The notes under the pieces: generated by a model
What the model saw: only the letters and a program-made list of their open reading frames with translations
Told to the model about the DNA's origin: nothing
The model's database searches: none
Source: Candidatus Neomicrothrix parvicella RN1
GTDB taxonomy: Bacteria; Actinomycetota; Acidimicrobiia; Acidimicrobiales; VFJN01
Direction of reading: 5' to 3'
NCBI GenBank assembly: GCA_945898515.1
Contig: CAMDIH010000020.1
Location: 1 to 33,873 of the forward strand
Length of the DNA stretch: 33,873 nt
Program-made: the position numbers and the translations under genes
In this document: positions 1 through 33,873 of the stretch, piece by piece
Position numbering within the stretch: the first letter of the stretch is position 1
How the letters are laid out: each line of letters opens with the position of its first letter

Positions 1-57
1 CCCATCGGGCACCACACCAGACCCCTCCACCAGCGACGTGGTAGTCGGCACTCCCAT
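1..57 (-). CDS. 5' end of a gene running off the left edge (unidentified)
   Basis: On the minus strand an ATG at 57 opens a frame that stays open for all 19 visible codons to the window edge. A GAGGAG sequence at 68-73 lies 10 nt upstream, a plausible Shine-Dalgarno site. The visible residues begin MGVPTTTSLVEG and are too few to assign a family. The orientation matches the three genes behind it, so it would be the distal gene of that run. The reading frame is inferred from the ribosome site and openness only. An overlapping GTG frame is also open but sits too close to the GAGGAG. Confidence 0.4.
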   Translation of the reverse strand, partial: MGVPTTTSLVEGSGVVPDG

Positions 58-157
58 ACCCCACCCGCTCCTCGCTACCAGGGCCCTACACCCAACCCGC
101 CGTCCCCCAGAAGACTATTACAAGCCCAGGAAACCCCGGACGCGCCCCCATAAGGCC
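58..157. other. Short intergenic region
   Basis: This gap separates the small membrane protein from the partial gene at the edge. It contains in-frame stops on the minus strand and the GAGGAG site at 68-73. I see no RNA gene or convincing hairpin in it. Confidence 0.4.
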
Positions 158-580
158 CTAGCCACCCCCGCCCTTACCAAACGTCGTCGTATCCGGCAGC
201 AACACAACCTCAACTGCCCGACGATTCCCGCCATCGGAGCGATTCTTGACTAAAACGATGGAACCCTTCACCACATCATCCTGATCTCCACCCGTGAACA
301 CCGTTGCATCAGAAACCGCATACGTGCGGTCACCGGTGGAGGTCAACAACTCCACCGTGATCGAAGTATCAGTCACCGCACTCACCGTGCCCACCGGACG
401 GATATTCGTAACGTCGTCTATCACCCGCTGCTGCTCAACCTTCCAGCCCACCACGAAACCCAGCCCTACCCCCAGCAACAACCCCACGACCACCAGCCCC
501 ACCGACCCCAGCACACTCCGGCCACGCGATTCAGACACCCCATCAACACGTTCCTCACCCGGATCACCCACATCAGTCAT
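158..580 (-). CDS. Small membrane-anchored hypothetical protein
   Basis: A 140-residue protein. An acidic N-terminus of about 20 residues is followed by one strongly hydrophobic segment (about residues 22-46, rich in Gly, Val and Leu) ending in a Trp-Lys pair. The remaining 90 residues are Thr/Val-rich and look like a small beta-barrel (VGTVSAVTDTSITVEL, then FTGGDQDDVVKGSIVLVKNR). That pattern resembles DUF5666-type or OB-like extracytoplasmic domains, but this is inference. The tail ends in a run of Gly. The start is well supported by a consensus AAGGAGG seven nt upstream. It follows the GT-C-like gene in the same direction. Function unknown. Confidence 0.7.
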   Translation of the reverse strand: MTDVGDPGEERVDGVSESRGRSVLGSVGLVVVGLLLGVGLGFVVGWKVEQQRVIDDVTNIRPVGTVSAVTDTSITVELLTSTGDRTYAVSDATVFTGGDQDDVVKGSIVLVKNRSDGGNRRAVEVVLLPDTTTFGKGGGG

Positions 581-587
581 AATCGCG

Positions 588-594
588 CCTCCTT
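588..594 (-). promoter_or_regulatory. Strong Shine-Dalgarno site
   Basis: AAGGAGG on the minus strand lies 7 nt before the ATG at 580. It is the best ribosome-binding site seen in the window and fixes the start of the small membrane protein. Confidence 0.75.
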
Positions 595-651
595 GGATCT
601 CATTGGAACGTTTGGACCCTACCGAATAGGCGATCCCGAAGGAACAACCAA

Positions 652-2238
652 CTACGACAACAACGGCAACTCAACAAGCACAAATTCGTCATCTCGATAC
701 ACCACCAACCCCCCACCATTCCGCAGGTTCGCCACCAAACCACGATCCCGCCCATCTTGCGCATGGAGCAGCACGAAGCGCACCCGGTAGCGCCGCTGAA
801 TCTCACCTCGACGCTCCATGGACGTAGCCGGATCAAGGAATTCACGCTGAGCCCACAGCCGCTCATCCGCATCGGCCACGAAGGGACGGGCCACGCTGAG
901 GGCGAGCGTACGACCCGCCAGCGCCGGAATGACCCGGGTGTCGGCGGGTCGAGAGCCCACCACAACCTCGTTCGGTCCGACCCGACCCACCAGGAAGTCG
1001 TAGCGTTCATCAGGTCGGACCAACTCCTCGGACCCGCTGATCGACCCCGGCAGCAGCGGCCCTGGAACCATTCGGATGATCCCGCCGCGGGAGGTAGCCA
1101 GCCCCGCCACGAGCAGACCGACCAGCACCACCGCCCCGATGCGTTCTCCCCGGTTGGCGGAGCGCTCCGACCAGCTCGCCTCGATCCTTCCCACCCCATC
1201 GGCCAGGGCCATCACCAAAACCACCACGACGAACGCCAGCGCGCGTCCATAGGTGGACTTGTCCAGTACCGCTCCGACGGCGTACATCCCCAAGGCGCCC
1301 GTTAGCCACAGCCCTAGTAGGTCCAAGCGATCCTGTCGGGTCCTGCGCAACACCACCGCCAGGCCTAGCAACATGGGGAAAACACGCGGCAGCACATTGG
1401 TGTACATGGCCTGGTTCAGCGACTCCAACCCGGAGGACTCCGTCAACAACTGCGGTAGCGAGTAGTACGGCCACAGCAGACATAGCCCCAGCGCGAGCGC
1501 CAGTGCCGCCGCGAAGAAGGCCAACGAACGCAGACCGGCGCGCCAACTAATCGCCACACCGACGAGGGCGGGAACCAACCAGGAGGCCGACAGTGGGTGC
1601 ACCAGCACCACCGTTGCGGTGCCGATGGTTACCACCAGGAGGAGTGCGTAACGTCCTCCCCGCGAATACCGCACCGCGGCTACCAGTGTCATAAAACCCA
1701 CCGCCGTGGCGAACGTCGACGGGTACGGGGCGACAAAGCCAATCGAGTTGAGACCGAAGAACCCGCTGTACCGATAGGGAACGATGCCCCAAAGCGCCAA
1801 CAAGAACACGAGCGCCCAAAACGGCGCCCGGGCATTGTCGGTTACCTCCAGCACGAGCCGCTGCAGTGCTCCCAGCAGGAAGGCCACGTTGAGCATTGCC
1901 GCTACCGACAAGACCGCCACAGCCCCCCCACCGGGTGCTTGGCCCACCAGAGCCAGGGCAACGGTGTACGGAGAGAAGCCCGGGTGAGTAGCCGGCGACA
2001 GCAGTTGCGGATGGGTTGGATCGAACGGGTGCGCCATGAGTTCACGCACCACCGCCACGTGCTCCCACATGTCCGAGGACCATTGCCCGTTCAGGGTCTG
2101 TGAGCCGACGAGCACGAGAACCACCGCCGCCAACACGCCGTAGCGGTGGCGCCCCAGCCAGGTCTTCGTCGTCGTCCCGACTGGGCCCAGAACACCAACC
2201 GGGGCGTGGCTCTCCACCTCCGTTGGCGTCACCACCAC
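652..2238 (-). CDS. Polytopic membrane protein, GT-C glycosyltransferase-like
   Basis: A 528-residue protein with about ten hydrophobic segments between residues 30 and 380 and a soluble C-terminal part. Near the first loop it has SSDMWEHVAVVRELMAHPFDP, an acidic loop after the first membrane segment, as expected for GT-C lipid-linked sugar transferases. The C-terminal region has a phrase typical of those proteins (DTRVIPALAGRTLALS, then YRVRFVLLH). The family assignment is by pattern only and the substrate is unknown. The start is one of three consecutive GTG codons seven nt after the stop of the upstream gene, with no clear ribosome site, so translational coupling is likely. It probably acts in cell-surface glycan assembly. 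Confidence 0.65.
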   Translation of the reverse strand: MVVTPTEVESHAPVGVLGPVGTTTKTWLGRHRYGVLAAVVLVLVGSQTLNGQWSSDMWEHVAVVRELMAHPFDPTHPQLLSPATHPGFSPYTVALALVGQAPGGGAVAVLSVAAMLNVAFLLGALQRLVLEVTDNARAPFWALVFLLALWGIVPYRYSGFFGLNSIGFVAPYPSTFATAVGFMTLVAAVRYSRGGRYALLLVVTIGTATVVLVHPLSASWLVPALVGVAISWRAGLRSLAFFAAALALALGLCLLWPYYSLPQLLTESSGLESLNQAMYTNVLPRVFPMLLGLAVVLRRTRQDRLDLLGLWLTGALGMYAVGAVLDKSTYGRALAFVVVVLVMALADGVGRIEASWSERSANRGERIGAVVLVGLLVAGLATSRGGIIRMVPGPLLPGSISGSEELVRPDERYDFLVGRVGPNEVVVGSRPADTRVIPALAGRTLALSVARPFVADADERLWAQREFLDPATSMERRGEIQRRYRVRFVLLHAQDGRDRGLVANLRNGGGLVVYRDDEFVLVELPLLS

Positions 2239-2245
2239 GCGTGCA

Positions 2246-3538
2246 TCATGAATGCAGGTGGGTAGTGCAGGCCTCGCCGTCAGCCTCTAGACCAGCGAAC
2301 GGACCGCAAGGGCGCGGAATCAGCCACACATGCAACATGGGGGGAGTGACCGTCAGCGTGCCTGAGGAACAGACGCCGCCCACGGCAATGGCCACCACGA
2401 CATACCCCTCGAAGCAAAGATTGTCGTGCAGATGCCAGGAGGTGAGTTCGCCCGCCAACATCGGGATGTCGGCCATCGTCTGGCCCGGGTTGAGGATGTA
2501 CATCGCCGACACCACCTGCTTCGGCTCAGCGCCGTTCTTCTTGACCACGATCGACTCAATACGGGATGGATCCAACTCGATGCCGTCGTACAGGTACGAC
2601 CAGTTGACGAAATGCTCGAACCCAAAAGCGCCGCCATCACCGATGGATTGGTAACCAGCAGATTGCACGGCCTCTACCGTCGGGAAGGCGACCATGGCCG
2701 CAGTCACATCCTCGATCAGACTCACCGCAATGGCGCGCTCGGCGGCAGTCACTCGCGGATCATCCAGAGAGATGATGGGGCCGGTGGGCGACACCGTTCC
2801 CGAGTCGGTGTCGTGGCCATCGGCGTCATGACCAGCGGTGCCGTCACCAACGGTTCCGTGACCAGCGGTGCCGTCACCAACGGCGTCATGGCCAGCGGCG
2901 CCGTGAGCAGCGGTGCCGTCACCAACGGCGTCATGACCAACGGCGTCATGACCGGCGGTGCCCCGACCGGCGGTGTCCTGACCGGCGGTGCCCTGACCGG
3001 CGCTGTCCTGACCGGCGGTCAACTCGACGACACTGTCGGCATTACGTTGTGCCTCATTGATGGCTGGTACCGCCGCCACCAGGGCCACCACCGCCAGGGC
3101 ACGCGCCCAACCGGAGGTGACCATCCGGCGCGGTTCCGGTCGCCGGATGGTGCACAACGCCGCGAGAGCGCTGGTCGCCGCGAAGATGGCGGCGGTGAGG
3201 CCAGGTAAACCGGCGTTCGCTCCGCTGCCGGAGGAACCCACCACCGGAAGCCCTGCGGCCCAGCTGAACCCCCAGACCACCACGGCGATGCCGTTGAGGC
3301 ACAGACCCGTCATCCACACCCGCGACGACGGGTTCTCAAGCGCGGCGACGGCCCACCCCAGTTGAGCCACCGCGGCGGCCGCTAACAAAACAACCAGGCC
3401 GGGGTCGCCAGCACGGCCAACCACGACGGAGGCGTGGATCAACCCGGCGAGGACAGAACCACCAACGGCCAACAACGCCGAGGCCCGGATACCTCCAGAG
3501 GCGTTCGACGGCAGCGGGGGCGGCGAAATGGCGTTCAT
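2246..3538 (-). CDS. Membrane protein with pentapeptide-repeat linker and His-rich C-terminal domain
   Basis: A 430-residue protein in three parts. Residues 18-165 hold about five hydrophobic segments. Residues 176-245 are fourteen tandem pentapeptides of the form G-[HQDR]-[DG]-[TAS]-[AV]. Residues 255-430 form a soluble domain with SWHLHDNLCFEG, TPPMLHVWLIPRPCGPFAGLE and a terminal CTTHLH. The clustered His, Cys and Asp suggest metal binding; that is inference. I do not recognise the family with certainty. The ATG start has AAGGG five nt upstream. It heads a run of minus-strand genes that includes the GT-C-like protein, and it lies just past tRNA-Asn, at the edge of the housekeeping block. 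Confidence 0.7.
   Translation of the reverse strand: MNAISPPPLPSNASGGIRASALLAVGGSVLAGLIHASVVVGRAGDPGLVVLLAAAAVAQLGWAVAALENPSSRVWMTGLCLNGIAVVVWGFSWAAGLPVVGSSGSGANAGLPGLTAAIFAATSALAALCTIRRPEPRRMVTSGWARALAVVALVAAVPAINEAQRNADSVVELTAGQDSAGQGTAGQDTAGRGTAGHDAVGHDAVGDGTAAHGAAGHDAVGDGTAGHGTVGDGTAGHDADGHDTDSGTVSPTGPIISLDDPRVTAAERAIAVSLIEDVTAAMVAFPTVEAVQSAGYQSIGDGGAFGFEHFVNWSYLYDGIELDPSRIESIVVKKNGAEPKQVVSAMYILNPGQTMADIPMLAGELTSWHLHDNLCFEGYVVVAIAVGGVCSSGTLTVTPPMLHVWLIPRPCGPFAGLEADGEACTTHLHS
2804..3013 (-). repeat. 15-bp tandem repeat, about 14 imperfect copies
   Basis: Imperfect 15-bp units such as GGTGCCGTCACCAAC (plus strand) encode the pentapeptides GHDAV, GDGTA and GQDTA inside the 430-residue protein. 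Because the unit length is a multiple of three with few stop codons, other frames over this stretch are also open. The copies differ mostly at the second and third positions of the pentapeptide. Such arrays can change copy number by slippage without breaking the frame. Confidence 0.9.
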
Positions 3539-3543
3539 TGAGG

Positions 3544-3548
3544 CCCTT
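3544..3548 (-). promoter_or_regulatory. Ribosome-binding site of the repeat protein
   Basis: AAGGG on the minus strand, five nt before the ATG at 3538, supports that start. Confidence 0.5.
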
Positions 3549-3624
3549 CGTTTCAGTCGTCAAACCCTACCGCGGTCCCACGCCACCGGAGATCAGACCC
3601 GGGGTGCCGCAACCTGTTACCTAG

Positions 3625-3697
3625 CTCCGGGGGGGAGGCTCGAACTCCCGACAAATTGATTAACAGTCAATCGCTCTACCAGCTGAGCTACCCCGGA
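3625..3697 (-). tRNA. tRNA-Asn (GUU)
   Basis: A complete 73-nt cloverleaf can be folded by eye on the minus strand. The acceptor stem is TCCGGGG with CCCCGGA and the D arm is GCTC-AGCTGGTA-GAGC. The anticodon stem is ATTGA/TCAAT around the loop CTGTTAA (anticodon GTT). The T arm is GGGAG-TTCGAGC-CTCCC, followed by a discriminator G. The 3' CCA is not encoded (CTA follows), so it must be added by CCA transferase. It lies 59 bp beyond the rpoD stop in the same direction. Confidence 0.96.
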
Positions 3698-3756
3698 AGG
3701 GATTGTGAACAGTAGCGGGCGGGTCTCGCCGAGAGCCACCTCTTCACCCGACGGCA

Positions 3757-5106
3757 CTACTCGCCGTCGAGATAGTCCCTGAGTTTCTGGCTGCGCTGGG
3801 GGTGCCGGAGCTTGGCCAGCGTCTTCGATTCGATCTGACGGATGCGCTCTCTCGTGACGCCAAATTCCTTGCCCACTTCCTCCAGCGTGCGGGCTTGGCC
3901 GTCATCGAGGCCAAAGCGCAGGCGCATAACTGCCCGCTCTCGGTCGTTGAGGCCATCGAGTGCCGCGATCACGGCTCGATTGAGCATGCCCCGAGTGGCG
4001 GCATCACCCGGGGTCTCGGTGCCGTGATCCTCGATGAAGTCCGAAAAACTGGAATCCTCCTCGCTGCCCACCGGCGTATCCAGCGAAAGGGGATCGAGGT
4101 TGATGCGCTGAATCTCCCGAATACGGTCCTCGCTGAGGTCCACGGCGACGGCGAGTTCTTCCACGGTGGGCTCGCGCGTCAACTCCTGGGCCATCTCCCG
4201 TTGTATCCGGAGCACCCGGTTGATCAACTCCACCATGTGTACCGGTATGCGGATCGTGCGAGCCTGATCCGCAATGGAGCGGGTGATGGCCTGACGAATC
4301 CACCAGGTGGCGTAGGTGGAGAACTTGAACCCCTTCGTGTAGTCGAACCGCTCGACGGCCCGCATCAAGCCAAGGTTTCCCTCTTGGATGAGGTCGAGGA
4401 AGGCCATGTTCCGACCGACGTAGTGCTTGGCGATCGACACCACCAGGCGAAGGTTCGCCTCAATGATGACCTCGCGAGCATCATCCCCTCGGCGTACGGC
4501 TCGCTGGGCCGACCGGCGCTCGTCGAAGGAAAGGCTGGCGAGGTCACCCCCCGCCGCCAGATCAGCCAGCCGGGTCGCCGCCAGACCACCCACCTCGATG
4601 CGGCGGGCGTACTCCACCTCTTCGGGCCCGCTCAACAGTGGAACCCGGCCGATCTCCTTGAGATACATGCGCACGGGATCCGCACTACCCTCGCCCTGGT
4701 CGGACCCCGCCGTTGCCTTCAGGGTGCGGCGCCGGGCCGCCGCAGAGCGCGCCGGTCGCACACCGCCGAGTTCCGGACCGTCCTGCTCGAAGTCGCTCAG
4801 GGCATGCTGGGCATCGCCAACCATTTGGGCGGCCCCACGATCCTCAGGACCCGAGCGGACCGGAAGCGGAGCGGGGTCCGATGGCCCGTCATAGTGGTCA
4901 CGCACCGACTCATCGATGGTCACACCCGCTTGGGCTAGCCCAGCGCGCACCTCTTCGATCAACTCCGGTGTGAGATCGACCGCCCGCAGCACGAACAGCA
5001 CGTCGTCCATGCTGAGCGTGCCCGCTATGCGCCCTTTGTCTAGCAAGACCTGCAGATAGACCGCCGGGTCAGTCCATTGGCTCGCGGTCGGCATCGAGTT
5101 GGTCAC
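3757..5106 (-). CDS. rpoD: Principal RNA polymerase sigma factor (RpoD/SigA)
   Basis: About 449 residues with the full set of primary sigma regions. A region 1.1-like N-terminus is followed by a low-complexity linker and region 1.2 ([17 protein letters not shown]). Region 2 holds [34 protein letters not shown] and [13 protein letters not shown] for core binding, -10 recognition and melting. Region 3 follows, and region 4.2 has the helix-turn-helix [20 protein letters not shown]. The ORF track begins upstream at 5139. I prefer GTG 5106, because GGGGGGAG lies 9 nt before it but abuts the ATG at 5115 with no spacing. The start lies inside the dnaG 3' end, so the two are translationally coupled. 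This is the dnaG-rpoD macromolecular synthesis arrangement. Confidence 0.96.
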
Positions 5107-6922
5107 TTCGCTCATCTCCCCCCGGCAGGCCAATGTCACCTTGCCCCCCCACGAAGGTTACCAACGCTTCCGCCGCCGTCCTAGCGGCAATTGGGTCACG
5201 GAGCTGGTCGATGATCCGAGTGAGCCATAACTGCTCAGCCAATAGGCTGGCGTCCTCCGGCGATGCCGCCACGCGCACGGCGAGTTGGGCCACCTCGCCA
5301 CGTGCTCGTTCGGTGAGAAATCGCACCACCGCATCAAACGGCTCGGCCTGGAGTTCCTCGGTGGCCAGTCGACCGAGGAGGTCCGCCACGCCCGGGTCAG
5401 CAGCGCTGAGGGCATCGGACACCGTGGGGTAAGCCATGAGCACCCGGAAGGTGGCGGCGTGAAGTTCGCTCGTAAACAACTCCTCGTAGCGCACCCATGG
5501 CTCCACCGCCGCCCACTGGTGGATCACGTGACGGAGTATCTCCAACTCGGGGCCATCGCGCTCATCGCGCGCCCGCGGCGGCGTGGCCCGCGATTCCAGC
5601 GCCGGGATGGGCCCGCGTCGCTCCCCCGGCCGTCGCCGGGGAGCGGGAGCGGGTTGGCGGAGCATCTCCCGAAGCTGGTCGTGCGACACCCGGGTGCGAC
5701 CGGCCACCTCCATCAGGTATTGATCTCGCACGAGGTCGCTCGGATGTTCTCGAATCACCTCAATCGCCGCTTCGGCCGCTCGCGCCCGCCCCTCCACCGT
5801 GGCGAGGTCGGCGGCGGTGAGCACCCGTTCAACCCGAAACTTGAGGAAGGGCACGGCTTCTTCCACGGCTCGGGCCAAACGGGCTGGATCGCTGGAGGCC
5901 AGATCGGCCGGATCGACCCCGGGAGGTAAATCGGCCACCGTCACTTCGATCTCGTGATCTTTTTCCCACTGGTAGAACCGCTCGGCGGCCGCCTGACCGG
6001 CGGAGTCGGCATCGAAGGACAACACCAACTTACGGGCGTAGCGCCGCAGCAGTTTTACGTGTTCCTCGGTAAGAGCGGTGCCGCAAGTGGCTACGGCGGC
6101 GGGGAATCCAGCCCGAGCGAAGCCGATCACGTCGGTGTACCCCTCGCACACGATGGCGCGGTCATCGGTCACGATGCGCGCCTTGGACCAGTTCAGGGCA
6201 TAGAGCAACTTCGATTTTTGGTACAGCGCCGTTTCGGGGGTGTTCTTGTACTTCGGTCCCTCTCCCCCGGGCATCACCCGTCCGCCGAAGCCCACGGCGT
6301 CGCCATTGGCGTCAAAGATTGGAAAGAGGATCCGGGCCCGGAAGGCATCGGTTTGCCGATCATGCCGATTGAGGTAGCCCAACCCTGAATCCCGAACGAT
6401 GTCGTCGGGAAGTTTGAGGGCCTTCACCAATTCGCTCCAACCCTCCGGGGCCCACCCCACTCGAAAGGCCCGCACTTCCTCACCACTCAAGCCCCGTTCC
6501 CGAAGGTACTTGCGGGCCACGGCGGCATCGGGGGCGGAGAGTAAACGCTGGTGGTACCACTCGACTGCTTGTTCCACGGCCGCCACGAGTTGATGGCGGC
6601 GTTGGCGCGACTCCCCTTCACTCTGGTCGGAGTAGCGCAGGGTGATGCCGGCCCAACCGGCCAGAAGCTCCACCGCCCCCACGAAGTCCAGGTGCTCCAC
6701 TTCTCGCACGAACGTGATCACATCGCCTCGCACCTGACAACCCCAGCAGCGGTACAGGCCGAGCTCCTGATTCACATTGAACGATGGCGTCTTCTCGCTG
6801 TGGAAGGGACAGAGGCCAACCCATCGCTGACCGGAGCGCCGCAACTGGGTGTACTTGGTGATGACCGCCACGATGTCGGTGGCCGCCCGGAGTGCTTGGA
6901 TGTCGTCGTCAACGATGCCCAT
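5069..6922 (-). CDS. dnaG: DNA primase
   Basis: 617 residues, normal length for DnaG, which makes RNA primers at the replication fork. The N-terminal CHC2 zinc finger has ligands C38, H41, C59 and C62 ([12 protein letters not shown], then YRCWGC). The RNA polymerase/TOPRIM core has [10 protein letters not shown] with the catalytic Glu and LSFDADSAG with the metal-binding DxD. The C-terminal part is the DnaB-interacting helical domain, poorly conserved as usual. The ATG at 6922 lies 14 nt inside the end of gluQRS, and the 3' end overlaps the rpoD start. Expression therefore depends on the upstream ppdK-terC-gluQRS transcript unless an internal promoter exists, which I do not see. Confidence 0.96.
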
Positions 6923-7823
6923 TGAGCCCGAACGGTAGCGGGGCGGCGTCCGGCGGCATCTGCCCAGGGTCGAATCGCCCCAGGAGTTGGGCCATTGTCA
7001 CGATTTCATCGGGGCCCGCCAAACCCAGGCTGGCCGCCAAGCGCGACCGGACACGGCCGACGCCGATGCCCTCCGCGTCCAGATCGGCCAGCGTGACGGC
7101 TCCGTGGCGCTTGGCCAGGCGCTCGCCGTCGGATCCTCGCACCAGGGGGACATGGGCCCACTGGGGCCGGGGTCGGGCCAGAAGGTCGAGGAGCAACGCC
7201 TGGCTCGAGGTGGCCGCTAGGAGATCATCGCCGCGCACCACCTCGGCCACCTGCTGATCGTCGTCATCCACCACCACGGCGAGGTGATAGGCCGCCACCC
7301 CGTCATTGCGCCGCAGCACGATGTCATCCACGCGTTGAGTCACCGCGCCACGCCAACGGTCAATGATGGTTACCGCCTCTCCCTCGCTCCGCAGACGCCA
7401 GGCCGCAGGGGTGCCCGCGTGCACCCGGTGGGCCGCTTCGTCGGCGCTGAGGGACCGACAGGTGCCGGGGTAGGAACCGGGTATTCCGTGCGGCGCCACC
7501 GTGGCTTCCCGCACCTCGCGCCGACTACAGAAGCAGGGGTAGGTGAGATCGCGCCGGGCTAGGTCCTGCAGCACAGCCTGGTGCTCACCGGCGCGCTGCG
7601 ATTGCCGCACCACCGGTCCATCCCAGTCCAGGCCAAGGGCAGCGAGGTCGGCGAGTTGGGTCACCTCATGCTCTCGCCGACTGGTGATCGGGTCGAGATC
7701 CTCGATGCGCACAATGAACCGACTGTGGTCGCTGCGGGCACACAGCCAGGCCACCATCGCCGTACGCAGGTTCCCGAGGTGCAGTGGTCCCGACGGACTC
7801 GGCGCGAAGCGGCCGGTGGGCAC
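6909..7823 (-). CDS. gluQ: Glutamyl-Q tRNA(Asp) synthetase
   Basis: 304 residues, the length of GluQRS rather than full GluRS. It lacks the anticodon-binding domain. GluQRS attaches glutamate to queuosine at the wobble position of tRNA-Asp. The class I HIGH-type motif is HLGN (residues 15-18) and the KMSKS-type motif is LAKRHG (near 236-241). Zinc ligands C97, C99, Y118 and C122 match the CxC...YxxxC pattern of the family, which separates it from a truncated GluRS. The GTG start is six nt after the terC stop. Its position directly upstream of dnaG, with overlap, is unusual; in proteobacteria it is often next to dksA. Confidence 0.88.
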   Translation of the reverse strand: MPTGRFAPSPSGPLHLGNLRTAMVAWLCARSDHSRFIVRIEDLDPITSRREHEVTQLADLAALGLDWDGPVVRQSQRAGEHQAVLQDLARRDLTYPCFCSRREVREATVAPHGIPGSYPGTCRSLSADEAAHRVHAGTPAAWRLRSEGEAVTIIDRWRGAVTQRVDDIVLRRNDGVAAYHLAVVVDDDDQQVAEVVRGDDLLAATSSQALLLDLLARPRPQWAHVPLVRGSDGERLAKRHGAVTLADLDAEGIGVGRVRSRLAASLGLAGPDEIVTMAQLLGRFDPGQMPPDAAPLPFGLNGHR

Positions 7824-7829
7824 CGAGGG

Positions 7830-8885
7830 CTAGTCCTTGGCGGTGGGTTCGTCACCGACGAGGCCTTGGCCTTCGCCTAGTTGGTCGTCGAGCGCATCGC
7901 CGGGCCCGTCGGCGTCGGGGCGGTCGAACTTGACCGACGCAATCATGGACACCGTCAGCACCAACACAATCGTCCCCAACGACCACGCGGTGGGCACGTG
8001 ATACCACGGTGACACCAGCATCTTCAGGCCCACCAGAGCCAGGATGACGGCCAACCCGGGCTGGAGGTAGCGGAACTTCTCCCGGGCCCCGGCGAGAACG
8101 AAGTACAGCGCCCGCAACCCAAGGATGGCAAAGGCGTTGGACGAAAAGATGATGAAGGCGTTTTCGCTCACGCCCAACACGGCGGGAATCGAGTCGAGGG
8201 CAAAGATCAAATCGCTCGTCTCAATCACGACGAGCACGGAGAAAAGTGGCGTGGCCAACCTCTTCCCGTTGGCCACGGTGAACAACGACTGACCGTGATA
8301 TTCGGTGGTGGAGGGCACTCGGCGCTGAATGAACTTCAACATCGGATTGTTCTCGGGATGTACCTCTTCGTCCTTGTGTTGCATAAGGCGAACGGCCGTG
8401 AAAATAAGGAATCCTCCGAAAATGAAGAGGACCCACTCGAAGCGCTCGACCAACTCCACGCCCACCAAAATGAAGAAGAAGCGCATCACCAAGGCCCCGA
8501 ATACGCCCCAGAACAGCACCCGAAACTGATAAGCGGCCGGCACCGCGAAGTACTGCAGAATCACTGCCCAAACGAACACGTTGTCTACCGAGAGGCTCTT
8601 CTCGATGAGGTAGGCCGAGATGTACTCCCCCGCCGCCTCCCCGCCCCAGGCTCCCCACACCACGAACGTGAAGGACACCCCAATGGAGATCCACACGGCC
8701 GATTCGATCGCGGCCTCCTTCACGCTGATCACGTGCTCTTTGCGGTGCAGCAGGAGCAGGTCAGCGAGAAGCAACACGGAGATCGTGGCCAGAAAGGCAA
8801 CCCAGGTCCATAGCGGCACTGAGAAACTGCTGAAGTCGCTGGTGCTGGTACTGCTCTCGGCGACGAAACCTACGGCGGCGATCAT
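7830..8885 (-). CDS. TerC-family integral membrane protein
   Basis: 351 residues with about eight or nine hydrophobic segments. The TerC signature segments are present: YLIEKSLSVDNVFVWAVILQYF with the conserved Asp-Asn, and VVIETSDLIFALDSIPAVLGVS. These acidic intramembrane residues are thought to handle metal ions; family members include tellurium-resistance TerC and Alx/MeeY-type manganese exporters. The C-terminal tail is hydrophilic and acidic (DRPDADGPGDALDDQ). Its ATG overlaps the ppdK stop as ATGA, so it is coupled to ppdK. No other ter genes are nearby, so tellurite resistance should not be assumed. A manganese or redox-related role is more likely, by inference. Confidence 0.88.
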   Translation of the reverse strand: MIAAVGFVAESSTSTSDFSSFSVPLWTWVAFLATISVLLLADLLLLHRKEHVISVKEAAIESAVWISIGVSFTFVVWGAWGGEAAGEYISAYLIEKSLSVDNVFVWAVILQYFAVPAAYQFRVLFWGVFGALVMRFFFILVGVELVERFEWVLFIFGGFLIFTAVRLMQHKDEEVHPENNPMLKFIQRRVPSTTEYHGQSLFTVANGKRLATPLFSVLVVIETSDLIFALDSIPAVLGVSENAFIIFSSNAFAILGLRALYFVLAGAREKFRYLQPGLAVILALVGLKMLVSPWYHVPTAWSLGTIVLVLTVSMIASVKFDRPDADGPGDALDDQLGEGQGLVGDEPTAKD

Positions 8886-11530
8886 GGGCGGGCTGCGGAA
8901 TCCTGGCGGCTAGTGGAGTAGGACTGGTCCATAATCGCCTGCGCCACCACCAGACGCACAATCGGCACCCGGAACGGCGAACACGACACGTAGTCCACCC
9001 CTGTGGCTACGAAAAAGGCGATCGACTCAGGATCGCCACCGTGCTCACCGCATACCCCCACCTGCAGAGACGGATGGGCCGCTCGCCCCCGTTCGGTGGC
9101 CATCGCCACCAACTCGCCCACCCCGTCGACATCGATTGTCTTGAAGGGGTTGCCCGGGAGCAGACCCTGGGCCAGATAGGCCGGCATCAGGCGAGCCTCC
9201 ACGTCGTCACGACTGAAGCCGAAGGTCATCTGGGTCAGGTCATTGGTGCCGAGTGAGAAGAAATCGCATTGCTCGGCCAGGTCACCGGCGCGCATCGCGG
9301 CCCGGGGGGTTTCGATCATCGTGCCCACACTGATCTCGGGGGCTGCCCCCTGGGGGCCAACCGACGCCGCGATGGCTTCCCGCACCCAACCCCGGGCCAG
9401 GACCAACTCTTCTACCGTGGTGGTCAGTGGAATCATGATCTCCACCACCGGGGAGAACCCACCGGCCTGTCGCTCCAGGGCCGCCTCCACCAGCGCCCGC
9501 ACCTGCATGGCGTACAGCCCAGGGTGGAGTACCCCGAGGCGCACCCCCCGTGTGCCCAGCATGGGGTTCTGCTCGTGCCATACCTCCACCGCCTCGAGCA
9601 GATCCGCCTCCTCGGGGGTGAGTCCTTCGGTGGCTTGCTTTACGAGCAGATCAGTCCTCGGGGGGAGAAACTCGTGCAGCGGCGGGTCCAGGAGTCGTAC
9701 CGTGATCGGAAGCCCATCCATGGCAGAGAGGATCTCCAGAAAATCGGCCTTCTGGGCCACTCGCAGGCGTTCAAGAGCCTCGAACTGCCCTTCGGGGGAC
9801 GCGGCCAGAATGATCGCTCTCAGGATCGGCAGACGATCCTCGGCCAGGAACATGTGTTCCGTCCGGCAGAGCCCGATGCCCTCGGCACCAAAGGTTCGGG
9901 CGAGTGCCGCATCGGTCGCCGTATCAGCGTTGGCTCGCACACTCAGCCGACCCCGGCGAAGATCATCGGCCCACCCCAATAATGTGGCGAAGGCTTCAGG
10001 GGGCTCGGTGATCTCGACGGTCATCGCCCCGAGCACAATCTCCCCGCTGGCCCCATCCAGCGAGATGACCTCACCCTCCAGTACGGTGACCGCTCCGACG
10101 GTGAGACTGTTCTCCGTGATGGTGAGGGAACTCGCCCCGACCACCGCCGGGATGCCCCACCCCCGAGCGACGACCGCCGCATGACTCACCATCCCACCAC
10201 GCGCGGTGAGCACCCCCTCAGCCACCTGCATCCCGTGAACGTCCTCCGGTGAGGTCTCTTTGCGCACCAGAATCACCGGCTCACCCCGATCGGCGGCGTC
10301 AACCGCAGCATCAGCACTGAAGTAGGCACGCCCGGAGGCGGCGCCCGGCGAGGCCCCGAGACCGGTGGCGATCACCGGCTGATCACACACGGCGAAGTGT
10401 GCATGCAACACCCCGTCGAGGTGGTCAGGGGTGATGCGCTTGACCGCCTCGGCCCGCGTGATTGTCCATCCTTTCCCCGCCTGGGTAGTCATCTCCACGG
10501 CCATGCGGAGCGCCGCCGCTCCGGTACGTTTCCCCACCCGAGTTTGGAGGATCCAAAGTTTCCCCTGCTCGATGGTGAACTCCACATCGCACATGTCGCG
10601 GTAGTGCCCTTCGAGGCGGGCAAACACCTGGCGCAGTTCGGCATAGGCGTCGGGAAAGGCGCGCGCCAACGCCTCGAGATCATCGGTGGTGCGAACCCCG
10701 GCCACCACATCTTCTCCCTGCGCGTTCAGAAGAAAATCGCCGTAGGGTTCATCGGCTCCGGTAGCGGCGTTACGGGTGAAACCCACCCCGGTACCGGACC
10801 GGTCACTTCGATTGCCAAACACCATCGCCTGCACGTTTACCGCCGTACCGAGATGATGGGGAATGTGCTCGCGATCGCGGTAGGTCACCGCGCGCGCGCC
10901 ACCCCAGGAACGAAACACCGCTTCGATCGATTCCCGCAGTTGTCGCTCCGGCTCTTGGGGGAAGGGCCGACCCGTTTTCTCCCCTATCCACGCATGATAA
11001 CGGGCGCACTGGCCCTTGAGCGCCTCCACCCCCGCGCCGGGGGCGTCATCAGCCAAGAGCCCCACCTCGCTCTCTTCCTCCTCAAGACGCAGCACGATGC
11101 GCGCATACATGGAGAGGAACCGGCGATAGGTGTCATAGGCAAAACCGGCATCGCCGGTGCGAGCCGCGAGACCCTCAACGGAGGCATCGTTGAGACCAAG
11201 ATTCAGGACCGTGTCCATCATCCCAGGCATGGAAAACGTTCCGCCTGATCGAACACTGACGAGTAGCGGATCGTGCGGGTCGCCCAGACGCTGACCCACC
11301 CGCTCCTCGATCTGCGCCACCGCCGCGGTTACCTCGGCATCAAGGCCGTCGGGCCATCCGTTCTCGAGGTAGTCGACGCAGGTAGTAGTGGTAATCGTGA
11401 ACCCCGGTGGCACGGGAAGTTCCAGGACTGATGTCATTTCCGCCAGGTTGGCGCCCTTGCCTCCGAGCAGGTCCTTCATGTGCATCGGTGCCGTAGAATG
11501 TGGATGCGCAAACGGGTAAAGACGCGGCAT
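8882..11530 (-). CDS. ppdK: Pyruvate, phosphate dikinase
   Basis: 882 residues, full length for PPDK, which interconverts pyruvate, ATP and phosphate with PEP, AMP and pyrophosphate. The N-terminal ATP-grasp begins with LLGGKGANLAEM. The swivelling phosphohistidine domain has RGGMVSHAAVVARG with catalytic H450. The C-terminal PEP/pyruvate TIM barrel has GLCRTEHMF, FFSLGTNDLTQMTFGFSRDD and the acid/base Cys in QVGVCGEHGGDP. The residue two before the catalytic His, normally the Thr phosphorylated by the PpsR/PDRP regulatory protein, is Val448 here. It heads the operon ppdK-terC-gluQ-dnaG-rpoD. The start ATG has TACACT six nt upstream, pointing to a leaderless message. Confidence 0.96.
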   Translation of the reverse strand: MPRLYPFAHPHSTAPMHMKDLLGGKGANLAEMTSVLELPVPPGFTITTTTCVDYLENGWPDGLDAEVTAAVAQIEERVGQRLGDPHDPLLVSVRSGGTFSMPGMMDTVLNLGLNDASVEGLAARTGDAGFAYDTYRRFLSMYARIVLRLEEEESEVGLLADDAPGAGVEALKGQCARYHAWIGEKTGRPFPQEPERQLRESIEAVFRSWGGARAVTYRDREHIPHHLGTAVNVQAMVFGNRSDRSGTGVGFTRNAATGADEPYGDFLLNAQGEDVVAGVRTTDDLEALARAFPDAYAELRQVFARLEGHYRDMCDVEFTIEQGKLWILQTRVGKRTGAAALRMAVEMTTQAGKGWTITRAEAVKRITPDHLDGVLHAHFAVCDQPVIATGLGASPGAASGRAYFSADAAVDAADRGEPVILVRKETSPEDVHGMQVAEGVLTARGGMVSHAAVVARGWGIPAVVGASSLTITENSLTVGAVTVLEGEVISLDGASGEIVLGAMTVEITEPPEAFATLLGWADDLRRGRLSVRANADTATDAALARTFGAEGIGLCRTEHMFLAEDRLPILRAIILAASPEGQFEALERLRVAQKADFLEILSAMDGLPITVRLLDPPLHEFLPPRTDLLVKQATEGLTPEEADLLEAVEVWHEQNPMLGTRGVRLGVLHPGLYAMQVRALVEAALERQAGGFSPVVEIMIPLTTTVEELVLARGWVREAIAASVGPQGAAPEISVGTMIETPRAAMRAGDLAEQCDFFSLGTNDLTQMTFGFSRDDVEARLMPAYLAQGLLPGNPFKTIDVDGVGELVAMATERGRAAHPSLQVGVCGEHGGDPESIAFFVATGVDYVSCSPFRVPIVRLVVAQAIMDQSYSTSRQDSAARP

Positions 11531-11536
11531 GTCCTT

Positions 11537-11542
11537 AGTGTA
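11537..11542 (-). promoter_or_regulatory. Leaderless-type -10 box of ppdK
   Basis: TACACT (minus strand) is six nt before the ATG at 11530, which places the expected transcription start on the start codon. No clear -35 is visible; CTGAGG at 17-bp spacing is a weak match. Confidence 0.5.
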
Positions 11543-11594
11543 TTTGGCTACGAGAAATTGCCTCAGAACCGGATCGGCGTAGCCTTACGCGCAA

Positions 11595-11630
11595 CGATCG
11601 CCTCACCCACGGGAGGGCTTGGGGCGATCG
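11595..11630. other. Inverted repeat CGATCGCC/GGCGATCG
   Basis: Perfect 8-bp arms at 11595-11602 and 11623-11630 flank a 20-nt loop in the ppdK-glyS spacer. The arms contain CGATCG palindromes. It could be part of the glyS 3' region or a regulator site; the sequence does not decide. Confidence 0.4.
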
Positions 11631-11637
11631 CTGCTGG

Positions 11638-11667
11638 CGAGGGCTGGGCGGGCGGGAACAGCCCTCG
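11638..11667 (-). terminator. Candidate hairpin terminator after glyS
   Basis: CGAGGGCTG and CAGCCCTCG form a perfect 9-bp stem with a 12-nt loop, 49 nt beyond the glyS stop. No U tract follows, as is common for actinobacterial terminators. It separates glyS from ppdK, which has its own -10 box closer to its start. Confidence 0.5.
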
Positions 11668-11716
11668 TTCACCCCAGACTACGGAGGGAAATGGGGCATC
11701 GCAAGGATCCTCTGGC

Positions 11717-13036
11717 TCAGGTCAGCAACCCATGGACCTGTGCCACGAGATTCGCGATTGGCACCCGTGTCTGCAACATCGTGTCACGATCACGCACAGT
11801 GACGGAACGGTCCTCGAGGCTTTCGAAATCCACGGTGATGCAGAAGGGGGTACCCACCTCGTCCTGGCGGCGATAGCGGCGGCCGATGGCCTGGGTCTCG
11901 TCGTAGTCACACATGAAATGAGGAGCCAGCAACTGGAACACCTCTTTGGCTACCGGGGTGAGGGTGTCTTTCTTCGATAGCGGGAGCACCGCCACCTGGT
12001 ATGGGGCGATGCGGTGATGGAGGCGCAACACCGTGCGAGGCTCACCGTTGACCTCCTCCTCGGCGTAGGCGGCCATGAGAAAAGCCATCATGGTGCGGGT
12101 GGCCCCCGCGGCCGGCTCGATGACGTGCGGCACGTAATGCTCGTTGGTGGTCTGATCGAAAAACTCCAGCCGAGCCCCGGAGGCCTCAGCATGGGCTTTG
12201 AGGTCGAAGTCGCCTCGATGGGCGATGCCCTCGAGTTCGTCGAAACCCCATGGGAAAAGGAACTCCACATCGGAGGTGGCCGAGCTGTAATGGGAGAGCT
12301 CAGCGGCGTCATGGGGGCGCAGGCGCAACTGCTCGGCGGGAATGCCGTGCTCGAGGTACCAGTCGTAGCGCTGCTGGCACCAATACTCGTACCAGTGCTG
12401 GCTCTCGGCGGGCGGTACGAAGAACTCCATTTCCATCTGCTCGAACTCCCGCGTGCGGAATACGAAGTTTCCTGGGGTGATCTCATTTCGGAATGATTTA
12501 CCCACCTGGGCAATGCCAAAGGGCGGCTTCTTGCGCGATGTTTCGAGCACGTTCTTGAAATTGAGGAACATCCCCTGCGCCGTCTCCGGTCGTAGGAATA
12601 CCTCATGACCCGCACCCTCCACCGGGCCGGCGTGGGTCTTGAACATCAGGTTGAACTGCCGGGCTTCGGTGAAGGAGTCCTTCGTGCCGCAACTGGGGCA
12701 GTTGGAGGGATCCTCGAGTTTGTCGAGCCGAAACCGTTCCTGGCAGTTCTTACAATCCACCAGGGGATCGGTGAAGTTGGCCAGATGGCCCGACGCTTCC
12801 CATACCGCGGGGGGACTGAGGATGGCGGCATCAAGTCCCACGATGTCGTCGCGCAGTTGTACCATCGACCGCCACCAGGCGTTTTTTACGTTGCGCAACA
12901 TCAGCACCCCGAGGGGGCCGTAGTCGTAGGTGCTGCGGAACCCGCCGTAGATCTCGGCGCTGGGGAATACGAACCCGCGCCGCTTGCACAGGTTTACAAT
13001 CTTGTCGAAGAGTTCAGGATCAGGCGCCGCGGACAT
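11717..13036 (-). CDS. glyS: Glycyl-tRNA synthetase (homodimeric, eukaryote/archaeal type)
   Basis: 439 residues from ATG 13036. This is the alpha2 class II enzyme, not the alpha/beta type. It charges tRNA-Gly. Visible are the N-terminal IYGGFRSTYDYGPLGVLMLRNVKNAWW, a CxxC...CxxC zinc-ribbon-like insert (CKNCQERF, then CPSCGTKD), motif 2 (FRNEITPGNFVFRTREFEQMEMEFF) and motif 3 (GATRTMMAFL). The C-terminal anticodon-binding domain starts at YQVAVLPLSKK. The ORF track begins 19 codons earlier. I prefer 13036 because the upstream residues are not family-like and TAGTGT lies eight nt before this ATG, a leaderless arrangement. It diverges from the RDD gene. Confidence 0.95.
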   Translation of the reverse strand: MSAAPDPELFDKIVNLCKRRGFVFPSAEIYGGFRSTYDYGPLGVLMLRNVKNAWWRSMVQLRDDIVGLDAAILSPPAVWEASGHLANFTDPLVDCKNCQERFRLDKLEDPSNCPSCGTKDSFTEARQFNLMFKTHAGPVEGAGHEVFLRPETAQGMFLNFKNVLETSRKKPPFGIAQVGKSFRNEITPGNFVFRTREFEQMEMEFFVPPAESQHWYEYWCQQRYDWYLEHGIPAEQLRLRPHDAAELSHYSSATSDVEFLFPWGFDELEGIAHRGDFDLKAHAEASGARLEFFDQTTNEHYVPHVIEPAAGATRTMMAFLMAAYAEEEVNGEPRTVLRLHHRIAPYQVAVLPLSKKDTLTPVAKEVFQLLAPHFMCDYDETQAIGRRYRRQDEVGTPFCITVDFESLEDRSVTVRDRDTMLQTRVPIANLVAQVHGLLT

Positions 13037-13044
13037 GACTGAGG

Positions 13045-13050
13045 ACACTA
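13045..13050 (-). promoter_or_regulatory. Leaderless-type -10 box of glyS
   Basis: TAGTGT (minus strand) eight nt before the ATG at 13036. No Shine-Dalgarno sequence is present between them. Confidence 0.45.
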
Positions 13051-13100
13051 CCGGCCCCGTCCCCCATATCGATGAACGACGCCCCATCTCCACTCAGTGT

Positions 13101-13106
13101 TAGAAC
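13101..13106 (+). promoter_or_regulatory. Possible -10 box of the RDD gene
   Basis: TAGAAC six nt before GTG 13113. It keeps the spacing seen at other genes here but lacks the final T, so it is weaker. Confidence 0.3.
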
Positions 13107-13112
13107 CAACCT

Positions 13113-13850
13113 GTGACCATCTCAACCACCATGTCTGACCCCACCGCGGTGATGGGCCGACGAGTAGCGGCGGCCCTCATCGACGTAACCCTCGCGGTGG
13201 GACTGCTGTTGTTGGTGTGGTTCAGCCAGACCGTGTCCGAACCCCTGCCCGCCGGGGCCGACTACGGCGTTACCTGCGCAGCCATCCAAGAAGAACGCGC
13301 CGACACAACCCAGTGCATCGAACTGGAGTCACAGGTGTATTACATCAACGACCCCTGGCGATCCGCCGCTATCTCGTACGGGTTTCTCGCCGCTACGTTC
13401 CTAATCTTTGGAGTGATCCAGGGCCTCACGGGCCGCACCCTGGGCAAGGTCATCATGGGCCTGCGCACGGTGAGGCCCGACGGCCTCGTGCCGGGTATCG
13501 GTCGTGGCACCCTCCGGGGGTTGTTCTGGCTGGTGGACGGGCCGTTCATTCTCTTCCTACCGATCGGCATCGTGGGCTTCATCTGCGCCCTCACCACCCC
13601 GGGTCACCGGCGGGTGGGCGACATGGCCAGCCGCACCTTCGTGGTAGCCAAGGCGGCCGCCGGAGCCCCGATTGTGGTGCCTGGCCTGACGGTTCCCTCG
13701 CCGGCGGGTGTCTTCGTGCACGAACCGGTGCCGCAGTGGGACGAAGCCCGGGGGGCGTACATCCAGTGGGACCCGGACCAACAGGTGTGGCTGGAATGGG
13801 AGGAACCGACCCGTCAATGGGTCGTCATTGCCGGTCAGTCACAGCCCTAG
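13113..13850 (+). CDS. RDD-family membrane protein with Trp-rich tail
   Basis: 245 residues. An RDD domain (about 14-180) starts with GRRVAAALIDVTLAVGLLLLVWF, containing the Arg and Asp that name the family. It continues with LTGRTLGKVIMGLRTVRPDG, LRGLFWLVDGPFILFLPIGIVGF and HRRVGDMASRTFVV. An insert at residues 44-75 holds two Cys. The C-terminal 45 residues are soluble and Trp-rich (VPQWDEARGAYIQWDPDQQVWLEWEEPTRQW), recalling a short WW-like or substrate-binding tail. The RDD function is unsettled; ion transport is proposed for some. Start GTG 13113, or ATG 13131 as alternative. Its stop shares CTAG with the convergent recO stop. Confidence 0.85.
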   Translation: MTISTTMSDPTAVMGRRVAAALIDVTLAVGLLLLVWFSQTVSEPLPAGADYGVTCAAIQEERADTTQCIELESQVYYINDPWRSAAISYGFLAATFLIFGVIQGLTGRTLGKVIMGLRTVRPDGLVPGIGRGTLRGLFWLVDGPFILFLPIGIVGFICALTTPGHRRVGDMASRTFVVAKAAAGAPIVVPGLTVPSPAGVFVHEPVPQWDEARGAYIQWDPDQQVWLEWEEPTRQWVVIAGQSQP

Positions 13851-14566
13851 CCGCGGTCCAAGATGGCCACCGACCGTAAGCGACGCTCCAGGTGATGCTC
13901 CATCGAACGGGTGGCGAGGTGTTCAACCTCAACGGTGGCAGAGGAAGCAGGGGTGTTGAGGGCCTGCCCCAGCCGCCCTCCGAGGATGTCGGCGAGCAGC
14001 GCAAGCGCCTCGGGTGATACGGCGATACCGCTGCGATGCTCATCGCAGCGGGTTCCACCGCTTTCGAGGTCGAAGGCCACCAGGGTGTCGGTGCGCTCGC
14101 ACTCCACACAGCGATCAACGACCGCTCGAAATCCTTCGAGGGCCAGCACCTTCAAGAAGAACGACGGCAGGACCAACGGGCCACACTGGTCCGCCAGCGC
14201 CCGCAGGGCCCCTAGCAGCATCGAATACAGGCTGGGATTGGGTTCGCCCTCCAAGCCGAGTTGATCCGCCGCCTCGAGCATCGAGACCGCCCGAGTCAGG
14301 CGATCGAGGTCCTCCCGAATCGCCCGAAAGTGATCGATCGTCTCAGCCTGATCCACGATCTGGAGATCGCCGCGGCCCTCGTAGAACTGCAACTGCAGGT
14401 GGGTGGGCGGCTCGAGGCGGGCTCCGAAGCGACTCTTGGTCTTGCGTACCCCCTTGGCCACCGCCCGCACCTTGCCGTGGCGGCGAGTGAGGATACTCAC
14501 GATGCGGTCGGCCTCGCCGAGTTTGTGAGTACGCAGCACGATTCCTTCGTCCCGGTATAAGCCCAC
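13847..14566 (-). CDS. recO: DNA repair protein RecO
   Basis: 239 residues, the usual RecO length. RecO anneals single strands and loads RecA with RecR in the RecFOR pathway. The N-terminal OB fold is clear (MGLYRDEGIVLRTHKLGEADRIVSILTRRHGKVRAVAKGVRKTKS). It is followed by the helical domain and a zinc site (CVEC, then GGTRCDEH). The GTG start has TACGGT six nt upstream and no Shine-Dalgarno site, so it is probably leaderless with its own promoter, although uppS lies 28 nt upstream in the same direction. It ends convergently on the RDD gene with a 4-bp overlap. Confidence 0.93.
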   Translation of the reverse strand: MGLYRDEGIVLRTHKLGEADRIVSILTRRHGKVRAVAKGVRKTKSRFGARLEPPTHLQLQFYEGRGDLQIVDQAETIDHFRAIREDLDRLTRAVSMLEAADQLGLEGEPNPSLYSMLLGALRALADQCGPLVLPSFFLKVLALEGFRAVVDRCVECERTDTLVAFDLESGGTRCDEHRSGIAVSPEALALLADILGGRLGQALNTPASSATVEVEHLATRSMEHHLERRLRSVAILDRG

Positions 14567-14572
14567 CCGTTC

Positions 14573-14578
14573 ACCGTA
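14573..14578 (-). promoter_or_regulatory. Leaderless-type -10 box of recO
   Basis: TACGGT (minus strand) six nt before GTG 14566, inside the short uppS-recO gap. Confidence 0.45.
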
Positions 14579-14593
14579 GCGACTGGCGTTCCC

Positions 14594-15313
14594 CTACTGG
14601 TCGACTCCCCCATAGCGACGGTCGCGACGCTGGAACTCTCGTACCGCCTCGAAGAGGTTCTCGCGGCGGAAATCGGGCCACAGCGTCTCGGTGAAGATCA
14701 GTTCGCTGTAGGCCATTTCCCAGAGCAGAAAGTTGGAAATTCGGTACTCCCCGGAGGTGCGCACCACGAGATCAGGATCAGGCATGTCCGGCGCGTAAAG
14801 GCGCGTGCGAATGGCCTTCTCCGTGATCTTCTCAGCCGGGGTGCCCTCAGTCACCAGTGCTCGCACAGCGTCCACGATCTCGGCCCGGCCGCCGTAGTTG
14901 AAAGCGAAGGTGAGGGTCATGCGTCGGTTGTGGGCCGTCATGGCCTCGGTGTCATCAATGTGACCCTGCACCCGTTTGGGCACCCGCCACCCTTTGCGTC
15001 CGATGAAACGCACTCGCACCCCTGCTTCGTTCAACTCGTCTCGCCGCTCGAGCAGTAGCCGCTCGTTGAACTGCATGAGGTAACGCACCTCGTCGGCCGG
15101 GCGGCGCCAGTTTTCCGTGGAGAAGGCATAGACGGTGAGCCAACCGATACCGAGATCAAGGGCTCCCTCTACCGTGTCGAACAGCGCTTCCTCTCCGGCG
15201 GCGTGGCCGTCGGTGCGCTTCAGGCCCTGCCGGGTAGCCCAGCGGCCGTTACCGTCCATCACGCAGGCCACATGGGTCGGGATACGGGTGAGATCGAGAT
15301 CGGGGGGCGGCAC
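14594..15313 (-). CDS. uppS: Isoprenyl (undecaprenyl) diphosphate synthase
   Basis: 239 residues, cis-prenyltransferase length. It extends farnesyl-PP to the C50/C55 lipid carrier for peptidoglycan and surface glycans. Visible motifs are VACVMDGNGRWATRQG with the catalytic Asp, GHAAGEEAL, LTVYAFSTENWRRP, FAFNYGGRAEIVDA and the C-terminal PDLVVRTSGEYRISNFLLWEMAYSELIF. Actinobacteria often have two such enzymes with different chain lengths, so the exact product length cannot be read here. The GTG start has TAGATT seven nt upstream, giving a leaderless arrangement independent of the ABC permease gene 94 nt upstream. Confidence 0.94.
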   Translation of the reverse strand: MPPPDLDLTRIPTHVACVMDGNGRWATRQGLKRTDGHAAGEEALFDTVEGALDLGIGWLTVYAFSTENWRRPADEVRYLMQFNERLLLERRDELNEAGVRVRFIGRKGWRVPKRVQGHIDDTEAMTAHNRRMTLTFAFNYGGRAEIVDAVRALVTEGTPAEKITEKAIRTRLYAPDMPDPDLVVRTSGEYRISNFLLWEMAYSELIFTETLWPDFRRENLFEAVREFQRRDRRYGGVDQ

Positions 15314-15320
15314 CCCGCTG

Positions 15321-15326
15321 AATCTA
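15321..15326 (-). promoter_or_regulatory. Leaderless-type -10 box of uppS
   Basis: TAGATT (minus strand) seven nt before GTG 15313. Confidence 0.5.
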
Positions 15327-15407
15327 GTGGCGTGCCCTGCAGTTCTCCGGGTTCACACTCGCCCCATCGGCGCGCTTGTCCCCTCAGGGCCCGCGCCGCC
15401 GGGAGAT

Positions 15408-16595
15408 TCAGCCGAGGCGAAGGGTTTCGAGCGGTTCCAGTCGGGCCGCTTTCAACGCCGGCACGATCCCGGCCAGCATCGACACGATGATGGCCCCCAG
15501 CAGGCCGGCCCAGGGCAGCCACGGTTGGAGCACAAACACCCAGTCGGCAAGATTTGTCCCCACCCACATCGCCGCCAACCCGACCACCACGCCGAGCAGT
15601 CCGCCGAGAATTCCCACGCCGAGGGCCTCGAGGAGAAATTGCAGCCCCACCGTTGATCGACTGTGACCAAGAGCTCGGCGAATGCCGATCTCCGAGGACC
15701 GCTGGATCACCGAGATCGACATGACGTTGGCGATCCCCACGGCTCCGACCACCAGGGCCAGCAACCCCATGCCCGCCACAATAAACTGCAAGGTGGTGTC
15801 GGTCTCCGACTGCGCCTCGAGGAGATCGGTGGGAATCTTGGCTGCCACTTCGGTGGATCCACCCAGGGTGATGGCGATGGGCAGGATCGAGGAAGTGTCC
15901 CGCTCGGTGCCCGGATCCGCTCGCACATAGAGCTTGTTGGGCTCTTGGTCCTCGTCGTTGAAGTCTGCCTCGGCGGAGCCAAACGTGATGAACACGGCAT
16001 TGTTCAGGGACGGGTCGAGCTCTACCTGCTCGAGGATGCCCACCACGGTGTAGGCCTTGCCGCCCACATCGATCGAGCGCGATTCCCCCGCCAGCACATC
16101 GATCTCGTCGGCTAGGCCCTCGCCGATGACCGCGCTCCGAACGAGTTCCTGCTGATCGAAGTCATTGAGCCAGCGGCCGCTCAGCATCGTCACATCGAGC
16201 ACCGAGGGCAGTTGGGCGTCCGCCGCCAGCACCGGAATCGGGACCGTCTCGTACACGCCGATGGCCTCGGCGTAGGGGGTAACCACCACACCGCTGAGTT
16301 CCGACACCGCCGCCACACGATCCACCGTGGGCACGCTCAGGGCCCGGGGCACGGCATCGGTGGGCATCTTGGGGGTGTCGGTACCAAACGAGGAGGAGGC
16401 CTCCGCCACGATGAGGTCGGTGCCGAGTTCACGCAGTTTCAACTTCAGGTCGCCCTTGGCGGAGTCGGTCAACCCCACCGCCGCGATGATCGCCGCCACC
16501 CCCAGGGTGGGACCGAGCATGATCAGCAAGGTTCGGGATTTCCGCGCCGCGAGGCCGGCAAAGGCCACGCCGAGCAGTTCCCGGTAACGACTCAC
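15408..16595 (-). CDS. ABC transporter permease, MacB/FtsX type
   Basis: 395 residues with the FtsX/MacB layout. There is one N-terminal membrane segment (about 20-42), a large extracytoplasmic MacB-PCD-like domain (about 45-260) and three C-terminal segments (about 268-292, 318-345, 357-380). The last part has VMSISVIQRSSEIGIRRALGHSRSTVGLQFLLEA and ends PALKAARLEPLETLRLG, both typical. Such permeases are mechanotransmission devices, not channels in the classic sense. The GTG start overlaps the ATPase stop as GTGA. Together with the ATPase, adaptor and lipoprotein it forms a four-gene operon. The substrate is unknown. Confidence 0.9.
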   Translation of the reverse strand: MSRYRELLGVAFAGLAARKSRTLLIMLGPTLGVAAIIAAVGLTDSAKGDLKLKLRELGTDLIVAEASSSFGTDTPKMPTDAVPRALSVPTVDRVAAVSELSGVVVTPYAEAIGVYETVPIPVLAADAQLPSVLDVTMLSGRWLNDFDQQELVRSAVIGEGLADEIDVLAGESRSIDVGGKAYTVVGILEQVELDPSLNNAVFITFGSAEADFNDEDQEPNKLYVRADPGTERDTSSILPIAITLGGSTEVAAKIPTDLLEAQSETDTTLQFIVAGMGLLALVVGAVGIANVMSISVIQRSSEIGIRRALGHSRSTVGLQFLLEALGVGILGGLLGVVVGLAAMWVGTNLADWVFVLQPWLPWAGLLGAIIVSMLAGIVPALKAARLEPLETLRLG

Positions 16596-17296
16596 GCGGG
16601 CAGCCTGATGTCGTCGGCCACAATCCGGCCATCCAGCATCGACACCCGGCGCTCTGCGTGATCCGCCACGGCGAGGTCGTGGGTAACCATCACGATCGCT
16701 CGCTCCGGCGATCTCAGCGACTCGAAGATCTCCATCACCTTGGCGGCGTTGGTGGTATCGAGGGCGCCGGTGGGCTCGTCGGCCAGGACGAGCAACGGGT
16801 CGGTGACGATGGCCCGAGCGATGGCTACCCGCTGCTGTTCACCACCCGACATTTGCACCGGCCGGTGATCCGTGCGAGCTCCGAGGCCCACCCGTTCCAG
16901 CGCCGCCCGGGCCCGGTCGGTCCGCTCCTTGCGGGACAGGTTGCGATACAGCAACGCCGTCTCGACGTTGCCTTGCGCGCTCAGGTGCGGGATGAGGTGA
17001 AACTGCTGGAATACAAACCCGATACTTTCGCCCCGCATTTTCGAGCGTCCGGCATCGTCGAGACCCCCCACGTCCACCCCATCGATGCGAATCACGCCGT
17101 CCGACGGAAGATCGAGCACCCCGAGCAGGCCGAGCATGGTGGATTTACCCGAGCCTGATGGTCCGATGATCGCCATAAAGTCCCCAGCCCGAATGGCCAG
17201 GGATACCTCACGAAGGGCATAGACCACTACTTCTTCCCCGTAGGCGCGTGACACCCGGTCCAGCTCCAACAGTGGCTGACCTTGGACCGGGCTCAC
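16592..17296 (-). CDS. ABC transporter ATPase, MacB/LolD type
   Basis: 234 residues with every ATPase motif intact. Walker A is [12 protein letters not shown], the Q-loop is [19 protein letters not shown], the signature is [15 protein letters not shown], Walker B is [13 protein letters not shown], and the H-loop is VMVTHD. The GALDT phrase and short length place it with the MacB/LolD/FtsE group that pairs with FtsX-type permeases. It overlaps its neighbours by GTGA on both sides, so the adaptor, ATPase and permease are translated as a unit. Confidence 0.94.
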
Positions 17297-19554
17297 CCTG
17301 ACGTGGGTCCCTCGTCGATGCTCACCACAACGATTTCGTCGCCTTTGAGGCCAGAGGTGATCTCGATGTACTCGTCGTCAACGAGACCTACCTCCACGGT
17401 GACGCGGTCGATCTTGCCGTCGTCGTTGATGACCCGCACTTCCCGCTTCCCGCCCTTTTGGAGCACCGCGGCCACGGGAACGGCCAGCGCGTCCACCTTT
17501 TCAGCCAGGATGACATCGATGGTCACACTGGCCCCGTCCACACCTTCGAGGGGGGCGGCAATCTCCACCACCCCGCCGTAGGTTTCCTCCCCGGCCTCGT
17601 TGGTAGTGGCGGAGGTGTCGAGTTCACTGATGATGCCCTCGGAAGTCTGGCCTCCCGCGGCGATATCCACGGTGACGGCCTGCCCCACCTTGAGCTCCGA
17701 GCGATCGGCGGCGCTCACCGAGAGATTTACGGTGAAGACCGGCTCAGTGAGGGTAAGAACCGGGCTCCCCTGTAACACGAATTCGCCGTCGTCCACCGCC
17801 ACGGTGCCCACCTGGGCGGGCCAGTCGGCCACCAACATGTCGCTAGGTACGAAAATGACGTCGTCATCGATGGTGCGGATCGGCACCGAAACTTCGGTGG
17901 CGCCCGCCGGCATCTCCACCGTGCCACTCAGGGTTTCGAAGTCGTCCCCCTGGGTGGCGCTCCCGCTGAGTTGGTAATTGACCGACGTAGTCTTCACGAA
18001 CGCCTGGTCGGCCACGATGGTGAACACCGCTTGCCCACCCTCGGCGATAGTCCCCCCTCCCAACAAAGTGAGCGTGGGCAGGTCCTCGCTTTCGATCACA
18101 ACGGTCGCCGTCGATGGTGCGGACGCCACGAAATCTGGGCCGGTTCCGATCCTCACGGCGAGCCACTCATTGATCTCCACGCTGTCGTCTTGGCGCGTGG
18201 AGATGGTGACGTCGGTGGAGGTTGCCCCTGCGGTCATTGTGACCGTGTCATCCTGCTCGCTGTAGTCCACCCCGGCCGTAGCCGAGCCGAACACACCGAT
18301 GGGAATATCGTAGTCCTCGTTGCGCTCCACATCAGCCTCGATGGTGAAAGTGGCCTGAGCACCCTCATTCACGATGTCGCTTGCGCTGTCGATGGTGAGC
18401 CTGGGGAGTCGCGTGGATCCATTGGCCCGGATTACACCCGTGACTGAGTTGATGGGCCCCCGGGTGTAAAATCCGCTGTCGTTGAACTGCTGCGTGAGGC
18501 TCACGGTGACTTCCTCAGACGATTCCACCACGTCGTCGCCAAATGTCTGGACCACAATGTTGTAGGTGGCTTGGCCTTCGGGGAACACGAAGGTAGTAGC
18601 CACCTCGGCGTAGTCGGCGTCGTCGCGCTCAAGGCCTCCGACAGCATCTCCGGCGATGGTCAAGTCGATCGTGAGATCAGTGGTAGGGACAGGGACGGCG
18701 GTGAAGGTGAAGGTGAGCTTGCCGCCCTCGTTGACCTCTGCGGGGGTTACCGCCACGTCGATGACCGGCTTCACGGGCTGCGCCACCAACGACGCCATCC
18801 GGGCCGAACCGGCTGATTGGCCCGTCACCCGAGCCGCTCCGGCGGGCACGTTGGGGCCGACCACAACGGCGATTGAGTTCTGCGGACCCACCTGATAGCC
18901 GGCGCTATTGGGGCTCAAGGAGATACCCACAGCCTCACCGGGTTCGGGGGTGAACCCGCCGTACCCCTGGTCGAATTGCCACTGGGACAAGCCGCGGCGA
19001 GTGGACTCCGTGAAGAGGCGGTCGATGGAGCCCACGGGGTAACCCTGATTGGAGAGAATGCGTTCGAGTTGCTCCACGTCGGGCCCATCGCTGCCCACGT
19101 CCAGCGCCCGGAAGAAGGCGAAATCGCCGTCTACCGCCACCGCCGAGCGACCGTCGAGGTCAAACAACGTGTCGCCTACGTTCACGGTATCTCCGTCGGC
19201 TACGAGAACGGAACTGACTTTACCGTCCACCGCTGAGTTGATCGTCTGCAGTTCGTCGCGCCGCAGTTCACCCGAGATGGTGAGAAGGTCCTGAAGGGTG
19301 AGGCGTTCCACGGGACGGGGAACGACGACCTGGCCGGCGGCCTGGTCAGCACCATCCGAGCCGGAGCTGCCCAGCATGAAGGCGGCCACCATGGCCACCA
19401 CAACTACGGCGCCGATCCCTGCCTTCTGGAGCTTCTTCCGACGCGCTGTTGCATCGCCCAGCGGCTCTGAATCCACGTCATCCACCGGCTCTGCGACCAG
19501 GCCATCCACCGGCTCTGAAGCCACGTCATCCATCGGTTCTGATCTCACTTCCAC
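17293..19554 (-). CDS. Membrane-fusion adaptor with peptidoglycan-binding and three Calx-beta-like modules
   Basis: 753 residues, about twice a normal adaptor. Order: an acidic repeat-like N-terminus (1-34), one membrane anchor (about 44-62), the first lipoyl half (about 105-135, VDGKVSSVLVADGDTVNVGDTLFDL) and a peptidoglycan-binding domain (about 150-198, DVGSDGPDVEQLERILSNQGYPVGS). Three Calx-beta-like modules follow near 264-375, 385-488 and 492-563, each starting like VNEGGKLTFTF, VNEGAQATFTI or IAEGGQAVFTI. Then come the second lipoyl half (about 568-604), a barrel and a membrane-proximal domain (605-747). The peptidoglycan-binding adaptor coupled to a MacB-type ABC pair is a known actinobacterial theme. 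The Calx-beta insertion is unusual. Start GTG 19554, or ATG 19533 with an 8-nt overlap. Confidence 0.85.
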   Translation of the reverse strand: MEVRSEPMDDVASEPVDGLVAEPVDDVDSEPLGDATARRKKLQKAGIGAVVVVAMVAAFMLGSSGSDGADQAAGQVVVPRPVERLTLQDLLTISGELRRDELQTINSAVDGKVSSVLVADGDTVNVGDTLFDLDGRSAVAVDGDFAFFRALDVGSDGPDVEQLERILSNQGYPVGSIDRLFTESTRRGLSQWQFDQGYGGFTPEPGEAVGISLSPNSAGYQVGPQNSIAVVVGPNVPAGAARVTGQSAGSARMASLVAQPVKPVIDVAVTPAEVNEGGKLTFTFTAVPVPTTDLTIDLTIAGDAVGGLERDDADYAEVATTFVFPEGQATYNIVVQTFGDDVVESSEEVTVSLTQQFNDSGFYTRGPINSVTGVIRANGSTRLPRLTIDSASDIVNEGAQATFTIEADVERNEDYDIPIGVFGSATAGVDYSEQDDTVTMTAGATSTDVTISTRQDDSVEINEWLAVRIGTGPDFVASAPSTATVVIESEDLPTLTLLGGGTIAEGGQAVFTIVADQAFVKTTSVNYQLSGSATQGDDFETLSGTVEMPAGATEVSVPIRTIDDDVIFVPSDMLVADWPAQVGTVAVDDGEFVLQGSPVLTLTEPVFTVNLSVSAADRSELKVGQAVTVDIAAGGQTSEGIISELDTSATTNEAGEETYGGVVEIAAPLEGVDGASVTIDVILAEKVDALAVPVAAVLQKGGKREVRVINDDGKIDRVTVEVGLVDDEYIEITSGLKGDEIVVVSIDEGPTSG
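19465..19536 (-). repeat. Short tandem repeat encoding EP(M/V)DD units
   Basis: The N-terminus of the adaptor reads SEPMDDVASEPVDGLVAEPVDDVDSEPLGD, four EP-x-D-like units. The DNA shows repeated CCACCGGCTCTG on the plus strand. The segment precedes the membrane anchor, so it should be cytoplasmic. Confidence 0.7.
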
Positions 19555-20167
19555 ATTGACGAAGGTCTCGCTCGTTCAGCTTGCCATCGGAATTTTCGAA
19601 CACCGTCGGGGTAAGTAGCCCTTTCGGATTCGGGCCGGCCTCGACGGTCCAGCCCCGTTCCTCCAGACACTCCTGGAACGCCAAGAACTGCTTATTGCGA
19701 TCCTTTATTTCGTCAGGGTTGAGGCCATCGTTGAACTCTTGGAAAGCGGTGAGCGCACCGACGATGTCGCTGCGCGCCGCGCAGCGGCCAATGACCTCCA
19801 TGTAGGCGGTGTCGGCCAAGAGATCGGGGTCCGAACGAGGGTCGCCTCGAAACGGCTGGCCGCCGTCGGTCATGCATCCACTGAACTCGCCAAAGGCGGA
19901 GAACAGACGCTCCGTCGGGTCCACGTCCTCGAGGGGAATGGTGTCGCCGGTGGCCCCGCCGGCCGCATTGGCGTCATTGGCGTCCTTCGTGTTGCTGCGA
20001 AGGTCTTTGATCTCGGCCGGGGTGAGCACCTGGAGATCATCGGGGTCGCGGATCACTACGGCGGCGGCCGTGTCGTTGCCACCAGAACACCCGCTGGCCG
20101 CCAGTCCGGCCGTGACCGCCAGGGCCACGATCAGCGAACAATAGAGCTTTGCTCTGCGCACGTGCAT
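19526..20167 (-). CDS. Secreted lipoprotein of the adaptor-ABC operon
   Basis: 213 residues. A lipoprotein signal peptide ends in the lipobox LAASGC near residue 27, so the mature protein is lipid-anchored outside the membrane. The rest is hydrophilic, with DPDDLQVLTPAEIKDL and four further Cys (SGCMTDG, GRCAARS, FQECLEERG, LRQCGSE) that could form two disulfides. No domain is recognised. Similar Cys-containing small lipoproteins sit beside adaptor-MacB sets in other actinobacteria, as far as I recall. The ATG has GAAGG seven nt upstream. Its 3' end overlaps the adaptor start, so it heads the operon. Probably an accessory binding subunit; this is inference. Confidence 0.8.
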   Translation of the reverse strand: MHVRRAKLYCSLIVALAVTAGLAASGCSGGNDTAAAVVIRDPDDLQVLTPAEIKDLRSNTKDANDANAAGGATGDTIPLEDVDPTERLFSAFGEFSGCMTDGGQPFRGDPRSDPDLLADTAYMEVIGRCAARSDIVGALTAFQEFNDGLNPDEIKDRNKQFLAFQECLEERGWTVEAGPNPKGLLTPTVFENSDGKLNERDLRQCGSEIRTDG

Positions 20168-20248
20168 CTCTCAGCCTTCGGGAAAGGCCACGGGGGGTCC
20201 CTGGCTGAAGATGAGTCCAGCAGCATCACTAGGAGTAAGCAAGTCACC
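20168..20248. promoter_or_regulatory. Divergent promoter region
   Basis: An 81-bp gap between the divergently transcribed lipoprotein operon (minus) and the SCO6745-like gene (plus). It holds GAAGG before the lipoprotein and AGGAG (20231-20235) before the plus-strand gene. No clear -10 box was found for either. Confidence 0.35.
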
Positions 20249-21115
20249 ATGGACGCACCGGATTGGACCGCCATCACCAGCCGCAACGCCCGATCGGTGC
20301 AAACCACCATCGGCTGGATCTTTTGGGATCCAGGGGCGCTGGCGCGCTTGGAAGCCCTGGGGGTGCCGGGACCGTTGGGCTACATCGCCGCCCGGGCCGC
20401 TCCCCTCGCCCCCGCCGGAGCTGATGCGGTCATCGCGTCCTTCGGTTCCATTTCCCCCGCCGCTATCCGCTGGGCCCTGGAGGCGGTGGCAACCTCCACG
20501 ACCATCGATGCCGTCTGGCGGGCTCGCGACGATGCCGTCCTCGAAGGTCTCGGGGCGTATGCCCCCGACCTGGGAGCGCCCCTCGCGCGCCTCGGCCCGC
20601 TCCTGTGGCCGGTGGTGGAAGCGCTACCCACCGTCGGGCGTGTGCTGGCGGCGGCCCACCTCCGAATGCCCCGGCCCACCGATCCGGTGCTGTCGGGATG
20701 GCACGGCCTGAACTGCCTGCGGGAGTGGCGCGGTGATACCCACTGGGCGCTCGTGGCCGCGGCCGGGCTCACCGGGGTGGAGGTATCGCTGCTCCATAAC
20801 GCCTGGCTTGGCTACGAACCCGACTGGCTACCCACCAGCCGGGGCAGCACCGCTGCCGACATCGCGTCGGCCTGGGCGACCCTGGAGGCCAAGGGACTCG
20901 CCGTCGATGGTGCCGTCACCTCGGATGGCCTCGCCCTGCGGCAACAACTCGAGGACGACACCGACCACCTCACCACAGTGCCGTGGCAGCTACTCGGGGA
21001 GGAGGAATCTGAGCGCTTCGCGAGCGACTTCGAAGGCCCCTGCACGCGGCTGCTGGCGAGGGTGGATCTCACGGCCGGTCCGAACTACCAACCCGCCTCC
21101 CGAATCCGCCCCTAG
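20249..21115 (+). CDS. SCO6745-like hypothetical protein
   Basis: 288 residues from ATG 20249. The ORF-track frame begins 170 codons earlier, but that part is antisense to the lipoprotein. The protein is Ala/Leu/Trp-rich and all-helical in appearance. It has RNARSVQTTIGWIFWDPGALARLEALG at the start, then DAVWRARDDAVLEGLGAY, HLRMPRPTDPVLSGWHGLNCLREWRGDTHWALVAAAGL and a C-terminal winged-helix-like stretch (ATLEAKGLAVDGAVTSDGLALRQQLEDDTD). This pattern fits the SCO6745 family of actinobacteria, whose function is unknown. The start is modestly supported by AGGAG 13 nt upstream, longer than ideal. Confidence 0.7.
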   Translation: MDAPDWTAITSRNARSVQTTIGWIFWDPGALARLEALGVPGPLGYIAARAAPLAPAGADAVIASFGSISPAAIRWALEAVATSTTIDAVWRARDDAVLEGLGAYAPDLGAPLARLGPLLWPVVEALPTVGRVLAAAHLRMPRPTDPVLSGWHGLNCLREWRGDTHWALVAAAGLTGVEVSLLHNAWLGYEPDWLPTSRGSTAADIASAWATLEAKGLAVDGAVTSDGLALRQQLEDDTDHLTTVPWQLLGEEESERFASDFEGPCTRLLARVDLTAGPNYQPASRIRP

Positions 21116-21211
21116 GTGATCTCCAACCCGGCCATGGCCACGGTGACCATCATCGCTAGCGGCCCGACGCGGCCCAACACTCCGGCCCCTCATGGGGCAC
21201 TCACCGCCTTG

Positions 21212-21217
21212 TAGTCT
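21212..21217 (+). promoter_or_regulatory. Leaderless-type -10 box of the YczE/YitT-like gene
   Basis: TAGTCT eight nt before ATG 21226. No Shine-Dalgarno sequence lies between. It would drive the downstream cupredoxin, beta-helix and DUF1996 genes too. Confidence 0.45.
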
Positions 21218-21225
21218 CAGACACA

Positions 21226-21870
21226 ATGCCCCTTGTCGTTTCACCCAGTGACGGAAACGTACGCCGGCTCGCCACGCTGGCCGCGGGCCTGCCGTTGATT
21301 TCGGTGGGGGTGGCCTGCACCATCCGGGCCGACATCGGCGTAGCCCCCTACGACGTGCTCCTCACCGGCACGGCGGCTTTCACCGGCATTGGCATCGGCC
21401 TGGCCGCCATGCTTCTTCCCCTGCTGTTCATCCTCACCGGGGTAGCCCTCGGTGCCCGCACCCGCCCGGGCACCTACATCAGCGCGTTGACCATCGGCCC
21501 GGTATTGGGTCTTGTGCTCCCCGCGCTCCCCGTCCCTCCGTCAATCTCGGCCCAACTGGCCTACTTCGTGGCCGGCTTTTTCAGCGTGGTCGCCGGGATC
21601 ACCTTGGTGGTGGCGGCCGATATCGGGCCGGGGCCGCTGGAAATCGTCATGCTGGCCCTAGATGCCAAGGGCTACCCGTTGGCCCGCTCCCGCGCGGGAA
21701 TCGAAGTGGTGTGTGTGGTGCTCGGCTGGGCGATGGGCGGCCAGGTGGGGGTGGGCACCATCGTGTTCGCCCTCCTCACGGGAGTGGCCCTGCGTCACAC
21801 CCTGACCCTGGTGGGCTTCCGCGCCGCAGTTGCCGAGAAGGCCAGCAACTTGGCCAGCACCGGCGCGTGA
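21226..21870 (+). CDS. YczE/YitT-like membrane protein
   Basis: 214 residues with about five or six hydrophobic segments and no large soluble domain. The start region PLISVGVACTIRADIGVAPYDVLLTGTA and the repeat-like second half VVAGITLVVAADIGPGPLEIVMLAL contain the paired Asp-Ile-Gly-x-x-Pro motifs of the COG2364 (YczE/YyaS) family. The two halves look like an internal duplication. The function of the family is unknown. Its TGA stop overlaps the GTG start of the cupredoxin gene, so it is the first gene of a coupled set of secreted proteins. A link between its function and theirs is not proven. Confidence 0.8.
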   Translation: MPLVVSPSDGNVRRLATLAAGLPLISVGVACTIRADIGVAPYDVLLTGTAAFTGIGIGLAAMLLPLLFILTGVALGARTRPGTYISALTIGPVLGLVLPALPVPPSISAQLAYFVAGFFSVVAGITLVVAADIGPGPLEIVMLALDAKGYPLARSRAGIEVVCVVLGWAMGGQVGVGTIVFALLTGVALRHTLTLVGFRAAVAEKASNLASTGA

Positions 21871-22253
21871 GTGGCCCAGACACACCTCGCCAAGGGCGCG
21901 TTGTTGGCCCAGGCCTGCTTGTCGCCGTCCTGTTCGCGCTCGGCGCTTGCGGTGGCGATGATGCCCCGCTGGTGCAGGGAGTGGTGGTCAGCATCACCGC
22001 AGTGGACAACACGTTTCGCCCGGTCGACGAGCAGGTAGCCAACGGAACGGTCATCGAATGGAAAAACCGGGGCCGTACCACGCACAACATCCGGCCCGTG
22101 GACGGCGGAGGTTGGGGCGTTGAGGAGAGCCAGTTCGGTCCTGGCGCCACCTACCAACACCGTTTCACCACGCCCGGCACGTATGGCTACTACTGCTCGT
22201 TGCACGGCACACCCACTAATGGCATGGTGGGCACCATTGTGGTCACTCGCTGA
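21867..22253 (+). CDS. Cupredoxin (plastocyanin/azurin-like) lipoprotein
   Basis: 128 residues from GTG 21867. The ORF track begins 52 codons too early, over the YczE gene. A signal peptide ends in the lipobox ALGAC near residue 28. The mature part is a single cupredoxin fold. It carries the type 1 copper ligands: His in GRTTHNIRP, then Cys and His in YYCSLHGTPTNGMVG and the Met close behind. It should bind one copper ion and carry electrons, or hold copper, outside the membrane. Translation is coupled to the preceding gene (GTGA). The neighbouring beta-helix protein suggests a shared extracytoplasmic role. Confidence 0.9.
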   Translation: MSGPDTPRQGRVVGPGLLVAVLFALGACGGDDAPLVQGVVVSITAVDNTFRPVDEQVANGTVIEWKNRGRTTHNIRPVDGGGWGVEESQFGPGATYQHRFTTPGTYGYYCSLHGTPTNGMVGTIVVTR

Positions 22254-22264
22254 ACACGTCGATT

Positions 22265-22270
22265 GAGGAG
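22265..22270 (+). promoter_or_regulatory. Ribosome-binding site deciding a TTG start
   Basis: GAGGAG with 7-nt spacing to TTG 22278. The ORF-track start (TTG 22263) overlaps this site, so the true start is most likely 22278. Confidence 0.6.
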
Positions 22271-22277
22271 CATCCCC

Positions 22278-23666
22278 TTGCACCACGCCACCCGCCTCGC
22301 CACCGTGTCATTCACGGCCCTGGCTCTGTTCGCAACGGCCTGCGGGGGCGGTGACACGAGCCCTTCCAACGAGGCCACCGGCAGCAGCGGCGCAACGATT
22401 CAGGTGCCCGAGGATCAGCCCACCATCCAGGCGGCGGTGGATGCCGCCGAGTCGGGAGACCTCATCCTGATCGCTCCCGGCACGTACGCCGAATCGGTGG
22501 ATGTGGAAACCGAAAACCTCACCATTCGTGGCCTCGACCGCAACGAGGTCATCCTCGACGGCGGATTCAAACTGGAGAACGGTATTCGTGTGTTCGCCGA
22601 TGGCGTCGCCATCGAGAACATGACCGTCCAGAACTACACCACCAACGGATTCTTCTGGACCGGCGTAACTGGGTACCGCGGCTCGTACCTCACGTCGTAC
22701 CGCAACGGCGACTACGGCGTGTACGGCTTCGATGCCACCGAGGGCCAACTTGAACACATCTGGGCTTCCGGTAGCGCCGACGCGGGGGTCTACATCGGCC
22801 AGTGCTACCCGTGCGACACCGTGCTCGACGACATCGTGTCGGAGTACAACGGCTTGGGCTATTCGGGCACAAACTCAGGGGGGGACCTGCTCATCATCAA
22901 CTCCACCTTCCGTCATAACCGAGCCGGCATCGTCCCCAACAGCGGTTCGTACGAACTGTGTTACCCCGGTCGGGACAACACGATCGTGGGCAACACCGTC
23001 TATTCGAACCAGCAGGCCGACACCCCTGCCATCGACGTAGCCCTTTTGGCTATGGGCAACGGCATTCTCGTGGCCGGAAGCAACCGAAATCTGGTAGCCC
23101 GCAACCTCGTCTACGACCACGACCGGGGGGGAATCGCCCTGGTTCCCTTCCCCGAGGAAGGGGCCAACGACGTGGCCCCAGCCGAGTCCACCTGGGACAC
23201 GCCCTGTGCCGAGGTGCGGGACCTGCCGCCCACCGTGACCGACCCGGCCCTGCTAGCGGCGGTGCTCTGGGATCCCCAGCAGAACCGAATCGTGGACAAC
23301 GTCGTGAGCGATTCCCGCATCGCTGATCTGGGCTTGGGCAGTCTGCAACCGGACTTGGCGGCCCTGGGCAACTGCTTCTCCGGCAACACCATTACCTCAA
23401 GCGCACCGATGAATCTTCAGAAACTGGCGCCCTGCGAAGGGGAACCCAGCGCCACTGATTGGTCGGCCGGAGGCTTGGACCTCATCGCCCTCATCACCGC
23501 CGTGCACCCCCCATCGATCGACTACGAGATCGCCCCCACTCCGAAACCCCCGATCCAGCCCAACATGCCCGATGCCGCCACCGCCCCCGCCCAACCCGCC
23601 ACCAATGTTCCCTATGCGGTGGATCTCGACGCCATCAAGGTGCCGGAGCGACCGAGTTCAGAGTGA
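22278..23666 (+). CDS. Right-handed parallel beta-helix lipoprotein (NosD-like)
   Basis: 462 residues from TTG 22278. The signal peptide ends in a lipobox (LFATAC near residue 22). The body begins IQVPEDQPTIQAAVDAAESGDLILIAPGTYAESV, the standard opening of pectate-lyase-like and NosD-like beta helices. It continues with beta-helix rungs (ENLTIRGLDRNEVILDG, VAIENMTVQNYT, LLIINSTFRHNRAGIV, NTIVGNTVYSNQ, RNLVARNLVYDHDRGGI). A CYPCD motif and several more Cys lie mid-protein and could form disulfides or bind metal. The C-terminal 90 residues are Pro-rich. No catalytic residues of a polysaccharide lyase are recognised. It sits between cupredoxin and DUF1996 genes. Confidence 0.85.
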   Translation: MHHATRLATVSFTALALFATACGGGDTSPSNEATGSSGATIQVPEDQPTIQAAVDAAESGDLILIAPGTYAESVDVETENLTIRGLDRNEVILDGGFKLENGIRVFADGVAIENMTVQNYTTNGFFWTGVTGYRGSYLTSYRNGDYGVYGFDATEGQLEHIWASGSADAGVYIGQCYPCDTVLDDIVSEYNGLGYSGTNSGGDLLIINSTFRHNRAGIVPNSGSYELCYPGRDNTIVGNTVYSNQQADTPAIDVALLAMGNGILVAGSNRNLVARNLVYDHDRGGIALVPFPEEGANDVAPAESTWDTPCAEVRDLPPTVTDPALLAAVLWDPQQNRIVDNVVSDSRIADLGLGSLQPDLAALGNCFSGNTITSSAPMNLQKLAPCEGEPSATDWSAGGLDLIALITAVHPPSIDYEIAPTPKPPIQPNMPDAATAPAQPATNVPYAVDLDAIKVPERPSSE

Positions 23667-24601
23667 GTCATTCGTCGGTGCAGCGTGCCCTTCCTGCGCT
23701 GGGGATTCTTGGTCTCACCTGCGCACTGGCCGGCGCGATCACCGGGGGCATGCTGCTGCTGGTTCCGGATGCCCCTGCCGTTCCCACCGCGACGACTGTG
23801 GTGAGCGGCGGCGCCTCCACGGGCCGGATCGCCGGTGCGGGGCCGCAAGGGCGGGTACCGCAATTCAAGGTGGAGTGTGGATGGAGCCACGCCGCTGCCC
23901 ACGATCCGATCGTGTTCCCCTCCGACCCTGGTGCCTCTCACCAACACGACTTCTTTGGCAACGTTGCCACCGATGCCAACTCCACTGCCGAGAGCCTGCG
24001 CGGCGGTGCGACCACCTGCGAGAACAAACTGGACACGGCGGCCTACTGGAGCCCGGCGCTCCGCCGGGGTGACACCCTCATCGAACCCAGCGGGAGTGTG
24101 GCCTACTACCGGCCCGGCCTGAACGTGCGCCCTGAATCGCTGGTGGCCTACCCCCCGGGGTTGATGATGGTGGCGGGAAATCCGAACGCCACCTCCCCTC
24201 AGGCCCTGGAAGTGGCGGCGTGGCATTGCGGGGCATCACCGATATTCCATGCCGCCCCCCCGACCTGTCCTGCGGCTGCGCCCCTCGCCGCCCGCATCGC
24301 CTTCCCCGATTGTTGGGACGGCGAGCACACCGATAGCGATGACCACCGCTCCCATGTGGCCTACAGCACCCAGGGCCGCTGCCCGCCGGGCCGGTGGGTG
24401 CCCACCCCACAACTGATTTTTGAGGTGCAGTACCCGGTGACGGGCGATCCGTCCGGGCTCAGCCTTACCTCGGGCGATGTGATGGCGATCCACGCCGATT
24501 TCCTCAATGCCTGGGACCAGAAGGCCCTAGAGCGTGAGGTGCGGGCGTGTCTCAACCGCAACCACATCTGCGGCGTCGTCTCCAACCGCGCCACTGGGTA
24601 A
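23663..24601 (+). CDS. Secreted DUF1996 protein
   Basis: 312 residues from GTG 23663, which overlaps the preceding stop as GTGA. The longer ORF-track version is a shadow of the beta-helix gene. A single hydrophobic segment (about 9-34) acts as signal or anchor. The DUF1996 core shows SHQHDFFGNV, the CENKLDTAAYWSPAL element, a HSHVAYS-type segment (DDHRSHVAYSTQGRCPPG) and VPTPQLIFEVQYP. Cys residues are paired through the domain. DUF1996 is common in fungi and actinobacteria and its function is unknown, though it is secreted. The His clusters allow a metal site. It ends the coupled plus-strand set. Confidence 0.88.
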   Translation: MSHSSVQRALPALGILGLTCALAGAITGGMLLLVPDAPAVPTATTVVSGGASTGRIAGAGPQGRVPQFKVECGWSHAAAHDPIVFPSDPGASHQHDFFGNVATDANSTAESLRGGATTCENKLDTAAYWSPALRRGDTLIEPSGSVAYYRPGLNVRPESLVAYPPGLMMVAGNPNATSPQALEVAAWHCGASPIFHAAPPTCPAAAPLAARIAFPDCWDGEHTDSDDHRSHVAYSTQGRCPPGRWVPTPQLIFEVQYPVTGDPSGLSLTSGDVMAIHADFLNAWDQKALEREVRACLNRNHICGVVSNRATG

Positions 24602-24621
24602 GGCGAGTGGGTGGCGGCCGG

Positions 24622-24627
24622 TAACGT
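24622..24627 (+). promoter_or_regulatory. Leaderless-type -10 box of the dinG-like gene
   Basis: TAACGT six nt before ATG 24634, within the short gap after the DUF1996 gene. Confidence 0.5.
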
Positions 24628-24633
24628 CGCAGG

Positions 24634-26529
24634 ATGCCCGCTGCCGTCGTCGACACCCTCGCTCGGGTCGTGGCGCACTTGCCGGGCGGCGGCGAGGCAC
24701 GGGAGGGGCAGCAGGCCATGGCCGCCGCCATCGCGCACGGCATCGCCGCCCGTCAGCATGTTGCGGTGCAGGCGGGCACCGGCACGGGCAAGACACTGGC
24801 GTACCTCATACCGGCGATCCTTTCGGGTCGACGCACCGTGGTGGCCACCGCCACCAAGACGTTGCAGGATCAACTGGCTGGCCACGACCTTCCGTTTCTT
24901 GACCAGCACCTGACCACGTCGTTTTCCTGGGCCGTTCTCAAGGGCCGCTCGAACTACATCTGTCGTCAGCGCCTCGCCGAGTTGGCTGCCGCCCGTCAGG
25001 ACGGGGCCGAACAGTTGGCCCTCGATGGTGTGGCTGCTCGCGTGCCCGACGTGGATCTCCTGGGTCTGGCCCGCTGGGCCGACACCAGCGCCAGCGGCGA
25101 TCGCGGCGAACTCCCGGTGGAACCGTCCGACGCGGCCTGGGCGGCGGTGAGCGTCAGTGCTCGCGAGTGCCCCGGGGCCGCCAAATGCCCCAATGGCGGC
25201 GCGTGTTTCGCCGAGGCCGCCCGAAACCGGGCCCTGGAGGCCGATGTGGTGGTGGTCAATCTCCATCTCTATGGGTTGGACCTCGCCTCCGACGGCGTCA
25301 TCCTCCCCGAACATGAGTTGGTGATCATCGACGAGGCCCACCAGCTCGAAGACATCGTGTCGACCACCTGCGGAGTGGAACTCACCGCCCACCGGTTTTC
25401 CGATTTGGCCCGCCGCACCCGAGGCCTGATCGCCGACGATCAGATCGCCGCCGCCCTCGATGATGCCGGGAGACTGCTCAGTAGCGCCTTGCGCACCCAG
25501 CCCAGTCGCCGGTTTTCAAGCGGACTACCCGACGACATCGCCGGGGTGATCACCGTGGCCGGAGGCCGCGTGCAGTTGGTGCTCAACGCGGCCAAGGCCG
25601 TGCCCGGTGATGCCCCCGAGGAAAGCCGGGCCCGCGCCTTACGCGTGGTGCAGGGGGCCACTGCCCTCCTCGAGGATCTCCGCCTCATCGAGGCCGTCAA
25701 CGACAGCCAGGTGGTGTGGGTGGACGGCGGGGAGGCCAACCCCACTCTCCGGGTGGCACCACTCGATGTGGCTCCGCTGTTGCGGACGGCGCTGTGGGAT
25801 AAACGAACCGCTGTGCTCACCAGCGCCACCCTCCCCGCCCGGCTGCCGGAGCGCCTCGGGGTAGAGCCGGTTCAGATTCACGAGTTGGATGTAGGGAGCC
25901 CCTTCGATTACGAGACCAGCGCGCTGCTGTATTGCGCCGCCCATCTTCCCGACCCGCGCCAGCCCGCCTATCTCGCCGCCATGGTGGCCGAGCTCGGCGA
26001 TCTCATCGAAGCGGCCGGCGGGCGCACCCTCGCCCTGTTCACCAGTTTTCGGGTGCTGGAGGAAGCCGTCGCCGCCCTGCGGACCCGCCTGAGCGTGCCG
26101 ATTCTGTCGCAACGCGATCTGCCCAAGGCCCGACTACTCGAAATCTTTGCGGCGTCGGAGGAAACCTGCCTCTTCGCCACGATGGGCTTCTGGCAGGGGG
26201 TAGACGTGCCCGGGGCGTCGCTCAGCCTGGTGGCGATCGACAAGATCCCCTTCCCCCGGCCCGATGAGCCGCTCCTGCAGGCGCGGCGGGAACGGGCCGG
26301 CTCCGCTGCTTTCGGAATGATCGACCTCCCGCGTGCGGCCACGTTGCTGGCCCAAGGCAGCGGGCGTCTGATCCGTACCGCCACCGACACGGGGGTGGTG
26401 GCCGTGCTCGATCCGCGGCTGGCCAAGGCGGGGTACCGGTGGGCGCTGGTGCAGGCCCTCCCTCCCATGCGGCGCACCAAGGACCCCGCCGAAGCCCGGG
26501 CGGCGCTTCTAGCAATCCGTGACCGCTGA
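24634..26529 (+). CDS. dinG: DinG-type ATP-dependent DNA helicase
   Basis: 631 residues, superfamily 2, XPD/DinG group, which unwinds DNA 5' to 3'. Walker A is AGTGTGKTLAYL (about 47-58). Four Cys for an iron-sulfur cluster are C110, C179, C185 and C191 (NYICRQR, then CPGAAKCPNGGACF). The DEAH box is LVIIDEAHQLED. The second RecA-like domain has TLALFTSFRVLEEAVAALR, ATMGFWQGVDVPGASLSLVAIDKIPFPRPDEP and the motif VI stretch QGSGRLIRTATDTGVVAVLDPR. No N-terminal exonuclease domain is present, unlike Firmicutes DinG. It is probably a DNA-repair or R-loop/G4-resolving helicase. It ends convergently on era. Confidence 0.93.
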   Translation: MPAAVVDTLARVVAHLPGGGEAREGQQAMAAAIAHGIAARQHVAVQAGTGTGKTLAYLIPAILSGRRTVVATATKTLQDQLAGHDLPFLDQHLTTSFSWAVLKGRSNYICRQRLAELAAARQDGAEQLALDGVAARVPDVDLLGLARWADTSASGDRGELPVEPSDAAWAAVSVSARECPGAAKCPNGGACFAEAARNRALEADVVVVNLHLYGLDLASDGVILPEHELVIIDEAHQLEDIVSTTCGVELTAHRFSDLARRTRGLIADDQIAAALDDAGRLLSSALRTQPSRRFSSGLPDDIAGVITVAGGRVQLVLNAAKAVPGDAPEESRARALRVVQGATALLEDLRLIEAVNDSQVVWVDGGEANPTLRVAPLDVAPLLRTALWDKRTAVLTSATLPARLPERLGVEPVQIHELDVGSPFDYETSALLYCAAHLPDPRQPAYLAAMVAELGDLIEAAGGRTLALFTSFRVLEEAVAALRTRLSVPILSQRDLPKARLLEIFAASEETCLFATMGFWQGVDVPGASLSLVAIDKIPFPRPDEPLLQARRERAGSAAFGMIDLPRAATLLAQGSGRLIRTATDTGVVAVLDPRLAKAGYRWALVQALPPMRRTKDPAEARAALLAIRDR

Positions 26530-26567
26530 AGGGGCTAACCGCCTTTGCCGTTATTGACGCGTCCGAC

Positions 26568-27404
26568 CTAGTAGCCGAAGCGCTCCATGGCCTTGGGCCG
26601 AGACTGCCAGTCCTTGTCCACCTTCACCAGCAACTCGAGGTAGGTGCCCTCGGGGAGTTGCTGGCGCACGGCGATGCCAACCTCCTTGAGCACCTGGCCC
26701 TTATGGCCGATCACGATCCCCTTCTGGCTGTTGCGCTCCACCAGGATCTCGCAGCGAATCAGCGGCCAGTCCCATTCCGTGACACGCGCGGCGATGGAGT
26801 GCGGGAGTTCATCGTGGGTACGACGCAGTAACTGCTCTCGCACCAACTCGGCCACCATGAACGCCTCGGGTACGTCGGTCACCATGTCGTCGGGGAAGTA
26901 TTGGGGTCCGACGGGAAGCCGGGAGACGAGGTGATCCACCAGCGCTGTCACCCCATCGCCGGTCTTGGCCGACAGGGGGAAGTATTCACTGAGCTTCAGT
27001 CCGGCCGCCGCCACTAACTGATCAGCCACTTCCTTGGGTTTCGCCTTGTCCGCCTTGTTGACGATGCACACCGAGTTCGGAGGGATCAGGTTCGCTACCC
27101 ATTGATCGCCGCGCCCGAAGGGCTGGGTGGCGTCGAGCACGAAGCACACCACGTCCACGTCGTTGATCGTTCCTTGCGCGGTGGCGTTGAGGCGAGTGCC
27201 GAGTTGGGTGCGGGGTTTGTGGATACCCGGGGTATCCACGAACACCACTTGCGCGTCGGGCCGGTTGAGGACTCCGGTGATGCGGGTACGGGTGGTCTGG
27301 GGTTTATCGGAGGTGATGGCCACTTTGGTCTTCAGAATCTTGTTGAGCAGCGTGGACTTCCCGACGTTGGGGCGACCCACCAAGGTCACGAAACCGGTGC
27401 GCAT
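26568..27404 (-). CDS. era: GTPase Era
   Basis: 278 residues from ATG 27404; the ORF-track start is 41 codons too far upstream and lies in corC. Era binds the 3' end of 16S rRNA and aids 30S maturation. The GTPase motifs are G1 GRPNVGKSTLLN, G2 TTRTRITGV, G3 DTPGIH and G4 NKAD. The C-terminal KH domain includes EILVERNSQKGIVIGHKGQVLKEVG. The start codon shares one base with the corC stop (TGATG), so it is the last gene of the coupled phoH-ybeY-corC-era operon. Confidence 0.95.
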   Translation of the reverse strand: MRTGFVTLVGRPNVGKSTLLNKILKTKVAITSDKPQTTRTRITGVLNRPDAQVVFVDTPGIHKPRTQLGTRLNATAQGTINDVDVVCFVLDATQPFGRGDQWVANLIPPNSVCIVNKADKAKPKEVADQLVAAAGLKLSEYFPLSAKTGDGVTALVDHLVSRLPVGPQYFPDDMVTDVPEAFMVAELVREQLLRRTHDELPHSIAARVTEWDWPLIRCEILVERNSQKGIVIGHKGQVLKEVGIAVRQQLPEGTYLELLVKVDKDWQSRPKAMERFGY

Positions 27405-28687
27405 CACAACTCCACGGCGGGTGGGGAGGACGAACCATCGACGGGAAGTCGGTGGAGGCGCACACCCCCAATGCGCCGGCCCTGCATTCCCTGCGCGATC
27501 AACTGCCATCCCGCTACTTCGACCCACTCCCCCTCGGCGGGCACGTGCCCGAGTTTGGAGAGGAACAATCCCCCGAGGGTGTCCCAGTCGCCTTCCGGGA
27601 GATGCGCATGGATCAGTTGGTTCACCTCATCAATGGGCATCCGGGCGTTCACCCGAAAGTCGCCGCCGGGTAGCGGTTCACTCATGGCGCGTTCCACGTC
27701 GAACTCATCCACGATCTCACCGAGGAGCTCTTCGATGATGTCCTCCAAGGTCACCAGACCTGCCGTGCCGCCGTACTCATCGATCACAATGGCCAGGTGG
27801 TAGCGGTCGCGTTGCATCTCGCGCAACAGGTCAGCCACACCCTTGGTCTCGGGCACGAAGCGGGCCGGGCGGGCCAACGTGGAGACGGCATCGTGCTCTT
27901 TCCCGGCGCGTTCGGCCCGCATCAGATCCTTGGCGTGGGCCACGCCCACTACGTCGTCGATTCCCTCGCCGCAAACCGGGATGCGGCTGTACCCGTTGAG
28001 GATCACCACCTCCATCGCGTCGGCCACTCGTACCTCAGCGCTCACCGTGACCATGTCGGTGCGGGGCAACATCACCTCGCGTACCACGGTGTCTCCCAGT
28101 TCGATGACCGACTGGATGAAATCGCGCTCCTCGGCGGCGATCACCAGGCCCTCCACGGCCAGATCCGCCACCGCCAGCAACTCCTCTTCGGAGGTGTACG
28201 GCCCAGCTTTGAGACCCTTGCCGGGGAGCAGCACGTTGGTGGCGCCAATAAGCCCGCGCGATAAAAGCCGGAGCGGGGGCCACCCGGCCAAGGCTTTGAT
28301 GGGGCGGGCGAAGGCCAACGCCGCCCGGTCGGTGTGTTGGATGGCCCACGTCTTGGGGGCAACTTCGGCAATCACGAAGAACAGCGTCACGTTCAAGATG
28401 GTGGCCAGCACCACCCCCCATCCGCCGAAGAGCCGACTGGCCAACACCCCCAGCAGGGTGGACTGCACGAGTTGCGTCGAGAGCACCAGCAGCAACGTGG
28501 GGTTGAGCCACTCTTGGTTCTCCACCAACGACAGCAGTACCTCGCCGCGGCGGCCACTGGTCTCGGCCAGGGCGTGGGCGCGGGCCTTGGAGATACGGGT
28601 GAGCGCGGTCTCCGCTACGGCCAGCACAATGGAGAACAGAAACAGGACCACGATCGTCAAGGCGATCGCGGTGTTAGTGGTGTTCAT
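27404..28687 (-). CDS. CNNM/CorC-family membrane protein with CBS pair
   Basis: 427 residues. The N-terminal CNNM (DUF21) domain has four hydrophobic segments (about 5-27, 61-83, 90-108 and one re-entrant), with AVAETALTRISKARA and the conserved EVAPKTWAIQ. Then come two CBS domains (about 205-330; MLPRTDMVTVSAEVRVADAMEVVILNGYSRIPVC and HLAIVIDEYGGTAGLVTLEDIIEELLGEI). A CorC/HlyC transporter-associated domain (about 345-415) closes it. Members are linked to magnesium or cobalt efflux. Between ybeY and era this gene is a standard member of the operon. It is not a haemolysin despite old names. Confidence 0.92.
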   Translation of the reverse strand: MNTTNTAIALTIVVLFLFSIVLAVAETALTRISKARAHALAETSGRRGEVLLSLVENQEWLNPTLLLVLSTQLVQSTLLGVLASRLFGGWGVVLATILNVTLFFVIAEVAPKTWAIQHTDRAALAFARPIKALAGWPPLRLLSRGLIGATNVLLPGKGLKAGPYTSEEELLAVADLAVEGLVIAAEERDFIQSVIELGDTVVREVMLPRTDMVTVSAEVRVADAMEVVILNGYSRIPVCGEGIDDVVGVAHAKDLMRAERAGKEHDAVSTLARPARFVPETKGVADLLREMQRDRYHLAIVIDEYGGTAGLVTLEDIIEELLGEIVDEFDVERAMSEPLPGGDFRVNARMPIDEVNQLIHAHLPEGDWDTLGGLFLSKLGHVPAEGEWVEVAGWQLIAQGMQGRRIGGVRLHRLPVDGSSSPPAVEL

Positions 28688-28729
28688 GATGACTTTCGCG
28701 CCCGGCGGCCAACGGATACATCAAACCCC

Positions 28730-29356
28730 TCATCGTCGGTGGTGGAATCGTTCCAGGAGATCTTGCTCGCGGGCCTGCATCACGGTGGCTTCCTGAGGGT
28801 CGGCGTGGTCCATGCCCAGCACGTGCAAAACGCCGTGCACCACCAGGAGCGCGATCTCGTCGTCGTAGGTGCTGGCGTGCGACGGTGCCTGTCGAGCCGC
28901 CACGGCAGGGCACACGATCACGTCGCCGAGCAGCATGGGTAGTTCGCTGACCGCCGGCGGATCACGATCGGGGCCGGTGCTGCCGGCGTCGGGCCAGCGG
29001 CCGGCATCAATGGGGTCATCGAGCGGGAAGGCCAATACATCAGTGGGGCCGGCGACGTCCATGAACCGTTTGTTGAGATCCCCCATCACCTCCTCGGATA
29101 CAAAGGCAAGGGAGAGTTCGGCCTCGCCACGCACCCCGGCATCAGCCAACACATCGGCGGCGAGGTCTACCCAGCGGGCGAGTTCCACGGGTTGGTCGCT
29201 CTGCTCGTCCACGCCGAATACCTCCACTTCCCCATCCTGGGGCGGGCGGGGTTTGCGGGCCATCAGCGGCAAGGGCGGGAGTTCGTCGGCCTCCACACCA
29301 TCGGGGAGGTCGCGAGGATCGGGGCGGTCGGGCCCGTCGGGGTCGGGGGCGGGCAT
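28730..29356 (-). CDS. ybeY: Endoribonuclease YbeY with extended N-terminus
   Basis: 208 residues against about 150-180 in most YbeY proteins. YbeY is a zinc metalloprotein that matures 16S rRNA ends and takes part in ribosome quality control. The zinc motif is HGVLHVLGMDH, with ligands H174, H178 and H184. GPTDVLAFPLD precedes it. The first 44 residues are acidic and Pro-rich, and an insert at about 114-138 is Asp/Pro-rich. An internal Met32 start is possible. The ATG at 29356 follows the phoH stop by one nt, which favours the long form. Second gene of the phoH operon. Confidence 0.93.
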   Translation of the reverse strand: MPAPDPDGPDRPDPRDLPDGVEADELPPLPLMARKPRPPQDGEVEVFGVDEQSDQPVELARWVDLAADVLADAGVRGEAELSLAFVSEEVMGDLNKRFMDVAGPTDVLAFPLDDPIDAGRWPDAGSTGPDRDPPAVSELPMLLGDVIVCPAVAARQAPSHASTYDDEIALLVVHGVLHVLGMDHADPQEATVMQAREQDLLERFHHRR

Positions 29357-29357
29357 G

Positions 29358-30317
29358 TCAGGGCCCCGTCGGTGGAGCGGCGCGCTCGTAGGCGTTCACG
29401 ATGTCCTGCACGATGCGATGGCGCACCACATCGGCGCTGGTGAGGTGCACCCAACCGAGACCGTCGATGCCGGTGAGTATCTTCTCCAGGCCCCCTAGCC
29501 CGCTGCGTCCACTGCCCACATCAACCTGGGTGGTGTCGCCGGTGATCACGGCTTTCGATCCGAAGCCGATGCGGGTGAGAAACATCTTCATCTGTTCCGG
29601 GGTGGTGTTCTGCGCTTCATCCAGGATGATGAAAGATCCGTTGAGGGTGCGACCGCGCATGAAGGCGAGCGGGGCCACTTCCACCGCACCGCGCTCGAGG
29701 AGTTTGCCGGCTGTCTCCAAGCCCACCATGTCGTGCAGGGCATCCCAGAGGGGACGCAGGTACGGATCGACCTTGGCCATCAAGTCGCCGGGGAGAAAGC
29801 CCAGCCGCTCTCCCGCTTCCACGGCCGGCCGGGTGAGAATGATGCGTTCTACTTCCTTTGCCTGCAGTGCTTGCACCGCCATGGCCACGGCCAGCCAACT
29901 CTTTCCCGTACCAGCCGGGCCGAGACCGAAGGTGACCACGTTTTGTGCGATGGCGTCTACGTATCGCTTCTGTCCGCTCGACTTCGGCCGCACCGGTCGC
30001 CCCCGGGGCGGCCGCAGCACCTCGGTGCTGAGCACCTCGGCGGGGCGTTGGTTTTGTCGCACCATGTCCACGCTACGGCGCACAAGGCCGGGGTCGAGGC
30101 GCTGGCCCTGTTCCACCAGCACGATGAGGTCTTCGAGTAGTCGACCCACCTGCTCCACGGTGTCGTCACCGTCGAGGGCGATCTCGTTTCCCCGCACATG
30201 GATAGTGACGGCCGGGAAGGCAGCCTCCACCGATCGCAACACTTCGTCGCGCTCTCCAAGCAAGAGGGGCATGAGATGGTTGCTGGGAACGGAGATCTTG
30301 ATCTGGGTATTGGACAC
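29358..30317 (-). CDS. phoH: PhoH-like ATPase
   Basis: 319 residues. The N-terminal KH-like region is followed by the PhoH ATPase core. Walker A is GLGPAGTGKSWLAVAMAV, with ILTRPAVEAGERLGFLPGDLMAKVDPYLRPLWDAL diagnostic for PhoH. Walker B is SFIILDEAQNTTPEQMKMFLTRIG and the last motif is AVITGDTTQVD. PhoH proteins are thought to be RNA helicase/NTPases working with YbeY in RNA metabolism. Start GTG 30317 has GAGG six nt upstream. A TAGCCT box ten nt upstream may be its -10. It heads the phoH-ybeY-corC-era operon and diverges from a hypothetical gene. Confidence 0.94.
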   Translation of the reverse strand: MSNTQIKISVPSNHLMPLLLGERDEVLRSVEAAFPAVTIHVRGNEIALDGDDTVEQVGRLLEDLIVLVEQGQRLDPGLVRRSVDMVRQNQRPAEVLSTEVLRPPRGRPVRPKSSGQKRYVDAIAQNVVTFGLGPAGTGKSWLAVAMAVQALQAKEVERIILTRPAVEAGERLGFLPGDLMAKVDPYLRPLWDALHDMVGLETAGKLLERGAVEVAPLAFMRGRTLNGSFIILDEAQNTTPEQMKMFLTRIGFGSKAVITGDTTQVDVGSGRSGLGGLEKILTGIDGLGWVHLTSADVVRHRIVQDIVNAYERAAPPTGP

Positions 30318-30378
30318 GACAGCCCTCAGGCTAGTGCTCTCGGCGCCATCGTCCGTCGGGGGTGCTTACGATCATGCC
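30318..30378. promoter_or_regulatory. Divergent promoter region, phoH / hypothetical gene
   Basis: A 61-bp gap. On the plus strand TACGAT (30367-30372) lies six nt before GTG 30379, a leaderless-type box. On the minus strand GAGG precedes the phoH GTG. Confidence 0.45.
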
Positions 30379-30966
30379 GTGGATCAAGACGGCGACGACC
30401 TTCCTCCCGGGGTTAGCGGGGCGGACAACGGGGTGCCCTTTGCCCAACGGCTGGAGGCCTGGGTGGCCGATGCCCGCATCGATGGGGCCGCCGAGCAGCG
30501 ATCCCGGGAACGGTGGTTGCGCTCGGCGGCGGAGCAAGACGCCACCTTCGGGGGGGTGCTGGCTGATCTGGCCGAGCGGGGCGAATCGGTCACGGTACAG
30601 ATGGAAACCGGGCGACGTCATCATGGTGTCATCGGGGTGACGGGGATCGACTTTTTTGCCCTCCGTACGATGGCGGGGCGGGAGTTGCTCATGGCGCGGC
30701 GCGCCGTGTCGGGGTTGCGGGCCAACCCCCGCGAGGTGTCGATCGGGGCGCGCCCGGTTACCACCGACCTCCGTCTGGCCGATGTGCTGAGCCAGTTGGC
30801 CGCCGATCGGGCTCGCGCGGTGATCGTGACCTCCGGGGCCGAGGGCATCACCGCCGGGGAACTGCGAGGCGTCGGTATCGATGTGGCGACCGTACGCACC
30901 GAGGGAGATCCGCCGGGCCTGGTCTATGTGCCAATCGATTCCATCAGCGAGGTGGGCCTGGGCTGA
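30379..30966 (+). CDS. Hypothetical protein, possible Sm-like barrel
   Basis: 195 residues from GTG 30379. The ORF-track frame runs from 29401, but its first 326 codons are antisense to phoH. A helical N-terminus (RLEAWVADARIDGAAEQRSRERWLRSAAEQDATFGGVLADLAERG) leads into a likely small beta-barrel at about residues 69-115 (SVTVQMETGRRHHGVIGVTGIDFFALRTMAGRELLMARRAVSGLR). That is the strand pattern of Sm-like or ribosome-maturation-type barrels. The C-terminal half (RLADVLSQLAADRARAVIV, VYVPIDSISEVGLG) is also mixed alpha/beta. I do not recognise a named family. The box TACGAT six nt upstream and the absence of a Shine-Dalgarno site support this start. Confidence 0.7.
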   Translation: MDQDGDDLPPGVSGADNGVPFAQRLEAWVADARIDGAAEQRSRERWLRSAAEQDATFGGVLADLAERGESVTVQMETGRRHHGVIGVTGIDFFALRTMAGRELLMARRAVSGLRANPREVSIGARPVTTDLRLADVLSQLAADRARAVIVTSGAEGITAGELRGVGIDVATVRTEGDPPGLVYVPIDSISEVGLG

Positions 30967-30979
30967 GCCCGGCGGCCGG

Positions 30980-31213
30980 TCAGGACGATGCGGGACGGGT
31001 ATCGGGGTAGAGGTGATCGAGGGTGCCGGGCTCGATGCGAGATCCGTCGATGAACGCATCGACGTCGGTGGCTTTGAGGCGGATCACCCGTCCCATGCGA
31101 TAGGCGGGCAGGTCGCCCTGATCGACGAAGCGGTAGAGGGTGCGGGTGGTGATCCCCAGCCGGCGTGCCGCTTCCTGGGTGGATAGCCAGTGGATCTCGC
31201 TGGGGGAAACCAT
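30980..31213 (-). CDS. MerR/excisionase-like helix-turn-helix DNA-binding protein
   Basis: 77 residues. The core STQEAARRLGITTRTLYRFVDQGDLPAYRMGRVIRLKATDVDAFIDG is the winged helix-turn-helix of the excisionase-type MerR class, which pairs with many chromosomal genes and is not proof of a mobile element. The C-terminal tail is short, so there is no effector domain. TAACCT six nt before its ATG suggests a leaderless message. It is transcribed divergently from cpaB-cpaE and could regulate them or itself; this is inference. Confidence 0.85.
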   Translation of the reverse strand: MVSPSEIHWLSTQEAARRLGITTRTLYRFVDQGDLPAYRMGRVIRLKATDVDAFIDGSRIEPGTLDHLYPDTRPASS

Positions 31214-31299
31214 CTTCCCAGGTTAGCCCCGTCTGCTTCATGTAGTCTCATGTTTCTTCAAGTCGGCCTGAGCTCAGCGTCGATGGGAAGGGCGGAAAC
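31214..31299. promoter_or_regulatory. Divergent promoter region, HTH gene / cpaB
   Basis: TAACCT (31220-31225, minus strand) is the -10 candidate for the HTH gene. On the plus strand TAGTCT (31243-31248) is a possible -10 for cpaB, which has AAGGG (31288-31292) seven nt before its ATG. The TAGTCT is bracketed by two CATG tetranucleotides (CATGTAGTCTCATG), a possible operator. The -35 regions are unclear. Confidence 0.4.
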
Positions 31300-31953
31300 A
31301 TGGAGCACCAGATTGACCGGCGGCGCAGCCTCCCGGGCGGTCGGGCGGTGGTGGGGGGCCTCCTGATGGCGGTGGCCGCCGTGGGGGTGTTCGTGGCTTA
31401 TACCCGCGCCTCAGAACGCCCCACCACCGCGGTGGCGGTAGCCAGCACCCGGCTTCTGGCGGGTGCCACCATCACGGCGGGTGATGTGGACCTCGTTGAG
31501 GCTGATCTCCCTGCCGAGGTAGCCCGCCACACCTTCGGTGCGGCCGAGGATGTGATCGGACGGATCGCCTTGGGCCCCATCGCCGATGGCGAAATCGTGC
31601 AAGCGGGGATGGTCACCGACGATGTGAACGGCGGGGCCCGCCATGAGGTGGCCGTAACCTTGCCGCGGGCCCAGGTGGCGGTGGGACGCCTGAAACAGGG
31701 TGAACGGGTGGATCTATTCGTCACCTACAACGACGCCACCGAGTTGGTGGTGCGTTCCGCCGAGGTGGTCCAAATCGGCTCGTCCGGGGATGGGTCGATC
31801 ACGAGTGACCGGGAGGTGGAACTGGTGGTGGCGGTGCCCTCCGGTGATGCCGTGACGGCCCTGGTGGATGCGCTGCGCACCGGCGATGTGACGGTGGTGC
31901 GATCCACCTTTGGGGCCGACGGTCCTAGTGCGAGCGAACCCGCCGGCCGCTGA
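31300..31953 (+). CDS. cpaB: CpaB/RcpC-like pilus assembly protein
   Basis: 217 residues. One N-terminal membrane segment (about 15-37) is followed by an SAF domain (about 43-107, AVASTRLLAGATITAGDVDLVEADLP, IGRIALGPIADGEIVQAGMV). The rest resembles the RcpC/CpaB region (EVAVTLPRAQVAVGRLKQGERVDLFVTYND). CpaB acts in Tad/Flp pilus assembly at the cell envelope. The start has AAGGG at seven-nt spacing. The TGA overlaps the next ATG by one base, so the pair is coupled. No tadA, tadB/C, prepilin or prepilin peptidase is in this window, so a pilus role is not shown here. Confidence 0.85.
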   Translation: MEHQIDRRRSLPGGRAVVGGLLMAVAAVGVFVAYTRASERPTTAVAVASTRLLAGATITAGDVDLVEADLPAEVARHTFGAAEDVIGRIALGPIADGEIVQAGMVTDDVNGGARHEVAVTLPRAQVAVGRLKQGERVDLFVTYNDATELVVRSAEVVQIGSSGDGSITSDREVELVVAVPSGDAVTALVDALRTGDVTVVRSTFGADGPSASEPAGR

Positions 31954-33278
31954 TGCACGCCGAACGATACGTGGTCCTCGGGACCGCTCAGGTCCGTAGC
32001 CCCTGGTTCCGAGAGGTGGCTCGGTGGGCCAACTCGGCCATGCTCCCGGTGGAGTTCGTGAAGACCATGTCGGTCGAGGAGGCCCGGGTTCGCCTTCGAT
32101 CGGGCCGTGGCTTCTCTGCGTTGCTGATCGACGACTCCCTGGCCGGCCTCGATCGTGACTTGGTACAGATGGCTCGCGAAACCGGTTGCGCGGTCATTGT
32201 GATCGACAACGGTCGAGCGGTGCGGCAGTGGGCCGAGTTGGGGGTAGCGGCGGTGCTGCCCGCAGGGTTCACTCGCCCCGACCTCCAGCAAGTCCTCACC
32301 CAGGTAGCCACTCCGGTCCCGCTCGGTCAGACCACCGACCCGGCCACCCCGGGGGCGGGGGAAGTATCGGGCTATCGCGGGGCTCTCGTAGCGGTGACGG
32401 GGGCGGGCGGGATGGGGCGTTCCACGGTGGCGATGGCCGTGGCGCAAGGACTGGCGGCCGACCCCCGCTACCTCGACAACGTCTGCCTGGCTGATCTGGC
32501 CCTCAATGCCGAGCTGGCCATGCTGCATGGGGCGCACGATGTGGTGCCCGGGGTGGTGGAACTGGCTGAGGCCCACCGCAGCGGAACCCCGTCGATCGAC
32601 GCCGTGCGGGCTCTCACCTGGAGGGTCAACGACCGCGGCTATCACCTTCTCCTCGGGTTGCGGCGGCACCGGGACTGGACGGCGGTGCGCCCCCAGGCGT
32701 TCTTGGCGGGCCTTGACGGCCTTCGCCGCAGTTTCCGTGTTGTGGTGGCTGATGTGGATGCCGACTTGGAGGGCGAAGAGGCTTCGGGCTCGCTTGATGT
32801 GGAGGAGCGCAACACCATGGCGCGGGCCACCAGCGCGGCCGCCGGGTTGATCATCGTGGTGGGCCAGCCGGGGATGAAGGGCATCCATGGTCTGCTGCGG
32901 ACCATCCGGGATCTCCTCGCCTACGGCGTTGAGGGAAGCCGCCTTCTCCCCCTGGTGAACCGATCTCCGCGTGGGGGGCGCTCCCGATCAGCGGTGACCG
33001 CCACCTTCGGCGAACTGTTGGGCCCTCACGCCGACCACGGCGTCCCCAGCCCGGTATTTCTCCCGGACCGCCGCTACCTCGATGATCTCCTGCGCGACGG
33101 AGCCCGTCTCCCTGACCCGTGGGTACATCCCCTCGCCACCACGGTGGGCACGCTGCTCGAGGCCCACGACCACGCTGCTCAAATGCCCGCCACCACCTCG
33201 GAGATGATCCCGGTTCGCCCCGGTTCGCTTGGCTCTTGGACCCCCGACGACCCCGCAGACAACCAGCACCAGCAGTGA
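31953..33278 (+). CDS. cpaE: CpaE-like MinD/ParA-family protein with degenerate P-loop
   Basis: 441 residues. The N-terminal part (about 1-118) is receiver-like (FSALLIDDSLAGLDRDLVQMARETGCAVIVI). The C-terminal part is a MinD/ParA-like fold from about 143. Its Walker A is VTGAGGMGRSTVAMAV (148-163), where the MinD pattern KGGxGKT becomes AGGMGRS; both the signature Lys and the P-loop Lys are lost. The second motif reads VCLADLALNAELAML. CpaE proteins of Tad systems often have altered P-loops, so this fits the family. It follows cpaB with a one-base TGATG overlap. The last 15 residues are Asp/Gln-rich. Confidence 0.85.
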   Translation: MHAERYVVLGTAQVRSPWFREVARWANSAMLPVEFVKTMSVEEARVRLRSGRGFSALLIDDSLAGLDRDLVQMARETGCAVIVIDNGRAVRQWAELGVAAVLPAGFTRPDLQQVLTQVATPVPLGQTTDPATPGAGEVSGYRGALVAVTGAGGMGRSTVAMAVAQGLAADPRYLDNVCLADLALNAELAMLHGAHDVVPGVVELAEAHRSGTPSIDAVRALTWRVNDRGYHLLLGLRRHRDWTAVRPQAFLAGLDGLRRSFRVVVADVDADLEGEEASGSLDVEERNTMARATSAAAGLIIVVGQPGMKGIHGLLRTIRDLLAYGVEGSRLLPLVNRSPRGGRSRSAVTATFGELLGPHADHGVPSPVFLPDRRYLDDLLRDGARLPDPWVHPLATTVGTLLEAHDHAAQMPATTSEMIPVRPGSLGSWTPDDPADNQHQQ

Positions 33279-33293
33279 CGCCTCGCCGCCGTG

Positions 33294-33491
33294 TCAGATG
33301 GCGTCGAGAATGAGGCGCCATGACGCCAGACCATGGTCACACCAACCGCGGGGCAGTACCGCACAGTCGTCGGGGGCGCGACACATTCCGTCGGCCAGCC
33401 ATTCCTCCAGGGTGCCTTCGTCGGGGGGTGCCCAACCACTGTGGTGCTCGAACCATGCATGGGCATTCGCCACGGCCTCGACAGGGGTCAC
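33294..33491 (-). CDS. Small Trp/Cys-containing hypothetical protein
   Basis: 65 residues if started at GTG 33491; the ORF-track version of 109 residues begins inside the LysM frame. The sequence NAHAWFEHHSGWAPPDEGTLEEWLADGMCRAPDDCAVLPRGWCDHGLASWRLI has five Trp, three Cys and a helix-rich look. The composition is clearly protein-like. No family is recognised. The start lacks a good ribosome site, so it may be read by coupling from the LysM gene, whose stop is 26 nt upstream. It converges on cpaE with a 15-nt gap. Confidence 0.55.
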   Translation of the reverse strand: MTPVEAVANAHAWFEHHSGWAPPDEGTLEEWLADGMCRAPDDCAVLPRGWCDHGLASWRLILDAI

Positions 33492-33517
33492 GGCGCGATC
33501 ATGGTCGATTCCCAGGC

Positions 33518-33873
33518 TCAGGGATGGATGGGCGGCAGGATGAGGACCTGATCGGCGTAGATCAGATCGGCGTTCGATGGGTCCACCAGACGGAGTCGGT
33601 TCAGCGCCACTAGGCCCTCCCAATAGGCGAGCACCGCCTGATCACCGGGAGGCTGGCCGTTCACCTCGGCGAGGTAGTCGGCAGCAATCGACCAGAAACT
33701 CTCACCGCGCACCACGGTATGTGCATTCGGTGGCGGCGGGGCAGGTTCACTAGTGGCGGGCACCGCGGGGACTGCGGGGACCGCGGGGACCAATGGCCGG
33801 GGGTCGGGGGGCAGCGGGCCGACGGGCGACGTCGTGGTTGTCGTCGTGGTGGTGAGCGACGACGGGTGCATCG
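33518..33873 (-). CDS. LysM-domain protein, cut by the window edge
   Basis: At least 118 codons are visible. The Met at 33871 is not certain as the start, because the frame is still open at the edge. A Thr-rich and Pro-rich region (TTTTTTTTSPVGPLPPDPRPLVPAVPAVPAVPA) is followed by a C-terminal LysM domain (HTVVRGESFWSIAADYLAEVNGQ, then YWEGLVALNRLRLVDPSNADLIYADQVLILPP). LysM binds peptidoglycan or chitin-like glycans. The Thr/Pro region looks like an extracytoplasmic linker, so a secreted or membrane-anchored wall protein is likely. A signal or anchor would lie beyond the edge. Confidence 0.85.
   Translation of the reverse strand, partial: MHPSSLTTTTTTTTSPVGPLPPDPRPLVPAVPAVPAVPATSEPAPPPPNAHTVVRGESFWSIAADYLAEVNGQPPGDQAVLAYWEGLVALNRLRLVDPSNADLIYADQVLILPPIHP
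33763..33789 (-). repeat. Three tandem 9-bp units in the LysM linker
   Basis: ACCGCGGGG, ACTGCGGGG, ACCGCGGGG on the plus strand encode the VPA repeats of the Pro-rich linker. Confidence 0.8.

Follow-up and report, generated by a model that had tools for sequence, protein, structure and literature searches.

In the window (the whole 33,873-nucleotide stretch of DNA that was analysed), gene linkage indicates that the conserved unit is made up of three genes, not four. They encode a cupredoxin, a right-handed parallel beta-helix protein and a DUF1996 protein (Table 1). We propose, with an even chance of being right, that the products constitute a module for electron transfer anchored in the envelope. 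In it, the cupredoxin lipoprotein would be a one-electron carrier working on the beta-helix lipoprotein, and the latter would serve as a docking scaffold and perhaps as a substrate-binding surface. The redox enzyme would probably be the DUF1996 protein, anchored on the same outer face; its invariant HxH and HxD motifs make dependence on a metal most likely. Its substrate would be extracellular, possibly a polysaccharide, and its turnover would involve an exchange of electrons with the cupredoxin. That DUF1996 is an enzyme is inferred from sequence, as are the metal it uses, its substrate and the way in which electrons flow; gene neighbourhood does not prove electron flow in the module. Since both the carrier and the third protein are exchanged for other redox proteins at related loci (see below), the unit suggests an undescribed cell-surface electron-transfer system. 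The kind of module is itself known but uncharacterised; this version of it is new.

Table 1. Genes of the three-gene unit and the adjoining YczE-like gene (positions in the window).
Product	Position	Strand	Features
YczE-like membrane protein	21226..21870	+	NF052291 match; overlaps cupredoxin gene, outside conserved unit
Cupredoxin lipoprotein	21867..22253	+	PF00127; type-1 copper site H73, C110, H113, M120; lipobox LFALGAC
Right-handed parallel beta-helix lipoprotein, TIGR03805-like	22278..23666	+	TTG start; lipobox LFATAC; CxxC 176-179
DUF1996 protein, N-terminal hydrophobic anchor	23663..24601	+	PF09362; H93, H95, H277, D279 invariant; eight conserved Cys

The arrangement given in the preliminary description, four genes with two GTGA overlaps and a 24-nt gap, is exact. 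GTGA joins the YczE stop to the GTG start of the cupredoxin gene and the beta-helix stop to the GTG start of the DUF1996 gene, while the 24 nt separate the cupredoxin stop from the beta-helix TTG, which is preceded by GAGGAG. The beta-helix and DUF1996 genes share stop and start bases in 45 of 76 relatives (CTG starts counted, gene starts taken from a simple caller), a frequency that, on these predicted starts, exceeds chance.

A contig scan gave 496 beta-helix relatives, and the locus counts refer to the 80 nearest to the beta-helix of the window, a set thereby biased to Acidimicrobiia (origin judged by record titles, a few of which are evidently wrong). DUF1996 lies directly downstream of the beta-helix gene in 76 of these 80 loci, and in the remaining four the contig ends within 168 bases of it. 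A cupredoxin gene is present in 73; it either precedes the beta-helix gene on the same strand or lies downstream of it in convergent orientation. Among the others, the contig end cuts the side where a cupredoxin could lie in L051, L053, L064, L086 and L117; in L070 the upstream side is cut likewise and 1 kb of downstream sequence holds none. L088 is the only locus of the 80 to have no cupredoxin although 8 kb of sequence extend to either side. Among 60 relatives examined, several families of the order have a strong beta-helix relative, and both partners adjoin the beta-helix in the families coded f1, f3, f6, f7, f20 and f42. Of 22 in-order genomes in the phylum sample, seven have DUF1996 together with a strong beta-helix, one the beta-helix only, none DUF1996 only and 14 neither (Fisher p 5e-5, a value that overstates independence, the loci being related). 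The idea of a conserved, exported and membrane-anchored gene set is thus upheld by the linkage in the nearest loci and by the anchoring motifs.

The expectation of a conserved four-gene order holds in part: the three-gene linkage extends throughout Acidimicrobiia, a large actinobacterial group with few cultured members, but the YczE-like gene adjoins the unit only in the genus of the window and was rejected as a member. Its product scores 103.7 bits against NF052291, below the curated cut-off of 205. The genes flanking the unit vary between lineages, and a wider conserved operon was rejected, as no further gene recurs across them. At four loci (L065, L120, L123 and L225) one DUF1996 gene is flanked by two beta-helix genes. 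The contigs of L086, L095 and L118 are titled Bifidobacterium breve and hold Acidimicrobiia-like sequence; these record names look wrong.

The cupredoxin matches PF00127 at 37.6 bits (gathering cut-off 21.2). Its type-1 His-Cys-His-Met site is complete, as described previously, and is conserved in relatives, where nearly every axial ligand is Met and the few exceptions are Gln (a small number of rows that the pattern of the script had assigned wrongly were read by eye). Gln takes the place of Met in L041, L044, L056, L062 and L212. A cupredoxin-like match antisense to DUF1996 in L166 was rejected, the frame being that of a WD40-type propeller.

The beta-helix protein is just above cut-off for PF13229 (31.8 bits) and falls short of the curated cut-off for TIGR03805 (85.3 vs 141.5 bits), which none of 297 genomes in the phylum passes. 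The neighbour is a cupredoxin and not the di-haem cytochrome expected for a TIGR03805-type protein. The AlphaFold2 single-chain model (pLDDT 93) has the right-handed beta-helix fold of the AlgE and PL6 enzymes, and Foldseek against the PDB returned beta-helix epimerases and lyases, among them PL6 lyases and the A-module of the alginate epimerase AlgE4 (E 3e-8, TM 0.41). These matches could mean that the genes form a carbohydrate unit without electron transfer, in which the beta-helix would be lyase- or epimerase-like, DUF1996 carbohydrate-binding or hydrolytic and the cupredoxin a side component. DUF1996 domains joined to carbohydrate-binding modules, discussed below, would fit the same scheme. 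However, right-handed beta-helices in general give a fold match of this kind (12-17% identity, TM about 0.4), and the scheme leaves the fused carriers and the multicopper, di-haem and cytochrome neighbours of related loci unexplained. We regard it as unlikely, albeit the strongest competitor of the electron-transfer model.

Six Cys residues of the beta-helix are conserved. In an alignment of 65 rows, C176 and C179 of the CxxC are present in all and C366 and C386 in almost every row, while C228 and C310 are kept or lost as a pair (four joint losses, no discordant row). This pattern fits disulfides; distant relatives have CxxxC in place of the invariant CxxC. A Cys-based metal cluster was rejected, as the paired pattern fits disulfides better. 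The preliminary description held that a surface lacking clustered metal ligands would speak against its proposal, and this is what was found in part: the 65 rows contain no conserved His cluster and the Cys residues fit disulfides, perhaps with the exception of the CxxC. The motifs YGIYAFD, YIGQCxPC, GYSGTN and GIVPN recur at a spacing of one helix turn and, judged by this spacing and not by coordinates, may form one functional stripe. A distant beta-helix relative (L048, 6669-10348) adjoins a DyP-type peroxidase and an EfeO-like protein, neighbours that possibly tie the fold to iron uptake. In L040 (9545-10282) and L037 (3401-4177) the place of DUF1996 behind the beta-helix is taken by an unnamed protein family, one member of which weakly resembles SCO4651 lipoproteins.

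Beyond the DUF1996 type, in a phylum-wide beta-helix set chosen from strong matches, there are 25 more loci at which a cupredoxin is linked with a related beta-helix, and in 23 of these both are parts of a single polypeptide. Fused and separate forms share the conserved motifs. In a tree of 70 beta-helix domains (a quick method with SH-aLRT only and some long branches), the DUF1996-linked proteins fall into one group with few exceptions; fused forms stand on several branches, in its sister group and again inside it (L084 and L223), and in L084, from Acidimicrobiia, cupredoxin and beta-helix are one protein. A two-domain multicopper oxidase lies within about 3 kb at 13 of the 25 cupredoxin-linked loci, which have no DUF1996 there, and adjoins none of the 80 DUF1996-type loci, counts that are not fully independent because some of the 25 come from one genus. 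The genome of the window (90% complete) has no multicopper oxidase match. The fusions in other Actinomycetota (such as L211, L213 and L216) have the same two domains, the shared motifs and an exported redox neighbour; they differ from the unit of the window, in which the carrier is separate and DUF1996 occupies the place of their multicopper oxidase. The copper link suggested previously is borne out by the intact type-1 cupredoxin and by these oxidases.

Haem proteins can also stand in these positions. In L041 and L044 a di-haem oxidoreductase (PF06537) lies beside the beta-helix; both loci have the Gln-type cupredoxin. The plasmid-borne beta-helix of Ruegeria pomeroyi (L253) passes the TIGR03805 cut-off with 163 bits and carries a C-terminal cytochrome c domain with a CTGCH motif (PF13442, 25.9 bits, just below the cut-off of 27). 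The same row of genes encodes a di-haem cytochrome c and a MauG/MbnH-like di-haem peroxidase that scores below both family cut-offs. In Novosphingobium (L256) the beta-helix gene is followed after 11 nt by a gene annotated as an SO2930-family di-haem cytochrome. These two systems resemble ours in that a related exported beta-helix has an electron carrier either next to it or as a fused domain, and differ in that the carrier of the window is a cupredoxin, DUF1996 is added and the TIGR03805 score is below cut-off. A carrier that is interchangeably copper or haem suggests electron transfer, since cupredoxin and cytochrome c have this function in common and not copper delivery; the argument rests on these two alphaproteobacterial loci. 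The actinobacterial relatives L209, L220 and L240 have no carrier beside the beta-helix. Two haloarchaeal plasmid relatives (L251, 5896-6777, 49% identity; L252, 5899-7104, 40%; both over part of the query) likewise have none next door. The open-licence literature on SO2930 or on cupredoxins with beta-helix proteins yielded nothing directly relevant. These scattered and so far unexplained beta-helix proteins can be grouped as one kind of surface electron-transfer module, with a carrier of copper or haem.

The swap also bears on the earlier view of the beta-helix as NosD-like with a CYPCD motif, NosD being known for its part in copper-site maturation of nitrous oxide reductase. The motif is indeed at residues 176-180 and PF05048 (NosD) is matched just above cut-off (26.4 bits), but the score against the NosD model TIGR04247 is 40.6 bits, far below the curated cut-off of 300. 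As noted at the outset, nitrous oxide reductase is absent: the NosZ search of the 90%-complete genome returned only a match to a 53-residue tail, 25.7 bits against a cut-off of 625 (Sec-type model). The likeness to NosD is that of an exported beta-helix protein named as copper-linked, while the window differs in its score, in lacking NosZ and in having no NosFY genes adjoining. In a copper-delivery unit, the cupredoxin would carry copper, the beta-helix would dock the cupredoxin, and DUF1996 would be the cuproprotein client that receives the metal. The PF05048 match, the invariant CxxC and the copper-requiring multicopper oxidases at related loci are compatible with such a unit. The TIGR04247 score and the missing NosZ argue against it, as do the Cys residues that act as pairs (C228 and C310 lost jointly in four of four cases) and the cytochrome c and di-haem partners of relatives, which require no delivered copper. 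We therefore consider copper delivery improbable, somewhat more so than the carbohydrate unit. A NosD function of the beta-helix was rejected on its score, the missing NosZ and the cytochrome c in the carrier position of relatives, which makes NosD-like copper-site maturation unlikely.

The DUF1996 protein matches PF09362 at 139 bits (gathering cut-off 27). The signatures D-x4-P, HxH, YW and HxD, shared with the formula of the fungal proteins (PMC4738358), are present as D81, H93 and H95, Y128 and W129, and H277 and D279; the final GW of that formula reads AW here. H93, H95, H277 and D279 are invariant in 69 rows, and the signature residues are kept in each of the 20 domains taken from outside the order. 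Eight Cys residues are invariant in Acidimicrobiia. In 37 of the 69 relatives, a Cys within the N-terminal anchor region may be a lipobox Cys. The domain is modelled with high confidence (AlphaFold2, single chain, pLDDT about 97), and Foldseek found no match to its fold among PDB or viral models; by sequence there are no meaningful solved relatives. The literature found on DUF1996 in actinobacteria and filamentous fungi describes no biochemical activity. Two actinobacterial proteins are fusions of the domain with CBM6/CBM35 or F5_F8 domains, and in fungi it occurs with CBM1, CBM6 or WSC domains and a role in polysaccharide degradation has been suggested (PMC7679414). With these fusions to carbohydrate-binding modules, the earlier idea of a surface polymer perhaps gains weight. 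Fungal and other actinobacterial DUF1996 proteins resemble that of the window in the PF09362 domain with its D-x4-P, HxH and HxD signatures; they differ in having no adjoining beta-helix and cupredoxin outside the order, where some carry carbohydrate-binding modules.

We read DUF1996 as a redox enzyme because oxidases take its site elsewhere, the HxH and HxD residues are conserved, the fold has no match and the domain is fused to CBMs. With moderate confidence it is probably an enzyme of this type whose substrate is a polysaccharide or something similar at the surface; the conserved His residues could nevertheless be structural. Moreover, DUF1996 occurs elsewhere in the phylum without beta-helix or cupredoxin and might therefore be active independently of the carrier. 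The fixed linkage to a carrier in Acidimicrobiia, at the position held by multicopper or di-haem oxidoreductases, gives the domain a concrete candidate function that can be tested, that of a redox enzyme. By analogy with the electron donors that serve lytic polysaccharide monooxygenases, one might speculate further that DUF1996 represents a new metal-dependent family of enzymes that act oxidatively on polysaccharides, with a dedicated cupredoxin that docks on the beta-helix as its partner; we think this rather unlikely. Finally, the proteins might buffer copper or oxidative stress at the surface, binding or re-oxidising copper or quenching oxidants with no specific substrate. Fungal DUF1996 deletions are indeed more sensitive to oxidation and to several metal ions (PMC4738358), and multicopper oxidases lie beside relatives of the unit. 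In the same fungal work, however, sensitivity to Cu2+ was unchanged (PMC4738358), and the recurring neighbours include no recognisable copper exporter or sensor; buffering appears the least probable of the alternatives. Elsewhere in the window, at 17293-19554, an HlyD-type adaptor protein also contains three Calx-beta stretches and has a peptidoglycan-binding match; its gene adjoins ABC transporter genes.
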